NCBI GenBank assembly: GCA_007692425.1
Contig: RECG01000010.1
Location: 1 to 64,000 of the forward strand
DNA from: Acholeplasmataceae bacterium
GTDB taxonomy: Bacteria; Bacillota_I; Bacilli_A; Acholeplasmatales; Acholeplasmataceae
DNA length: 64,000 bases
Direction: 5' to 3'
This document shows, one piece after another, positions 1 through 64,000 of the stretch. The translations under genes and the position numbers were made by a program. Every line of letters starts with the position of its first letter. The first letter of the stretch is position 1. The notes beneath the pieces were generated by a model that was not told the DNA's origin, did no database searches, and worked only from the letters and a program-made list of their open reading frames with translations.

Positions 1-13
1 AAAGACCCTTGCC

Positions 14-41
14 GCACCCCCGCCTGGCGGGCGTGCTTTTT
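14..41 (+). terminator. GC-rich intrinsic terminator of a gene left of the window
   Basis: Arms at 14-24 and 26-36 form a nearly perfect GC-rich hairpin, followed on the plus strand by five T at 37-41. This is the layout of an intrinsic terminator for a plus-strand transcript arriving from outside the window. On the minus strand the same hairpin lies at the very start of any transcript made from the promoter at 43-71, so its role could be different. Confidence 0.55.
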
Positions 42-42
42 C

Positions 43-71
43 ATTCTATCATTATAAAATAACCTTGTCAA
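43..71 (-). promoter_or_regulatory. Promoter firing leftwards out of the window
   Basis: On the minus strand a consensus -35 TTGACA (66-71) and a -10 TAGAAT (43-48) are separated by 17 bases. Transcription would start near 36, directly in front of the GC-rich hairpin, and leave the window. The transcribed gene is not visible. A structured RNA or a new operon is possible. Confidence 0.55.
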
Positions 72-115
72 TCTTCTTGGAAAGACAATCTTTCCATCAA
101 GGCTATCACATAAAG

Positions 116-200
116 TGGTGGAGGGGGACAGATTCGAACTGCCGAACCCTGAGGGAACAGATTTACAGTCTGCCGCGTTTAGCCACTTCGCTACCCCTCC
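116..200 (-). tRNA. tRNA-Tyr (anticodon GTA)
   Basis: Read on the minus strand this folds as a class II tRNA with a long variable arm. The acceptor stem GGAGGGG (from 200) pairs with CCCCTCC (120-126), the discriminator is A, and the CCA end (116-118) is encoded. The anticodon loop reads CTGTAAATC with anticodon GTA, and the T arm contains TTCGAATC. The length of 85 nt suits tRNA-Tyr. It has its own promoter upstream and lies downstream of the parB-DUF951 genes on the same strand. Confidence 0.95.
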
Positions 201-219
201 GATTTTGACTTGCTTTAAT

Positions 220-248
220 ATTCTATCGTAAGATAGATGAAAATGCAA
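220..248 (-). promoter_or_regulatory. Promoter of tRNA-Tyr
   Basis: Minus strand -35 TTGCAT (243-248) and -10 TAGAAT (220-225) have 17-base spacing and place the start about 13 bases before the mature tRNA 5' end. The rest of 201-378 shows no gene; on the minus strand a short hairpin followed by GGGTTTT near 320-345 may terminate the DUF951 transcript, but weakly. Confidence 0.65.
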
Positions 249-378
249 CCACTTTTATCACAAAACCCGCTTTATTGAATGCCTGCCGCCCCCGGGCGTG
301 CCGAAATCAGGTTTTTTGGCGTGTGAAAACCCGTGCAGGAGCGCACCTGGATGGTCACGTATGGTCAACGCTGCGCGA

Positions 379-564
379 TTATGACGTTTGATCGTTGATC
401 TTGACAGTCTTGCGGTCCAGTTCGGCTTTCAGCATCATGACTTCGCGTTGACACCCTTTGCATTGGATTTTGATTTCAATGCCGGTGCGAAGCACGATCC
501 ACTCGTTGCTGCCGCAGATATGGTTTTTTTTGGTGACAATGATGTCTCCGACGGTATATTTCAT
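379..564 (-). CDS. DUF951 family small protein
   Basis: A 61-residue protein of the DUF951 family, which in Firmicutes commonly sits next to parB or rpsF. It starts MKYTVGDIIVTKKNHICG and has a Cys pair, CKGC, near residues 35-38; with the Cys at 17 this suggests a small metal-binding or zinc-ribbon-like fold, though that is inference. Function is unknown. Its ATG overlaps the parB stop codon by 4 bases (ATGA), so it is probably translated together with parB. It is the last protein gene of the mnmG-rsmG-parA-parB block. Confidence 0.85.
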   Translation of the reverse strand: MKYTVGDIIVTKKNHICGSNEWIVLRTGIEIKIQCKGCQREVMMLKAELDRKTVKINDQTS

Positions 565-1388
565 GATTTGAGTAATCGTTTGATGACGTCTTCGAGCTGC
601 TCTTCATCGAAGAAAATGGTGATTTTCTTGTCACTGATCCTGGTACGATAACCAATCCGTTCTGTCAGTTGGCGCTCTTCTTGTTTGAAACGATGTTCTT
701 TTTTGATCTGGATCTTGTTTTTCTTTTCCTCAATTTTCGCCAGTTCTTCGACCTGGCGGACACTCAAATCCTTTTGGACGATCGTCTGAGCAAGCTTGAT
801 GATTTTTTCTTGATCCTCAAGTTTGCTTAACGCCCTGGCGTGTCCCATGCTGAGCTGGTTACGTAACATCATGTCTTGGACTTCTTCAGGCAGATTTAAC
901 AGTCCAAGGATGTTCGTGACGTGTGAACGGCTTTTGCCGACTTTTTCAGCCAGTTCGCCTTGTGTCAAATTCAGTTTTTGCATGACGATCTTATACGCTT
1001 CGGCTTCCTCGATGGTGGTCAGGTTTTCCCGTTGCAGGTTTTCTGCCAAGGCGATTTCAGCCACTTTGGATTCTTCGTATTGCCTGACAATCGCCGGTAT
1101 GGTCTTCAAACCGACCTGTTGAACGGCACGATATCGTCGTTCGCCGGAAACAATCACATAGCCTTCACGGGTCCTTTTCAAGATGACCGGTTGGAAGACA
1201 CCGTGTTCTTTGATTGACTGTGACAGCTCATTGATTTTTTCCTGGTCGAACATCCGTCTTGGCTGAAAAGGATTGGGCTTGATTTCAGAGAGTTCGATTT
1301 CATCGATGACCTCGCCTTCAAGGACATCGTCAACATGGTGTTCTTTAAGCAGGTCAACCAGGGTTCTGGCTTTCTTTTGTTCATCCAT
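561..1388 (-). CDS. parB: Chromosome-partitioning protein ParB (Spo0J)
   Basis: ParB is a CTP-dependent DNA clamp that loads at parS sites near the origin, spreads, and recruits SMC; with ParA it organises origin segregation. The 275-residue protein has the N-terminal domain with PNPFQPRR and the GERRYRA box (the CTP-binding and clamp-loading segment), then a central helix-turn-helix (LTQGELAEKVGKSRSHV) for parS recognition and a C-terminal dimerisation region. I take the ATG at 1388, which overlaps the parA stop by 8 bases; a longer in-frame reading to 1451 only translates the end of parA. A candidate parS lies at 55988-56003 on the other side of oriC. Confidence 0.95.
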   Translation of the reverse strand: MDEQKKARTLVDLLKEHHVDDVLEGEVIDEIELSEIKPNPFQPRRMFDQEKINELSQSIKEHGVFQPVILKRTREGYVIVSGERRYRAVQQVGLKTIPAIVRQYEESKVAEIALAENLQRENLTTIEEAEAYKIVMQKLNLTQGELAEKVGKSRSHVTNILGLLNLPEEVQDMMLRNQLSMGHARALSKLEDQEKIIKLAQTIVQKDLSVRQVEELAKIEEKKNKIQIKKEHRFKQEERQLTERIGYRTRISDKKITIFFDEEQLEDVIKRLLKS

Positions 1389-2151
1389 TGTTTTCCACAA
1401 TCTCCTTTGCCAAAGAATAATAGAGTCTTGCTGCCGGTGACTTGGGTGCATAAGTCAATACCGGCAAACCATAGGTGGGCGCGACTTGGGCGGCCACATT
1501 GCTGGTGATGATGGTATCGAACACGCCATCTTTGAAATAGTCTTTGATTTCATGGACGATTTCCCATCCCATTTTGGTGCGCTTGTCCAACATGGTCAGC
1601 AACACCCCTTCGATTTGCAAGACCCGGTTGTTGACTTTCAGTTTCTTTTGTACGATCCGGATGGTGTTGAGCAGTTGGGTCAGTCCGTCAATCGCCAAAA
1701 ACTGGCACTGGACCGGAATCAACACCGAGTCCGATGCATAAAGCGCACTCAAGGTCAGCAATCCCAAAGAGGGTGGGCAGTCAATGATGATGTAGTCATA
1801 ATCATCGGTGACAACGCTGAGTTTGTTGCGCAAGAGATGCTCGCGGTCTTCGTGATCCAGCTTGACTTCAAGATGTGCCAAATCGATGGTGGCCGGAATC
1901 ACATCCAGCAATAAATTGTCCAAATGGATGATGCTGTCTTGTATCGGCTTCTCACCAATTAAAACCTTGTATATGCTTGAATAAAGCATGCTTCGGTTGA
2001 TGCCCAGACTTGTGGTCGTGCTGGCCTGGGGATCGATATCGATCAGCAATACCTTTTTATCCAGTTGGACAAGCGCAGCCGACAAATTAACACTGGTCGT
2101 GGTTTTGCCGACTCCACCTTTTTGGTTTGAAACGGCGATGACTTTACCCAT
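1381..2151 (-). CDS. parA: Chromosome-partitioning ATPase ParA (Soj)
   Basis: ParA is a Walker-type ATPase that binds DNA nonspecifically as an ATP dimer and, with ParB, moves or positions the origin. The 256-residue protein has the deviant Walker A KGGVGKTT at residues 11-18 (signature Lys included), the LLIDIDPQ segment near 35-42 and IIIDCPPSLG near 122-131. Length is normal for chromosomal Soj. It lies downstream of rsmG with a short spacer and overlaps parB by 8 bases, so the two are translationally coupled. Confidence 0.95.
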   Translation of the reverse strand: MGKVIAVSNQKGGVGKTTTSVNLSAALVQLDKKVLLIDIDPQASTTTSLGINRSMLYSSIYKVLIGEKPIQDSIIHLDNLLLDVIPATIDLAHLEVKLDHEDREHLLRNKLSVVTDDYDYIIIDCPPSLGLLTLSALYASDSVLIPVQCQFLAIDGLTQLLNTIRIVQKKLKVNNRVLQIEGVLLTMLDKRTKMGWEIVHEIKDYFKDGVFDTIITSNVAAQVAPTYGLPVLTYAPKSPAARLYYSLAKEIVENNG

Positions 2152-2166
2152 GGAGATGCCTCCGGT

Positions 2167-2865
2167 TTACAACGGTTTTTTTATCATGTCCGCAAAAGGC
2201 CGGGGATAGCCTTTTGTCTCATTGATTTTTTTGATGACGACATGTGCGCGGTTACCGTACTGTCGCGGTAATGCAAAGGTCCTGACGGTTTCAAGTGTGC
2301 CGCCCAAAATCTTGATGGCTGGTTTTGACGCATCCAATTCTTCGTTGATGTTCTCACCTTTGAACGCCACCAGGCGTCCGCCGATTTTCGTCATCGGCAA
2401 TCCCAACTCACAAATCAAAGATAAGTTGCCGAGCGCTCTGGCGGTCACCAGATCAAACTGCATCGGTCGTTGGCGGGCGACATGCTCGATCCGGTCGTTG
2501 ACAAGTTCGACGTCCGTGATCGCGAGTCTCTCGAGAAGTTGTTCCAAGAAGCGGATGCGTTTGCCGAGTGAATCAATGACAACCACCTGCAAATGCGGAT
2601 AAACGATTTTTAGTGGAATGCCGGGAAATCCCGCTCCAGAGCCCATGTCACACAACGTGATGCAATCTTTCATAGGGACCGTTCCGGCAAGCGTCAACGA
2701 ATCGATGAAGTGTTTGATATTGACATCTTCACGTTCGGTGATCGTGGTCAGATTGGTGATTTGGTTGTACTCGGTCAAGTATTCAAAATAGCTTTCAAAC
2801 TGCCGCTTTTGTCGATCATCAAGTCTGATGCCGATAAGTTCGAATACGTCTTGTTCAAGTGCCAT
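2167..2865 (-). CDS. rsmG: 16S rRNA (guanine-527-N7) methyltransferase RsmG
   Basis: RsmG methylates N7 of G527 in 16S rRNA using S-adenosylmethionine. The 232-residue protein carries the SAM-binding [15 protein letters not shown] motif near residue 70 and the [11 protein letters not shown] segment typical of GidB. The ATG at 2865 is chosen because GGGGAG lies 10 bases upstream; an earlier in-frame start at 2895 would run into mnmG and lacks such a site. The chosen start still overlaps the end of mnmG by 11 bases. The order mnmG-rsmG-parA-parB is the classic origin-proximal cluster. Confidence 0.94.
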
Positions 2866-4720
2866 GTGCGTGACTCCCCGCCTCAAGATAAACAAGGAGC
2901 ACCGAGATGTCAGCGGGATTGACGCCTGATATGCGTGATGCCTGTCCGACTGTTTCCGGTCTGATTTTGGCGAGCTTTTCGCGCCCCTCTGATGAGATGT
3001 TTCTAATCTTATTATAATCGATATGTGCAGGAATTGTTTTGCCTTCGAGACGAATCATCTTATCGGCCTCGCGTTTTGCCTTATCGATGTAGCCTTCATA
3101 CTTGATCATGATTTCGACTTGTTCACTGATATCATCGGCTTGTTCTTCAGCCAGAAAATGCTTGATGTCGCGCCGGTCGATCTCCGGTCTTTTGAGCAAA
3201 TCAGCCATGGTCACCGCTTCATGAATAGGGGCGGTCCCACGTGATTCAAGATAGTGGTTGTTGGCCTCGTTTGGCATGATGCGGAACGCCCTGACTTTCT
3301 TTTCCAATGCGTCGATGTTTGTTTGTCTTTCTTTAAACCGCGCATGGCTTTCATCATCAAGAAGGCCGATGCGTCGCCCATACGCGCTCAATCTCAAATC
3401 TGCGTTGTCGTGCCTGAGCAACAGCCTGTGTTCCGCGCGTGATGTCAACAGACGATACGGTTCTAGCGTGCCTTTGGTCACGAGATCATCAATCAAGACA
3501 CCGATGTAGGCTTCATGTCTTTGTAAAATCAAAGGTGCCTGTTTTTCTAGTTTCAAGGCAGCGTTAATGCCTGCCATGATGCCTTGTCCGGCTGCTTCCT
3601 CATAACCGCTGGTGCCGTTGATCTGGCCTGCGCAAAACAGACCTTGGATGCGCTTAGTTTCCAATGACGGCATCAACTGTATGGGATTGATGGCATCATA
3701 CTCGATGGCATAAGCGTAGCGGGCGACACGGACGTGTTCAAGTCCCGGAATAGTCTTAAGCATCTTTTCCTGGACATGGCGGGGAAGGCTGGTTGAAAGA
3801 CCCTGGACATAATACTCGTCAAGTGCCAGGCTTTCCGGTTCAATGAATAGTTGGTGTCTTGCCTTGTCGTGAAAACGGACGACCTTGTCTTCAATGGATG
3901 GGCAATAACGGGGGCCGACACCTTCGACGTTCCCGCTGTACATGGCCGATTCATCCAAGTGATCGAAAATCAGTCGGTGCGTGGCAGACGATGTGTGTGT
4001 CAAATAGCACGGTTCCTGAGGGTTGTCTGTCGCATATTTACCTTCAAAACTGAAGGTTTGTCGTAAACCGTCTCCTGGTTGGACTGTCATTTTAGAGACA
4101 TCGACGGAATCTTGATAAATTCGTGGTGGCGTGCCTGTCTTCAATCGGACGACTTCAAAACCGAGATCGCGCAACTGGCGGCTGATACCGAATGTCGTCG
4201 GCTCCCCGTGCGGTCCGCCAGGCGTGTTTTCCTTGCCAATCAAAATCCGGCTGTTCAAATACGTGCCTGTGGTCAGGATGACCGTCTTCGCCTCAAGACG
4301 TCGTCCATCATCAAGTATCACGCCCTTGACCGTGTCATGGTCAATGATCAACGCGTTGACCAATGCTTCGATCAAGGTCAGGTTTGCAGTGTTTTGAAGT
4401 ACGTCGAGCATGATGCCGGGATACTTGAGCTTGTCGATTTGTGCGCGAAGCGCACGAACGGCCGGGCCCTTTGAAGCATTGAGCATCTTGATCTGGATTT
4501 GTCCTAAATCGGCGCTTTTGGCCATTTGTCCGCCAAGTGCGTCGATTTCACGCACTACGATGCCTTTGGCAGGACCGCCGATCGATGGGTTGCAAGGTAA
4601 AGAAGCAACCTTGGTCAGGTTGCCTGTGACAAGCATGGTTTTTTTATGCATTCTTGCCATCGCCAAAGCGGCTTCGATACCTGCATGTCCGCCGCCGACG
4701 ACGATGCCGTCATAGATCAT
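2855..4720 (-). CDS. mnmG: tRNA uridine 5-carboxymethylaminomethyl modification enzyme MnmG (GidA)
   Basis: MnmG, with MnmE, installs the cmnm5 group at U34 of several tRNAs, using FAD and methylene-tetrahydrofolate-derived carbon. The 621-residue protein has the N-terminal dinucleotide fold [12 protein letters not shown] at about 8-19, the [16 protein letters not shown] segment, and the C-terminal helical MnmE-interaction domain with [15 protein letters not shown]. Length is typical. The partner mnmE usually lies directly upstream but is not in this window; tkt lies upstream instead. Confidence 0.96.
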
Positions 4721-4740
4721 GTGTCATCCACTTCTTTTGT

Positions 4741-6687
4741 TCAAATCTTTAAAAAGCGTTGAACAATGTTTTCCGTTTCGAAACCGAATGTCTGCATCAT
4801 GGTTTCATATGGCGCGCTTGCACCAAAAGTATCAACGCCAAAGACGTGTTTGGTATAAGCGTGCCATGACATGCTGCTGCCCATTTCAACCGCCAGTGTC
4901 TTGACTTGGCCGGGCAAGATGTGCTTTTGATATTTCTTGGTTTGTTGTTTGAACAGATGGTGTGAGGGCATGCTGACAACCCGGACATCCTTGCCCTTCG
5001 CCCGCAGTGCCTCTTGTGCGTCTAACGCTAAAGAAACCTCTGATCCTGATGCCAGCAAGATGCCGTCCAGTTTCTGTTTTTCCGGCGACACCACATAGGC
5101 GCCTCTGGCAACCATGTCGACGTCGGTGCCTTTGACATTTTTGACTGTTTGTCTTGTCAGAACAATCGCCGTCGGCGTGTCTTTGGCCGCCATCGCCAAT
5201 TGCCATGCGCCAAGTGTCTCGGCCGCATCAGCCGGACGTATGACGTTCAATCCCGGAATCGCCCTGAGTCCTGTCAATTGTTCAACAGGTTGGTGTGTCG
5301 GTCCGTCTTCGCCGATGGCGATCGAATCATGGGTAAAGACGAAAATGGAAGGAATGCGCATGATGGCCGCGAGTCGTACGGCTGGTTTCATGTAATCACT
5401 GAAGACAAAGAAAGCGCCGGCAAAAACTTTCAATCCACCATGTAAGACCATGCCGTTGACAATGGCACCCATGGCGTGTTCGCGCACACCGAAATTGATG
5501 TTTCTGCCAAGCCGGTGGTTCTTGCTGAAATGACCGTCGGCACCTTTGGCCTTGGTCGATGAACTCAAATCGGCCGAACCGCCGATCAGGTTGAGATATT
5601 GTTTTGAAAGTTGCTCGATGATCTTGCCGCTGACATTGCGGGTGGCGTCTCCCTCACCTTCAAGGAGATGTTTGAATGCGTGGTCATCTACAGGTGTCTC
5701 GCCTGTCAAGAATGATTGGAACAGGGCATGATCTTGCGGATATTTTTCTTGGTAGGTGGACAGCGTTTGACGCCACGTGCGGTGAACGCGTTGACCACGC
5801 AAGGTCACTTTCCGACGATAATGAACGTAGACTTCTTCCGGCACTTCAAAAGGTTCAAATGGCCATTCAAGGCGTTTTCTCAGTGCTTCGGCCTCATCAA
5901 GACCAATGGGTGAACCATGTGCTTTCGAGGTGCCTGAGACTTTGGTGCCATAACCGATTTCTGTTTTGATTTCGATTAAGCTCGGCTTGGCCTGTTCACG
6001 CTTGGCGCGTTTGACGGCACGGTTGATCGCCTGTGGATCATTGCCGTCTTCAACCAAGATGTATTGCCATCCCATGGCTTCAAATTTGAGTTTGTTATTT
6101 TCACTATATGCCAATTGGACATCACCGTCCAATTGAACATCATTCGAATCAAAAAGAACAATCAGCTTGCCCAGTCCGAGATGTCCGGCGAGGCTGACGG
6201 CCTCAAGCGCGACACCCTCCTGCAAGTCTCCGTCACCACAAAGAACGTAAGTGTAGTGATCAACCAACGTGATGTCTTCCTTGTTGAAGCGTGCTGCCAG
6301 ATGTGCTTCCGCAAGCGCCATGCCGACTGCGTTGGCAAGACCTTGTCCCAAAGGACCGCTGGTCGTTTCAACACCCTCGGTGTGTCCGTATTCAGGATGT
6401 CCCGGCGTGTTACCCGGTTGCCTGAACCGTTTGATGTCTTCCATGCTGATGGCGTATCCGACCAGATGATTGATGGCGTATAACAACATGGAGCCGTGGC
6501 CAGCAGAAAGAATGAAGCGGTCACGATTGAACCACTTCGGCTTCTTGACATCGATATTGATGTGCCCGGTAAACAATGCATAAGCCGCAGGCGCCGCGCC
6601 CAGAACGATGCCCGGGTGTCCGCTGTTTGCCTGGTTGACGGCATCGACGCCAAGAAAACGAATGGCATCTATGGCATGCTTACTCAT
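4741..6687 (-). CDS. tkt: Transketolase
   Basis: Transketolase moves two-carbon ketol units between pentose-pathway sugars using thiamine diphosphate. The 648-residue protein has the N-terminal GHGSMLLYA region, the TPP/Mg motif GDGDLQEGVALEA, the TSKAHGSPIG histidine loop, the pyrimidine domain with GVREHAMGAIVNG and a C-terminal domain. The start at 6687 (MSKHAIDAIRF) is preceded by AGGA; a longer reading to 6774 only overlaps the upstream gene. The ATG overlaps the stop of the upstream membrane-protein gene by 8 bases, suggesting coupling. It probably feeds ribose-5-phosphate to Prs. Confidence 0.96.
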   Translation of the reverse strand: MSKHAIDAIRFLGVDAVNQANSGHPGIVLGAAPAAYALFTGHINIDVKKPKWFNRDRFILSAGHGSMLLYAINHLVGYAISMEDIKRFRQPGNTPGHPEYGHTEGVETTSGPLGQGLANAVGMALAEAHLAARFNKEDITLVDHYTYVLCGDGDLQEGVALEAVSLAGHLGLGKLIVLFDSNDVQLDGDVQLAYSENNKLKFEAMGWQYILVEDGNDPQAINRAVKRAKREQAKPSLIEIKTEIGYGTKVSGTSKAHGSPIGLDEAEALRKRLEWPFEPFEVPEEVYVHYRRKVTLRGQRVHRTWRQTLSTYQEKYPQDHALFQSFLTGETPVDDHAFKHLLEGEGDATRNVSGKIIEQLSKQYLNLIGGSADLSSSTKAKGADGHFSKNHRLGRNINFGVREHAMGAIVNGMVLHGGLKVFAGAFFVFSDYMKPAVRLAAIMRIPSIFVFTHDSIAIGEDGPTHQPVEQLTGLRAIPGLNVIRPADAAETLGAWQLAMAAKDTPTAIVLTRQTVKNVKGTDVDMVARGAYVVSPEKQKLDGILLASGSEVSLALDAQEALRAKGKDVRVVSMPSHHLFKQQTKKYQKHILPGQVKTLAVEMGSSMSWHAYTKHVFGVDTFGASAPYETMMQTFGFETENIVQRFLKI

Positions 6688-7324
6688 GTTTATCGTCCTT
6701 GTCCTGGTCGTCTTCGGAGACGACTTCGATTTCCGGTACGGTGTCCTCACCTTCGATTGGTGCGGGGTCTTCAAACTTGAAATAGTTCTCGTAATGATCT
6801 TGTTGCGCCTGGATCAGGCGGTCGAACTCAGTCGGTCCGAGCAAGGCGCGGATACGGTCTTGGGCGGCCTGGTTTTCCAAACGCACCTTTTTACCGACAA
6901 TCCGGTTTTGAATCATGTTGCTGATGATGATGAGGACCAGGACGCCCAGCAACACTTGGAGCATCTGTCCTTCAAACAGGATGGATGCGACGATCGCCAC
7001 CACGATATAAAGAAGCAATGTGGGGACGATGAACATCAGATTGACCTTGCGGCTGATCTGTCCGATCCTTTCCAGGAAATCGAGCCAGATCACGTTGACG
7101 TTTTCTTGATAGAAATCTTTCATGGCCTGGTGATATTTGCTTTCAATCAAAACCTTGTAGTTGACACCATCAGATGCCCAGATGGCGAAACGCCCACGCG
7201 AGGCATATGTCACCAGGTAAGGGGTGTCGTCCATATAGTGAAATTCGACTTGTTTGCCGTTGATGACTTGCGTTTCGAAGGGTTCTCCCGTCAAGTTTTT
7301 ATAAACCTTTGCATTCAGTTTCAT
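6680..7324 (-). CDS. Membrane protein of unknown function
   Basis: I do not recognise this 214-residue protein. About 95 soluble N-terminal residues are rich in aromatic and basic positions. Two closely spaced hydrophobic helices follow at about 97-118 and 122-140 (LMFIVPTLLLYIVVAIVA; LLGVLVLIIISNMI). The C-terminal half is charged and ends in a very acidic tail (EDDQDKDDKHE). Both ends are therefore probably cytoplasmic. It lies between the SRP RNA and tkt, which it overlaps by 8 bases. A -10 TATAAT-like sequence lies near 7350 on the minus strand. Confidence 0.75.
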   Translation of the reverse strand: MKLNAKVYKNLTGEPFETQVINGKQVEFHYMDDTPYLVTYASRGRFAIWASDGVNYKVLIESKYHQAMKDFYQENVNVIWLDFLERIGQISRKVNLMFIVPTLLLYIVVAIVASILFEGQMLQVLLGVLVLIIISNMIQNRIVGKKVRLENQAAQDRIRALLGPTEFDRLIQAQQDHYENYFKFEDPAPIEGEDTVPEIEVVSEDDQDKDDKHE

Positions 7325-7398
7325 ACGATGACCTCCATTATGGCTATTATATCATGATTCATGGTTTTCACAGGGTTGTACACCGATGGATTCAAAAA

Positions 7399-7502
7399 CC
7401 CCATCAAGCATCATCATCCACATAATAAAAGTGCTTATGGCTGCTTCGATCAAGACCTGACCAGGTTCACACCCTACTATTGAATGATGATGCTTGATGG
7501 GG
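7399..7502 (-). ncRNA. ffs: Signal recognition particle RNA, small bacterial type
   Basis: The minus-strand RNA begins and ends with a perfect 19-base inverted repeat (CCCCATCAAGCATCATCAT at the 5' end), giving the long closing helix of 4.5S-type SRP RNA. The internal segment AACCTGGTCAGGTC, then GAAGCAGCC, matches the conserved Ffh-binding symmetric and asymmetric loops. It is about 104 nt with no Alu domain. The apical loop between these parts reads CTTGAT rather than the usual GGAA-type tetraloop. Five T follow the 3' end (7394-7398). Placement directly after tadA matches other Firmicutes; dnaX is not next to it here. Confidence 0.92.
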
Positions 7503-7509
7503 CCTTGGT

Positions 7510-8004
7510 TCACGATGACCTCAACTGTTTGAAAAACGCTTGAAGCAAAGCTTTGCTTTCGTTTTCCAATAAACCGCCTTCAATCTTGATGTGGTGGTTG
7601 AACGGCAGGTCAAACAAATTGACAAGGCTTTCAGCAACGCCGGCTTTAGGATCTTTAATCCCGTAATAGAGCGACTTGATGCGTGCTTGTATCATCGCAC
7701 CCGCACACATCGGGCACGGCTCCATTGTAACATAGACTTCACAATCTTCCAAGCGCCAGCTTTTTAATTTGGCGGCTGCTTTCATCATGGCTAAAAATTC
7801 AGCGTGGCTGTGAAAAGCCTGCCTGCTTTCACGTTGATTGTGTCCGCGGGCAATAATCTTGCCTTGGTAAACCACGACAGCGCCGACTGGCACTTCGTTT
7901 TTGTCAGCCGCCTTTTTGGCTTCCGCCAGGGCGGCTTTCATGAATTTGATTTTATGGTTTTGGTTTTCCGGGAACTTCATGATAGTGTCTGGATCTTGGC
8001 TCAT
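7510..8004 (-). CDS. tadA: tRNA adenosine(34) deaminase TadA
   Basis: TadA converts A34 to inosine in tRNA-Arg(ACG). The 164-residue protein has the zinc-dependent deaminase motifs HAE at about 67-69 (HSHAEFLAM) and PCPMCAGA at about 96-103, with Glu as the proton shuttle. The start at 8004 is supported by AAGGAG four bases upstream; an internal Met at residue 9 is an alternative. The first part overlaps the 3' end of tdk by 53 bases, a larger overlap than is usual, and a later start cannot be excluded. Confidence 0.93.
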   Translation of the reverse strand: MSQDPDTIMKFPENQNHKIKFMKAALAEAKKAADKNEVPVGAVVVYQGKIIARGHNQRESRQAFHSHAEFLAMMKAAAKLKSWRLEDCEVYVTMEPCPMCAGAMIQARIKSLYYGIKDPKAGVAESLVNLFDLPFNHHIKIEGGLLENESKALLQAFFKQLRSS

Positions 8005-8548
8005 ATGACTCCTTGGCCCCTACGAGAATGGTCGGGTCATCGTACGCTGCCGGCTTGCCGTTGATGATGCGTTGTGTGCGGGTGGCGGGCAAGCCGCTCT
8101 TGACGCAAATCGCCGTCAATTTGATGACGAATTCGGCACGTGCCAAAAGGGCTGGCATCGGGCCGAAAGGCTCGCCTTTGAAATTGGTGTCGAGTCCGCC
8201 GACGATGACGCGTTTGCCTGCGTCGGCCCACCGTTCCGCGACATTGACGATGCCCTCATCAAAAAACTGGGCTTCATCAATCACCACCGCGTCCGTGTCG
8301 TCGTTGATGTATGCATCAATCTCGCTGCTGTGTGTGACGACAATGGATGGCTTTTGGCTCAAATCATGCGAGACGATGGCCTGGTTGGCCTCATATCGTT
8401 GATCGATGGCCGGCTTGAACACCAAGACGTTTTGTTTGGCATATTCCAATCTGCGGATCCGGCGGATCAGCTCTTCGGTCTTGCCTGCGAACATCGGTCC
8501 GCAAACCACTTCGATGAAGCCGTTCTTATAGGTGTGATACATATCCAC
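7952..8548 (-). CDS. tdk: Thymidine kinase (type II), zinc site degenerate
   Basis: Thymidine kinase phosphorylates deoxythymidine for salvage. The 198-residue protein has the Walker A GPMFAGKTEELIRR (17-30), DEAQFFDEG (91-99), and the lasso region with KPAAYDDPTILVGAKESYEPR. The usual structural zinc of TK1-type enzymes is held by two Cys pairs, CxxC and CxxC; here only C148 remains, while S151, S186 and Y189 replace the others. The catalytic parts look intact. It lies downstream of rpmE and overlaps tadA. Confidence 0.94.
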   Translation of the reverse strand: MDMYHTYKNGFIEVVCGPMFAGKTEELIRRIRRLEYAKQNVLVFKPAIDQRYEANQAIVSHDLSQKPSIVVTHSSEIDAYINDDTDAVVIDEAQFFDEGIVNVAERWADAGKRVIVGGLDTNFKGEPFGPMPALLARAEFVIKLTAICVKSGLPATRTQRIINGKPAAYDDPTILVGAKESYEPRSRHYHEVPGKPKP

Positions 8549-8592
8549 ATCCCCTTTGACCTTATTAATAAAAAACGTGACAAGACATCACG

Positions 8593-8817
8593 TTATTCAT
8601 TGCTCTTCTTCTTCTCGTTCATGCCGTAACGCTTGTTGAATCTCTCAACCCGTCCTGCGGCCTGGACAAACGTCTGTGTGCCCGTGTAAAACGGATGGCA
8701 ATTTGAACATGTGTCGAGACGCAACGATTTCGCTGTTGTGCCGATTTCATATTCCTCACCACAGGTTGAACACTTGACGTTGACAACCTCGTATTTGGGG
8801 TGTATATCTGCTTTCAC
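8593..8817 (-). CDS. rpmE: 50S ribosomal protein L31 (zinc-binding type)
   Basis: Ribosomal protein L31 of 74 residues, beginning MKADIHPKYEVVNVKCSTCG. It keeps the zinc ligands CSTC (16-19) and CSNCHPF (37-43) and the RVERFNKRYG signature, so it is the C+ form. The tail NEKKKSNE is slightly extended. It has its own promoter at 8870-8898, and its leader contains a short hairpin (ATGGCC-AAAA-GGTCAT, near 8836-8851) just before the GGAG ribosome site. Confidence 0.96.
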   Translation of the reverse strand: MKADIHPKYEVVNVKCSTCGEEYEIGTTAKSLRLDTCSNCHPFYTGTQTFVQAAGRVERFNKRYGMNEKKKSNE

Positions 8818-8869
8818 GATGATTCTCCTTCCGCCATGACCTTTTGGCCATAGTAAGTTTCGCTACGTT

Positions 8870-8898
8870 ATTATATCATCCAACCCATCATTTATCAA
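8870..8898 (-). promoter_or_regulatory. Promoter of rpmE
   Basis: Minus strand -35 TTGATA (8893-8898) and -10 TATAAT (8870-8875) with 17-base spacing, about 50 bases before the L31 start codon. Confidence 0.7.
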
Positions 8899-8917
8899 GC
8901 ATCATTCATCTTTTTTT

Positions 8918-9439
8918 TCATGAAGCTGTCTGCTTGTCCCAAGTTTGCCATAACGAAAGAAACCTTTTGGCAATCACGCCTGTGAGCACACCGGCTGGTA
9001 CGCTCAAAAACAACATGATGGGCAGATAAGCCAGCACGGCGATGCTGCCGATGACAAAGATGCCGGCGAAGATCTGACCGATGCAATGAAAAACCGAACC
9101 GATGACACTGATGCCGAGAACGCCGAAATAATCGGTCTTTTTGAAAAGTCCCATGAACAGGACGGCCAGCACGGCGCCCGCCAATCCCATATAGAACACA
9201 GGGCCGAGCAGTTTGCCGGTCAGGATCGCGACCAGGGCAACCCGACTAACCGATATCGTCATACTATCCCTGAAAGAGTAGATGTACAAGATGATTAATG
9301 TGACCATGTTGGCAAAACCTAGTTTCGCGCCGGGCACGGGAATGACCGGGATGGCGGATTCGATGATGTTGAGGACAATGGCGATTGCCAACAAGTTGGC
9401 AAGCAAAGTCATTTTGCGGATTTTCTGTGCATGGCTCAT
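8918..9439 (-). CDS. Gx transporter family (Hpre_diP_synt_I-like) membrane protein
   Basis: A 173-residue integral membrane protein with about five or six hydrophobic helices. The segment IPVIPVPGAKLGFANMV is characteristic of the family once named heptaprenyl diphosphate synthase component I and now called Gx transporter, related to ECF-type S components. Its ATG overlaps the stop of the NusG_II gene (ATGA). The trio apbE, NusG_II protein and Gx transporter recurs beside Rnf/flavinylation genes in other anaerobes (family knowledge), suggesting uptake of a precursor for that system, but the substrate cannot be told from sequence. Confidence 0.8.
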   Translation of the reverse strand: MSHAQKIRKMTLLANLLAIAIVLNIIESAIPVIPVPGAKLGFANMVTLIILYIYSFRDSMTISVSRVALVAILTGKLLGPVFYMGLAGAVLAVLFMGLFKKTDYFGVLGISVIGSVFHCIGQIFAGIFVIGSIAVLAYLPIMLFLSVPAGVLTGVIAKRFLSLWQTWDKQTAS

Positions 9440-9912
9440 ACGATGAAATCCTCATCTGTTGATTCAAATTCGATCCGGACGCGGTTGGGCAGGCAAATCA
9501 AAGGCCAGCCGGATGATTCGCCTTCCCTGCTACAAATATTGTTGGGACTTTGTTCTTCAATCACTTGCACGCTGCGACGCACGAAATCATAGCGGATGAC
9601 CACGCGTTGTCTTGTTCCACCGACGGTGAAATCACCCAAAAGCGTGATGGTCTGTGCCTGGCTGTCGATCAGCGGATAAATATCGTCATATCCTTCCGGA
9701 ACCGGTTGACGATAATGCGTGATGATGTCACCCTTGATGAAATCGATGGTGACAATCGGTTCTGAAGACGTGCCGTAAAAAACGTGGGCCCGGGTTGCGT
9801 CTTCGGTAAAGGCCAGCATGCGAAAAGCCAAAAAGGCGCCGCCTAAAATGACGAAGAGCAGCACAACCATTAACCAATCGCGTTTGTTTCGGATGTTGTC
9901 GCTTGCCTGCAT
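9436..9912 (-). CDS. NusG domain II-like membrane-anchored protein
   Basis: A 158-residue protein with one N-terminal membrane helix (about 13-32) and an extracytoplasmic NusG_II domain. The family signature is visible as NNICSREGESSGWPLICLP, with two Cys bracketing a Gly-Trp-Pro segment. I use the ATG at 9912, four bases past the apbE stop; a TTG at 9933 inside apbE is less likely. The function of the family is unknown; the constant link to ApbE and Rnf suggests a role in extracytoplasmic redox cofactor assembly (inference). Confidence 0.82.
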   Translation of the reverse strand: MQASDNIRNKRDWLMVVLLFVILGGAFLAFRMLAFTEDATRAHVFYGTSSEPIVTIDFIKGDIITHYRQPVPEGYDDIYPLIDSQAQTITLLGDFTVGGTRQRVVIRYDFVRRSVQVIEEQSPNNICSREGESSGWPLICLPNRVRIEFESTDEDFIV

Positions 9913-9916
9913 GGTC

Positions 9917-11035
9917 TTATCTTCTTTCTTCAAAAACCGTATCCATCAAGAATGTGCTGATGGTGCCATCCGTGTCATACCGGATGATTTCAATGCCCCA
10001 TGTTTCCTGATGAGCCTCCATCCAGGCATCAAACACCGCCGGTGCCATCGAAAACAGGGCCGTTGATACGGCATCCAGCAATCCGGCATCGTAGCCGATG
10101 ATGGTCACGGTATGATAATGATGCATGGGTCGCTTGGTGAACGGCGAGACAATGTGGTGATACCGAAGCCCTTCATAAAGGGCGAATTGTTCATGGTTTC
10201 CACTCGTTGTCACGCCTGTGTCTTTGACATGAATCATGCCGTAAGTCGTCGGTTCATCGCGCGGATTTTCAGGTCGCATGGGGTTGGCCAATGACACATA
10301 AAACACGCCCTCTTCATCTTGCCGGTTGATATTTTGCCCCAAAGTGATCGAGCTGCTTCCGGCGCTGATGGAAAAATAGGTCATGTCCTGTTCACGCAAA
10401 TATTCATACGCCTTTTGGGTGGCGACACCTTTGGAAATCGCACCTAAGTCGATTTTGACGTGTTCACTGTTGATTCTGACATAATATCGGCCATCGTCAT
10501 GCCACACCTCGAACGGATCTTCGACAACTTCAATGAGTTCAAGCGCATCAAGGGCATCATCAAATGCTTCTTTTGGAATCTCGAACGGATCGTGGTGGCT
10601 GAATTTGTATGTTTGGGCCAACGCTTTCCAGACATCGATGATCTTGCCGATTGAAACGTCGAAATAGCCGTCTGTCAGTTCATGGTATGCTTGGGCCTTC
10701 ACCAATATATCATAGAGTTCGACATCAATCTCAAACGCCACGCCAGGCTGTTGGTTGACGGCATAAATATTATTGAGATAGGGGGCGTCTTCAGGAAGCG
10801 GTTCATACGCGGTCGACACATAGTGATAAAGCGAAAAAATCGCTTCAATGGCGTGTCGATGCCCAAGCGCTTCTTCAGCATCCGCGCTGGTAAGCGAGAC
10901 GCTGATGAACGTGTCCATATAATCATAAAATGCGTAGTTGTATCGCTCGAGCGCGTCTTCCGGCTCGGTCGTCCGACACCCTGAAAGCATGAGGATGCTT
11001 GCCAGGGTGATGATGATCAACATGATTTTTTGCAT
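9917..11035 (-). CDS. apbE: FAD:protein FMN transferase ApbE (lipoprotein)
   Basis: ApbE hydrolyses FAD and attaches FMN through a phosphoester to Thr in proteins such as RnfG, RnfD and NqrC. The 372-residue protein starts with a lipoprotein signal ending LSGC (Cys20), so it is held on the outer face of the membrane. Family motifs seen are DGYFDVSIG, KIDLGAISKGVA, TTSGNHEQF, HHIVSP and DAVSTALF. The usual NAGGN-like loop reads SAGSSS here. It is first in a three-gene run after the rnf terminator, so its target proteins are encoded next door. Confidence 0.93.
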   Translation of the reverse strand: MQKIMLIIITLASILMLSGCRTTEPEDALERYNYAFYDYMDTFISVSLTSADAEEALGHRHAIEAIFSLYHYVSTAYEPLPEDAPYLNNIYAVNQQPGVAFEIDVELYDILVKAQAYHELTDGYFDVSIGKIIDVWKALAQTYKFSHHDPFEIPKEAFDDALDALELIEVVEDPFEVWHDDGRYYVRINSEHVKIDLGAISKGVATQKAYEYLREQDMTYFSISAGSSSITLGQNINRQDEEGVFYVSLANPMRPENPRDEPTTYGMIHVKDTGVTTSGNHEQFALYEGLRYHHIVSPFTKRPMHHYHTVTIIGYDAGLLDAVSTALFSMAPAVFDAWMEAHQETWGIEIIRYDTDGTISTFLMDTVFEERR

Positions 11036-11062
11036 AAGCTTTCACTCCTGTTGGCGCTTTTA

Positions 11063-11068
11063 ATTATA
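11063..11068 (-). promoter_or_regulatory. -10 element of the apbE operon
   Basis: TATAAT on the minus strand, 27 bases before the apbE start codon and just after the rnf-operon terminator. The -35 is weak, so this is a tentative promoter. Confidence 0.45.
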
Positions 11069-11082
11069 TCACAGGCACCGGC

Positions 11083-11107
11083 AAAGAAAAGGACATTTTG
11101 AATGTCC
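11083..11107 (-). terminator. Terminator of the glyA-rnf operon
   Basis: On the minus strand GGACATT-CAA-AATGTCC is followed by TTTTCTTT. It begins at the rnfB stop codon and separates the rnf chain from apbE. Confidence 0.8.
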
Positions 11108-11427
11108 TAAATCTTGACGTCGACGATGGATCCGTCTGGATTCGGATGTTCTTTCAAGTATTCGAGGATCGGATTAAAGTGTTTGTCGGCTTTGCCAGGT
11201 TTGCATCTGGACAGGTTTTTGACCTCGCCGTTGATGATGCCTTCGGCAAACGCGCGGCAGCTTGGTGTGCCACAGGCACCGCAGTTATAGTTAGGCAACA
11301 ATTTTTCAACCGCATCAATCCTGGGATCTTCTTCAACCGTCAGATATTGGTTTGCCAGCGAGAGTCCCAGACCCAGGACGATGCCGATCACGCCGAGGAC
11401 AAACAAGGGGTATAAGATTTCAATCAT
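11107..11427 (-). CDS. rnfB: Short RnfB: membrane anchor plus one Fe-S domain
   Basis: The 106-residue protein has an N-terminal membrane helix (about 5-26) and the RnfB-type Fe-S motif with C49, C52, C57 and C75 (NCGACGTPSC, then SRCKPG). In Rnf complexes RnfB takes electrons from ferredoxin and normally continues into one or more 2[4Fe-4S] ferredoxin domains; these are absent here, and the gene stops cleanly at a terminator. The ATG at 11427 overlaps the stop of the 70-residue gene (ATGA). Either this is a minimal RnfB or the missing clusters are supplied by another protein. Confidence 0.85.
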   Translation of the reverse strand: MIEILYPLFVLGVIGIVLGLGLSLANQYLTVEEDPRIDAVEKLLPNYNCGACGTPSCRAFAEGIINGEVKNLSRCKPGKADKHFNPILEYLKEHPNPDGSIVDVKI

Positions 11428-11636
11428 TGTCCGGCCTCCTTCTTCCTGATGGTTTCCAATACGTCTTTGAAGCCGCATATGCCGCTGCGCATGGCGCAGG
11501 TGTCACAAGACTGGGCTTCCAGATAGGCTTCCCGGCATTCTTCAGGCACTTCGGTTTTCGCATTGAGAAACATGGAACCCATGTAAAGGGCGATCACGCC
11601 GACGACCACTGCAAAGCCAATGAAAAATTCCATCAT
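11424..11636 (-). CDS. Small Cys4 membrane protein inserted in the rnf operon
   Basis: An unrecognised 70-residue protein: a single hydrophobic helix at about 4-24, then a short soluble part with C34, C44, C47 and C54 (EECREAYLEAQSCDTCAMR, then SGICG). The spacing C-x9-C-x2-C-x6-C could bind an Fe-S cluster or zinc. It overlaps rnfA upstream and rnfB downstream by ATGA junctions, so it is translated as part of the complex. Its anchor-plus-Cys layout resembles RnfB itself, suggesting a subunit or assembly factor (inference). Confidence 0.82.
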   Translation of the reverse strand: MMEFFIGFAVVVGVIALYMGSMFLNAKTEVPEECREAYLEAQSCDTCAMRSGICGFKDVLETIRKKEAGQ

Positions 11637-12205
11637 ATGATCCCCGCCAATCCAAGAAACGCCAACGCCATCAGTCCCGCTGAGACGAGGGCAATGGGCA
11701 TGCCTTTGAACGCTTTGGGTACATTTGCGCTATCAAGACGCATTCTCAAAGCGGTGAATGTGATGATGACCAAGGCGAAGCCAAGACCCGATCCGATTGC
11801 AAACATCATGGCTTCGGGAAACGTCTTGGGTTGTGCGACATTTTTAAGGGCCACACCTAAAACCGCACAGTTGCTGGCAATCAATGTCAAGTAGACGCCA
11901 AGTGATTTATAGAGCGGTTTGCTAAAACGTTTGATGACCAGTTCGGTCAACTGGACCAACGAAGCAATCACCAGGATGAAGGCGATGGTTTCGATATACA
12001 CGATATTGAGTGGTTTCAACACAAAATGATAAATCGGATACGTGATGGCGGCCGAGAGCGTGATGACAACCGTCACCGCAAGGCCCATGCCAACGACTGA
12101 TTTCATCTTGGTTGAAATGCCAAAGAACGGACATAGTCCCAGGTACTGCATCAGGACGATGTTGTTAATCAGCATGGCAGAAATCAAGACAGCGATGAGA
12201 GACAT
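11633..12205 (-). CDS. rnfA: Rnf electron transport complex subunit A
   Basis: RnfA is an integral membrane subunit which, with RnfE, holds a [2Fe-2S] centre within the membrane. The 190-residue protein has six hydrophobic helices and the two conserved Cys motifs, NNIVLMQYLGLCPFFG (near 14-29) and ASNCAVLG (near 110-117). It shares one base with the rnfE stop (TAATG) and overlaps the next small gene by 4 bases. Confidence 0.95.
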   Translation of the reverse strand: MSLIAVLISAMLINNIVLMQYLGLCPFFGISTKMKSVVGMGLAVTVVITLSAAITYPIYHFVLKPLNIVYIETIAFILVIASLVQLTELVIKRFSKPLYKSLGVYLTLIASNCAVLGVALKNVAQPKTFPEAMMFAIGSGLGFALVIITFTALRMRLDSANVPKAFKGMPIALVSAGLMALAFLGLAGII

Positions 12206-12891
12206 TATTTTTTCGCCCCTTTCGTTTGACGGTATGCCGTGAAGCCAGCCAGAAGCAGGCCCATCACCAGGAACGCACCAGGCGATTGTGCCAGCACGGC
12301 AAAGGCATATTGGTCAAGACCGGCATTTTCAAACAGCGTGTATTGGAACGGCAATGGTAACGTGACGCCAAAGGCCAGCATGCCGGTTCCGAAAAATTCT
12401 CTGAACAGGCCGATCAGCGCCAACGCCAAGGTGAATCCGAGGGCGACGCCAAGACCATCAAGGATGGATTTGCCGACCGTGTTTTTGGAAGCGAACGATT
12501 CAGCCCTGCCCAAAATGACACAGTTGACCGTAATCAAGGCGATGAATACGCCGAGTTCTTGTGCCAAGGCGGGTGCGAACGCATCGACAAACATTTTCAA
12601 GATCGTGACTTCCGTCGCGATGATGACGATGTAAATGGGAATGCGGATTTCATTAGGCACGACTTTTCTGATCGAAGAGATGGTGGTGTTGGCAAACGTC
12701 AACACCAGCATGACAAGAATGCCCATGCCGAAAGCCCCTTCAAAAGTCGCTGTCACCGCCAGGGCCGGACAAACGCCTAGGACCATGATGAACAACGCGT
12801 TTTCTTTGAAGACACCTTTGGCGAAAACATCCCAGTTGCTTTCTGCTTTCTTGGCCGCCTTCCTGGCGGGTGCTTTTTTAACTTCGGTCAT
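12205..12891 (-). CDS. rnfE: Rnf electron transport complex subunit E
   Basis: RnfE is the inverted-topology partner of RnfA in the membrane. The 228-residue protein has a basic, Ala/Lys-rich N-terminal extension (MTEVKKAPARKAAKK), about six hydrophobic helices and the Cys motifs LGVCPALAVT and TVNCVILGRAE that provide the other ligands of the intramembrane cluster. Start and stop overlap neighbouring genes in the chain. Confidence 0.95.
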   Translation of the reverse strand: MTEVKKAPARKAAKKAESNWDVFAKGVFKENALFIMVLGVCPALAVTATFEGAFGMGILVMLVLTFANTTISSIRKVVPNEIRIPIYIVIIATEVTILKMFVDAFAPALAQELGVFIALITVNCVILGRAESFASKNTVGKSILDGLGVALGFTLALALIGLFREFFGTGMLAFGVTLPLPFQYTLFENAGLDQYAFAVLAQSPGAFLVMGLLLAGFTAYRQTKGAKK

Positions 12892-13886
12892 CCCATGAAC
12901 ACCCCTTTCAACGCATTGAGCATGTCATCAATCAATTGGATCGAGTATGTCGCATCCGCTCTGATGTCTGCATCATCATCATAATCGCTGATGTGATTGC
13001 CGATGATGCTACCCAAGTAAATCAGAACACGTCCACGGTATGCCCCACCGGTATGGTTATATTCATCGGTCGGCGACAAATAGCCAAGGATGATGCCATC
13101 CGGATCAAGGGCCACATAAATCGTGATGCTGCCTGATGAACCCGCATCATTATAGGTGCCGAATTTATATAGTTGATAGACGTGACCGAGCAATCCTTCT
13201 TCTTCATCATAAATGTCGTATTTGGCCAACACGATGGCCGTTGGAACAAAATCCTCGTCCAGTGCGCTGTATCCGAAGTCTTCAAGGAAGAGTTCCTCGA
13301 AAGGATCGGTATCATCAATCGGATCTTCAATTTCAAAATGAAGTTTGACTGTCCGCCAGACAACGTCCTTGATGGCGTGGTTGCTTTGGGAGGTGGCGCC
13401 GGCTTCAAGATCTGCACTGTCAAGCACTTCCGGGATGTGTTCGACATCAAGGTAGTGCACACCGTCGAAAGCGGTGTATATGTAGGCCTGGATATCTGGC
13501 AAATATGCCTTGGTTTGACGCAGGTGCACGATTTCCACATAAACCTTTTCGTCACGAATGCCGACCAATAATTCGATATAGCCGTAGGTGTCGGTCTCAT
13601 AGTCGAAAATGAAATCATTTTTTATCATGACGGTGTAGACCTTGCCGATGGCTTGGCCTGAGCGGTCATAGGCGGTCTGGACAGAACGGATGATCCGATA
13701 ATTGCCTTGTTCGGGAATCTCTGTGATGAAACTTTCCTCATCAAGTGCCGAGAGTGTGATGGTTTGGCCGAAAAGCTTGTCCTTGGTCTCACGTGTGACG
13801 GACGGTGTGATGACCAGGACAATCAATAGTGAGATACCGAGCAAGATGATGGTATTGACGAGTAGAAAGAGGTTTTCTTTTTTCAT
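12888..13886 (-). CDS. Tandem FMN-binding-domain protein (second RnfG-like subunit)
   Basis: A 332-residue protein with one N-terminal membrane helix (about 7-27) and an extracytoplasmic part that reads as two copies of the RnfG/NqrC FMN-binding fold. The first copy ends with AGATSQS (162-168), close to the SGATxS flavinylation motif, with T165 as the likely FMN acceptor. The second ends with ADATYS (310-315) and is more degenerate. Other paired landmarks include VYTVMIKND/VYQLYKFGT. It sits between rnfG and rnfE with ATGA overlaps on both sides, so it is probably a real complex subunit. Rnf operons normally have one RnfG only. Confidence 0.82.
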   Translation of the reverse strand: MKKENLFLLVNTIILLGISLLIVLVITPSVTRETKDKLFGQTITLSALDEESFITEIPEQGNYRIIRSVQTAYDRSGQAIGKVYTVMIKNDFIFDYETDTYGYIELLVGIRDEKVYVEIVHLRQTKAYLPDIQAYIYTAFDGVHYLDVEHIPEVLDSADLEAGATSQSNHAIKDVVWRTVKLHFEIEDPIDDTDPFEELFLEDFGYSALDEDFVPTAIVLAKYDIYDEEEGLLGHVYQLYKFGTYNDAGSSGSITIYVALDPDGIILGYLSPTDEYNHTGGAYRGRVLIYLGSIIGNHISDYDDDADIRADATYSIQLIDDMLNALKGVFMG

Positions 13887-14476
13887 GATGTCACCTCGCT
13901 GATTTCATCGCGTGTCTGAACACCGGTATCGCGACTGGTCGCATTAATGGCCGCATGCGCGGTCGCGATGTCGCTCAGCAATGCCTTGACTGTGTCCAAA
14001 CTATCCGTGACACCGCTGATGATGTCGCCGTCAGCAACCAGGTTGCTGATGCTTGAACCGATATAACGTTGCAGGTTTTCGCGGGTTGCGTTGACAAGCA
14101 AGGTCTGGTTGATTTCGGAAAACACGGCGCCTAGTATGATGCCTTCGGGACTGATGCTCACGACCATGCGCATGTTGCCGTGGACATTGGTTCCGGCAAC
14201 AACATAGATGTAGCCGATCAATGTGTTTTCAGCATCCTTGGCGGCCACTTTGGAAATAATGGTGGCGGGATCACCGGCCGTGCTGAGTTCTTCAAAGGCG
14301 TCCATTTCGGGCATGACTTCCTGATAGGCTGCCAGTTGTGCCCTCAATCGATTCTCTTCGATGATCGGTGCCGTAATGGCATTGGCGATGCCGATTGCCA
14401 AACCACATGCGATGGCAACCATGGTCAGGACAAAGGTGTAGTGAAACAGTTTGTTTTCAAACAGTTTTTTCATCAC
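13883..14476 (-). CDS. rnfG: Rnf electron transport complex subunit G
   Basis: RnfG carries covalently bound FMN on the outer side of the membrane. The 197-residue protein has an N-terminal helix (about 11-36) and the flavinylation-type motif SGVTDS at 154-159, where T157 would be the FMN site; Val replaces the common Ala. Gly-rich strands such as VHGNMRMVVSISPEGIILG fit the family. It overlaps rnfD by 4 bases. Confidence 0.92.
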   Translation of the reverse strand: MMKKLFENKLFHYTFVLTMVAIACGLAIGIANAITAPIIEENRLRAQLAAYQEVMPEMDAFEELSTAGDPATIISKVAAKDAENTLIGYIYVVAGTNVHGNMRMVVSISPEGIILGAVFSEINQTLLVNATRENLQRYIGSSISNLVADGDIISGVTDSLDTVKALLSDIATAHAAINATSRDTGVQTRDEISEVTS

Positions 14477-15555
14477 GCGACACCTCCTGTCCCAAAGTAG
14501 ACAATCAAACTCAGGAGTATGATCATGACCGCATAGCTTGCGATAAAGACGGGTTTGATCTTATTGGTGGACCATTTGGGAAAATCAATCAACGGGACAA
14601 ACATGTTGGCAAACAAGATGGCGAACGCCACCCCTTCGGGATAAGCCCCGAACAGACGAATCAAGACAGTCAGGCTTGCAAACAACATACCGAAAATCCA
14701 GCGTCCCGGGCGCGTGATGGGTGACGTGACCGGGTCGGTAATCATGTAAACGACACCAAACATCAATCCCCCGGAGAAAAGATGGAAAAGGACAAACTCA
14801 AGCGTGTGTCCGGGATACATGCTCAGTCCTGCAACCGTCATGAGAATGACAAACGTCAGCAATGCTGACAAGATGACGCGATAATCCGCGGATCGTCGAA
14901 TGAGCAGATAAGCGCCTGCGATGATGATGGCAAACGCACTGACTTCGCCCATGGATCCCGGTATGTTGCCAAAGAAAAGATCCCTGAGCGAATAACTGAA
15001 TAGCGTATTCGGGAATCCAAGCGCACCTCGTGCGCTTGCCAAGGCGGTGCCCCCGGCAATGAGGTCGACATCAGGATAGGCGCCTGCGAACATGTTGGCT
15101 AATGCCAAGCCGATGAAAATGCGCCCGACAGCCGCAACATTAAAGATGTTTGATCCCGTGCCGCCGAAAATCATCTTACCGACGACAATCCCGAAGGCGG
15201 CCCCGACGGCCACCGCATAAATGGGGATCTGGCTTGGGACAATCAACGCGAAAATGATGGCGCTGATGGCGGGCACGATGACATGGTTGATGGTATAGGT
15301 TTCATATCTTGATTTCAATCGTGGCCAGTATTGATCGTGTTTTTTCGGTTTTTGCATCATGCCGAATATGATGGCTTCCAGGCCAATCATGACGACCAAC
15401 GATACTGTGATGCGGATGACCGCATCCCAACCGAATCGATAAATGGAAAAACCGATAACCGGAATCAGCGCGATCAACACATCGGTCATCATGCGCTTCG
15501 TGCTGACTGCCTTGCGCACATAGGGACTGGTTTGTTTGACGGTTTGCATGTTCAT
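14473..15555 (-). CDS. rnfD: Rnf electron transport complex subunit D
   Basis: RnfD is a multi-helix subunit with covalent FMN, thought to lie near the ion path. The 360-residue protein has about nine or ten hydrophobic helices, GGTGSNIFNVAAVGR (131-145) and the flavinylation-like loop AGGTALA (167-173), with T170 as the probable acceptor. The usual SGAT reads AGGT, so FMN attachment needs testing. It starts 4 bases after rnfC stops. Confidence 0.93.
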   Translation of the reverse strand: MNMQTVKQTSPYVRKAVSTKRMMTDVLIALIPVIGFSIYRFGWDAVIRITVSLVVMIGLEAIIFGMMQKPKKHDQYWPRLKSRYETYTINHVIVPAISAIIFALIVPSQIPIYAVAVGAAFGIVVGKMIFGGTGSNIFNVAAVGRIFIGLALANMFAGAYPDVDLIAGGTALASARGALGFPNTLFSYSLRDLFFGNIPGSMGEVSAFAIIIAGAYLLIRRSADYRVILSALLTFVILMTVAGLSMYPGHTLEFVLFHLFSGGLMFGVVYMITDPVTSPITRPGRWIFGMLFASLTVLIRLFGAYPEGVAFAILFANMFVPLIDFPKWSTNKIKPVFIASYAVMIILLSLIVYFGTGGVA

Positions 15556-15559
15556 CCTC

Positions 15560-16855
15560 CTACTTGACCAATGTTTTCGCCTTGCGCATGTATTCGGTCA
15601 AATGAATTTTTGACGGGCATACAAACGAGCACAGGCCACATTCAATACACAAATCGACTTCCAGGGCTTTCACCGTATCCTTGTTTCTGATCTTGTATGC
15701 GTTCATGATTTGAACTGGTTTGATATTGACGGGGCACGAGTAGACACACGAGGCGCAGCGGACACAAGGTTCTTCAATTTCCGTTTCCTCGTTGAGCACG
15801 ATCAGGCTGGTGGTCGTGTGTGTGATGACAACATCGTCGCGTGTCACATTCACACCCATCATCGGTCCACCGAGAATCATCACTTTCGGTTTGTCGAGAT
15901 CGACATATCCGCCCGCCAACTCAATCAGATCCGTCAACATGGTGCCGATACGGGCTTTGAAAGTCTTGTTTTGGATGCCGTTACCACTTAACGTGATCGT
16001 CCGCTCCAATACGGGCAGGCCGAGTCTGATGGCGCTGTAGATGCTTTGGAGTGTGGAAACATTGAAGTTCAAGACACCATATTTGGAAAGCAGTTCGCCT
16101 TGTGGTATGGTGATACCCAACGCACTCTTGATCGTTTCGATTTCCCATCCGGAAGGATAGTGGTTTCCGACCTTGACCACTTTGATGTCGTGCTGGCTGT
16201 ATGCTTTCAAGGCAAAGGTCAATCGTTCTTCGATTTCCTTGTATTTCTTCTTGATGGCGATGATGCCGCGTCTTGCGTTCGCGGTCTTCATGGCTAAAAT
16301 CAACCCTTCAATCACTTCTTCGGGATGATTGATCATCAAACTGTAATCACTGATCAGATAAGGTTCGCATTCGACGCCATTGGCGAGCACGACATCGATC
16401 GGATCCTTGGTGGCCAGCTTGATATAGGTGGGAAAAGCGCTCCCGCCAAGGCCGACAAGCCCGGCATCTTTAACAATCTGGACCATGTCTTCCCTGCTCA
16501 GTTTTTCAATGTCGGCGTCATTGCGCTCGACAATGGATTCATGAGGTTCGTATTTTTTGTCGTTTCTGACAATCAGACAATCCACGAGACCGCCGCTTTG
16601 GTCGACATGTTTTTCATATCCGAGCACTTCACCGCTGACAGTGGCGTGAATCGGTTGTTCGAAGAACGAGGCCTTGCGGGTCCCGATGACTTCACCGACT
16701 TTGACAAATTGTCCGCCGATGACACATGTTTCTCCGTCCGGACAGCGTTCACTGGTGACGGGGTAATAGACATAATCCGCATTCAAGTAATGCAGGATCG
16801 ACAGCTTTTTAAGTTCTTTTTTACCGTCGGGAATGAGACGTGTTTTTGCAATCAT
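15560..16855 (-). CDS. rnfC: Rnf electron transport complex subunit C
   Basis: RnfC is the peripheral NADH/FMN and Fe-S subunit. The 431-residue protein has the FMN/NAD region with [16 protein letters not shown] (about 132-147) and [13 protein letters not shown], then two C-terminal [4Fe-4S] motifs, C364-C367-C370-C374 ([13 protein letters not shown]) and C403-C406-C409-C413 ([13 protein letters not shown]). Compared with many RnfC proteins the C-terminus is short, ending soon after the second cluster. Its ATG overlaps the glyA stop. Confidence 0.95.
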
Positions 16856-18105
16856 GGGCGTTCTCCCTTCGCATAAAGCGGATATTGTCTGGTCATGCCT
16901 AGCACCTCGGCCTTGATGGCTGCGAGTTTTTCAGCATCTTCTCGATGTGTCAAGGCTTCGTCAATCCATCTGGCGATCTCTTTCATGTCTTCGGTTTTGA
17001 AACCGCGGGTGGTGATGGCGGGTGTGCCAAGACGAATGCCGCTGGTATAAGCCGGTTTTTCCGTATCGAACGGAATGCCGTTTTTATTGCAGGTGATGCT
17101 GACACGGTGAAGCGTGTTTTCCGCATCCAATCCGGTGATGCCCAGTTTGCCTTTGATGTCAACGAGCATCAGGTGGTTGTCCGTGCCTCCGCTGATGATG
17201 CGATAGCCTCTATCTTTGAGTGCTTCGGCCAAAGCTTTAGCATTTATAATCACTTGCTTCTGATAGGCGACAAAAGACGGGTCAAGCGCTTCCTTGAAGG
17301 CCACTGCCTTGGCCGCGATGACGTGCATCAGCGGACCGCCTTGGGTGCCTGGAAAGACTGCTCTGTCAATCTTTTTGGCGACATCGGGGTCGTTTGTCAT
17401 GACAATGCCACCCCTTGGACCACGCAAAGTCTTATGCGTGGTGGATGTGACCGCATGGGCGTGTGGCAGTGGTGACGGATGTTGTTTGGCGGCAATCAAG
17501 CCTGCGATATGGGCCACGTCCGCAACTAGATAAGCGCCGACTTCATCGGCGATCTCTCTGAACTTTTTAAAATCAATGACGCGCGAATAGGCGCTGGCGC
17601 CCGCAATAATCAATTGTGGTTTGAGCGCACGTGCCTGCTTCAAGACTTGTTCATAATCGATGCGTTCAGTCTTGGCGTCGACACCATAAAAGGCCGATCG
17701 ATAATATTTTCCGGAAAAATTCAAGTGGAAGCCGTGTGTCAGGTGTCCGCCTTCACTTAAAGACATGCCTAAAATGAGATCGCCTGGTTTGATCAGCGCC
17801 AGATAAGCCGCCATGTTTGCCTGTGAGCCGGAGTGGGGCTGGACATTGACATATTCAGCCTCAAAAAGGGCCTTTAACCTGTCGCGTGCAGCATCTTCGA
17901 TCTCATCGGCATATTCGCATCCGCCATAGTATCGCTTCTTGGGATAGCCTTCGGCGTATTTATTGGTAAAGATGGATCCTTGGGCTTCTAAAACAGCATA
18001 AGACACAAAGTTTTCGGAAGCGATCAGTTCGATGTGCTCCTCCTGCCTTTGCATCTCTAAACGTATACTATCAGCGATTTGACGATCGCGTTGTTGAAGG
18101 GACAT
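16852..18105 (-). CDS. glyA: Serine hydroxymethyltransferase
   Basis: GlyA interconverts serine and glycine while loading tetrahydrofolate with a one-carbon unit. The 417-residue PLP enzyme shows [25 protein letters not shown], and the PLP-lysine motif [15 protein letters not shown] (Lys near 229). Its stop overlaps the rnfC ATG (ATGA), making it the first gene of the rnf chain, an unusual partner. It has an extended -10 promoter at 18134-18142 with a short leader. Confidence 0.96.
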
Positions 18106-18133
18106 TGGTTTCTCCTGGTTGGTTTCTCGCTTT

Positions 18134-18142
18134 ATTATAACA
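18134..18142 (-). promoter_or_regulatory. Extended -10 promoter of the glyA-rnf operon
   Basis: TGTTATAAT on the minus strand, 28 bases before the glyA start codon; the upstream -35 region (TTTTAT, 17 bases away) is poor. The TGn extension is shared by several promoters of this window. Confidence 0.6.
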
Positions 18143-18153
18143 TAATAAACAGC

Positions 18154-18191
18154 AAAATAAAAGACGGTTCCGGGAAATATCGAAATCCGTC
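18154..18191 (-). terminator. Possible terminator of ppa-yebC
   Basis: Minus-strand GACGG...CCGTC closes an interrupted hairpin followed by TTTTATTTT. It lies between yebC and the glyA promoter; the stem is imperfect. Confidence 0.5.
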
Positions 18192-18253
18192 AAATATGGT
18201 TGTTATTCGCTTTATAAAGGCTTTTTATATTTTGTTTAATTTAGTGTCAGGAA

Positions 18254-18973
18254 TCATGAAACAATATTGTGATAGACCTCTTGGACATCATCGATTTCAT
18301 CCAGCATTTGTAGCAGTTTTTCAAACCGCTCTCTTTCCTCATCGCTTTCAAGCGTCGCTTCCGTGATGGGTAGCCACGCAATGGTGTCGGTGTCCGGCTC
18401 AAGGCCGGGTCTTGCTTCCACCAAGGCTGTCCGGATGGTGTTGTAGTCCGCGGCCTCGCCATAAATGGTGATGCCTTGTTCATCGGATTCAAGATCTTTG
18501 ATGTCAAGGTCTTTCTCAATCATGATGTTCAAGATGTCGTCTTCCGTCATGTCGGTCAGGGCGAAGACGGCCAGGTGGTTGAACTGATGAATGACAGACC
18601 CTGAAATGCCGAGTTTTCCACCGGTTTTGGTGAAACAGTTGCGCACTTCGGCGATGGCACGATTCACATTGTCCGTCAGACACTCGACGATGAATTGACT
18701 GTTGCCGGGGCCAAAACCTTCATAGCGCACTGATGTATAACTCTCATCACTGCCACCTTGGGCTTTATCGATGGCTCGTTTGATGATATCCGCAGACACT
18801 TGATCGCGTTTGGCGCGCTCAATGATTCTTTTTAGAGATTGGTTGTTTTCAGGATCAGGATTGCCTGATTTGGCCGCCATGTAGATCTCTTTGCCATATT
18901 TGGCATACAGCTTGCTTTTGACGGCGGCGGTTTTAGCCATGGCCACCTTACGTACTTCAAATGCTCTTCCCAT
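18254..18973 (-). CDS. YebC/PmpR (TACO1-like) family protein, YeeN type
   Basis: YebC-family proteins act on translation or transcription; recent work assigns many of them to relief of ribosome stalling (family knowledge). The 239-residue protein starts MGRAFEVRKVAMAKTAAVKS, the YeeN-like N-terminus, and contains IIERAKRDQVSADIIKRAIDKAQGG and YEGFGPGNSQFIVECLTDN. It begins 5 bases after ppa, so the two form an operon. Confidence 0.92.
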   Translation of the reverse strand: MGRAFEVRKVAMAKTAAVKSKLYAKYGKEIYMAAKSGNPDPENNQSLKRIIERAKRDQVSADIIKRAIDKAQGGSDESYTSVRYEGFGPGNSQFIVECLTDNVNRAIAEVRNCFTKTGGKLGISGSVIHQFNHLAVFALTDMTEDDILNIMIEKDLDIKDLESDEQGITIYGEAADYNTIRTALVEARPGLEPDTDTIAWLPITEATLESDEERERFEKLLQMLDEIDDVQEVYHNIVS

Positions 18974-18978
18974 GTGGG

Positions 18979-19515
18979 TCAGTCCTTCTTATTGAACACT
19001 TCTTCGTATTTTTCAATCGATTTGGCGATGATTTGTTTGGCGGATTCGGCGCCTTCGACATCAAGGATGTATGTCTTTTTGCCTTCCAACGACTTATACA
19101 CTTCAAAGAAGTGCCCCATTTCAGTCAACAGATGCGTCGGCAGCTCGTTGATGTCTTTGTACTGGGTCAACGATGGATCGCCAAACGGAATGGCGATGAT
19201 TTTTTCGTCAATCTGGTCTGAATCCACCATTTTCATCACACCGATCGGATAGCAATCCACAAGGCTGAGGGGCTCAATGTCTTCCTGACACAGCACCAGC
19301 ACGTCCAGCGGGTCGTTGTCGTCTGCATAAGTCCGGGGGATGAAGCCATAATTTGCCGGGTAATGGGTCGACGTAAAAAGAATGCGGTCCAAGATAATCA
19401 TGCCCGTTTCTTTGTCCAATTCGTATTTTTTCTTGCTTCCTTTGGAGATTTCAATACATGCGATGAATTCGTCTGGTTGAATTCTCGATTTACTGATGTT
19501 GTGCCATATGCTCAT
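18979..19515 (-). CDS. ppa: Inorganic pyrophosphatase (family I)
   Basis: Soluble Mg-dependent pyrophosphatase of 178 residues. Family I motifs are visible: KYELDKETG (about 30-38), YPANYGFIPRT (about 53-63), and the metal-binding DDNDPLDVLVL (about 65-75). A strong ribosome site (AAAGGAGA) precedes the ATG. Upstream lies an unidentified structured RNA with its own promoter and terminator (19564-19823); a TGATACAAT sequence between that terminator and the gene could be a separate extended -10 promoter. Confidence 0.95.
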   Translation of the reverse strand: MSIWHNISKSRIQPDEFIACIEISKGSKKKYELDKETGMIILDRILFTSTHYPANYGFIPRTYADDNDPLDVLVLCQEDIEPLSLVDCYPIGVMKMVDSDQIDEKIIAIPFGDPSLTQYKDINELPTHLLTEMGHFFEVYKSLEGKKTYILDVEGAESAKQIIAKSIEKYEEVFNKKD

Positions 19516-19563
19516 GGTTTTGTCTCCTTTTTCATCTCATCCTTATTGTATCAAACCCGGTTC

Positions 19564-19598
19564 AAAAAAAACACCCCATCACATCGGGTGTTTTTTTT
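19564..19598 (-). terminator. Terminator at the end of the structured RNA, before ppa
   Basis: On the minus strand ACACCC and GGGTGT pair around a short loop and are followed by eight T. The hairpin also has an A/T run on both sides, so it may work in both directions. It ends about 48 bases before the ppa start codon. Confidence 0.85.
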
Positions 19599-19788
19599 GG
19601 GGGGGAACACAACCTTGCTTTATCATTAAGCCACTCATCCCCTATCGTGTTCCTCCTGGGCCGTGTTGCCTCGTCCGCATCTTTGAGCACCGTGTCTATG
19701 ACAACCCCTTTTGTCATACACCCGTGGTCACGACGTTTGCTGGCATCGCGATATTTCAGATCAAATAGACGATGCGGCGATTCAACAC
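19564..19788 (-). ncRNA. Unidentified structured RNA (sRNA or ppa leader)
   Basis: A minus-strand transcript is implied between the consensus promoter 19795-19823 and the terminator at 19564-19598, about 220 nt with no ORF. It has strong pairing: an outer helix GTGTTG/CAACAC (19783-19788 with 19663-19668) continued by CCGCATC/GATGCGG (19771-19777 with 19675-19681); an inner hairpin GTGT-ATGACAA/TTGTCAT-AG-ACAC (19692-19721, loop AAGGGG); and a second domain GGAACACGA/TTGTGTTCC closed by 19604-19612 and 19645-19653. I find no T-box, TPP, fluoride, tmRNA or RNase P signature. It may be a 6S-like or other sRNA, or a regulated leader of ppa. Confidence 0.65.
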
Positions 19789-19794
19789 ATTCCC

Positions 19795-19823
19795 ATTATA
19801 GCAACACGACCTGCGTTTGTAAA
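19795..19823 (-). promoter_or_regulatory. Promoter of the structured RNA
   Basis: Minus strand -35 TTTACA (19818-19823) and -10 TATAAT (19795-19800), 17-base spacing, in the gap after folD. Confidence 0.75.
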
Positions 19824-19853
19824 GGCTAAAACCGACATTCTTCACAGACGTGT

Positions 19854-20711
19854 TCAAACTTTGTTCGCAACAAGATGTTCCATGTATAATTCATACGTGT
19901 TTTCGAGCAGTGCGTTGATGGTCATGGGTCCGACACCTTTCGGTACGGGCGTCAGGTGGGAAGCAACTTCTTTGACTGCTTCAAAGTCGACATCGCCAAC
20001 CAGTTTGTCATCGACGCGGTTGACACCGACATCGACCACGATAGCGCCTGGTTTGACCATGTCCGCACCGACCAGACGGGCCCGTCCGGCTGACACAACC
20101 AGCAGATCTGCTTGTTTTGTATGATAGGCCATGTCCTTGGTCTGGCGATGACAGATCGTGATTGTGGCACCTGCGTCCATCAACAACCTGGCGATAGGGA
20201 ATCCGACAATGTTGCTTCTTCCAACAATGACGGCATTCATGCCTTTGGGATTGATGTCATACGCGGAAAGCAGCGTCATGATGCCTTTGGGCGTCGCCGG
20301 CTTCGTGGTGGGCTTCTTTTGGTAAAGATACCCTTGATTCACCACGTGAAAGCCATCGGCGTCTTTCTCTCTGGCAATGAGATCGATGAGTTTGGCGTCA
20401 TCCAGATGGTCAGGAATCGGCAACTGCAAGATCATGCCATCGACCGTCGGATCCTGGTTCAGTTTTTCAATCAAGGCGATGACTTCGTCTTCGGTGACGG
20501 TGTCAGGCAATTGATGCAGTTCATGTTTGATGCCGACCAACGCGGAAGCTTTTCCTTTGCCTTTGACGTAAGAAAGGCTTGCCGGATTGTCACCGATCAT
20601 GATGATGGCCAGTCCCGGTTCCCGTCCGTGGACGGCAACCGCCTGCGCAATCTTGTCTTTCAATTGAAGGTTGCGTTCGGAAGCAACCTTGCGTCCGTCT
20701 AATAAAATCAT
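19854..20711 (-). CDS. folD: Bifunctional methylene-THF dehydrogenase/methenyl-THF cyclohydrolase
   Basis: FolD interconverts 5,10-methylene-, methenyl- and 10-formyl-tetrahydrofolate with NAD(P). The protein (about 285 residues) has the active-site YVKGKGKASALVGI segment with its Lys, DGMILQLPIPDHLD, and the cofactor-domain signature GRSNIVGFPIARLL. The ATG at 20711 fits the family N-terminus (MILLDGRKVA); a GTG at 20720, overlapping the fhs stop as GTGA, would add three residues and cannot be excluded. It is coupled to fhs. Confidence 0.94.
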   Translation of the reverse strand: MILLDGRKVASERNLQLKDKIAQAVAVHGREPGLAIIMIGDNPASLSYVKGKGKASALVGIKHELHQLPDTVTEDEVIALIEKLNQDPTVDGMILQLPIPDHLDDAKLIDLIAREKDADGFHVVNQGYLYQKKPTTKPATPKGIMTLLSAYDINPKGMNAVIVGRSNIVGFPIARLLMDAGATITICHRQTKDMAYHTKQADLLVVSAGRARLVGADMVKPGAIVVDVGVNRVDDKLVGDVDFEAVKEVASHLTPVPKGVGPMTINALLENTYELYMEHLVANKV

Positions 20712-20716
20712 GTGGC

Positions 20717-22315
20717 TCACTTGCCTTTCTCGGCAACGTTGCCCTCGTCATCGATGATGAAATCGAGCGCACGTGGTGTCTTGTTCAGTCCAGGCATGAC
20801 CATGATGCCTTTTGTCAAAGCGACCAGGAACCCCGCACCGAGGGAAGGTCGGACTGCTTGAATGTTCAAGGTGAACTGCTCGGGCAGGCCCTTGATGGCC
20901 GGATCACCTGTCAAGGATAACGGTGTTTTCGCCATGCAGACCGGCAAGTTCCATCCGAGTTCTTCATAATTGGCAAGTTGCTCAAGCGCTCTTTTGGAGA
21001 AGACGACTTCCCCGGCGCCATATAGTTTGGTGGCGATTTTTTCAATTTTGACCTTGGGCGGATCGGTCGGCTCGTACATACGCTTGAACGTTGCGGGGCG
21101 GTCAGCCTGCTTCATGACTTCCTTGGCCAGTTCAATCATGCCTTCTCCGCCTTCTACGAAGCCCTTGGACAACGCAATCGGATGCTGGTTGTCCTTGGCC
21201 CAGTTCATCAGATACGCAAGCTCTTCATCATCATCAACATCAAAATAATTCAACGCGATGACATAATTCATGCCATATTGTTTGATGTTTTCCAAATGTT
21301 TGTTCAAATGGGGTACGCCCGCTTTGAGCGCATCCATGTTTTTTTCCTGGTAATCTTTTGCACCACCGTGCAGTTTGAGTGCGCGCAGGGTGGCGACAAT
21401 CACGATGGCATCCACTTGTTTATTCAGATGAGGCATTTTCAAATCAAGGAATTTCTCCATGCCCAAATCGGCCCCGAAGCCGGCTTCGGTCACGGTGTAA
21501 TCACCGAGCTTGAGTGCCAGTCGTGTCGCCACGATGGAATTACAGCCGTGTGCGATATTGGCGAATGGTCCGGCGTGGATAAAGGCCGGAACCCCTTCTG
21601 TCGATTGGACCAGATTGGGATGGATGGCTTCCTTCAACAGCAGTGTCAGAGCATCTGCGCCACCAAGATCGGATACAAAAATCGGTTTGTCGTTTGGATC
21701 ATAGCCAATCAAGATGCGATTGATGCGGTTCTTCAAATCCTTGATGTCGCTGGCGAGAGCGAGGATGGCCATGATTTCACTGGCCGCGGTAATGACGAAC
21801 CCGTCTTTGCGCAAGGGCGTTTCGATGGACCTGAGACTACGATCGTTCATGTCCATGGTACGTGTCCAGACGACACGGTCGATATTGAGTTCGTTGCCTT
21901 GGAAGATATGGTTGTCAATCAGCGCACTCAACAAGTTGTTGGCTGACGTGATGGCATGAAGGTCGCCCGTGAAATGCAAATTGATTTCTTCCGAAGGATG
22001 GACGCTTGCCAAGCCGCCTCCGGTGGCGCCGCCCTTGAGTCCGAAGACGGGTCCCAAGCTGGGTTCACGCAAGGCAAGAACAGCCTTCTGGCCCACTTTT
22101 TGCAAGCCTTGGGCCAAGCCGATCGATATTGTGGTCTTGCCTTCGCCCGCCGGTGTCGGATTGATGGCGGTCACCAGGATCAGCTTACCGTCCGGTTTCT
22201 TGTCAAGCCGTTTGAGTGCCTTGAGATGAATCTTGGCCTTATTGGTCCCGAACGGAATGATCTCGTCATGTTGGATGTTGAGTTTTTGACACACTGAAAT
22301 GATGTCTGCTAACAT
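20717..22315 (-). CDS. fhs: Formate-tetrahydrofolate ligase
   Basis: Fhs joins formate to tetrahydrofolate with ATP. The 532-residue protein has the P-loop TPAGEGKTTISIG (about 54-66), LREPSLGPVFGLKGGATGGG, EINLHFTGDLHAI and the C-terminal RPSLGAGFLVALTKGIMVMPG. Length is slightly below the typical 555. Together with FolD and GlyA it can move carbon between formate, serine and the folate pool, producing ATP in one direction. Confidence 0.96.
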   Translation of the reverse strand: MLADIISVCQKLNIQHDEIIPFGTNKAKIHLKALKRLDKKPDGKLILVTAINPTPAGEGKTTISIGLAQGLQKVGQKAVLALREPSLGPVFGLKGGATGGGLASVHPSEEINLHFTGDLHAITSANNLLSALIDNHIFQGNELNIDRVVWTRTMDMNDRSLRSIETPLRKDGFVITAASEIMAILALASDIKDLKNRINRILIGYDPNDKPIFVSDLGGADALTLLLKEAIHPNLVQSTEGVPAFIHAGPFANIAHGCNSIVATRLALKLGDYTVTEAGFGADLGMEKFLDLKMPHLNKQVDAIVIVATLRALKLHGGAKDYQEKNMDALKAGVPHLNKHLENIKQYGMNYVIALNYFDVDDDEELAYLMNWAKDNQHPIALSKGFVEGGEGMIELAKEVMKQADRPATFKRMYEPTDPPKVKIEKIATKLYGAGEVVFSKRALEQLANYEELGWNLPVCMAKTPLSLTGDPAIKGLPEQFTLNIQAVRPSLGAGFLVALTKGIMVMPGLNKTPRALDFIIDDEGNVAEKGK

Positions 22316-22362
22316 ATTGACCTCCTTGGATCGTGGTTCTGATTTTGTTGTTGATTACTTCA

Positions 22363-22371
22363 ATTATAACA
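22363..22371 (-). promoter_or_regulatory. Extended -10 promoter of fhs-folD
   Basis: TGTTATAAT on the minus strand with poor -35; the fhs start codon follows after about 47 bases, with an AAGGAGG ribosome site. Confidence 0.55.
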
Positions 22372-22408
22372 TACCCTTTGATTCCTTCGTATGTTTTATC
22401 AACCGCTT

Positions 22409-25400
22409 CTATTCGTAGAGAAAATCATCTAAAAAGGCGTCAAAAAGATAGAGCCAGTGTCGGGGTTCCCCCTTGGTGACCATGGTGATGTTGACGTGCC
22501 CTTTGACATGACCCAGACGGATGGGTGTTGAAAAACGGTTCGCCCTTTCGAATAATTTGTGTCCGTCGATTTTTTCTGATGCCTCGACCGACAACACAAG
22601 GGTGACCTGTTGATGTTCGCGAATGGTTTTTTGGACACCGAGTCTGGCAGACATTTTTTTAAATAATTTTTCATACATGTAAAGCAGCAGATCGGCGTCA
22701 ATCTCACCGAAACGGTCTTTTAGTTCCAGTTTAAGATCTTCGATATCGGAAAGACGGTTGATGCCGGTGATCCTTTTATGGATTTCGATCCTGACTGCGT
22801 CGTGACTGACATATTCAGGATCCACATGCCTGGGCGCGTAAACTTCGTCGACGGCTGTTTCCTTGGGGCGCTCGAGTGTTTCACCGGTGACAGCCTCTTC
22901 CAACAGTTTCATATAAAGTTCAAGTCCGACCGAATCAATGAAACCTGACTGTTCTGCCCCTAGAACATCGCCTGCCCCGCGGATCGACAAATCGCGCAAG
23001 GCAATCTTGTAGCCGCTTCCCAAGGCCGTGAAGTCCTGAATGGCCGATAATCTCTTTCTGGCTTCGTCGTTGATGTTCTTCCTTGCATCATATAACAAAT
23101 AGGCATAGGCAATCCGGTCGCTTCTGCCAACCCGTCCTCTGATTTGATAGAGTTGGGCAAGCCCCAGCTTATCCGCCTCATGCACAATCAGCGTGTTGGT
23201 GTTGGGAATATCGACACCCGTTTCAATGATCGTGGTTGAAACCAGGATATCATAATGGTGTTCGATGAAGTCACCGATGACATGTTCAAGCTGGTCGCGA
23301 CTCAGTTTCCCGTGCGCATGGGCAATACGGGCATCAGGGACCAGTCTTTGCAGTCTTTCGACCATGCCCTCGATGCCTTGAATCTGATTGAAAAGATAGA
23401 AAACCTGCCCGCCACGCGCCAACTCTCTGTTGATGGCTTCTTTGACAAGCGCTTCATGTCTTTCCACCACGTAAGTCTGGACGGGGTAACGGTTCAAAGG
23501 CGGTGTTTCAATCATTGACAGGTCTTTCAATCCCATCATGGACATCTGAAGTGTCCGGGGAATGGGTGTGGCGCTAAGTGTCAATGTGTCGACGTTTGTT
23601 TTGATTTCACGGATGCGTTCCTTGTGTTCAACGCCAAACCGCTGTTCTTCATCGATGATCAACAGTCCGAGGTCTTTGAAAACGACATCTTCCGACAACA
23701 GACGATGGGTGCCGATGACAACATCCACGAAGCCCTTTTTCAACTTATCCAGTGTTTCCCGTTGTCTTTTCGGTCTGACAAACCGGCTGAGCAGGGCGAC
23801 GTTGCCACCGAACTTTTCAAACCGCTCCTTGAACGTATAATAGTGTTGTCGCGCCAGAACAGTTGTCGGCACCAGATACATGACTTGTTTGGTGTTAAGG
23901 ACAGCCTTGAAGGCGGCGCGTAGCGCCACTTCGGTTTTTCCAAAGCCGACATCGCCACAGATCAACCGGTCCATCGGTCGTTCTTGTTCCATGTCGTGCT
24001 TCGTGTCGATGATGGCTTTTTCCTGGTCTTTGGTGGGCTGGTACGGGAAGTCAAGTTCAAACAGCTGTTGCATGTCGGTGTCTTGTGCATAGGCAAAACC
24101 AAGACTGTGCTGGCGTTGTGCATACAGTGTGATGAGACGGTCGCTCAAGTCCTTGATCCGCTTGCGGACGGCGGCCTTGGTTTTCGACCATTGTTTGCCT
24201 CCGAGCCTTGACAGTTTGGGACGGGCGCCGTCATGAGCGCTGAATTTCAACACCATGTCGATTTGATCCATCGGCACATATAGCGCTTCGTCATTGGCAT
24301 AAACAATGTGGAGATAGTCGCGTTTTTCCTGACTGAGCTCCATGGTCTTCAGTCCGACATATTGGCCGATTCCATAATCATAATGGACCACGAAATCGCC
24401 AACCGTCAAGTCTTCGATGCGTCGAATCTTCGTCGCTTGGTTCAATACGCTGCGGTATTTGACAGCGGGACGAACCCGATAGGCGTAAAGATGTCCTTCA
24501 TCGACCATCATCAATTTGTCGTGCTTCGAGATGAATGCGCCATGCAGCGGTTCGTCCAACACATAGATGCCCGGTTGTTCCGTGAGTGTCGTTTCAACCA
24601 CATACGCTTGTTTTCTCAGTTCATCCGCCAGTTCTTTCTGATATGTTTTTGTCGTCAGTCCGGCGACAATGCGATAGGTTGACATGTCTTTGATGTCCAA
24701 CGCGAATAGCTTGATATTCCCTTGATAACGATTCACCTCGGAAACACCAAGGTCGGTGGCACCGGCCGGACTATTCAGGCCGAAGTTATCGATTTCGACA
24801 TGGGGCATGTTCAAGAAGCGTTCCAGGGGAAGGCGGAACGGAATGTCCAAAAAGGCCCGTCCGTTCATGGTCGTCGCATATGTGTCCAAGTCACTTTGCG
24901 TGGTTGTCTCGTTGATGATCATCTTGTGAACATCAATCATGTAAATATGCTTGTGGGGGCTGAAGTCGGTCAGGGTGGTTTCCTGCGGGTTGAAAAAGGG
25001 GATATAAATATTCAATCCGTCGATACGTTGTCTCATGTCCAAAGACTCGAGGTCTTGATGAAGCTTTTCTGTTTCGCGCTGTGAAAGTCTCTTGCTTTCA
25101 AAAAACGTCTTGATGGCCTTGATGGCCTGTCGTTTCATGCCGTCGGTATAAAACAGTTCGTGCATTGGCGCGATTTCCACCTTGTCGACATCAGCGAACG
25201 AACGTTGTGTCTCCACATCGAATATTTTGATTTGCTCCAAAACGTCATCGAAAAAATCCAGCCGATAAGGCTGGTCGTTGTTCAAGGTGAACACATCGAT
25301 GATGTGTCCCCTGACACTGAATTCGCCCGGTTTTTCCACCGTATAGGCTCTTGCATATCCGCCATATATCAAAAACTGGACAATGTCGGACATCTCATAT

Positions 25401-25822
25401 GTCTTGTCGCGCTGAAGCGTTTTGACGCTGTTTTCGTAATCTTTCGGTGTCAACTGTCTTTGGCACAGCCCTTGAACGGTCGTGACCACAAGATAGGCTT
25501 TTCCTGTCATCAGCTGCTTAAGTGTGAAAAGGCGCTCGCTTTTGAATTCCGGGCTTCCCAAGGCCATGATTGCCGTCAATGTCTGGTCAGCTGGATAAAA
25601 CAAAATATCGTCGGCGTCGACGATCCGGCTCAATGCATCATAATATTTCTGCGCTTCATACAAGTTGGACAACACCACAAAGACGGTCTGTTTGTTTTCC
25701 AAAAAGTCCAAAGCCAGCAAATAGGCGTTATAGGCATCTGTGGACGACTTGAAAAAGACGGTCTTGTCCGTCTTTTTGATAAACGCCGGCATGCTTGTGT
25801 TGGCTTTGATCCATTCCAGCAT
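22409..25822 (-). CDS. mfd: Transcription-repair coupling factor Mfd
   Basis: Mfd pushes stalled RNA polymerase off DNA and recruits UvrA. The 1137-residue protein has the UvrB-like N-terminal region, the RNA-polymerase-interaction (CarD-like) segment DFVVHYDYGIGQYVGL in mid-protein, the RecG-like translocase with GDVGFGKTEVALRAA (Walker A), DEEQRFGVEHKE (Walker B) and LSATPIPRTLQM, motif VI-like QIRGRVGRSDR, and the C-terminal TRCF domain. Length is normal. Its ATG follows pth by 33 bases that contain a hairpin. Confidence 0.97.
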   Translation of the reverse strand: MLEWIKANTSMPAFIKKTDKTVFFKSSTDAYNAYLLALDFLENKQTVFVVLSNLYEAQKYYDALSRIVDADDILFYPADQTLTAIMALGSPEFKSERLFTLKQLMTGKAYLVVTTVQGLCQRQLTPKDYENSVKTLQRDKTYEMSDIVQFLIYGGYARAYTVEKPGEFSVRGHIIDVFTLNNDQPYRLDFFDDVLEQIKIFDVETQRSFADVDKVEIAPMHELFYTDGMKRQAIKAIKTFFESKRLSQRETEKLHQDLESLDMRQRIDGLNIYIPFFNPQETTLTDFSPHKHIYMIDVHKMIINETTTQSDLDTYATTMNGRAFLDIPFRLPLERFLNMPHVEIDNFGLNSPAGATDLGVSEVNRYQGNIKLFALDIKDMSTYRIVAGLTTKTYQKELADELRKQAYVVETTLTEQPGIYVLDEPLHGAFISKHDKLMMVDEGHLYAYRVRPAVKYRSVLNQATKIRRIEDLTVGDFVVHYDYGIGQYVGLKTMELSQEKRDYLHIVYANDEALYVPMDQIDMVLKFSAHDGARPKLSRLGGKQWSKTKAAVRKRIKDLSDRLITLYAQRQHSLGFAYAQDTDMQQLFELDFPYQPTKDQEKAIIDTKHDMEQERPMDRLICGDVGFGKTEVALRAAFKAVLNTKQVMYLVPTTVLARQHYYTFKERFEKFGGNVALLSRFVRPKRQRETLDKLKKGFVDVVIGTHRLLSEDVVFKDLGLLIIDEEQRFGVEHKERIREIKTNVDTLTLSATPIPRTLQMSMMGLKDLSMIETPPLNRYPVQTYVVERHEALVKEAINRELARGGQVFYLFNQIQGIEGMVERLQRLVPDARIAHAHGKLSRDQLEHVIGDFIEHHYDILVSTTIIETGVDIPNTNTLIVHEADKLGLAQLYQIRGRVGRSDRIAYAYLLYDARKNINDEARKRLSAIQDFTALGSGYKIALRDLSIRGAGDVLGAEQSGFIDSVGLELYMKLLEEAVTGETLERPKETAVDEVYAPRHVDPEYVSHDAVRIEIHKRITGINRLSDIEDLKLELKDRFGEIDADLLLYMYEKLFKKMSARLGVQKTIREHQQVTLVLSVEASEKIDGHKLFERANRFSTPIRLGHVKGHVNITMVTKGEPRHWLYLFDAFLDDFLYE

Positions 25823-25842
25823 ATGATGTCATCCTTTGAGAA

Positions 25843-25871
25843 CAACACCCAAACATCATGCTTGGGTGTTG
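25843..25871 (-). other. Hairpin between pth and mfd
   Basis: On the minus strand CAACACCCAA and TTTGGGTGTTG flank an ATG-rich loop, overlapping the pth stop region. There is no T run, so it is more likely an RNA-processing or attenuating hairpin than a complete terminator. Confidence 0.4.
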
Positions 25872-26425
25872 AATTTGGTCATGATATCCATCCATGGTTC
25901 ATCTGAAACAAACAGGTCGATGGCGTCGACTGCGTCCTGAACGGTTTTCTTCAACACGGCTATCTGTGCCTCGGTAAACCGTCCAAGCACATAATGGTCC
26001 AAGGGCATGGCCGGATCATTGTCAATGCCGATGCGAATCCGCTTGAATTGTTCGCTTTTTAGAATGCCGATGATGTTGCGTAAACCGTTGTGTCCGCCGT
26101 GTCCGCCCAACTCTCTCAATCTGAGTTTGCCTGTCTCAAGGTTGACGTCGTCAACCACGACAAGCGTCTCTTCTGGCGAAAGCTCATAATAATTCATGAT
26201 GCGCGCAACAGCTTCTCCCGACAAATTCATGTATGTCATCGGTTTGGCGACAATCACAGTGTCGGATTTGGTTTTGAACACCAGCATGTCAGCGTTGAAT
26301 TTCGCATCAAATTTGGTTTTTTTGCCCAGTTTTTGAAGCCAAAAGTCGATTACCATGAAGCCGATGTTATGTCTGGTGGCTTGGTATTTGGAACCCGGGT
26401 TGCCCAATCCGACGACAAGTTTCAT
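25856..26425 (-). CDS. pth: Peptidyl-tRNA hydrolase
   Basis: Pth releases peptides from peptidyl-tRNA that has dropped off ribosomes. The 189-residue protein has VGLGNPGSKYQATRHNIGF (catalytic His near 20), KPMTYMNLSGEAV and DDVNLETGKLRLRELGGHGG. It overlaps prs by 4 bases (ATGA); prs-pth-mfd is a common Firmicutes order. Confidence 0.96.
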   Translation of the reverse strand: MKLVVGLGNPGSKYQATRHNIGFMVIDFWLQKLGKKTKFDAKFNADMLVFKTKSDTVIVAKPMTYMNLSGEAVARIMNYYELSPEETLVVVDDVNLETGKLRLRELGGHGGHNGLRNIIGILKSEQFKRIRIGIDNDPAMPLDHYVLGRFTEAQIAVLKKTVQDAVDAIDLFVSDEPWMDIMTKFNTQA

Positions 26426-27405
26426 GAATGGTTGGCGTCTTTCTTGATGATCTGGTCAAAGATCTGGCTGATGGGCTCATCCTTGATGATGTGGAGAATG
26501 GACTGCCCTAACAAGGGTCCGATATTGACCTGTTTGATTTTTGGTGAACAACAGTTTTTGGGCAACGCAATGGTGTCGGTCACCACCACTTCTGTCAAAA
26601 TGGAGTTCTCAATCCTATCAAGCGCATCGTCTGAAAACACGGGGTGGGTGGCTGCCGCATAGACGGCTTTGGCGCCGTTGTCAATCAAGGCTTGAGCGCC
26701 GGCAATCAGTGTGCCGGCCGTATCAATGATGTCGTCCACCATGATGGCGGTTTTCCCTTTGATATCGCCGATGATGTTGACGATTTCAGCTTTGTTGGGT
26801 TCCGGGCGCCGCTTATCAATGATCGCAAGCGGAACCTTCATGTTTTTGGCAAACAAACGTGCGCGGGTGACTCCGCCGTGATCGGGGGAAACCACCACGA
26901 CATCGTCGAGGTTCATGGTCTTCATGAAATAATCTGCGAGTAGCGGAGAGGCGGGGAAATTGTCAATCGGCACATCAAAAAAGCCTTGGATCTGAGCTGC
27001 GTGCAAATCAATGCAGATCAGCCGGTGGACACCGGCGGCCTGAAGCAGGTCGGCGACCAGTTTGGCTGTAATGGGTTGTCTTGATTTTGATTTCCGGTCT
27101 TGCCTGGAATATCCATAATACGGCATGATGACCGTCAACGTTTTGGCCGAAGCCCGTTTAATCGCATCCGCCATGATCAAGAGTTCCATGAGATGCTCGT
27201 TGGCGGGTGCTGATGTCGATTGCACGACAAAAACGTCATGACCTCGCACACTTTCTTCGATGTTAATCGAGATTTCTCCATCTGCAAACCTGATGACTTC
27301 AACCTTGCTGATGGCCAGTCCGGTCGTACGGGCTATCTCGTCAGCCAGCTTTTTGTTCGAGCTGAGTGCGAAGAGCTTGACTTTTTTTCCTTCTATCACA
27401 GACAT
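26422..27405 (-). CDS. prs: Ribose-phosphate pyrophosphokinase
   Basis: Prs makes PRPP from ribose-5-phosphate and ATP for nucleotide and NAD synthesis. The 327-residue protein shows the family's YGYSRQDRKSKSRQPI segment, the metal-binding ICIDLHAAQIQGFFDVP and the PRPP loop IMVDDIIDTAGTL. A possible promoter with -10 TATAAT precedes it near 27437-27442 on the minus strand. Confidence 0.96.
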   Translation of the reverse strand: MSVIEGKKVKLFALSSNKKLADEIARTTGLAISKVEVIRFADGEISINIEESVRGHDVFVVQSTSAPANEHLMELLIMADAIKRASAKTLTVIMPYYGYSRQDRKSKSRQPITAKLVADLLQAAGVHRLICIDLHAAQIQGFFDVPIDNFPASPLLADYFMKTMNLDDVVVVSPDHGGVTRARLFAKNMKVPLAIIDKRRPEPNKAEIVNIIGDIKGKTAIMVDDIIDTAGTLIAGAQALIDNGAKAVYAAATHPVFSDDALDRIENSILTEVVVTDTIALPKNCCSPKIKQVNIGPLLGQSILHIIKDEPISQIFDQIIKKDANHS

Positions 27406-27556
27406 GCTTGAATTCTCCCCTTCTTGTTTTCAATTTCATTATACACCATGAATCTGGTTTTGATAACCTTTTGTCTAATGACAAAAAAATCTTTTCCGCA
27501 TCACATGCAAAAAAGATTTTCGTCATTGGAACGATTGAATTTTTTATCGTTTATTT

Positions 27557-27853
27557 TTATGCTTCTGGTTCTGTCGGCTCTTCTTCGACCGGTGGTTTCG
27601 CTTTTTCCTCTTCATAAGCGACAACGATGGCGTCTTCTATTTTCTTTCTCATTTCGCCATGAATCGGGTGTGCGATGTCTCTAAAGTTTCCGTTGGGAGT
27701 CTTTTTGCTTGGCATTGCGACAAAAATGCCGTTCTCCCCTTCGATGATCCGGATATCGTGAACAACAAAGCTCTCATCGAAAGTGATGGTTGCCACGCCT
27801 CTAAGTCTGCTTTCGCTACTGACAAGTTTTACTCTTACGTCTGTAATCTCCAT
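27557..27853 (-). CDS. spoVG: SpoVG family RNA/DNA-binding regulator
   Basis: SpoVG is a small nucleic-acid-binding regulator found also in non-sporulating Firmicutes. The 98-residue protein begins [11 protein letters not shown] and has the [11 protein letters not shown] and [21 protein letters not shown] motifs, with an acidic, Pro-rich tail ([13 protein letters not shown]). The ATG at 27853 has GGAGG six bases upstream; the Met four codons earlier lacks such a site. An extended -10 element lies at 27887-27895. Its presence alone does not imply sporulation. Confidence 0.95.
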
Positions 27854-27886
27854 TGTGTCCTCCAAGACGCCCCTTGTTATATAAAA

Positions 27887-27895
27887 ATTATAACA
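27887..27895 (-). promoter_or_regulatory. Extended -10 promoter of spoVG
   Basis: TGTTATAAT on the minus strand, 33 bases before the spoVG start codon. Confidence 0.6.
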
Positions 27896-27921
27896 TATGT
27901 CGTGGCTTTATAACATGTTTT

Positions 27922-28743
27922 TCATGATTTTGGCCTTGTTTTAAGGCCTTTTATGGTGTTTTTTTCGTTTCTTTTAGGCTTTTTTGTCGATATGTTGTCT
28001 CCATCGAGAACAAAAAAGGTGGAACCGCTACCCGTCATCCTGACGGTTGGATGGTCTTTTTTTAATCGTTTATAGTGCGCTTTGACCGCCGGATATGCCT
28101 TCATCGTCGTCTTTAAAAGCGCGTTGTAGGTCTTTCTGAAAAAGGCCTGATAATGTTCATTGAGATAGAGTCTGAACAACCGCTCAAATCTTTTGGGGCG
28201 ATGACGTCCCCGGTAAGCGGCAAATACGGTTTTGGTCGATACGGCCTGGTCACATGAAAAAAGTTCGATTTCTTTGATCGGCGGCATATCGATAAACAAA
28301 TACTGATCGCCCCTGCCATAGATGAAAGCCGGTCGTTCATATAGGCAAAACAAGGTGTCTGATCCGAGTTCAAGCGCGATGTTTTCAAGGTTTTCCAAAG
28401 GTTGGTCGAGTTGCCATAGCCGGTTCAATCCCCGGATGGTCGCGGCGATGTTTGCGCTGCCTCCGCCAAGTCCGGCGCCAATCGGAATGTGTTTGGTCAA
28501 CTTGACATGTACGCCCTGATCGACATGGAAGGTCCTTTTCATGGTTTCAATGGTTTTCAACACATGATTGTCGGGAATCTCGACATCACATTCGACCACG
28601 ATGTCCGGATGTGGTGAAAAGGTGAGGACATCGTGGAGCGCCAAGGGAATCATGATCATTTTCAGTTCATGATAGCCGTCTTCCCGCTTACCGACAACAT
28701 CCAAAGCCAGATTCAGTTTCGCGTGTGCTTTTTCTTCAATCAT
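27922..28743 (-). CDS. ispE: 4-diphosphocytidyl-2-C-methyl-D-erythritol kinase
   Basis: IspE is a GHMP kinase of the non-mevalonate (MEP) isoprenoid pathway. The 273-residue protein has AHAKLNLALDVVGKREDGYHEL near the start, the ATP loop PIGAGLGGGSANIAA (about 83-97) and the MTGSGSTFFVL motif. The C-terminus is basic. The ATG at 28743 has GGGAG seven bases upstream and overlaps the rsmA stop by 8 bases. It supplies precursors for undecaprenyl and quinone-type lipids. Confidence 0.93.
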   Translation of the reverse strand: MIEEKAHAKLNLALDVVGKREDGYHELKMIMIPLALHDVLTFSPHPDIVVECDVEIPDNHVLKTIETMKRTFHVDQGVHVKLTKHIPIGAGLGGGSANIAATIRGLNRLWQLDQPLENLENIALELGSDTLFCLYERPAFIYGRGDQYLFIDMPPIKEIELFSCDQAVSTKTVFAAYRGRHRPKRFERLFRLYLNEHYQAFFRKTYNALLKTTMKAYPAVKAHYKRLKKDHPTVRMTGSGSTFFVLDGDNISTKKPKRNEKNTIKGLKTRPKS

Positions 28744-29518
28744 GGGGCCACTCCCTTGCCAGTCGGACAAAGGTTTCAAGCGTTAGTGCTTCAGCCCGCA
28801 CCAACGGTGAAATCCCTTGTGCGTCCAACCATGTTTCGAGGTGTGCTTTCTCGATGCCAAACGCCTGGTGCCAATTGTTGACCAACGTCTTTCTTTTTTG
28901 TGTGAAGGCGGCTTTGACAAGTTTGATGAACCGGCTTTCCGCCTTCTCGTCAAGTGTGGCTGTTTCGTGTTTAATGATGCGGATCACTGCGCTATCGACA
29001 TTAGGCACCGGATAAAAAAGCTGTCGCTTGACATCCATCATCTTGTAGACGTCCGCCTGATATTGCAAAAGCACCGAAAGGGCGTTGTAAGCCTTGGTTC
29101 CGGGTTTGGCAAGCAACCGGTCACAAACCTCTTTTTGAACCATCAGTGATGCGGTCTTGATGTCTTGGGCCGCCAAAATATTGAACAAGATCGGCGTCGT
29201 GATGTAATAAGGCACATTGGCCACCACGTGTGCCGGCCCATGCCGGTTCATGTCGGCCTTCAAGATGTCTTCGTAAATGATGTCAAGATTCGGATGTTCC
29301 TGTTCAATCTGGTCTAGGAAAGGCTTCAGTGTGGTGTCGATTTCATATGCATAAACATGCCGTGCCTCTGTTGCCAGCAAGCCGGTCATGGCCCCTTGGC
29401 CGGGGCCGATTTCAATGACCGTCTTTCCTGCGATGTCTGATGACTTGACGATTTTATGTAGTAGATTCCGGTCCTTGAGGAAGTTTTGGCCATATTTCTT
29501 TTTCATTTGATGTTTCAT
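28736..29518 (-). CDS. rsmA: 16S rRNA dimethyladenosine transferase RsmA (KsgA)
   Basis: RsmA dimethylates two adjacent adenosines near the 3' end of 16S rRNA. The 260-residue protein has KKYGQNFLKD at the N-terminus, the SAM motif VIEIGPGQGAMT and the catalytic NVPYYITTPIL. The ATG at 29518 has GAGGTG upstream and lies inside the last 65 bases of rnmV in another frame; even the next Met (29506) would overlap. Confidence 0.95.
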   Translation of the reverse strand: MKHQMKKKYGQNFLKDRNLLHKIVKSSDIAGKTVIEIGPGQGAMTGLLATEARHVYAYEIDTTLKPFLDQIEQEHPNLDIIYEDILKADMNRHGPAHVVANVPYYITTPILFNILAAQDIKTASLMVQKEVCDRLLAKPGTKAYNALSVLLQYQADVYKMMDVKRQLFYPVPNVDSAVIRIIKHETATLDEKAESRFIKLVKAAFTQKRKTLVNNWHQAFGIEKAHLETWLDAQGISPLVRAEALTLETFVRLAREWPHD

Positions 29519-30047
29519 CGAGCACCTCGCGGATTCTCGCTTTTGTGATTTGAAACAGATGGAGCCTGTGATAAAGGGTCTTGCCGTTGACGTGTCCGAG
29601 ATGAAGGCGCGCTGACAACTGTTTGCGTAACATCTGGCTGTTCTTGTGCCCCACCAGACCTGTTTCGTGTAAAAAAGCGTGCGTGATGTCGCTTTTTGAT
29701 GTGGGTTGTTCCCGCACCATGTGTTTCAACGCTTGTTGAAGGTTTTCCGGTGACACATGTTCAATGCCTGTTTTTTTGCCGTTTGTGCTACGGGCCTTGT
29801 CTTGTTCGATAAACACATGCGCGGCCTGCTTCAATGTTTTTGACAACAACCGCCTGATCCGCTCTCCCGCGTGATCGGGATCCAAAAACAAGACAATGTC
29901 GTGGGTTTCTTCCAGTTTTTTCAATAATTTGACCGTTTCGGGTTCGATGGCGCTGCCATTGATGGCAATCGCCCTGATATCAGGCATCACCTGTTTGAGT
30001 CGGGCGACATCGTTTCTACCCTCGACGACAATGATTTGCGGTCTCAT
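29454..30047 (-). CDS. rnmV: Ribonuclease M5
   Basis: RNase M5 matures 5S rRNA in low-GC Gram-positive bacteria. The 197-residue protein has the Toprim signature IIVVEGRNDVARLK (catalytic Glu near 9) and VLFLDPDHAGERIRR with the metal-binding Asp pair. The C-terminus extends over the start of rsmA by 65 bases. Its ATG overlaps the stop of the HD-domain gene. Confidence 0.92.
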   Translation of the reverse strand: MRPQIIVVEGRNDVARLKQVMPDIRAIAINGSAIEPETVKLLKKLEETHDIVLFLDPDHAGERIRRLLSKTLKQAAHVFIEQDKARSTNGKKTGIEHVSPENLQQALKHMVREQPTSKSDITHAFLHETGLVGHKNSQMLRKQLSARLHLGHVNGKTLYHRLHLFQITKARIREVLDETSNEKEIWPKLPQGPESTT

Positions 30048-31252
30048 GGTTTGCGATAGAAAAAGCGTGTGTCGCTCTTGGTCCCCGCGTGCGTCAGGCT
30101 TTCCATGATTTTCGATTGATCACGCAATGACGAAAGCGATCCGTTGTCCAGCATGATATAGATTTTATCGCCAAAATAAGTCTCTTCATTTTGATAGGTG
30201 CTGTTTTCAACGGTGCGACAGGCCGTGAAATACGCCTGTTCTTCTTTATCATAACCCTTTTTGATAGCTTCAATCGCGGCTTTATTGTCTTTCGTGTCAC
30301 TCATATGTCCCCAGATTCTGCGATTGAGGAAATCGCCAGCAAGCAACCGGAGAATCCGGTCGTTTGCCTTGGCAAAGCCGACCAGCAGGCCATTGACATA
30401 ATAATCATCAAGCTGGATAAAGTTGTCTATGTCGCGCGGCTCTTCCATCATTCGCTTGAGCGGGTCAATATCGATTTTTCCAAAATCGAAAGCTTGGTTA
30501 ATCAGATCTTTGGCGCGTAAGCATATTTTTTCAAGGTTCACTTCATAAGCGTGGGCGACCGGATGATAATAGACTTGCCAATACATGTGATAGCGGGCAA
30601 TCAAATAGTTTTCAATGGCATGGATGCCTGTATGTTTAAAAACCACCTGGCCGTCTCTGACATGAAGCACCCTGATCAAGCGATCAAGATCGATTCGCCC
30701 GTACGCAGCGCCCGTGAAATAGGCGTCTCTTTCCAGATAGTCCAGCCTATCGACATCGAGTTGACTGGAAATCAGCTGCTCGATCAAGGCGAACCGGCCT
30801 TCTTTCAACAGGATGGATGCAACATCTTCAGCAAACCCCTGATCGATGCGGTCGAGCAGTGTCCTGATGTCTTTATTGCCGGTAATCAGGGCCGCGCCCA
30901 TGACCTCGTGTTTCATGCCGAACACATCTTCAAAGGCGTGGGAATAAGCGCCGTGTCCGATGTCGTGTAACAGCGCCGATACCAAAAAGAGCAGCCGTTG
31001 GCGTGTGTCGAACCCCTCGGCAAGATCCGGCACCGCCATAAAGCGGTTGGCGATTTCATAAACACCAAGGCTGTGACTGAAGCGGGAATGCTCCGCGCCA
31101 TGGAAGACCATTTGAACGCCGCTGAGATGCCTGATCCTTCTCAGTCTTTGAAAAGGGGCGCTGTTGATCAAATCCTTGATGACTAAATCATCAACATGGA
31201 TGTATCCGTATAAAGGGTCTTTATAGACTTGTTGTTTTTTGAGTTTTTCCAC
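30044..31252 (-). CDS. HD-superfamily phosphohydrolase (YwfO/SAMHD1-like)
   Basis: A 402-residue HD-domain protein. The metal and substrate motifs seen are FHGAEHSRFSHSLGVYE (His/Arg), LLHDIGHGAYSHAFE (HD pair) and SSQLDVDRLDYLERD, the arrangement of YwfO-type dNTP triphosphohydrolases. The start is a GTG at 31252, because GGGAGG lies seven bases before it; a TTG six codons upstream would be in the ribosome site. It overlaps rnmV by 4 bases. Confidence 0.88.
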   Translation of the reverse strand: MEKLKKQQVYKDPLYGYIHVDDLVIKDLINSAPFQRLRRIRHLSGVQMVFHGAEHSRFSHSLGVYEIANRFMAVPDLAEGFDTRQRLLFLVSALLHDIGHGAYSHAFEDVFGMKHEVMGAALITGNKDIRTLLDRIDQGFAEDVASILLKEGRFALIEQLISSQLDVDRLDYLERDAYFTGAAYGRIDLDRLIRVLHVRDGQVVFKHTGIHAIENYLIARYHMYWQVYYHPVAHAYEVNLEKICLRAKDLINQAFDFGKIDIDPLKRMMEEPRDIDNFIQLDDYYVNGLLVGFAKANDRILRLLAGDFLNRRIWGHMSDTKDNKAAIEAIKKGYDKEEQAYFTACRTVENSTYQNEETYFGDKIYIMLDNGSLSSLRDQSKIMESLTHAGTKSDTRFFYRKP

Positions 31253-31268
31253 GTGTCTGCCTCCCGGC

Positions 31269-31292
31269 AAAAAAGTGCCTATCTAGGCACTT
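31269..31292 (-). terminator. Terminator of pduL
   Basis: On the minus strand AAGTGCCTA-GA-TAGGCACTT is followed by TTTT. It overlaps the pduL stop codon and precedes the HD gene. Confidence 0.8.
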
Positions 31293-31881
31293 ATTGTTTG
31301 ATGGTGTAGCTTTTCACCAGCTCGACGCCGTCACCGGTGTTGAGCATGAAGGCTGATCCGTCATCCGTGTCCAGATGACAGTCAAGGCTATATTTCGGAC
31401 TGACCCTGCACAAGACGTTGTCTAAAATCCCGGCTTTGACACCACTGACTTTGAGACTGACCACGTCGCCGTCCTTGACGTCGTATGCCTTGGCATCCTC
31501 CTCGGAAAAGTGGATGTGTCGGTCGGCGATGATCACGCCTTCTTTGATGTGCACCTGTCCATTCGGACCAATCAAGGTCGCGGCACCCGATCCCTTGGTG
31601 TCCCCAGACGATCTGACCGGTGCCTCGAACTTGTACCGGATGGCGTCGCTCCGGGAAACTTCGACCTGGGATGCCGGACGGACCGGACCAAGGATGCGGA
31701 CGCCGGCAAGCAGTTTGCCCTGCGGACTGACCACATCGATTTTTTCGATGGCTGCATATTGGCCGGGTTGGCTCAAGTCTTTCATCGGCGTGAGCGCATA
31801 TGTTTTGCCAAACAAGATTTCCAGATGTTCCTGGCTCAGATGTGCGTGGCGCCCGGAAATTCCTACGGGTATTTTTTTCAT
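31291..31881 (-). CDS. pduL: PduL-type phosphate acyltransferase
   Basis: PduL-type phosphotransacylase converts acyl-CoA and phosphate to acyl phosphate; outside microcompartments it commonly serves as the acetyl-phosphate route. The 196-residue protein has two zinc-binding repeats: GISGRHAHLS near 8-17 and ADRHIHFSEEDA near 120-131, plus HLDTDDGSAF. No microcompartment shell genes or N-terminal encapsulation peptide are seen, so a role in acetyl-CoA/acetate metabolism is likely (inference). Confidence 0.92.
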   Translation of the reverse strand: MKKIPVGISGRHAHLSQEHLEILFGKTYALTPMKDLSQPGQYAAIEKIDVVSPQGKLLAGVRILGPVRPASQVEVSRSDAIRYKFEAPVRSSGDTKGSGAATLIGPNGQVHIKEGVIIADRHIHFSEEDAKAYDVKDGDVVSLKVSGVKAGILDNVLCRVSPKYSLDCHLDTDDGSAFMLNTGDGVELVKSYTIKQ

Positions 31882-31944
31882 GGTTTCGTCCTCCTGTGTA
31901 CGCGTTGATTATATCATTGATGCGGTTTATTTTCAATGCTTTCA

Positions 31945-31953
31945 TGTTACAAT
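31945..31953 (+). promoter_or_regulatory. Extended -10-like promoter of the HIT gene
   Basis: TGTTACAAT on the plus strand, one base from the TGTTATAAT element used elsewhere here, 22 bases before the HIT start codon. Confidence 0.45.
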
Positions 31954-31975
31954 AAAGCCGAAGGAGGGATGTTGA

Positions 31976-32392
31976 ATGCCATCCGTATTCACAAAAATCA
32001 TTGCCCGTGAAATTCCCGCTCATGTCGTTTATGAAGACGACCTTGTCATTGCCTTTCTTGATATCAGCCAAGCGACAAAAGGTCATACCCTGGTGGTGTC
32101 AAAAAGCGAAGTTGAAAACGTCTATGGGCTGTCTGATGAGTTGGCCGGACATCTATTTCGTGTCGCCGCCCGTTTGGCAAGAGCCATTCAAAAAGCGTTC
32201 AGCCCTGCAGGTTTGAATGTCTTGAACAACAACGGGGCCGTCGCCGGACAGACCGTCTTTCATTTTCATCTTCATTTGCTTCCGCGCTACGAGGATGATG
32301 ATGTCACCTTGGCGTTTGTCAACCATATGGACGACACCGGCCAAGAAGACTATAAAGAAAGAGCCAACCTGATTAAAGCGGCTCTATCGTAA
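31976..32392 (+). CDS. HIT family nucleotide hydrolase/transferase
   Basis: A 138-residue Hint/HIT protein with the histidine triad FHFHLHLLPR near residues 96-105 and the NNNGAVAGQ loop before it. HIT proteins of this type hydrolyse nucleoside phosphoramidates or AMP conjugates. A strong AAGGAGG ribosome site precedes the ATG. It is one of only three plus-strand genes left of oriC, and its last 20 bases overlap the 3' end of the histidine kinase gene on the opposite strand. Confidence 0.93.
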   Translation: MPSVFTKIIAREIPAHVVYEDDLVIAFLDISQATKGHTLVVSKSEVENVYGLSDELAGHLFRVAARLARAIQKAFSPAGLNVLNNNGAVAGQTVFHFHLHLLPRYEDDDVTLAFVNHMDDTGQEDYKERANLIKAALS

Positions 32393-33638
32393 ACATGACG
32401 CCCTGGTTGATGTTTTCAACCCTGAGTTGTAAATTGAAGTGTGCAACCGTCCTTTGGACGATGCTCATGCCAAGACCAAATTGACCGTTTTGTCCTTTTT
32501 CGTATGGCTTGAACATCTGGTCAAGAAATTTATCGCTGATCGGCTCACCGTCGTTATAGAAGGTGAGCTTTTTTTGTTTCAGTTTGATGATGATGGTGGT
32601 TTTGGCATAGCGTAGCGCGTTATCGACAATATTCGCGAAGGCGCTATAGAAGTTTTCCTTGACACCGAAATAGGTCGATTCGTCCAAATCAAGTTCGAAT
32701 TTGATGTTGGTCCTGTACTTCTGGCTATCCACGATGTTGATAATCAAGTCCTTGACTTTGACATTGACGAATTCGCTCGGGTCCTTCAAATACTCCAATT
32801 TGCTTAATTCAAGAAGCTGTTTGACCTTTTGGTTGAGAATGTCGGTCTGCTTGACGATGACTTGCGCTTCCTTGATGTCAGACACGCCGTCGGCAATCGC
32901 TTCAGCATAGGACTGGATGACGGCAATCGGTGTTTTGAAATCATGACTGATGTTTTGTAGCATCTCTTGTTTGATCTTCTCGCTTGATTCGATTTCTTGC
33001 CGCATGCGTTCAATCGTCTGGGCAAGTTCCGTGATTTCGTCGCTGCCGTCGATTTCAATCGGAACTTTATAGTCGTTGCTGCTCAAGATGGCGACCTCGC
33101 CCCTGAGTCGCTTGACGCGCTCGACCGTGATTCTTGACCACATCAAAATAATCAGATTACCTAGTAAAACAAGTGCAATAAAGCTGATTCTGGTCAATGC
33201 TGTGAACGACGAACCAACCGTTTGAAGATAGGTTTCTCCGGTGAACACGATGATTAGCAACTCATTGGGCCTGCGGTCGATGCGAAAATGATAGGTTTGT
33301 CCGTCAAACACCTCTTCCTTGGACATGCCCGGCCAGTGATGGAGCCTGTTGATGACCTGCGTGGCCGTATAGTGCCCATCCAACACACCTAGATTGTATT
33401 CGCTGAGAATCACGCCGTTGACAAGGTCATAAATGACGTAACCGTTGTGTTCACTGGTGAAGTGGTCTTCAAGATTATGTCTGACTTCGTTGAAATAATT
33501 GTTCAGTTGTTCAATGTTTTGATCGTGACGAAACTCTTCAAAGACCCGGTTCAAGGCAAAAATAAAAAGCAGACTCGTCAACAGTGTCACAATGGTGAAG
33601 ATGAGATTCAATTGCGTGGTCAGCTTGATTTGTTTCAT
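32373..33638 (-). CDS. Sensor histidine kinase
   Basis: A 421-residue two-component kinase: membrane helix at about 9-30, an extracytoplasmic sensor of about 115 residues, a second helix at about 149-168, HAMP linker, phosphoacceptor ISHDFKTPIAV with its His near 240, and an ATP-binding domain with NIVDNALRY (N box) and GQFGLGMSIV (G2). The sensor part is unrecognised. It overlaps the response regulator stop by 4 bases; no obvious target gene lies next to it. Confidence 0.92.
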   Translation of the reverse strand: MKQIKLTTQLNLIFTIVTLLTSLLFIFALNRVFEEFRHDQNIEQLNNYFNEVRHNLEDHFTSEHNGYVIYDLVNGVILSEYNLGVLDGHYTATQVINRLHHWPGMSKEEVFDGQTYHFRIDRRPNELLIIVFTGETYLQTVGSSFTALTRISFIALVLLGNLIILMWSRITVERVKRLRGEVAILSSNDYKVPIEIDGSDEITELAQTIERMRQEIESSEKIKQEMLQNISHDFKTPIAVIQSYAEAIADGVSDIKEAQVIVKQTDILNQKVKQLLELSKLEYLKDPSEFVNVKVKDLIINIVDSQKYRTNIKFELDLDESTYFGVKENFYSAFANIVDNALRYAKTTIIIKLKQKKLTFYNDGEPISDKFLDQMFKPYEKGQNGQFGLGMSIVQRTVAHFNLQLRVENINQGVMFTIEPL

Positions 33639-34288
33639 AACAACCGATATCCGAAGCCGTAGATGGTTTCAATTTTCAATTCTGGCATTTTATGTCTAAG
33701 TCGTCTGAGCAAGTCATCGACGACCCGGTCGCTTCCGAAATAATTCTCGCCCCAAACCTGTTTGAGAATTTCTTTCCTTTCAAAGGCAACATTAAGATTT
33801 TTGACAAAGAAAAGCAAGAGTTCGAATTCTTTATTGGTCAAATCAATCATGCTTTCGTTCGTTTTGATTTCCCTTTTTGTCAAATTGATTTCATACGGTC
33901 CGTATTGCGTGATTTCCGTGTTTTGGGGTTGTTGACGACGTAAAATCGCCTTGACTCTGAGAATCAGTTCGCGAGGCGAATAAGGTTTGGCGAGATAGTC
34001 ATCACTACCGAGTTCAAGACCCATGATCTTGTCCAAATCCTGGTCACGGGCGGATGTGAAGATGATGGCGGCCGGATTGTTGTTTTGCTTGAGTTGGCGG
34101 ATGATATCATAGCCGTTGACTTCCCCTGTCAACATGATGTCGAGAATCCAAAGATCGACAGGATCATCGATGTGTTCGAGGGCGGTTTCTCCATCATGAA
34201 AAACGGTGATGTCATAGCCTTCGCGCAAGAGATATTTACGGATGATTTCGGCTAAATCTTTTTCATCTTCAACATAATATATCTTCAT
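33635..34288 (-). CDS. OmpR/PhoB-family response regulator
   Basis: A 217-residue regulator with a receiver domain (acidic pocket near 9-10, phosphoacceptor Asp in DLWILDIMLTG at about 50, TSARD, and Lys in AKPYSPRE near 100) and a C-terminal winged-helix domain (EFELLLFFVKN, VDDLLRRLRHK). Its leader starts at an extended -10 promoter and folds a hairpin with a GAAA loop right at the 5' end (about 34310-34331), which could stabilise the mRNA. Confidence 0.94.
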   Translation of the reverse strand: MKIYYVEDEKDLAEIIRKYLLREGYDITVFHDGETALEHIDDPVDLWILDIMLTGEVNGYDIIRQLKQNNNPAAIIFTSARDQDLDKIMGLELGSDDYLAKPYSPRELILRVKAILRRQQPQNTEITQYGPYEINLTKREIKTNESMIDLTNKEFELLLFFVKNLNVAFERKEILKQVWGENYFGSDRVVDDLLRRLRHKMPELKIETIYGFGYRLL

Positions 34289-34335
34289 ATTTCCATACCC
34301 TTCTTTACGTCAAATGAGCGCACTTTCGCACACTC

Positions 34336-34344
34336 ATTATACCA
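34336..34344 (-). promoter_or_regulatory. Extended -10 promoter of the two-component operon
   Basis: TGGTATAAT on the minus strand, about 48 bases before the regulator gene; -35 is weak. Confidence 0.5.
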
Positions 34345-34422
34345 TAGCAAGGCGCCATCAAATGAAAATTGATTGCCTTGGTTGTCGTCGCTGCCGATCT
34401 TGTCAGACCGTGGGAAATTGTG

Positions 34423-35700
34423 TTACTTGATCGTCTCTGTTTTCATGTAGGGAACAAGCGCTTTTGGAACGGTGATCGTCCCATCCTCATTTTGATAATT
34501 TTCGATGATGGCGATCATTGTTCGTCCGATTGCAAGCCCTGATCCATTCAGGGTGTGGACATATTCGGTCTTGCTTTCGCGGGTGCGCTTGAAACGGATG
34601 TTGGCGCGTCTGGCCTGGAAATCCTCGGCATTGCTGATCGAGCCGATTTCACGATACATGCCCTGCCCGGGAAGCCAGACTTCGATATCATATGTCTTTG
34701 CCATGGCAAACCCCAGATCCCCTGTGGAAAGGATGACCACGCGATACGGAATCTCTAACAATTGCAAGACTTTTTCCGAATGTCGGAGCATACGGTCGAG
34801 TTCATCATATGATTCCTCTGGCTTGGTGAACTTGATCAATTCAACTTTGTTGAACTGGTGTTGCCTGAGAATGCCGCGTGTGTCTTTGCCGGCTGATCCC
34901 GCTTCAGATCGGAACGCCGTCGTGAATGCGACATATGAAATCGGCAACAAATCGCCGTCAATGATTTCATCCCGGTAATAGTTGATGGCGGGCACTTCCG
35001 CGGTCGGATTAAGAAACCACTGTGTCTCTGGTGTGCCAACCGGAAAAGCGTCTTCCCTGAATTTGGGAAACTGGCCGGTGGCGAACATGCTTTTCTCGTT
35101 GACGATAAACGGTGGAATCATTTCTGTATAGCCGTGTTCCTGGCTGTGCAGGTCCATCATGAACTGAATCAGCGCCCGTTCAAGGCGTGCCCCAAGGCCG
35201 ATGTCGACCACAAAACGGCTGCCGGTAATCTTGGCTGCCCGTTCGAAATCGAGAATGCCCAATGCTTCGCTGAGTTCACTATGGTCTTTAATCGGAAAAT
35301 TAAATGTTTTAGGTTTTCCGATTTTTTTGATTTCTTTGTTTGCGGTGTCATCTTGACCAACGGGAACGCTGTCGTGCGGCAGGTTTGGTGTTGTCGCAAG
35401 CAAACCATCAATCGTCATCTCAATCCTGGCCAGCTTGTCGTCTAATGCCTTGATCTCGCTTCCTAAGTTGGCGACTTCGTTCAGGATGGCTGTAGGATCT
35501 TGTTTGTTTCGTTTTAACTCACCAATTCTTTTTGAGGCCTCGTTGCGTTGTGCTTTTCTGGCTTCAACCGCTTGAATGACTTGTTTCCTGTCTTGCTGGT
35601 GCGCAGCCACTTGTCGCAAATAACCAAAATCACCACCCCGGGTGTTCAACTTCTTGATGATGTCTTCAATGTTTTCTGTCACGTGTTTTAAATCCAACAT
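34423..35700 (-). CDS. serS: Seryl-tRNA synthetase
   Basis: SerRS charges tRNA-Ser (and tRNA-Sec). The 425-residue class II synthetase has the N-terminal coiled-coil arm (about 30-100), motif 2 [21 protein letters not shown] and motif 3 [10 protein letters not shown]. The ATG at 35700 has GGAGG eight bases upstream; the longer reading frame to 35883 only translates the T-box leader. Confidence 0.96.
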
Positions 35701-35715
35701 GGTTGTTTCCTCCAT

Positions 35716-35936
35716 AAAAAGAGCGCCCTTAGAAAGATCTAAGGACGTCGTCATGACGCGGTGCCACCTTAGTTCCGGATACATGTTCCGGCCCTCATCT
35801 GTCTTTAACGCCGACTTGCGGGTGTGATTAGCACCACTGGAAGAGGGGATTCGCCCTTTGCCTGATCCGTTTCCACCGACCACGGATTCTCTATGACAGG
35901 GTCCTGGGTTACTATGCTCTTCTGCGTGTTACTCCC
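35716..35936 (-). promoter_or_regulatory. T-box riboswitch leader of serS
   Basis: The conserved T-box AAGGTGGCACCGCG is at 35757-35770, followed by the terminator hairpin (CGTCCTTAG paired with CTAAGGGCG, then TTTTT at 35716-35720). Upstream stem I has AGTA and CGAATCC segments typical of a specifier loop; TCC (35847-35849) would be the serine specifier. Uncharged tRNA-Ser is expected to favour antitermination and serS expression. Confidence 0.92.
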
Positions 35937-35965
35937 ATTATAAGTTTTTCATTGCCAAAAGTAAA
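35937..35965 (-). promoter_or_regulatory. Promoter of serS
   Basis: Minus strand -35 TTTACT (35960-35965) and -10 TATAAT (35937-35942), spacing 17. It is back to back with the plus-strand promoter at 35978-36006. Confidence 0.75.
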
Positions 35966-35977
35966 GGGCTCCTTGCT

Positions 35978-36006
35978 TTGACATTTCGCGGTCGCTTCCT
36001 TATAAT
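35978..36006 (+). promoter_or_regulatory. Consensus promoter of the O-antigen-ligase-like gene
   Basis: Perfect TTGACA (35978-35983) and TATAAT (36001-36006) with 17-base spacing on the plus strand, 33 bases before the start codon. Confidence 0.85.
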
Positions 36007-36039
36007 AGAATCGGCATTCGTTTTAGCCACGGAGGCTTT

Positions 36040-37422
36040 ATGAAATCCCTTGAACGTTTTCTCAATAGTGGTTGGTACATCATGTTGGTGTTTGGTTTCA
36101 CGTTCTTGAGTTGGACGTTTTACCAAGATTCACCGCCTCATGAATTCAACGTTTATAACATGGCCGGCGTGTTTTTTTTAATTTTGGTTTTTGGCGTTGT
36201 CATTGCCTTATATCAAAATACGTTGTATACGATTCCGCTTTTGATGTCTTTCTTGTTTGTGATCAGCAAAACCGACATGACCTTTGAGACAGTGGCCCAG
36301 ATGGGCTTTCCTTATATTGCTTTTTTTATCTTTTTGCTTGGTCCTGTGATTCACATCATCCGTTTCCGGCCCAAGCCGAAGTTCGGAAGATTGATGATCG
36401 GGCTTGTTTTGATTGCCGTCGCCTATTTGGTTCCTTTAACCTATCTTCCTTTTGACGTGCGCGCCATTCCAGTTTCCATCATGGGCGTGCTTTATGTGCT
36501 TGTTTACCTGTTTTTGTCAAGCACGACGAAGGGCAACCTTGATTATTTGTTCAAAATCATGATCTTTGCCAATTTGCTGTTCACCGCACAAGTGTTTGTT
36601 TATGTCTATCGGGGCATGCAGTTGTTTCCTGATCAGGATTTGTATCGGCGGTTGCTTCAAGGCTGGAACCGCAATTTGGGCTGGGCGAACATCAACGACA
36701 TGTGCTTTTATATTGCGCTGACGTTTCCTGCTTATGTTTACTTCATTTTCAAGAAACCGCAAAGCTGGCTGTACTGGGCGCTGATGTTGTTGCCTGTGAC
36801 AGCCGTGATCTTGTCTACATCGCGTGGCGGGGCAATCAGTTTTTCCATCGCCTTTTTGGGCTCTTTGTTTTTAATCGCGGTCCGCGGACGTAAACCCCAG
36901 TTGTTAAGGGGGTTGGTCGTGTTTGGTGTCGCAGCTGTTTTCTTTGCTTTGAATTATGGCATGTTTGAATTGTGGTGGGAGATTTATTTTGATTCGTTTG
37001 GCGATGACTTGAATGCTTTTTCTTCGGGTCGGATCGCTATTTATAAACTTGGACTTGATGTGTTCAGGGAATATCCGTTGTTTGGTGGGGGGTGGCTGTC
37101 GTTGCAGTTGCTGCGCCCTGGCGCAAGACTGTTCGCGTATCATTCGTCCGTGATCCAGGCGTTGGCGGCCATGGGATTGTTTGGTCTTGTCGCCTTGCTT
37201 GTCCATTATTTTCAAGTGTTCTCATATATGTTTGAGAAGGTCTCGCTTGAGAAGTCTTTGTTTTTGATTGGTTATGTGGCCAGCCAGGTGCACGGTTTGA
37301 TTGATAATGTCCAGTTTGACCTGCCTTATAGTGTATTGATTGTGATTTTCTTTGCCGTCTGGGAGACGGCGGAACGAAAGACGTCTTTTGAGTTGTCTTC
37401 GCGTTGTTATCTTGCTTGTTAA
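36040..37422 (+). CDS. O-antigen ligase/polymerase-like (Wzy_C) membrane protein
   Basis: A 460-residue integral membrane protein with about 12 hydrophobic helices. The Wzy/WaaL-type landmarks are LSTSRGGAISF (about 259-269), a long loop with SGRIAIYKLGLDVF and YPLFGGGWLSL, and HSSVIQALAAMGLFG. Members join or polymerise lipid-linked glycans on the outer face. A consensus promoter and GGAGG ribosome site suggest good expression. No glycosyltransferases lie beside it; galU, uppP and galE nearby suggest the same glycan pathway. Confidence 0.82.
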   Translation: MKSLERFLNSGWYIMLVFGFTFLSWTFYQDSPPHEFNVYNMAGVFFLILVFGVVIALYQNTLYTIPLLMSFLFVISKTDMTFETVAQMGFPYIAFFIFLLGPVIHIIRFRPKPKFGRLMIGLVLIAVAYLVPLTYLPFDVRAIPVSIMGVLYVLVYLFLSSTTKGNLDYLFKIMIFANLLFTAQVFVYVYRGMQLFPDQDLYRRLLQGWNRNLGWANINDMCFYIALTFPAYVYFIFKKPQSWLYWALMLLPVTAVILSTSRGGAISFSIAFLGSLFLIAVRGRKPQLLRGLVVFGVAAVFFALNYGMFELWWEIYFDSFGDDLNAFSSGRIAIYKLGLDVFREYPLFGGGWLSLQLLRPGARLFAYHSSVIQALAAMGLFGLVALLVHYFQVFSYMFEKVSLEKSLFLIGYVASQVHGLIDNVQFDLPYSVLIVIFFAVWETAERKTSFELSSRCYLAC

Positions 37423-37423
37423 T

Positions 37424-37460
37424 TAAAAAAAATGACGCCGGCCGGCGTCAATTTTTTTTC
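37424..37460. terminator. Bidirectional terminator between convergent genes
   Basis: The perfect palindrome TGACGCCGGCCGGCGTCA (37433-37450) has an A run on the left and a T run on the right, so it can end both the plus-strand ligase transcript and the minus-strand galU transcript. The galU stop codon is inside it. Confidence 0.9.
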
Positions 37461-38311
37461 TTCAGCATGTTTGCCAGATCCTCCTTGATTTCCGGATTAC
37501 GTAACCCGAAATCAAGGATTGCTTCGATGTAATCAACCTTGTTGCCGACATCATATCGCTTGCCGGTCATGTCGCATGCGTATACCTTTTCTTCCGACAT
37601 CATTCTCAAGATGGCGTCCGTCAATTGGATTTCATTGCCGACACCGCGTTGCTGGTCACGCAAATATTTGAAGATGGTCGGCGTCAATACATACCTTCCG
37701 CCGATGGCGCTTCTGGATGGGGCCTCTTCGACTTTGGGTTTTTCAATGACACCAGCCAGTTCGGTGACGGCGCCTTTTTTTTCGCCTTTCGGAATACAGA
37801 TACCATATCGTGATGTTTCCTTTTTGGGGACTTCGATGGTGCCGAGCACGCTGGTCTTGACTTGCTCATATACATCAATCAGTTGTTTGGTTACCGGTTT
37901 GGGGTCTCCCACATACATGTCGTCGCCCAAAAGCACCACGAAAGGTTCGTTACTGATGAAGGCTTCGGCCTGAAGCACGGCGTGTCCCAGACCCAGTTGT
38001 TCCTTTTGGCGGATGTAGTGGATGTTTGCACCTGTGGCGATATTTCTGATGATGCCGTATTCTTCTTTCTTGTTCTTGGAAAGCAGGATGGTTTCCAGTT
38101 CAAGGTTATAGTCAAAGTAATCGATGATGGCGTTTTTGTTGCTGCTGACAATCAACAAAATATCGGTGATGCCGCTTTCAATTGCTTCATTGACAATGAA
38201 CTCGATCGTCGGTCGATCAATGATGGGTAACAGCTCTTTAGGGAGTGCTTTGGTAATCGGTAAAAACCTGGTGCCGTATCCGGCGGCGGGAATCACAGCT
38301 TTTCGAATCAT
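37448..38311 (-). CDS. galU: UTP-glucose-1-phosphate uridylyltransferase
   Basis: GalU makes UDP-glucose, the donor for glycolipids and glycans. The 287-residue protein has the nucleotide loop AAGYGTRFLPITKALPKELL (about 9-28), RQKEQLGLGHAVL and LGDDMYVGD. The ATG at 38311 has AAGGAGG upstream; the longer reading to 38407 lies in the upstream gene. It overlaps the DUF368 gene by 4 bases. Confidence 0.95.
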   Translation of the reverse strand: MIRKAVIPAAGYGTRFLPITKALPKELLPIIDRPTIEFIVNEAIESGITDILLIVSSNKNAIIDYFDYNLELETILLSKNKKEEYGIIRNIATGANIHYIRQKEQLGLGHAVLQAEAFISNEPFVVLLGDDMYVGDPKPVTKQLIDVYEQVKTSVLGTIEVPKKETSRYGICIPKGEKKGAVTELAGVIEKPKVEEAPSRSAIGGRYVLTPTIFKYLRDQQRGVGNEIQLTDAILRMMSEEKVYACDMTGKRYDVGNKVDYIEAILDFGLRNPEIKEDLANMLKKKN

Positions 38312-39192
38312 TTGATTTCCTCCTTGTGTTGACGGTTCTTTGCCAACCATTGTGTGGCTGCATATCCAGCCAGAAAAAGCAAGATGCCGATGAGCCATAA
38401 ATACCATGCCGTGTTTGCATAATTAACAGTGGTGTGGTCATCCAATGTAACCAGGATATTGATGGGTGACACCACCACCACACCGAGCACGGCATAATAA
38501 AATATGGACCGGTATCGTTTCAAAAGTAACGCCATGACCTTGCCCATCAAGAGCAAGGTGACAATGCCTCCCAAAGCGATGACAAGCACCATCGGCATTT
38601 GCTGCGCGACCGCACTATAATCTCCGCTGAAAACAGCTGCAATAAAATCGTTGCCGACGGTCAGTAATATGTGATAATATCCAAGCGCCATCAACATGGT
38701 CGCGGCACTCAATCCGGGGATGATCAACGAGATGGCCGTCAATGCCCCGATGACAAACAAGATGAACAAATAAGCCAGGCTTCCGACTGTTGCAGTTTGT
38801 TCGGTTACGAATAGAAAGGCCAACATGACGAGACCTGCCGCGGGTGCGGCCAACCACGACAGATGAATCTTGACAGCCTGTGTCGCTTCTCTGTTCAACC
38901 CGCGTATACCACCAATGATGAAACCGATAAATAACAAGGTGACCGGAAGTGGTGCAACCTCAAACACAAGACGTATGACGAAGAATCCCAAGAGAAGTCC
39001 CAGGATGACGCCGACGATATATTGCCATACTGATGCAATGGCGCGCAGCGGTTGTCGTGTCACGTTGTCCAAGGCTTCGATCAGCTCGTGATAGATGTGC
39101 AGGATTGCAGCGACCATCGATCCGCTGATGCCGGGTAAAATACTGCCCATGCCAACCAGGCTTCCTTTGATGATTTTAACGGCGTGGCGCAT
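38308..39192 (-). CDS. DUF368 family membrane protein
   Basis: A 294-residue protein with about eight to ten hydrophobic helices and the family signature GMGSILPGISGSMVAAILHIY near 15-35. Some DUF368 proteins have been assigned as flippases that recycle undecaprenyl phosphate (PopT type; family knowledge). The neighbouring uppP and glycan genes fit that role. Start at 39192 is chosen from homology to the family N-terminus and the AAAGGGGA sequence upstream. Confidence 0.85.
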   Translation of the reverse strand: MRHAVKIIKGSLVGMGSILPGISGSMVAAILHIYHELIEALDNVTRQPLRAIASVWQYIVGVILGLLLGFFVIRLVFEVAPLPVTLLFIGFIIGGIRGLNREATQAVKIHLSWLAAPAAGLVMLAFLFVTEQTATVGSLAYLFILFVIGALTAISLIIPGLSAATMLMALGYYHILLTVGNDFIAAVFSGDYSAVAQQMPMVLVIALGGIVTLLLMGKVMALLLKRYRSIFYYAVLGVVVVSPINILVTLDDHTTVNYANTAWYLWLIGILLFLAGYAATQWLAKNRQHKEEIK

Positions 39193-39319
39193 GAAAACAG
39201 ATCCCCTTTGCCTTGCGTGTTTGATTGTTGTTTGCGTGCATTGTTTAGTCTCCCGATCACAAATCTGCCCGTGTTGCGTGTTTGCGTTTTCTATCATTGT
39301 CACTTCTTATTATATCATT

Positions 39320-40029
39320 AATCCGATATGCTGAGACACATTCGAATCAGGTTGTCTGTTTGTTGGTTTTGAAATCAACCCCGCCGCTTTAAACGGAAGT
39401 TCGGCTTGTCAATAATCAAACAGTCCGCCATCTCTAAATTTTCAATCAAGCCTCGTATATGTCAACTTTTTCACAATGTTATTTCGCTCTATTGTGCGAT
39501 TTTACAGTTGTTTTGAGTTGAAACACGTCTGAACGACCAAATATTAGTTAAATTATTATACATATTTAATATGTTTTTGATACTTGTCTCGCGCATTTTT
39601 GTGTCAGATTTCGGGTGTGCTTTTTGTTGGATATTATCAACTTTTTTTGATGGTGGTTTTTTAAAACGTGAAAAATTGGTTTTGTCGTTTTATGTGTTTT
39701 TCTCTTTTTCTCTATCCTTTTACCTGTTTTTGATTGATTCGGATATTCGCTTCATGGCGCGACATTTCATTTGTTGGTTTTTATTATATATCGCAAAATC
39801 GCTTTTTTTGTGTTTTCAAATCTTTCATATGTTTGTGATTTTTCATTTTCGTTTTCTTTTTTCTCTTGTGTTTTATGTGTGTTTGTCCTACTCGTGTTTA
39901 GACCGGGCTCTTTATGACATGATCCGCTATGTTTCGCGACTGGTTCTTTTTGTTTGTTTTGCTTGTGTTTTTGTGAGCGTCATGATTTGGTGTTTTCTGT
40001 TCTTATTGCGCGTCAATTTTTGTTCCTTG
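39320..40029. other. AT-rich, strongly T-skewed intergenic island
   Basis: About 700 bases between the DUF368 gene and uppP have visibly higher A+T than the surroundings, and from about 39570 the plus strand is extremely T-rich. A single open frame (39571-40062) predicts a Phe-rich, all-hydrophobic 163-residue product, but there is no ribosome site, the composition alone explains it, and its end overlaps the uppP promoter and start. I see no convincing gene, RNA or repeat. It may be a decayed gene or a bent spacer. Confidence 0.5.
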
Positions 40030-40038
40030 TGTTATAAT
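40030..40038 (+). promoter_or_regulatory. Extended -10 promoter of uppP
   Basis: TGTTATAAT on the plus strand, 16 bases before the chosen uppP start; it contains the ATG of a longer frame at 40037, which rules that start out. Confidence 0.6.
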
Positions 40039-40054
40039 GATTTCGGTGATCAAC

Positions 40055-40867
40055 ATGCATGAGCTTATTGAAATCATTAAATATTTGGTTCTCGGTATCG
40101 TCCAGGGCGTGACTGAAATTTTTCCTGTTTCCAGTAGCGGACACTTGACCATCTTTACCAATTTGTTTCGAATGGATCCGGCGCTTTTGACCGTCTTTTT
40201 GATGGTCACGAACACGGGTTCTTTTCTTGCTTTGCTTTTCTTTTTCAGACGCGATGTCGGTCATTTGGTTTCGGGGTCTTGGCGCTACCTTGTCAAGCGT
40301 GAAGAGACCAGTAAAGAAGACTTTTTTTACGTTCTCAAACTGCTCATTGCCGTGGTGCCTGTCGGTCTTGCGGGTCTCTTGCTGGAGAACCACTTGCCTT
40401 CCGACTGGCTGTCTGTCGGGTTCGCTTTGTTGATAACCGGTTCGTTGCTTTTCTTCATCTATAAAATGCGTGACACACAGTGGAAAACCGATATCACTTG
40501 GAAGAATGCATTGGTCATCGGTCTCTTTCAAACGTTTGCAATTTTCCCCGGCATTTCTCGAAGCGGCATCACCATCACCGGTGGTCTTTCGGAAAAGATC
40601 GAGCTGAGAAAAGTCCTTCGTTTTTCCTTCTTGAGTTACATCCTGGTTTCTGTTCCGGTGTCTATCCTCGGGTTTGTCCGTGCCTTTGAAAACAGTGAGG
40701 AAATCCACGTTCTTGGTTACACGCTGGCCTTCTTGCTTAGTTTTGTTTTCAGCTTGCTTTCGATTCGTTTCCTGTATCGTTATGTCAAGGTCAAAAACCT
40801 GGTGATCTTTGCTGTCTACTGTTTGTTTGCCGGTGTCTTTTCCATCATCATGCACTTTGTTTTCTGA
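40055..40867 (+). CDS. uppP: Undecaprenyl-diphosphatase (BacA/UppP)
   Basis: UppP dephosphorylates undecaprenyl diphosphate so that the lipid carrier can be reused. The 270-residue membrane protein has the active-site segments QGVTEIFPVSSSGHL (about 17-31) and FPGISRSGITITGG. The start at 40055 is used because the -10 box covers the upstream ATG and GGTGAT lies before this one. Its presence implies lipid-carrier-based synthesis of wall polymers or glycans. Confidence 0.94.
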   Translation: MHELIEIIKYLVLGIVQGVTEIFPVSSSGHLTIFTNLFRMDPALLTVFLMVTNTGSFLALLFFFRRDVGHLVSGSWRYLVKREETSKEDFFYVLKLLIAVVPVGLAGLLLENHLPSDWLSVGFALLITGSLLFFIYKMRDTQWKTDITWKNALVIGLFQTFAIFPGISRSGITITGGLSEKIELRKVLRFSFLSYILVSVPVSILGFVRAFENSEEIHVLGYTLAFLLSFVFSLLSIRFLYRYVKVKNLVIFAVYCLFAGVFSIIMHFVF

Positions 40868-40881
40868 TCTGATCACATGAT

Positions 40882-40912
40882 AAGCCGCGGTCCTCGGACC
40901 ACGGCTTTTTTT
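40882..40912 (+). terminator. Terminator of uppP
   Basis: AAGCCGCGGTCC-TCG-GACCACGGCTT followed by T7, in the gap between convergent uppP and galE. Confidence 0.88.
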
Positions 40913-41882
40913 ATGGTTTGCGATTCAATTTTTCACGGAAGGCCATATCAGATTTGATGATGTCTTCAAGCGTGTGTTCGGGCACCCATTTGAGGTGTTG
41001 CCTCGCCCTGTCGTTTGAGGCAATCAAGGTTGCCGGATCCCCTTCCCTCCTGGGGCCGATGTCGTATTTCAACGGTGCAATTTGGTGAACTGTCTGTGCG
41101 ACTTCCAAAACGCTGTACCCTTGGTTGGACCCCAGGTTCATCGTTTGTGATTTGCCACCTTCCAACAAATAGCGTGCACCCAAAACATGTGCATATGCCA
41201 AATCAGAGACATGAATGTAATCCCTGATACAGGTGCCGTCCTTGGTCGGATAATCATCACCATAGATTGTCAACTTTTCCCGTATGCCCAATACGGTCTG
41301 GATTGCGACCGGAATGAGGTGGGTCAACTGGTCTTTCATCAAACCGATTTCGAGAGATGCGTCTGCACCGGCAACATTGAAATAGCGAAAAATGACATGA
41401 TTGAAGCCATGCGCCAACGACGCCCATTCAATCATTTTTTCACATGCCAGCTTGGTTTCGCCATAAGGGTTGATCGGTTTGGTTTCATCTTCTTCTTGAC
41501 AGATGCCGGTCGCTTCGCCATACACGGCCGCCGTCGATGAAAAGACAATGTTTTTGACCCGATGCTTCTTCATGGCCGCCAAAAGTACGCGCACGCCTTC
41601 GACATTGTTGTGGTAATATTCCAGCGGTTCCTTCATGCTTTCCGGCACCACGATCTTGGCGGCGAAATGCATGACGACATCAATGGGTTCGTTGTCAAAT
41701 ACCAGGTCCAAATCCTTGGCATGCCTGGTGTCCCCTTTGTAAAAAACGGCTTGCGGGTGAACAAGGTCCATATAACCGCTGGAAAGGTTATCCAGCACAA
41801 CGGCCTCGTGTCCGTCCCTGATCAATTCATAGACGGCATGGCTACCGATGTAGCCGGCGCCGCCCACCACTAAAACGCGCAT
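40911..41882 (-). CDS. galE: UDP-glucose 4-epimerase
   Basis: GalE interconverts UDP-glucose and UDP-galactose. The 323-residue SDR protein has VVGGAGYIGSH (NAD binding, 6-16), the catalytic SSTAAVYGE Ser and YGETKLACE Tyr/Lys, and the NLGSNQGYSVLEV segment. The ATG at 41882 has AAGGAG upstream. It follows the LtaS-like gene by 28 bases, giving UDP-galactose for a surface glycolipid or polymer (inference). Confidence 0.95.
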   Translation of the reverse strand: MRVLVVGGAGYIGSHAVYELIRDGHEAVVLDNLSSGYMDLVHPQAVFYKGDTRHAKDLDLVFDNEPIDVVMHFAAKIVVPESMKEPLEYYHNNVEGVRVLLAAMKKHRVKNIVFSSTAAVYGEATGICQEEDETKPINPYGETKLACEKMIEWASLAHGFNHVIFRYFNVAGADASLEIGLMKDQLTHLIPVAIQTVLGIREKLTIYGDDYPTKDGTCIRDYIHVSDLAYAHVLGARYLLEGGKSQTMNLGSNQGYSVLEVAQTVHQIAPLKYDIGPRREGDPATLIASNDRARQHLKWVPEHTLEDIIKSDMAFREKLNRKP

Positions 41883-41910
41883 ATTCTTCTCTCCTTGGTC
41901 TTTTGGCTGT

Positions 41911-44040
41911 TTATCCGCCATAGACATTTCTGATCGCCTGTTCAACCTGGGCTTGAAAATTGTGTGTTGAAAGCAACAGGTCGCTCAGCAGTTTAAACCT
42001 GAGTACATGTTGATATATGCTTTCGTCGACAACTTTGCCTGCAGGATGTGTGTGTGTCCGGTTCCGCATCGAGAAAAAGACATCGTCTGTGACCACGTCC
42101 ATCAAACGGTTGTCGATGGCAAAGGTTGGTTCGGTGCTCATGGCATGAACACCGAAGTAAGTGTCGTTACCGACCGGCAGGTCGAATAATTCAATCACAG
42201 TCCTGTAAAGATCAACCTGGCTTCGGACCAAATGCTGCTCGCCTGTCAACAAACCCCGTCTGATCTGGTAGGTGCCGTCATCGATCACCTCGTCCCCAGG
42301 AACATAGATGAATGCCAGGGTTTGCTGCAGCATCTGCCTTTCGCGGATGAGGGTGAGCGGCTCATCTAACAAAATGCTGATGTCGCCGTTCTTCAAACCG
42401 GCACCGTGGTCGCTGTAAAACAGATAGACCGTGTTGTCGAGTGTTTGATCAACGCCTCCGTCACCAATGAAAAAGCGCATGATGTGTTCGTCATAATAAT
42501 CAACAAAGTTGATGTATTTGAGTGTCAGGTGGCTAATCCGGCCGACCCATTGTGGAAACACGTCTGTCCGCATGCCATAGGGATCATAGTCGAACGGCGT
42601 GTGTGGCATCATGGTGACCGGAAACATCATGAACGGCAGGTTGTCACCTAAGTATCCTGTTCCTAAATCATAAACCGTATCCGCAAGATGATAGTCGCTG
42701 ATCCATGGACTGTGGTGAACCAGGTTGTTTTCCACGTCATAAAGGTAGCCGTCTTCAATGACATAACCATCCTCGACATAATCTTCCAGAAAATAAGAGG
42801 CGTCGAACCCGAACAGTTCCGGGTACACCACACTTCTGTTGTAAAACACGCCGGTGTCGCCGTGGATGGCCTTGGTGAAATAGCCGAGCTGATTGAAATA
42901 ACTGATCATATTATTCAATTCATAAGGCGTGTGGTTGTATTCCCAGAATAACGTGTCGTGGCCGCGGGGATACAACCCCGTCAAGACCGACAGTTCGGCA
43001 TCGGCGCTCACGCCCATGCCGACGTTCGCATAGAAGTTGCGCATGACGAAACTTTCATCAAGGAGCCTGTTTAAAAACGGCAGCCGTTCGTTGATTTCCG
43101 GCACTTCCAACATAAAGTAGTTGAGCGACTCAAGGTGAATAAGCACGAGGTTTCTTCCCGCGAGGACACCATGCAAATCGATGCCGTTTTGGATGCTGTC
43201 ATCGATTAATAAATCATCGATTGCACCGGTCGTCATAAGCCGGTTGCCATAGGTTTTTCCATCAATGACATTCACGTAGCTGCTGCGGTTTTTATTGAAG
43301 GTCATGTATGCGTCCGCCAGGTCTTGCTCGTCGCGAATGTCAAGCTTTTGCATCAAATCCAATTCAAGTTCCTGTCCCAGAAGCTGGGCCATGTAAAACG
43401 GGTAGACGCCCAAGTTCTGAAGCGCATAAGTGCTTTTGACTGATGTGATCGGCAACGTCTCTCTGAATTGTTGGAAATAAGAGAACATGGCGACCGAGAC
43501 GATAAGTGTGACCGCCAACACGCCGGACAAGTACCTTTTCAGCCTGAAGGTGAACGTCATCAGTTTCATCTGTTCACGGTCAGACATGCGATACAACACC
43601 AGCATGGTGATGAAGGGCAAAAAGACGACAATCCGCCAATACAAGACCAGCTCAAGCAAGACTTCGATCACAATGCCGAACGCAAACCCTCCGGCGGGAT
43701 TATTGAAAATGGTCAGCGTCGTGCTTGAGAATGCGGTTCCGAAATAAAGGTTGAAGATCCCTAGGGCAAACACCACCATATTCAAAAAAAGCGTAAAAAA
43801 CAACAAGGCGCGCAATCTTGCCTTGGCGTTCCTGAACACGGCAAAAAGAAGGATGACAAACAAATACAATACGGCAAAATTGCCGATGATTGCATTGATT
43901 TCACCCTGAAAGGTGCGTTTGAAGGGTGCGATATAACGGTTCAGTTCCTGAACAGTCAAGAAATAGGTGTTCAAGATGTTCAGAAGAAAAAAGACGCCCA
44001 CATAAATCAAGTAAATGTTCATCTGATTTTTGGTTTTCAT
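41911..44040 (-). CDS. LTA synthase-like sulfatase-family membrane protein
   Basis: A 709-residue protein with five N-terminal membrane helices (about 8-200) and an extracytoplasmic alkaline-phosphatase-superfamily domain. Motifs: LVLIHLESLNYF (metal Glu near 304), GVSADAELSVLTGLYP with Ser near 345 at the position of the LtaS nucleophile Thr, MPHTPFDYD and YSDHGAGL. Lipoteichoic-acid synthases transfer glycerol phosphate from phosphatidylglycerol. Ser for Thr may mark a related phosphatase or transferase. Start at 44040; earlier in-frame codons lie in the promoter area. Confidence 0.88.
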   Translation of the reverse strand: MKTKNQMNIYLIYVGVFFLLNILNTYFLTVQELNRYIAPFKRTFQGEINAIIGNFAVLYLFVILLFAVFRNAKARLRALLFFTLFLNMVVFALGIFNLYFGTAFSSTTLTIFNNPAGGFAFGIVIEVLLELVLYWRIVVFLPFITMLVLYRMSDREQMKLMTFTFRLKRYLSGVLAVTLIVSVAMFSYFQQFRETLPITSVKSTYALQNLGVYPFYMAQLLGQELELDLMQKLDIRDEQDLADAYMTFNKNRSSYVNVIDGKTYGNRLMTTGAIDDLLIDDSIQNGIDLHGVLAGRNLVLIHLESLNYFMLEVPEINERLPFLNRLLDESFVMRNFYANVGMGVSADAELSVLTGLYPRGHDTLFWEYNHTPYELNNMISYFNQLGYFTKAIHGDTGVFYNRSVVYPELFGFDASYFLEDYVEDGYVIEDGYLYDVENNLVHHSPWISDYHLADTVYDLGTGYLGDNLPFMMFPVTMMPHTPFDYDPYGMRTDVFPQWVGRISHLTLKYINFVDYYDEHIMRFFIGDGGVDQTLDNTVYLFYSDHGAGLKNGDISILLDEPLTLIRERQMLQQTLAFIYVPGDEVIDDGTYQIRRGLLTGEQHLVRSQVDLYRTVIELFDLPVGNDTYFGVHAMSTEPTFAIDNRLMDVVTDDVFFSMRNRTHTHPAGKVVDESIYQHVLRFKLLSDLLLSTHNFQAQVEQAIRNVYGG

Positions 44041-44123
44041 CGGGGGGGTCTCCTTTGTCGCAGGTGTGTCAATATTATACACCAATTTACTGAAAGTTTA
44101 AACTCTTCCCCTCGTCTGTCAAC

Positions 44124-44146
44124 AAAAAACCCGGAATGTCCGGGTT
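44124..44146 (-). terminator. Terminator of gyrBA
   Basis: On the minus strand AACCCGG-ACATT-CCGGGTT followed by T4-6, five bases after the gyrA stop. Confidence 0.9.
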
Positions 44147-44151
44147 TCTGT

Positions 44152-46779
<2,628 letters not shown>

Positions 46780-46795
46780 GTTTGTTTCTCCCTCC

Positions 46796-49701
<2,906 letters not shown>

Positions 49702-49724
<23 letters not shown>

Positions 49725-49929
49725 TGCTGATGACAAAGGTTTGATCCAAAACCGAGACAACGTCTCCGGGATAAATCTTTTTCCCTCTTTCCGTGCGTCT
49801 TTCTCCATTCAAAAAAACGTGGTTGTCTAATAAAAAAAACTTGGCTTCTCCCCCAGAACCAATAAGTCCCGTCGCTTTTAACAGTTGGCCTAGCGTGATG
49901 TATGTGTCTTTAATAACGAACTTGTTCAT
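49702..49929 (-). CDS. yaaA: S4-domain RNA-binding protein YaaA (RlbA)
   Basis: A 75-residue S4-domain protein usually found between dnaN and recF. The motif TLGQLLKATGLIGSGGEAKFFL followed by VFLNGERRTERGKKIYPGD is the S4 RNA-binding fold. Its exact role is unsettled; ribosome-linked functions are proposed for the family. It has its own extended -10 promoter (49956-49964), with the dnaN terminator in between, so recF-gyrBA may be transcribed from here. Confidence 0.93.
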
Positions 49930-49955
49930 TTTTCATTTCCTCTTCGTTCCTTTAT

Positions 49956-49964
49956 ATTATAACA
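49956..49964 (-). promoter_or_regulatory. Extended -10 promoter of yaaA-recF-gyrBA
   Basis: TGTTATAAT on the minus strand, 26 bases before the yaaA ATG. Confidence 0.55.
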
Positions 49965-50033
49965 TAATATAAACAAAAAATCACCTTTTTCCAACACTTT
50001 TTTTCGTCTTTTTATCTTCACTTCGAAAAGCAT

Positions 50034-50063
50034 AAAAAAAGCCTTAGACTTAAAACTAAGGCT
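50034..50063 (-). terminator. Terminator of dnaA-dnaN
   Basis: Minus strand AGCCTTAG-TTTTAAGT-CTAAGGCT followed by T6, 17 bases past the dnaN stop. Confidence 0.9.
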
Positions 50064-50080
50064 CTTTCGTGAAAGGTTGT

Positions 50081-51211
50081 CTAATCGATTCTTACCGGCA
50101 AAATCAAATGTAAGAGATCTGGATCCTGGCTTCCTTTGATGACGAATGGTTTGACTTCACCTGCGAATTGGAGAATGACCTCGCTCGAACTGAATGATTT
50201 CAACGCTTCGACAAGATAGCGTGAACTAAAGGCTATTTTCAATACCGGACCGGTAATGTCTGATGACGGGATGACTTCTTCCAGTGCGTCTCCGACTTCG
50301 CTGTTGGTTGAACTGATTTCAACCACGTGGTCGGGCCTTAACGCCAGTTTGATGATGTTATAGTTGGTCTCGCGGTCTCTTGGTGATAACAGTGAAACAC
50401 GTTCAACAGCCGACAGCAGCTCCTCCTTGTTGAAGGGGATGGTCACTGGAAACTCCTGGGGGATGATGCGCATGGTGTCAGGATACGTGCCTTCGAGCAG
50501 TCGCGTTTGAAACAAAATCTTGTTCATTTTCAACAGGACTTTGTTGGGGTTGATGTAGAGTTCGACATCTTCACTGAACCCGTCTAATATCTTGTTCAAT
50601 TCCTCTAGGCTCTTGTTTGGGATGACAATATCAAACACCTTGCTATGGGTGCGGAGTTTGACGTTTTTTTGGCTGAGACGATAACTGTCGGTCGCCACAC
50701 AGTAAAGATGGTTATCGTGATATTTGAAATTGACTCCTGTCAAAATCGGTCTCTTTTCACTGACGGCGGTGGCGAAATTGGTTTCTTTAATGATGGTTTT
50801 GACCATCTGGCTGTCTAAAACAATCGAATCTTCGAGATCTAAAAAGTCAACTTCAGGATAGTCTTCAACATCCATGAGACGGAGTTTGAACTCGGAGCGG
50901 TCGGCCTTGATCACAACCAACCTGTCTTCAATCAAGGCAAATTCGACTTTTTGTGACGTGATTTTGCGCATGATTTCAATCAGATAGCGACCTGGGATGG
51001 CAATGCTTCCAGTTTGTTTGATTGACAACGATGGGTCATCAAGCATGACTTGAATGGCAATATCTGTGTTGCTCGATGTCAAAAGTAAATAATCCTCGAA
51101 GACTTCCAGTTTGATGGCGTAAAGGATGGGTAATGGTGTTTTGGCTGGCAAACCTCTTTGGATGATGATGAGTTGGTTGAGCAAAACATCACGATCGACT
51201 GTGAAAATCAT
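50081..51211 (-). CDS. dnaN: DNA polymerase III beta sliding clamp
   Basis: DnaN is the ring-shaped clamp that tethers polymerase to DNA. The 376-residue protein shows three repeated clamp domains; recognisable parts are MIFTVDRDVLLNQLIIIQRG at the start, GRYLIEIMRKI and LILPVRID at the C-terminus, the usual hydrophobic end. AAGGAG precedes the ATG. The 131-base gap to dnaA contains a near DnaA box (TGTGGATAT, near 51268-51276). Confidence 0.96.
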   Translation of the reverse strand: MIFTVDRDVLLNQLIIIQRGLPAKTPLPILYAIKLEVFEDYLLLTSSNTDIAIQVMLDDPSLSIKQTGSIAIPGRYLIEIMRKITSQKVEFALIEDRLVVIKADRSEFKLRLMDVEDYPEVDFLDLEDSIVLDSQMVKTIIKETNFATAVSEKRPILTGVNFKYHDNHLYCVATDSYRLSQKNVKLRTHSKVFDIVIPNKSLEELNKILDGFSEDVELYINPNKVLLKMNKILFQTRLLEGTYPDTMRIIPQEFPVTIPFNKEELLSAVERVSLLSPRDRETNYNIIKLALRPDHVVEISSTNSEVGDALEEVIPSSDITGPVLKIAFSSRYLVEALKSFSSSEVILQFAGEVKPFVIKGSQDPDLLHLILPVRID

Positions 51212-51342
51212 GGCGGGAGCTCCTTTTCTTTTTTAACTTAATCCTTTAATTATTGTTGTTATAGGTGTGGATATGTGGACAAGCAGTCATAAAGGCTTGA
51301 TACTGCTATTATTATATCATGATTCCAACAATTTATAAACAA

Positions 51343-52707
51343 TTATTTGTGGTTTGGATTGTCGAGTTTTTTCCGGATTGTGTCCACGGCCATTTTGAGC
51401 GAGGCATCTTGTTTGAGTTCGTTTTCGATCTTTTCACAAGCCGCCAAAACCGTAGAGTGATCACGGTCGCCAAACAAACCGCCGATGGTTTTGTAAGGGA
51501 TGTTATATTGGTTTTTGATCAAATACATGGCAATGTGGCGCGGCAAGATATATCTAGAATGACGCTTCTTGCCAATCAAGTCTTCGAGGCTGATGCCATA
51601 GAAGTCACTGACAACGCTTTGGATGCGGTCGTAATTGTTCTCATTTAAGGAATCGCTTTTCCGTTTTGTTTTCAACAAAGGCTCTAAAGCCTCGTTTGCA
51701 GTTTCGATTGTCAGCTCAAGGTTGTTGGCCAGACAATAAAACAGCACCCGCTTCAACGCGCCCTCAAGTTCACGGATGTTCGTCACAAAAGACGAAGCGA
51801 TGAACTCCAGCACATTGTTGGGGATGTCGTGAATATCGGAAGTTTCGGTTGTTAACTTCCTTTTCAAAATTTCGATGCGGTGCTCAAGATCGGGAACTTG
51901 GATATCAACCGTCAAACCGACTTCGAAGCGCGAAGTCAACCGGGTCATGATGTTTTTGAGATCAGCGGCAGGTTTGTCGCTTGTGATGACGATTTGCTTG
52001 TTGGCCTGGTAGAGAAAGTCAAACAACTTAAAGAATTCCATCTGGGTTTTGGAAGCGCCGCCCATGATTTGAATATCATCGACCAACAACACATCAATAT
52101 CGCGATATTTCGCGTTGAAATCATCCATTTTTTCGCGTTTTAACAAGTTGGCAAAATCTTCGATGAAGCCGTCTGCTTTGACATATAAGACTTTTTGATT
52201 AAGGTCTTGATCCAAAATGTAATTGCCGATGGCTTGCATGAGGTGGGTTTTACCGAGCCCCACATCACCAAAAACATACAAAGGATTGGCAACAGCCCCT
52301 GGCTGGTCAGCGACCTTCATGGCCATGCGAAAGGCAAACATGTTGCTTTTTCCCACAACAAAATTATCAAACGTATAGGTTGCGTTCATGTTACCAGGGC
52401 GATATTTGAGATTCAAATTCCGCTCGGGACTGACAAGCGTTTCTTCGGGAATCAACTCAGATTCGGTCACAAACTTGAAACGGATGTTTTCTTTATGGTG
52501 CTTGACCGCAAGTTCATTGATTTTCGACAAGTAGAGGCGGTTGACACGATTTTTGATAAATTCATTGGGAACGAGCACATAAACCAAACCGTTGGCGTAT
52601 TTGTGTGTTGACTTCAAAGGCTCAAAAACCTCAACGTAAGTTTCCTCGTTGAAGGTGGATTCAAGATCTGTTAAAATCCGCTGCCACAGCAGGTCGTACG
52701 TGTTCAT
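51343..52707 (-). CDS. dnaA: Chromosomal replication initiator DnaA
   Basis: DnaA binds boxes in oriC and melts the origin. The 454-residue protein has the N-terminal DnaB-interacting domain, the AAA+ core with GDVGLGKTHLMQAIGN (Walker A, about 146-161), LLVDDIQIMGG (Walker B), and the C-terminal box-binding domain with GDRDHSTVLAACEKI. The start codon lies at the edge of the DnaA-box region, so autoregulation is likely. Confidence 0.97.
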   Translation of the reverse strand: MNTYDLLWQRILTDLESTFNEETYVEVFEPLKSTHKYANGLVYVLVPNEFIKNRVNRLYLSKINELAVKHHKENIRFKFVTESELIPEETLVSPERNLNLKYRPGNMNATYTFDNFVVGKSNMFAFRMAMKVADQPGAVANPLYVFGDVGLGKTHLMQAIGNYILDQDLNQKVLYVKADGFIEDFANLLKREKMDDFNAKYRDIDVLLVDDIQIMGGASKTQMEFFKLFDFLYQANKQIVITSDKPAADLKNIMTRLTSRFEVGLTVDIQVPDLEHRIEILKRKLTTETSDIHDIPNNVLEFIASSFVTNIRELEGALKRVLFYCLANNLELTIETANEALEPLLKTKRKSDSLNENNYDRIQSVVSDFYGISLEDLIGKKRHSRYILPRHIAMYLIKNQYNIPYKTIGGLFGDRDHSTVLAACEKIENELKQDASLKMAVDTIRKKLDNPNHK

Positions 52708-53024
52708 TGAGATACCCCCGAAGGATGTGTTAATAGAATATCATAGAAAAGCAAGACCGGCAGCAGGAAGTTATCAACATTATTTGTGGGTAAAAAAGAA
52801 AGAGACACACCCGACTTGAGAGAAAAACGTGAATAAGACCACACAACAAAAACCTTTATAAAGGGAAAAAAGAGGGTTTCCCATTTTCCCACAATGTCTG
52901 AAAAATGTTTAAAAGTTATCCACACACTAAAAACAAAACATCTCTTTTTGCGCGTTTAAAAACCAACGCGTGGCCAAAAAGAAAACCAAGGACGCGACAC
53001 CCGGGTTGTTTGTCTTGTTTTTTG
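52708..53024. other. oriC: Replication origin region (oriC)
   Basis: The gap between divergent dnaA and rpmH holds a perfect DnaA box TTATCCACA (52916-52924), a near box TTATCAACA (52771-52779), an inverted near box TGTGGGTAA (52785-52793) and weaker TTTCCCACA (52885-52893), with A/T-rich stretches around them. Gene strand flips exactly here, as expected for bidirectional replication. The unwinding element was not defined. Confidence 0.9.
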
Positions 53025-53053
53025 TTGACAAATACAAGCTAACCTTATATAAT
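53025..53053 (+). promoter_or_regulatory. Consensus promoter of rpmH
   Basis: TTGACA (53025-53030) and TATAAT (53048-53053), 17-base spacing, 37 bases before the GTG start of rpmH. Confidence 0.88.
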
Positions 53054-53089
53054 GAAAAAGCATGGTTTCGCAAGAAAGGTGGTCATATC

Positions 53090-53224
53090 GTGAAAAGAAC
53101 ATATCAACCCAGCAAACGCAAGCGTCAAAGAACACACGGGTTCAGGGCCAGAATGTCGACCGTTGGTGGTCGCCGCGTGATTGCCCGACGCAGGTTGAAG
53201 GGCCGCACGGAGTTATCCGTATAA
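53090..53224 (+). CDS. rpmH: 50S ribosomal protein L34
   Basis: L34 of 44 residues, [20 protein letters not shown], then [15 protein letters not shown]. The start is a GTG at 53090 with AAAGGTGG eight bases upstream; the longer frame from 52970 would place the protein across its own promoter. It is the first gene of the right-hand arm. Confidence 0.96.
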
Positions 53225-53305
53225 TTGAATCATTATTTTAAAATACCAGGATTACTCGATTAAAATAAAACACATGTTGTTTCGAGTTTTCCTTTTTTTT
53301 AAGCC

Positions 53306-53656
53306 ATGAACAAACCCTATCGTATTAAGAAAAACAGCGAAATCGATGCAATCATCAAACAACGAAAGGTCAAAGGGAATCCTTGTTTTTCAATTTATCA
53401 ACACGAAGATTCCACGCAACCCAGGTTTCGTTTTGCACTGTCGGTCGGCCGGAAATATGGCCGCGCTGTTGAAAGAAACCGAATCAAACGCAGGCTGCGC
53501 ATGCTTGTTGCCGAACAAAAAGACAACATTGGCCCCAGCCAACAATTTATCATTGTGATCAAGCCCGCAGCAAAAGACCTTTCTTATCAGGATATGCGCA
53601 AACAAGTGATCGAACTGATGGTCAAATCGAAAATATTGGAGAACAAACATGCTTAA
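53306..53656 (+). CDS. rnpA: Ribonuclease P protein component
   Basis: RnpA assists the RNase P RNA in tRNA 5' maturation. The 116-residue basic protein has YRIKKNSEIDAIIKQRK at the start and the RNR signature GRKYGRAVERNRIKRRLR. No Shine-Dalgarno sequence precedes the ATG; instead there is a pyrimidine run (CCTTTTTTTT). It overlaps yidC by 8 bases. Confidence 0.94.
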   Translation: MNKPYRIKKNSEIDAIIKQRKVKGNPCFSIYQHEDSTQPRFRFALSVGRKYGRAVERNRIKRRLRMLVAEQKDNIGPSQQFIIVIKPAAKDLSYQDMRKQVIELMVKSKILENKHA

Positions 53657-55058
53657 ACGAATTTATCTAATCATCGGCATTATCGCCTTGTTGTTGGTGT
53701 TGGCCGCCTGTGGCGGGCGGGAAGACCCCGTTGTGATGTTGGTTGCCAACAACCCGGTAGACAGACTGGTTTATGAAAGCGACGAAGGAAGCAACATTGT
53801 TTTCAAGGGAGACAATGGTTTATCCTATTGGTCTTTGACGAAAGCCGGAACAGGCGCGCTGACGACCTATGAGGGATCGCTTCCGCCCATGGAGACCGAA
53901 AACGAAGACGGCGTACGCACCTATCTGACAAGCATCAACGGTGAAGACGTGCGTTTTCAAGTTTATGTCATGCCGGAAATCGTGACAGGTGATCCGGACG
54001 ACATCGTCATGATCGCGTTGCGCTTCTCCCTGGAAAACATTTTATACCCAAGAGGAAAAGATTTCAATCCTGTAGGGATTGAAACCTTCGTCGTTTATCG
54101 GGACGGCACCATCGAAGAACTCCACAACACCCTCACACCGGCTGATTATGCGGCACACTTTGACACCCACGGGTATGATCCGTTAAGCGAAGAGGGATTC
54201 AAAGACGGGGTTCAATTCCCGGTCACCCTCCGCTATGAAGGTTTTGAACAATCGTTTGTCGTCTATCAAGCAGGTGGAGAAAAGCCGATCCATCCGGGCG
54301 ATGCGACCTTCTTTGACTGGGCCCTTGTCATTCCGGTTGCCTTTCTGACCCAGTTTTTTGCCGGTTTGATGGGCAGCAATTTTGCATTAGGGATTTTATT
54401 TACGACCATCATTGTCCGCACGCTGGCGTGGCCGATTTACGCAAAAAGCAACGACATGTCGCTTAAAATGAACCTCGCACAACCGGACATGCAACGTGTG
54501 CAACAAAAATTTGCCACCCGAAAAGACCCACAATCCCAACAAATGATGCAAATGGAAATGATGCAGGTCTATAAGAAACACGGCATCAACGTCTTCGGTT
54601 GTTTGATTCCTTTCCTTCAGATGCCGATCTTCATTGCGATGTATGCCGTCGTCAGGCGCATCACGCTGGAAGGTGGTTTATACACCGCCAACGTTACCAA
54701 CACCCAGTTTTTAGGTGTCAACCTGGCCAACCAGAATGACGGCATCATCGGCATGTTGTTGGCGGCGATTGTCGGGGGAACCATGTTTCTGCTGCAAAGC
54801 ATCGCCATGAAAAAACCAAACTATGTGAAAAAAACAACGCAACACAATAAGACACCACAAGCCATGCAAACAGAAAAAACGATGAAAATGGTCAGTTATT
54901 TCATGGTCATCATGATGATGTTCATCTCCTTTCAAAGCAATGCATTGGCCATATACTGGATTTTTGGTAACATTTACTCACTTGGACAAACGATGTTCAA
55001 CCGTAAAATGAACGAAAAGAAACACATGCGGTTACAACAAAAACAAATCACGGGGTGA
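53649..55058 (+). CDS. yidC: Membrane protein insertase YidC with large lipoprotein-type N-terminus
   Basis: YidC inserts and folds membrane proteins. The C-terminal part has the conserved five-helix core: FFDWALVIPVAFLTQFFAG, ARTLAWPIYAKS-like region, the cytoplasmic Met-rich hairpin QQMMQMEMMQVYKKHG and FGCLIPFLQMPIF. The N-terminus is a lipoprotein signal (LAACGG, Cys21) followed by about 190 soluble extracytoplasmic residues, making 469 in total, longer than the roughly 260-290 of typical Firmicutes SpoIIIJ/YqjG. It is followed by jag after 6 bases. Confidence 0.93.
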   Translation: MLKRIYLIIGIIALLLVLAACGGREDPVVMLVANNPVDRLVYESDEGSNIVFKGDNGLSYWSLTKAGTGALTTYEGSLPPMETENEDGVRTYLTSINGEDVRFQVYVMPEIVTGDPDDIVMIALRFSLENILYPRGKDFNPVGIETFVVYRDGTIEELHNTLTPADYAAHFDTHGYDPLSEEGFKDGVQFPVTLRYEGFEQSFVVYQAGGEKPIHPGDATFFDWALVIPVAFLTQFFAGLMGSNFALGILFTTIIVRTLAWPIYAKSNDMSLKMNLAQPDMQRVQQKFATRKDPQSQQMMQMEMMQVYKKHGINVFGCLIPFLQMPIFIAMYAVVRRITLEGGLYTANVTNTQFLGVNLANQNDGIIGMLLAAIVGGTMFLLQSIAMKKPNYVKKTTQHNKTPQAMQTEKTMKMVSYFMVIMMMFISFQSNALAIYWIFGNIYSLGQTMFNRKMNEKKHMRLQQKQITG

Positions 55059-55064
55059 CATGCC

Positions 55065-55685
55065 ATGTTGAAAAAAGTCGAATTTGAAGCAAAAACACTA
55101 CAAGAGGCGGAAAAACACGCCGAAGAGCTTTTGAAGATACAGAAGGATAAAATCAAACTGACCGTTCTACGCGAAAAGAGGGGGCTGCTTGGCATCGGGG
55201 GATCCGCCACCTACGAAGCAACCCCGAATATCAACTTGGCGCTGGAAGGCAAAGCCTATCTGGAAAGCATTTTAAGCATGATGGAAATTGAAGCCAAGAT
55301 GGAACTCAGAACCCTTCATGACGGTGCTGAAATCTATTATCACATGGAAAGCGACGAAAACGCCTTGTTGATCGGACGCGAGGGACGGACACTGTTGGCG
55401 CTGCAATTCATGTTGCGCAACTACCTCAACATTTTTGTCGACGGCCATGTGATTGTGTCACTTGACATCGGCAATTATCATGAAAACCGCAGAAAGCAAC
55501 TTGAAATCCTGGCAACCAAGACAGCCAAAGAAGTCGCACAAACGAAAATCGCGGTCAAACTTGACCCCATGAACGCTTTCGATCGTCGCATCATCCACAC
55601 CAAATTAAGCGATTGGCGGGACGTTGAGACCGAATCAGAGGGCGAAGGTGAAGAGCGCGCCCTTGTCATCAAACCAAAAAGGTAG
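55065..55685 (+). CDS. jag: Jag/KhpB RNA-binding protein (Jag-N, KH, R3H)
   Basis: KhpB (SpoIIIJ-associated Jag) is an RNA-binding protein that influences cell elongation and division in Firmicutes. The 206-residue protein has the Jag-N domain (VEFEAKTLQEAEKHA), a KH domain with LIGREGRTLLALQFMLR near 105-121, and a C-terminal R3H domain (AFDRRIIHTKL). mnmE normally follows; here a terminator and an unrelated gene follow. Confidence 0.94.
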   Translation: MLKKVEFEAKTLQEAEKHAEELLKIQKDKIKLTVLREKRGLLGIGGSATYEATPNINLALEGKAYLESILSMMEIEAKMELRTLHDGAEIYYHMESDENALLIGREGRTLLALQFMLRNYLNIFVDGHVIVSLDIGNYHENRRKQLEILATKTAKEVAQTKIAVKLDPMNAFDRRIIHTKLSDWRDVETESEGEGEERALVIKPKR

Positions 55686-55703
55686 TCATTGACTACTTTT
55701 TTT
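55682..55703 (+). terminator. Terminator of rpmH-rnpA-yidC-jag
   Basis: GTAGTCA-T-TGACTAC (realistic loop of five) followed by T7, starting at the jag stop. Confidence 0.82.
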
Positions 55704-55710
55704 GTAATAA

Positions 55711-55719
55711 TGTTATAAT
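55711..55719 (+). promoter_or_regulatory. Extended -10 promoter of the YiiX-like gene
   Basis: TGTTATAAT on the plus strand directly after the jag terminator; a TTGACT 19 bases upstream could be the -35. Confidence 0.6.
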
Positions 55720-55745
55720 GAAGTAAGACAAAAGCAGGTGAACCC

Positions 55746-56699
55746 ATGGTCCTTTTCACGCGAACCAGACCGCGCAAAAAACAAATCATCAAAAAGCGCA
55801 TCATGCGCATTCTCAAATGGCTCGCGCTTGCCATCATGGCCGGCATCATCTATAGTTTTGGCGTGGCCGTTTATGAAAACATCAAGGTTGATCAGTCACT
55901 TGAGGCCTTTAAAGCCAGAGCCGAGTTCGAATATCAGACAGAGGTCGAAACCCGGCCAGGGGTCTGGCAGACGCGCTATTTCTACAAGGTTTCACGTGAA
56001 ACATCATACGAGTTGGCAGACGAGAGAAGCGTCTTCTACACGCCCACGCGCGTTCACCTGGGACAAAAGGGCGACATTTTCGTCACACAACAATCCCCTT
56101 TCCCCCACATCAAGTGGTTTGACCCTTTCATGAGTTATTATTTTGGCGGACACGCCGCGATTCACGACGGAAACAACCGTTTTATTGAGGCGACAGGTTT
56201 TCCAGATAACGACGAAAGCCTTCTGGGCATCATTTTTCATCCGGGCGACCAGCCTCACGAATACAGCGTGGTTGTCAGTCGTAGCGCCACAAACTACTGG
56301 TTGACGAAAGGGTATAGGCCCGAAACAGATGATCAATACCCCTATTACGGGTCACATTACCGCACCAGGTTTGTGGGGCTTCGTGTCAAATATATCACGG
56401 AAGATCAAATCGACGGGGTCGTTGATTTCGGCAACCAACTGATTGAGAACGAAGCGCTTTACAACTTCCTGTTTTTCCTGGACATGAAGCACAAGTATTA
56501 CTGCACAGACCTGGTCAGTCGCGCCTATCAGCACGTCATGGTGCCAGAAGACAGGCAGCGCAGTTATGCCAGGGCGTTGAACGACGACCGCTTCATCACA
56601 TCGGTCAACGACATGATCTTGTCTAACGACACCTATATCCACTTCTATGTGGAAATCATCGATGAGGAAGCCCACATTTATTATTTAGAAGATTTATAA
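55746..56699 (+). CDS. Permuted papain-like (YiiX/NlpC-P60 superfamily) membrane-anchored hydrolase
   Basis: A 317-residue protein with a basic N-terminus and one membrane helix (about 24-42). The extracytoplasmic part has GGHAAIHDGNNRFIEATG (His near 136) and KHKYYCTDLVSRAY (Cys near 258), the His-before-Cys order of circularly permuted NlpC/P60 or YiiX-like hydrolases. Substrates in the family are amides or lipids; here none can be assigned. A near-perfect parS site lies inside the gene (55988-56003). It is followed by rmuC after 8 bases. Confidence 0.72.
   Translation: MVLFTRTRPRKKQIIKKRIMRILKWLALAIMAGIIYSFGVAVYENIKVDQSLEAFKARAEFEYQTEVETRPGVWQTRYFYKVSRETSYELADERSVFYTPTRVHLGQKGDIFVTQQSPFPHIKWFDPFMSYYFGGHAAIHDGNNRFIEATGFPDNDESLLGIIFHPGDQPHEYSVVVSRSATNYWLTKGYRPETDDQYPYYGSHYRTRFVGLRVKYITEDQIDGVVDFGNQLIENEALYNFLFFLDMKHKYYCTDLVSRAYQHVMVPEDRQRSYARALNDDRFITSVNDMILSNDTYIHFYVEIIDEEAHIYYLEDL
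55988..56003. other. parS: parS site (ParB-binding)
   Basis: GGTTTCACGTGAAACA differs in only the first base from the consensus TGTTTCACGTGAAACA. It lies about 3 kb from oriC in the YiiX-like coding sequence. Scanning CACGTG occurrences elsewhere in the window gave no other comparable match. Confidence 0.88.
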
Positions 56700-56707
56700 G
56701 GAGGTAC

Positions 56708-57871
56708 ATGGTGGAAGAGTATATTCTTGCGGCTTTGCTGGTGTTGATTGTCCTTGTCATTGCGAGCCTTGTTGTGATGATAAAGGTCAACAAAGGCGCC
56801 CCGGAGCAGATCAGCAACCAAAAAGACGAACAAAACGAACTTAAACTCTATTTTCAAAAAGAATACGGCGAACTCAAGTTTGAGATGGGCCGGCTATTTA
56901 GTGAAAGCAACAAGGTCAACCAAGGAGATTTGAACGCTTTTAAAGAAAAGATGATGACGCATATCGACTCACAATTGCAAAAAATCAACGAACGCGTCGA
57001 ACAACGCCTGGGTGAAGGGTTCGAGAAGACCAACCTGACATTTGTCAGCGTCATGGAAAGGCTCAGTAAAATTGACGAGGCACAAAAGAAGATTGAATCA
57101 CTGTCTTCGGAAGTGGTTGAGTTGAATGTGCTGTTGACTGATAAGAAAACCAGGGGCATTTTCGGAGAAGTGCAACTTTATCAACTCTTGTCTGCCGTGT
57201 TTGGCGAGAACAAGGCGCTCTACGAAAAACAAAAGAAACTCAGCAATGACAGCATTGCCGACGCCGTCATCTATGCACCGGATCCTTTGGGGATGATTGC
57301 CATCGACGCTAAATTCCCACTGGACAACTACAAACGAATGGCCGATCGAAAGCTAGGCGAGCACGACCGGAAAGCTGCTGAAAAAGAATTCAAAAACGAC
57401 ATCAAAAAACACATCAACGACATTAAAGATAAATACATTGTCTTCGGCGAAACCAGCGATCAGGCATTCATGTTTGTACCGGCGGAGGCCATCTTTGCCG
57501 AACTCTATGCTTACCACGAAGACTTGATTGACTACGCGGTCAAAAACAAGATTTGGATTGCCTCGCCAACGACCCTGCTTTCGACACTTTCACTGATTCA
57601 GGCGGCCGTTAAAAACCTTGAACGAGACAAACAGGCAAAGGTGATTATTGAAGAACTGATGAAACTTGGAGAAGAGTTTAAAAGGTATAGCGAACGATGG
57701 GACAAACTCAAAAAATCCATTGACAGCGTTTCAAAAAACGCGGACCAAGTCCACATCACAAGCACCAAAATCAACACCAAATTCAAGCACATTTCAGAAG
57801 CGAAATTTGATGAAATCGAAATCATCGAAGTCCCAGAGATTGAAAGCGGAAACGAAGACAACCAAGATTGA
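56708..57871 (+). CDS. rmuC: RmuC family protein
   Basis: RmuC proteins limit recombination at inverted repeats and carry a nuclease-like fold; their biochemical role is not settled. The 387-residue protein has an N-terminal membrane helix (about 5-25), a long coiled coil (about 40-140), and the core with GIFGEVQLYQLL, AIDAKFPLDNY and AFMFVPAEAIFAEL. A strong AGGAGG precedes the ATG. Its TGA stop is part of the -35 box of asnS. Confidence 0.93.
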   Translation: MVEEYILAALLVLIVLVIASLVVMIKVNKGAPEQISNQKDEQNELKLYFQKEYGELKFEMGRLFSESNKVNQGDLNAFKEKMMTHIDSQLQKINERVEQRLGEGFEKTNLTFVSVMERLSKIDEAQKKIESLSSEVVELNVLLTDKKTRGIFGEVQLYQLLSAVFGENKALYEKQKKLSNDSIADAVIYAPDPLGMIAIDAKFPLDNYKRMADRKLGEHDRKAAEKEFKNDIKKHINDIKDKYIVFGETSDQAFMFVPAEAIFAELYAYHEDLIDYAVKNKIWIASPTTLLSTLSLIQAAVKNLERDKQAKVIIEELMKLGEEFKRYSERWDKLKKSIDSVSKNADQVHITSTKINTKFKHISEAKFDEIEIIEVPEIESGNEDNQD

Positions 57872-57896
57872 CAAAACAACGTTTTAAAGATATAAT
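57868..57896 (+). promoter_or_regulatory. Promoter of asnS
   Basis: TTGACA (57868-57873) and TATAAT (57891-57896), 17-base spacing. The TGA inside the -35 is the rmuC stop codon. Confidence 0.85.
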
Positions 57897-57902
57897 GATA
57901 CA

Positions 57903-58136
57903 GAAATCGATGAAGAGACAAGTAACAATCATCCCTGTTGAAAGCGAGTCGGAACAGGTGGGAGCCCGACCAACACATGATGGTGAAAAACACTCTGAGA
58001 GACAGAAGAAATCATACTGAAAGTAGACCTGTCCGCACGCCGGCGTTATCGGCTCAAAGGGCTAGAAGACATTCTAGAACTAAGGTGGTACCGCGTAACC
58101 ATTACGTCCTTAGGTTTTTCTAAGGGCGTTTTCTAT
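57903..58136 (+). promoter_or_regulatory. T-box riboswitch leader of asnS
   Basis: The conserved AGGTGGTACCGCG is at 58083-58095, followed by the terminator hairpin CGTCCTTAG/CTAAGGGCG and TTTTCT (58105-58134). Stem I contains AGTAAC and GAAAAAC segments; AAC would be the asparagine specifier. Uncharged tRNA-Asn should relieve termination. This leader fills the gap between rmuC and asnS. Confidence 0.92.
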
Positions 58137-58185
58137 TCAAACTGTGAAAAGGCCTTGCAAGGCGTTATAACAAAGGAGACTTGAC

Positions 58186-59577
58186 ATGAAAACAACCATC
58201 AAAAACATCTATCGCGACCCGGACCAACACCTTGAGAAAACATTGCATCTATATGGCTGGGTCCGAAACAACCGGGCCCAAAAAGAGTTCGGGTTTATCA
58301 ACTTTCATGACGGCACGTTTTTTGAACCCATCCAAGTGGTTTATGAAGAACAAGCCTTATCAAACTTCAAAGATGTCCAGAAAATCAGAGTCGGCTGTGC
58401 AATTGAAATCAACGGTGAGCTTGTGTTAACGCCAAAAGCCAAACAGCCTTTTGAAATCAAAGCGACACACATCAAGGTTCTAGGCGACTCGGCCGAAGAT
58501 TATCCGATTCAACCCAAGCGCCATTCGCGCGAGTTTTTAAGAGAGGTCGCCCACCTTCGAACACGCACCAATTTGTTTCACGCCGTCTTCCGCTTGCGCA
58601 GCGTGGCCGCTCATGCCATCCACGATTTTTTCCAAACGCAAGGTTATGTATATATTCACGCGCCCATCATCACAGGCAACGACGGAGAAGGCGCGGGACA
58701 GATGTTTACGGTCACGACGCTTCCGCTCGAAAACATCCCTCTTGACGATCAACGTTCAGTCGACTACAAGCAAGATTTTTTCGGGAGAAAAACAAACCTG
58801 ACTGTCACAGGGCAACTCGAGGCGGAAGCCTTCGCCTTGAGTTTTCGAAACGTCTACACGTTCGGCCCGACCTTTCGCGCTGAAAACTCCAACACACAAC
58901 GACACGCATCTGAATTTTGGATGATTGAACCAGAGATGGCGTTTTGTGATTTGGAACAAAACATGGACATCGCAGAAGCCATGGTCAAACACATCATTCA
59001 ATATGTTGTCAAGGCGTTGCCGGAAGAGATGGCGTTTTTTGACAAGTACGTGGAACCGGGTTTAATCAACAAGCTCGACCAGGTGATGAAGGAATCCTTT
59101 GCACGCATCACTTATCAGGAAGCGATCGAGATATTGCTTGCCGCCCCGACCAAGTTTGAAAACACGCCAAAACATGGTGGCGACATTGCAACCGAACACG
59201 AACGTTATTTGACGGAAGCACATTTCAAGCGTCCGGTCTTTGTCAAAGACTGGCCCAAGGATATCAAAGCTTTCTATATGCGGATGAATGATGATCAACA
59301 AACCGTCGCCGCCATGGATCTTTTGGTTCCAGGCAGTGGCGAGCTGATTGGCGGCTCACAGCGTGAAGAACGGTTGGACCAGTTAAAGCGACGCATGAAA
59401 GAGATGAATATCCCTGAAAAAGATTTTTGGTGGTATATGGAGCTTAGAAAATATGGTGGATGTGTTCATTCCGGATTCGGATTGGGTTTTGAAAGAATGA
59501 TCATGTATTTAACGGGCGTTGAAAACATCAGAGACGTCATTCCGTTTCCAAGAACACCAAAGAACTGCGAGTTTTAG
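58186..59577 (+). CDS. asnS: Asparaginyl-tRNA synthetase
   Basis: AsnRS of 463 residues: N-terminal OB-fold anticodon domain (LYGWVRNNRAQKEFGFI), class IIb motif 2 FGPTFRAENSNTQRHASEFW, and motif 3 GFGLGFERMIMYLTG. The ATG has AAAGGAG upstream. Ends PRTPKNCEF, the family C-terminus. A T-box leader controls it. Confidence 0.96.
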   Translation: MKTTIKNIYRDPDQHLEKTLHLYGWVRNNRAQKEFGFINFHDGTFFEPIQVVYEEQALSNFKDVQKIRVGCAIEINGELVLTPKAKQPFEIKATHIKVLGDSAEDYPIQPKRHSREFLREVAHLRTRTNLFHAVFRLRSVAAHAIHDFFQTQGYVYIHAPIITGNDGEGAGQMFTVTTLPLENIPLDDQRSVDYKQDFFGRKTNLTVTGQLEAEAFALSFRNVYTFGPTFRAENSNTQRHASEFWMIEPEMAFCDLEQNMDIAEAMVKHIIQYVVKALPEEMAFFDKYVEPGLINKLDQVMKESFARITYQEAIEILLAAPTKFENTPKHGGDIATEHERYLTEAHFKRPVFVKDWPKDIKAFYMRMNDDQQTVAAMDLLVPGSGELIGGSQREERLDQLKRRMKEMNIPEKDFWWYMELRKYGGCVHSGFGLGFERMIMYLTGVENIRDVIPFPRTPKNCEF

Positions 59578-59714
59578 GCGAAGTACCCAGAAGCACCGCG
59601 GCGACAAAAACAACTCATCACAACAAAAATAACGGAGGGATTTAATACCGGGCTGTTTTCGTCTCCTGACCAACGTGTGTCGCGCGGACGCACCACCAAA
59701 GCCAAAAAAGACAT

Positions 59715-59739
59715 AAAACACCTTTAAAGGTGTTTTTTT
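59715..59739 (+). terminator. Terminator of asnS
   Basis: ACACCTTTAAAGGTGT followed by T7. The 140 bases between the asnS stop and this point also hold a small hairpin GTGTGTC/GACGCAC (about 59684-59702) but no gene I can support. Confidence 0.85.
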
Positions 59740-59777
59740 CGTGTAAAACAAAGAAAAACAAAAGACTTGGCCTTGCG

Positions 59778-59806
59778 TTGACAAACCAAGCCCTACATAT
59801 TATAAT
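59778..59806 (+). promoter_or_regulatory. Upstream promoter of the ABC transporter region
   Basis: Perfect TTGACA (59778-59783) and TATAAT (59801-59806) with 17-base spacing. The transcript starts near 59813 and soon meets the mini-ORF at 59836. Confidence 0.82.
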
Positions 59807-59835
59807 GTAAATGCTTCCGCAAAGGAGCATTCAAA

Positions 59836-59859
59836 ATGAATTTTGAAAAGGTTATGTAA
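59836..59859 (+). CDS. Candidate seven-codon mini-ORF
   Basis: An ATG preceded by AAAGGAG encodes only MNFEKVM before TAA. The ribosome site sits in a short hairpin (GCTTC/GGAGC around CGCAAA). This may be a chance reading frame or a short regulatory leader; I cannot tell. Confidence 0.25.
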   Translation: MNFEKVM

Positions 59860-59886
59860 AAAAGCGTTTGAGATTTTCCGATTCAA

Positions 59887-59915
59887 TTGTCTTTTGAGAC
59901 GTATTATTATATAAT
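59887..59915 (+). promoter_or_regulatory. Proximal promoter of the ABC transporter region
   Basis: -35 TTGTCT (59887-59892) and -10 TATAAT (59910-59915), spacing 17, 23 bases before the 40-codon leader ORF. Confidence 0.65.
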
Positions 59916-59938
59916 AAGTTTGTCGAGGTGACCTGTTC

Positions 59939-60061
59939 ATGACCTATCTGCAACAACCACATCGCAATCATCAAACGAACACAAACACCGCCATTTTTTT
60001 CATGTCAAAACCAGAGTGCTTTTGGGCTGACCCAACAGCGCTTTTATTTTTGCAGATATAG
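59939..60061 (+). CDS. Candidate 40-residue leader ORF before the ABC operon
   Basis: An ATG with AGGTGA seven bases upstream opens a frame of 40 codons, starting MTYLQQPHRNHQTNTNTAIF and ending LLFLQI before TAG. No family is recognised. The last third of the ORF covers a terminator-like hairpin (60015-60051), so ribosome position could decide whether transcription continues into the ABC genes. It ends 27 bases before the ATPase gene. Confidence 0.4.
   Translation: MTYLQQPHRNHQTNTNTAIFFMSKPECFWADPTALLFLQI
60015..60051 (+). terminator. Terminator-like hairpin (possible attenuator) before the ABC operon
   Basis: AGTGCT/AGCGCT and TTGGG/CCCAA pair around the loop CTGA with one mismatch between the two helices; the tail is TTTTATTTTT. 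It lies between two promoters and the ATPase gene, so it must be read through for the operon to be expressed from them. Confidence 0.6.
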
Positions 60062-60088
60062 AAAAACAAAAGGAGCAAACACACAACC

Positions 60089-61144
60089 ATGGAGATCAGA
60101 TTAGAAAATTTGACCAAAGTCTTTACAGACAAGGCGGGTAAAGAAACCAGAGCGGTGGATGACGTGTCAATCACCATCCCTTCTGGGAAGCTCGTCGGCC
60201 TTCTCGGGCCTTCAGGATGTGGGAAATCGACAACCCTGTTTCTGATAGCGGGCCTGCTTAAACCGTCGGGCGGAAAAATCTTTTTTGGTAAAGATGATGT
60301 CACCAGGCTTGCGCCGGAGAAGCGCGGCATTGGCCTCGTCTTTCAAAACTATGCCCTTTATCCTCACATGACCGTTCGCCAAAACATCATGTTTCCGCTG
60401 GAAAACCTGAACATCAAAAGAACCGAAGCGACAGCGTTGGTCAAAGAAATGGCAGAACTGGTTGATATTGGTGAATTACTTGACCGCAAACCATCACAGC
60501 TTTCAGGCGGGCAACAACAACGTGTCGCCATTGCCCGTGCCCTGGTCAAGAAGCCAAGAGTGTTGCTTTTAGATGAACCGCTATCAAACCTGGATGCGCG
60601 CCTGCGTCTTCAAACGCGAGAAGAAATCAAACGGATTCAAAGAGAAACCGGCATTACGACGGTCTTCGTCACCCACGACCAGGAAGAAGCGATGAGCATC
60701 AGCGACACCATGGTCGTGTTGGATTTTGGTGTTGAACAACAAATGGATGCACCTCAAGTCATGTACAACGAGCCGACAAACCTTTTTGTCGCAAAGTTTC
60801 TGGGTAATCCGCCCATCAATATTCTTGACGGCGTGGTCAAGAACGGCAGCATCATGGTCAACAACGACATCATTGCCGGTCAGACCAACGCACCGGACGG
60901 CCCCTATGTTTTCGGCATTCGTCCTGAAGACTTCCGCGTGGATATTGCAAAAGGATTCGAAGTCGACACCATTGATGTCGAACACATCGGACGCGACACG
61001 TTGATCCGCTTCCTTGTCAATGATGTACAGGTGCGGGCGTTGGTTGACTCCGATTCGCTCCGCGACGACAAGAAAATCAAGCTGAATGTCAAAAAAGGAA
61101 AGATTCACTTGTTTGACAAAGAAAGCGGAAAGGTTGTCCTATGA
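60089..61144 (+). CDS. Carbohydrate ABC transporter ATP-binding protein (MalK/UgpC type)
   Basis: A 351-residue ATPase with Walker A GPSGCGKSTT (about 41-50), Q loop FQNYALYPHMT, signature LSGGQQQRVAIARAL, Walker B VLLLDEPLSNLDARLR and the switch His in FVTHDQEE. The C-terminal TOBE-like domain (PINILDGVV onward, FGIRPEDFRVD) is the MalK type, as in sugar or glycerol-phosphate importers. It overlaps the first permease gene by 4 bases. AAAGGAG precedes the ATG. Confidence 0.93.
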   Translation: MEIRLENLTKVFTDKAGKETRAVDDVSITIPSGKLVGLLGPSGCGKSTTLFLIAGLLKPSGGKIFFGKDDVTRLAPEKRGIGLVFQNYALYPHMTVRQNIMFPLENLNIKRTEATALVKEMAELVDIGELLDRKPSQLSGGQQQRVAIARALVKKPRVLLLDEPLSNLDARLRLQTREEIKRIQRETGITTVFVTHDQEEAMSISDTMVVLDFGVEQQMDAPQVMYNEPTNLFVAKFLGNPPINILDGVVKNGSIMVNNDIIAGQTNAPDGPYVFGIRPEDFRVDIAKGFEVDTIDVEHIGRDTLIRFLVNDVQVRALVDSDSLRDDKKIKLNVKKGKIHLFDKESGKVVL

Positions 61145-62190
61145 GCAACGTCAAGGAAACGCTGCGGGAGATCACCTGGCGAATCAGAAACTTCTTTGTC
61201 CGAATCTCGACCAAAACCAACGATTTCTTGGCGAAACACCGGATGGAGTTTTTGACACACTGGCCAGGATGGCTGAAAGCAATCTTCTTTCTGCTACCGG
61301 CAGTGGTCTTGTTGGCCGTCTTCACCTTTTATCCCATCTTCAACTCTTTCCTGATTTCCTTCTACGAAGGCTATAACATCCAAAGAGGCGATTTTGACGG
61401 ATATACCTTTATCGGAAACTATGTGCACGTGCTCAGGCTGGCGGGATTTCAACGCGCCGTCATCAATACGGCGATCATTGTCTTCGTCTCGGTACCGGTA
61501 TCGATTCTGATCAGTTTGATTATTGCGGTTGCGCTGGCCGCCATCACACCACTGAAAGGCTTCTTCCAAACCATATTTTTTCTCCCATATGTGACAAACA
61601 CCATTGCGATTGGCTTGGTTTTCGCTTATATGTTCAAAGGCAACGCCAACGATTTGTTCAATCTGGGTCTCGCAAACCAGATCATTGCCTGGTTTGGCGG
61701 ACAACCGATTGTCTGGATTGGCGTCGGGGCGACCTTTTGGTCGGCCATGTCGGTTATTTTGATTTACTCAGTTTGGAACGGACTGGCTTTCAAAATCATT
61801 GTCTTTCTCGCCGGCATCCAAGGTATCGACAAACAATATTATCAAGCCGCCCAGATTGACGGATCCACCAAGATGAAATCATTAAGACGCATTACCATTC
61901 CGCTGATTTCGCCCATGATTTTTTATATTCTCGTTACATCGGTCATCGGGACTTTCAAAACCTACACATCCGTTGTCGCCATCATCGGCACCGACGGGTT
62001 GATTCCGTTTGGTCGTGACGGCATGATCAACATGAAGACCATTGTTTTCTATGTTTACGACTATATCGAATTGGCGGCACAGGACGGCATGATGTCCTAT
62101 GCCTCCGCAGCAGCCATCCTCTTGTTCGGCATCATTTTGATCTTCACGATCATTCAACTTGAGGTCGGCAAGCGGCGGGTTCACTACTAG
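61141..62190 (+). CDS. Carbohydrate ABC transporter permease (MalF type)
   Basis: A 349-residue permease. After a basic cytoplasmic N-terminus of about 45 residues come six main hydrophobic helices with the EAA loop (QYYQAAQIDGSTKMKSLRRI), the coupling site for the ATPase. It pairs with the next gene. The sugar cannot be predicted. Confidence 0.92.
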   Translation: MSNVKETLREITWRIRNFFVRISTKTNDFLAKHRMEFLTHWPGWLKAIFFLLPAVVLLAVFTFYPIFNSFLISFYEGYNIQRGDFDGYTFIGNYVHVLRLAGFQRAVINTAIIVFVSVPVSILISLIIAVALAAITPLKGFFQTIFFLPYVTNTIAIGLVFAYMFKGNANDLFNLGLANQIIAWFGGQPIVWIGVGATFWSAMSVILIYSVWNGLAFKIIVFLAGIQGIDKQYYQAAQIDGSTKMKSLRRITIPLISPMIFYILVTSVIGTFKTYTSVVAIIGTDGLIPFGRDGMINMKTIVFYVYDYIELAAQDGMMSYASAAAILLFGIILIFTIIQLEVGKRRVHY

Positions 62191-62201
62191 GAGGCGGGCA
62201 C

Positions 62202-63614
62202 ATGAAAAAACAAACACCACGTATCAAACTGCTCGACCTGATCGCAACCCTGATTGATATCGGCTTTGTCTTAGTCGCGTTATATCTGACATATGCCATG
62301 TTTGATCTGCTGGCCATACCGGAGCCTATTACAAGAATTGACACGACACTTGTCTACTCGTATCTCGGTCTTACATTGACGTCACAACAAGTCAACATCT
62401 TCATCAGCTTGTTGATAGGGTATCTGATTGTCTTTGTGCCGATTTCTGTCGGGAACATCAAACGATTGCGTAGCAAAGAACTTAACGAGATCGACGAATG
62501 GACCTACCGCACCCAACTGCTTTATATGTTCATGAGCTTTTTCACATTCAATCCGTTCAGCGCCGTGCTCCGGTTCATCGTTGGCTTTGAAACCAAAAAG
62601 ATTTTTAACGGCGAAGGCTTCAAAGAAACGATGGTTGAACTCGGCAAAAGCATTGCTGCTCTTTTCCAAAAGGAAACCTATCGGAAATTGCGGGAAAGAC
62701 GCGAAGAGCACAAGAAGTTATCGGAAACCCAGCTAGACCTGGAGCGCATCACGAAAATCGACTTTGTCGCACGCATCACCAGAATCGCATTGACCTATAC
62801 CTTTCTGACGCTTGTCGCGCTATTTATTTTCATCCCATTTTATTGGATGGTGCTGACGGCACTTAAAACGAATCTTGAGCTGACCACCTTTCTCAGCCCC
62901 CGCTTCTTTGTCGGACTTGAAGAAATGCACTGGGTCAATTTCAAAATTGCGTTGACAAGATTTGATTTCACGCGTTATATCATTAATACGCTCTTCGTGG
63001 GCATCATGTCAACCATCGGGACATTGATTACCACCATCTTCGCCGCATTTGCATTTGCCCGTCTTGATTTCAAGGGCAGGGACTTCATCTTTTCCGTCTT
63101 GCTGATGACGATGATGATTCCTGGTGAACTCTACACCATCACCAACTTCATCACTATCCGCGATTTGCAATGGTATGACAACTTCAATGCCTTGATCTGG
63201 CCCTTTATGACATCCGTGTTCTACATTTTCTTCCTGAGACAGGCATTCAAGCAGATTCCAGACACACTATACCGGGCAGCCCAAGTGGACGGGTGTGGCG
63301 ACATGAAATATTTGTCTCGCGTGATGATCCCTATTGCCAGACCAACCATCATCACCATCACGATTCTTTCAGCAATTGGTGCATGGGATGCCTACATCTG
63401 GCCACAACTTGTCATTGAAGACCCGGACAAATGGTTGATTTCAGTCGCACTCCGCTCCACAAGCTTCGTGGAAGGATCCGGATCTGATGCAAGACCGCTT
63501 TATAACATCCAGCTTGCCGCGACCGCATTGGTCACCGCACCGCTTCTGATTATTTTCTTCGCACTGAAGAAATACATCATGGCCGGCGTCGGACGCAGCG
63601 GAACCAAAGGTTAA
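62202..63614 (+). CDS. Carbohydrate ABC transporter permease (MalG type) with N-terminal extension
   Basis: The C-terminal 280 residues are a standard MalG-like permease (FIFIPFYWMVLTALKT, EAA loop TLYRAAQVDGCGDMKYLSRV, WDAYIWPQLV). In front are about 190 extra residues: two or three hydrophobic segments (about 12-36 and 60-82, possibly 105-125) and a charged, probably helical stretch (about 155-185, RKLRERREEHKKLSETQ). Typical MalG proteins have about 270-300 residues; here there are 470. The extension is unrecognised. Confidence 0.88.
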   Translation: MKKQTPRIKLLDLIATLIDIGFVLVALYLTYAMFDLLAIPEPITRIDTTLVYSYLGLTLTSQQVNIFISLLIGYLIVFVPISVGNIKRLRSKELNEIDEWTYRTQLLYMFMSFFTFNPFSAVLRFIVGFETKKIFNGEGFKETMVELGKSIAALFQKETYRKLRERREEHKKLSETQLDLERITKIDFVARITRIALTYTFLTLVALFIFIPFYWMVLTALKTNLELTTFLSPRFFVGLEEMHWVNFKIALTRFDFTRYIINTLFVGIMSTIGTLITTIFAAFAFARLDFKGRDFIFSVLLMTMMIPGELYTITNFITIRDLQWYDNFNALIWPFMTSVFYIFFLRQAFKQIPDTLYRAAQVDGCGDMKYLSRVMIPIARPTIITITILSAIGAWDAYIWPQLVIEDPDKWLISVALRSTSFVEGSGSDARPLYNIQLAATALVTAPLLIIFFALKKYIMAGVGRSGTKG

Positions 63615-63667
63615 AATTGGAGCATTCCAATTGAGATAGAGAGTAGAGAAGAAAAAAGGAGGAAACA

Positions 63668-64000
63668 ATGAAGAAAATAATGTTTGTAGTATTGTTGGTG
63701 TTTGGCATCTTGACAATGTCAGCGTGTGCGACGAGAAGAAACGCGCCACCCGTGTTTCAAGGTGTCAATACGAATCCCGTCATCCAGGTTGGAGATGAAT
63801 ATGATCCGCTGGAAGGCGTGACGGTGACAGACCGTGAAGACGGCAACTTAACCAACAGCATTGAAGTTTTAGGATGGGACGACGACGATGTCAATTTCCC
63901 CGGCACCTATGAAATCGTCTTGTCAGTCACGGATAGCGATGGGGCGACAACGCGCATCACCATTTACCTGACGGTCGAAGGCGAAGCGGCATTGCCGGTC
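63668..64000 (+). CDS. Lipoprotein with Ig-like domain, probable ABC substrate-binding protein (partial)
   Basis: Cut by the window end after 111 codons. A lipoprotein signal ends TMSAC; then comes a bacterial Ig-like (DUF5011/HYR type) domain with DPLEGVTVTDREDGNLT and FPGTYEIVLSVTDSDG. AAGGAGG precedes the ATG. Position after two permeases and the ATPase suggests the solute-binding lipoprotein of this transporter, with the Ig domain as an N-terminal spacer; the binding domain itself lies outside. Confidence 0.75.
   Translation, partial: MKKIMFVVLLVFGILTMSACATRRNAPPVFQGVNTNPVIQVGDEYDPLEGVTVTDREDGNLTNSIEVLGWDDDDVNFPGTYEIVLSVTDSDGATTRITIYLTVEGEAALPV

Follow-up and report, generated by a model that had tools for sequence, protein, structure and literature searches.

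The RNA encoded between folD and ppa in the Acholeplasmataceae bacterium studied here is probably an orphaned guanine-riboswitch leader that has been turned into a sponge for a C-rich small RNA (sRNA). It lies in a single stretch of 64,000 nucleotides (the window), which places within the Acholeplasmataceae through the relatives of its ppa and folD genes. Homology to guanine riboswitches, the loss of the aptamer core, an alternative fold, the gene of a partner sRNA, and a covarying complementarity between the two RNAs were all computed here. The initial annotation of the window had offered a leader for pyrophosphatase, a 6S-type RNA, or another sRNA, and it is the last of these options that fits.

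Sponge RNAs are known and riboswitches are known, each on its own, and to our knowledge no riboswitch aptamer has been known before in an RNA that sequesters an sRNA. If the reading is true, a riboswitch leader can outlive its gene and, with a kept or gained pairing to an sRNA, open a route to a trans-acting regulator whose output survives the loss of ligand sensing. No description of a guanine riboswitch upstream of ppa, or of a riboswitch-derived sRNA sponge, was found in the part of the literature that was covered, and no sRNA sponge system was found described in the Acholeplasmataceae. A conserved C-rich sRNA of this family also emerges from the study, and the folD-ppa RNA together with the topA-tpx sRNA represents a locus pair whose coevolution can be tested directly.

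Architecture of the folD-ppa RNA

The folD-ppa RNA is predicted to be a free-standing non-coding RNA of about 220 nt, transcribed from its own promoter and ended by its own terminator (Table 1). A promoter and a strong terminator around some 220 structured nucleotides had been described before, and both are confirmed, with no credible open reading frame between them. Shuffled sequence gives 1.6 ± 1.5 promoter sites of at least 9/12, and a near-consensus promoter is likewise present in the orthologous folD-ppa spacers. The near-palindromic terminator matches itself on the opposite strand, and may thus also stop transcription arriving from the other side.

The RNA is highly structured, with a folding z-score of -5.4 when the terminator is included (none of 200 shuffles as stable) and -3.6 when it is excluded, and its overall fold is a multibranch junction, not a rod. 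The three helices noticed in the initial annotation are real, each being conserved or covarying in relatives: the interrupted outer helix consists of GUGUUG/CAACAC and CGCCGCAUC/GAUGCGGACG, the bulged hairpin is P4, and the helix before the terminator is GGAACAC/GUGUUCC, which pairs 19653-19647 with 19610-19604. The CUG of the P2 loop is still able to pair with the CAG of L3, and the GGGGAU of the predicted sponge site has a mean unpaired probability of 0.85. Elsewhere, the window holds a T-box leader (RF00230, 101.7 bits, 57901-58114, plus strand), a bacterial small SRP RNA (7402-7496, minus strand), and an L31-Firmicutes ribosomal protein leader (8825-8853, minus strand).

Table 1. Features of the folD-ppa locus, in window coordinates.
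Feature	Position	Strand	Basis or remark
folD, upstream neighbour	19854..20720	-	Pfam PF00763 and PF02882
Sigma-70-type promoter of the folD-ppa RNA, TTTACA-17-(TG)TATAAT	19795..19823	-	11/12 consensus match, extended -10 TG
Predicted non-coding RNA transcript	19564..19788	-	Sequence, fold, covariance model match
Outer helix P0, 5' strand	19781..19789	-	Pairs with 19670-19662; 5/9 pairs changed on both sides
Alternative helix A:C, 5' strand CGCCGCAUC	19771..19779	-	6/9 pairs changed on both sides
P2 hairpin UAUUU-GAUCUG-AAAUA, homologue of riboswitch P2	19752..19767	-	Alignment
P3 hairpin, homologue of riboswitch P3	19729..19750	-	Alignment; preceding J2/3 segment GUUUCUACC deleted
P4 hairpin, AAGGGG loop (19710-19705) and AG bulge	19688..19726	-	Fold and covariation
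Alternative helix A:C, 3' strand GAUGCGGACG	19672..19681	-	Covariance model and covariation
Outer helix P0, 3' strand	19662..19670	-	Covariance model and covariation
3' domain hairpin GGAACAC...GUGUUCC, displaying the putative sponge site	19604..19653	-	Fold and covariation
Putative sponge site CGAUAGGGGAUGAGUGGC	19630..19647	-	18 contiguous predicted pairs to the C-rich sRNA G000:C7:93993
Intrinsic terminator, stem and U-run	19564..19598	-	Retained in spacers that lack the RNA
Separate extended -10 promoter of ppa (TGATACAAT)	19545..19553	-	TGnTAAAAT conserved in spacers with and without the RNA
ppa, inorganic pyrophosphatase, downstream neighbour	18979..19515	-	Pfam PF00719

Descent from a guanine riboswitch

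DNA similarity revealed no relative of the window RNA in 61 genomes; relatives came to light through synteny alone, their loci being reached through homologues of ppa and folD. A homologous RNA lies between these genes in about 27 other Acholeplasmataceae genomes, and in many members the spacer measures 285-355 nt (419 nt in one) and combines the same promoter with a terminator and an RNA of comparable length. The guanine type of the Purine aptamer (RF00167) was recognised by Rfam in 19 of the 20 folD-ppa relatives tested, at 43-66 bits, and 16 relatives show no variation in the aptamer core (UAUA; GUnUCUAC; and the C of CUAC in J3/1, which is the mark of the guanine type). Canonical guanine riboswitches elsewhere in the family precede an NCS2 permease, and the outer helix P0 (GUAUUCA...UGAAUAC) and P4 are common to both kinds of RNA. 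Common descent of the window RNA with the guanine riboswitch is borne out by synteny, by RF00167 in the orthologues, and by the covariance models described below.

The folD-ppa orthologues are best explained as orphaned guanine-riboswitch leaders that have kept the aptamer, P0, and P4 and added a 3' domain, the riboswitch terminator and the regulated permease gene having gone. Loss of the permease with retention of its leader is the simplest history, and duplication of a leader the alternative. In the sister family (L095, L097, L104), a guanine riboswitch and an NCS2 permease stand directly upstream of ppa, the pair coming after a purB-like and a flavodoxin-like gene. The window's own genome has a canonical guanine riboswitch at G000:C20:39798-39899 (L141), upstream of an NCS2 purine permease, in which P0 encloses the entire leader as far as the ribosome binding site.

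Loss of the guanine pocket and an alternative fold

The window RNA had been described as belonging to no known class, and this is true of the window copy, which has no meaningful match to Rfam families at the gathering threshold or at E ≤ 10 and no Purine match even at E = 10; it is not true of the orthologues, whose guanine riboswitch aptamer makes the RNA riboswitch-derived. A few weak Rfam matches on the opposite strand at the terminator were judged to be chance. The J2/3 core UUUCUACC, which forms part of the ligand pocket, shows a nine-nt deletion in the window copy in the alignment. Helix P1 has a pairing probability of 0.00 there, and its strand sits in A:C instead: in relatives the 5' strand of A:C serves as the 5' half of P1, and the strand that makes up the 3' half there is here absorbed into the base of P4.

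Two covariance models express this difference. Model R1 was built from 16 relatives in the riboswitch fold, and model R2, trained without the window copy, takes the alternative fold, in which P1 is taken apart, its 5' strand pairing downstream (A:C) and its 3' strand becoming part of P4. R1 finds only the window copy in the 64 kb, at 23.2 bits (E = 0.0012), and R2 matches 19606-19789 over its full length as the sole match in the 64 kb, at 32.2 bits (E = 7.1e-7), so that the window copy gains 9 bits under the model lacking P1. All 17 of the 17 canonical riboswitches score lower with R2 than with R1, by about 4-22 bits. Covariation in relatives, which had been proposed as a check, was found: 39 of the 52 pairs of the alternative fold are changed on both sides in 28 sequences, a count equalled by none of 500 shuffles, in an alignment that was itself fitted to this fold, the scores of left-out sequences being the stronger evidence. 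The P1-less structure was derived from relatives, and its excess over slid versions is therefore partly expected. Compensatory changes in P0 and A:C occur in the window copy itself. The idea that J2/3 pairs with GGUAG in the 3' domain was also dropped, as no covariation was seen by eye.

The alternative fold is, without ligand, thermodynamically dominant in most relatives too, and forcing P1 costs 3-8 kcal/mol in three examples. Guanine riboswitches bind their ligand tightly, and this cost is in a range that ligand binding could pay. The window copy descends from the guanine riboswitch class but, lacking its defining features, does not belong to it. Judged by sequence, no purine gene under cis control stands beside it, the next gene being ppa with a predicted promoter of its own.

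A C-rich partner sRNA between topA and tpx

Outside the aptamer and P4, no unpaired stretch is better conserved than GGGGAUARGUARCAUC, which lies in the 3' hairpin. Complements of this motif in 15 whole genomes recur in the RNA itself and, in nearly every genome, in an unannotated gene whose flanks were identified by Pfam as topA and tpx. The gene consists of a promoter, about 105 nt, and a terminator, and its RNA is laid out as a hairpin GCAUCC/GGAUGC, UACUUAUCCCCUAUU, a hairpin GUGUAC/GUACAC, AAAAUCCCC, and then the terminator. The three hairpins covary, Rfam returns no meaningful match, and the C-rich topA-tpx sRNA is previously undescribed. In the window's genome the sRNA lies outside the window, at G000:C7:93993-94008 (L277, L256), with two CCCC motifs; because of G-U pairs, a search of this genome for the exact complement of the window motif missed it, and it was recovered through tpx synteny.

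The C-rich sRNA is conserved in many Acholeplasmataceae, including genomes without the folD-ppa RNA (G005, G015, G026, G012, G025, G063, G008, G029), and must therefore have other targets. At one topA-tpx locus (L253, G016), in a genome lacking the folD-ppa RNA, the sRNA promoter is kept and both CCCC motifs are lost.

Complementarity and coevolution of the two RNAs

The extended, conserved complementarity to an sRNA that is looked for in a sponge is present, at 18 nt in the window genome. Here CGAUAGGGGAUGAGUGGC of the window RNA and GCUACUUAUCCCCUAUUG of the sRNA form 18 contiguous pairs, 15 Watson-Crick and three G-U, flanked by mismatches, and the run scores 16.5 against a maximum of 11 among 60 shuffled sRNAs. 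Across genomes the complementarity spans 16-20 nt, and the longest complementary run falls in the 3' domain in 22 of the 23 genomes having both RNAs. A test of the motif against a consensus underscored some sRNA-bearing genomes that deviate from that consensus, and runs between each genome's own pair of RNAs are the fair measure.

Own pairs match better than swapped ones: 420 of 483 cells are paired in own pairs compared with 401 expected (0 of 5000 permutations as high), and 18 cells are compensatory compared with 6.8 by permutation (p = 2e-4; 23 genomes); these permutation tests ignore phylogeny, but the compensatory changes do fall in separate groups. Such changes include GUAAC opposite GUUAC in three groups and GCAGC opposite GCUGC in G076; G086 shows several. 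The site is degenerate or broken in five RNA-bearing genomes without a detected sRNA (G004, G017, G089, G090, G013). Duplex energy over the whole RNAs is a crude measure, by which the advantage of own over cross pairs is modest (-61.9 vs -58.9 kcal/mol), and 14 of 500 shuffled sRNAs do as well as the real one for the window RNA.

Sponge model and alternative explanations

The 3' domain would be the conserved output of the folD-ppa RNA, exposing a G-rich segment complementary to the C-rich topA-tpx sRNA; the AGGGG loop of P4 may provide a second contact. The RNA probably sequesters or destabilises the sRNA as a sponge or decoy; its transcription, the binding of the two RNAs, the direction of regulation, and an effect of guanine in relatives are predictions. 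In the window lineage J2/3 and P1 have been lost and the alternative fold is locked in, so that the window copy is taken to be a ligand-blind, constitutive sponge. More tentatively, and with rather less confidence, we propose that in most of these bacteria the RNA may be a guanine-gated sponge, of which the window copy would be a natural ligand-blind version. Guanine binding would form P1, which competes with A:C and the base of P4, and would alter the manner or the duration of capture of the C-rich sRNA by the G-rich sites, relaying purine status to the regulon of the sRNA.

A cis-acting leader or attenuator of ppa, in which the RNA fold controls read-through past the terminator, is unlikely, even though the RNA always stands immediately upstream of ppa and the 5' arm of the terminator can pair upstream in a few relatives (L062, L071, L079). 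The promoter of ppa comes after the terminator, and spacers without the RNA (e.g. L034, L035, L036, L050) retain the terminator followed directly by the extended -10 promoter of ppa, which indicates that the terminator is shared with folD and that ppa has its own start; the synteny of folD and ppa does not depend on the RNA either. In the window the terminator 5' arm is unpaired upstream (0.00) and the terminator stem has a probability of 0.87. Sequestration of this arm averages 0.33 in the folD-ppa RNAs and is mostly present in canonical permease riboswitches, a contrast used for clear cases only, since automatic terminator finding chose the wrong hairpin in some canonical leaders; a regulated terminator was on this ground rejected for the window RNA. 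No conserved antiterminator was seen in the folD-ppa RNAs. The earlier suggestion of a leader for pyrophosphatase is therefore unlikely.

It is quite unlikely that the window RNA is only a guanine riboswitch in decay, no longer functional in this lineage. The aptamer core is gone, the folD-ppa spacer of the nearest genomes in the genus (G001, G002) is without a copy, and comparable decay is seen in Peloplasma-like genomes (L068, L072), all of which a relic would explain. Against this, a 9-bit gain under the alternative fold is not what a relic should show. The window copy also retains a promoter matching at 11/12, folds strongly (z -5.4), carries compensatory changes in both P0 and A:C, and is still complementary to its partner over 18 nt.

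The relation might also be reversed, with the C-rich sRNA acting on the riboswitch-derived RNA, whose stability or unrecognised coding function it would control; or the RNA might have further targets. The AGGGG motifs resemble ribosome binding sites, the usual targets of C-rich sRNAs, and the direction is not given by sequence alone. Yet downstream of the two AGGGG motifs neither a start codon nor a reading frame is conserved, small hidden ORFs at these places proving not conserved on inspection, and the compensatory base-pair changes point to a structured non-coding RNA; we regard this explanation as very improbable. A 6S-type RNA, suggested by the size, the predicted free-standing transcription unit, and the failure to find another 6S in the genome, is hardly credible, given that RF00013 has no match in the whole genome, that the fold is a multibranch junction and no rod with a central bubble, and that the homology is clearly to purine-riboswitch RNAs.

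Comparison with known systems

The sponge reading joins features of several known systems. The window copy resembles the guanine (purine) riboswitch RF00167 in its P2 and P3 hairpins, a possible loop-loop contact, P0, and P4, and its orthologues in the same spacer carry the complete aptamer. It differs in lacking J2/3, P1, a regulated gene, and a riboswitch terminator or antiterminator, and in its added 3' domain with predicted pairing to an sRNA.

RosA of Bacillus subtilis is a sponge of RoxS and FsrA, about 225 nt long, with its own sigma-A promoter and control by CcpA, and its G-rich regions complement C-rich regions of the sRNAs, with 15 consecutive bases for RoxS (PMC8216469, PMC8464778). 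The window RNA is alike in approximate size, in having a predicted promoter of its own, and in setting G-rich regions against a C-rich sRNA; RosA differs in its CcpA control and in having no riboswitch origin, the RosA paper making no mention of riboswitches. RsaI (RsaOG) of Staphylococcus aureus is described as having two G-rich regions that bind C-rich sRNAs (PMC8216469), a likeness to the window RNA, and it is not described there as riboswitch-derived. RosA and RsaI use their G-rich regions to bind RoxS or RsaE-type sRNAs (PMC8216469, PMC8464778). Rfam, in which the window copy matches no family, gave no homology to RosA or RsaI, which does not count against a RosA-like action.

EutX/Rli55 is a non-coding RNA controlled by a cobalamin riboswitch that sequesters EutV, the ligand causing early termination (PMC5821096). 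It shares with the folD-ppa RNAs, as they are interpreted here, a riboswitch aptamer within a stand-alone non-coding RNA that sequesters a regulator in trans; it differs in sequestering a protein and not an sRNA, and the aptamer of the window copy is lost. By analogy, the folD-ppa RNA most likely combines a sponge logic as in RosA and RsaI with a riboswitch origin as in EutX/Rli55.
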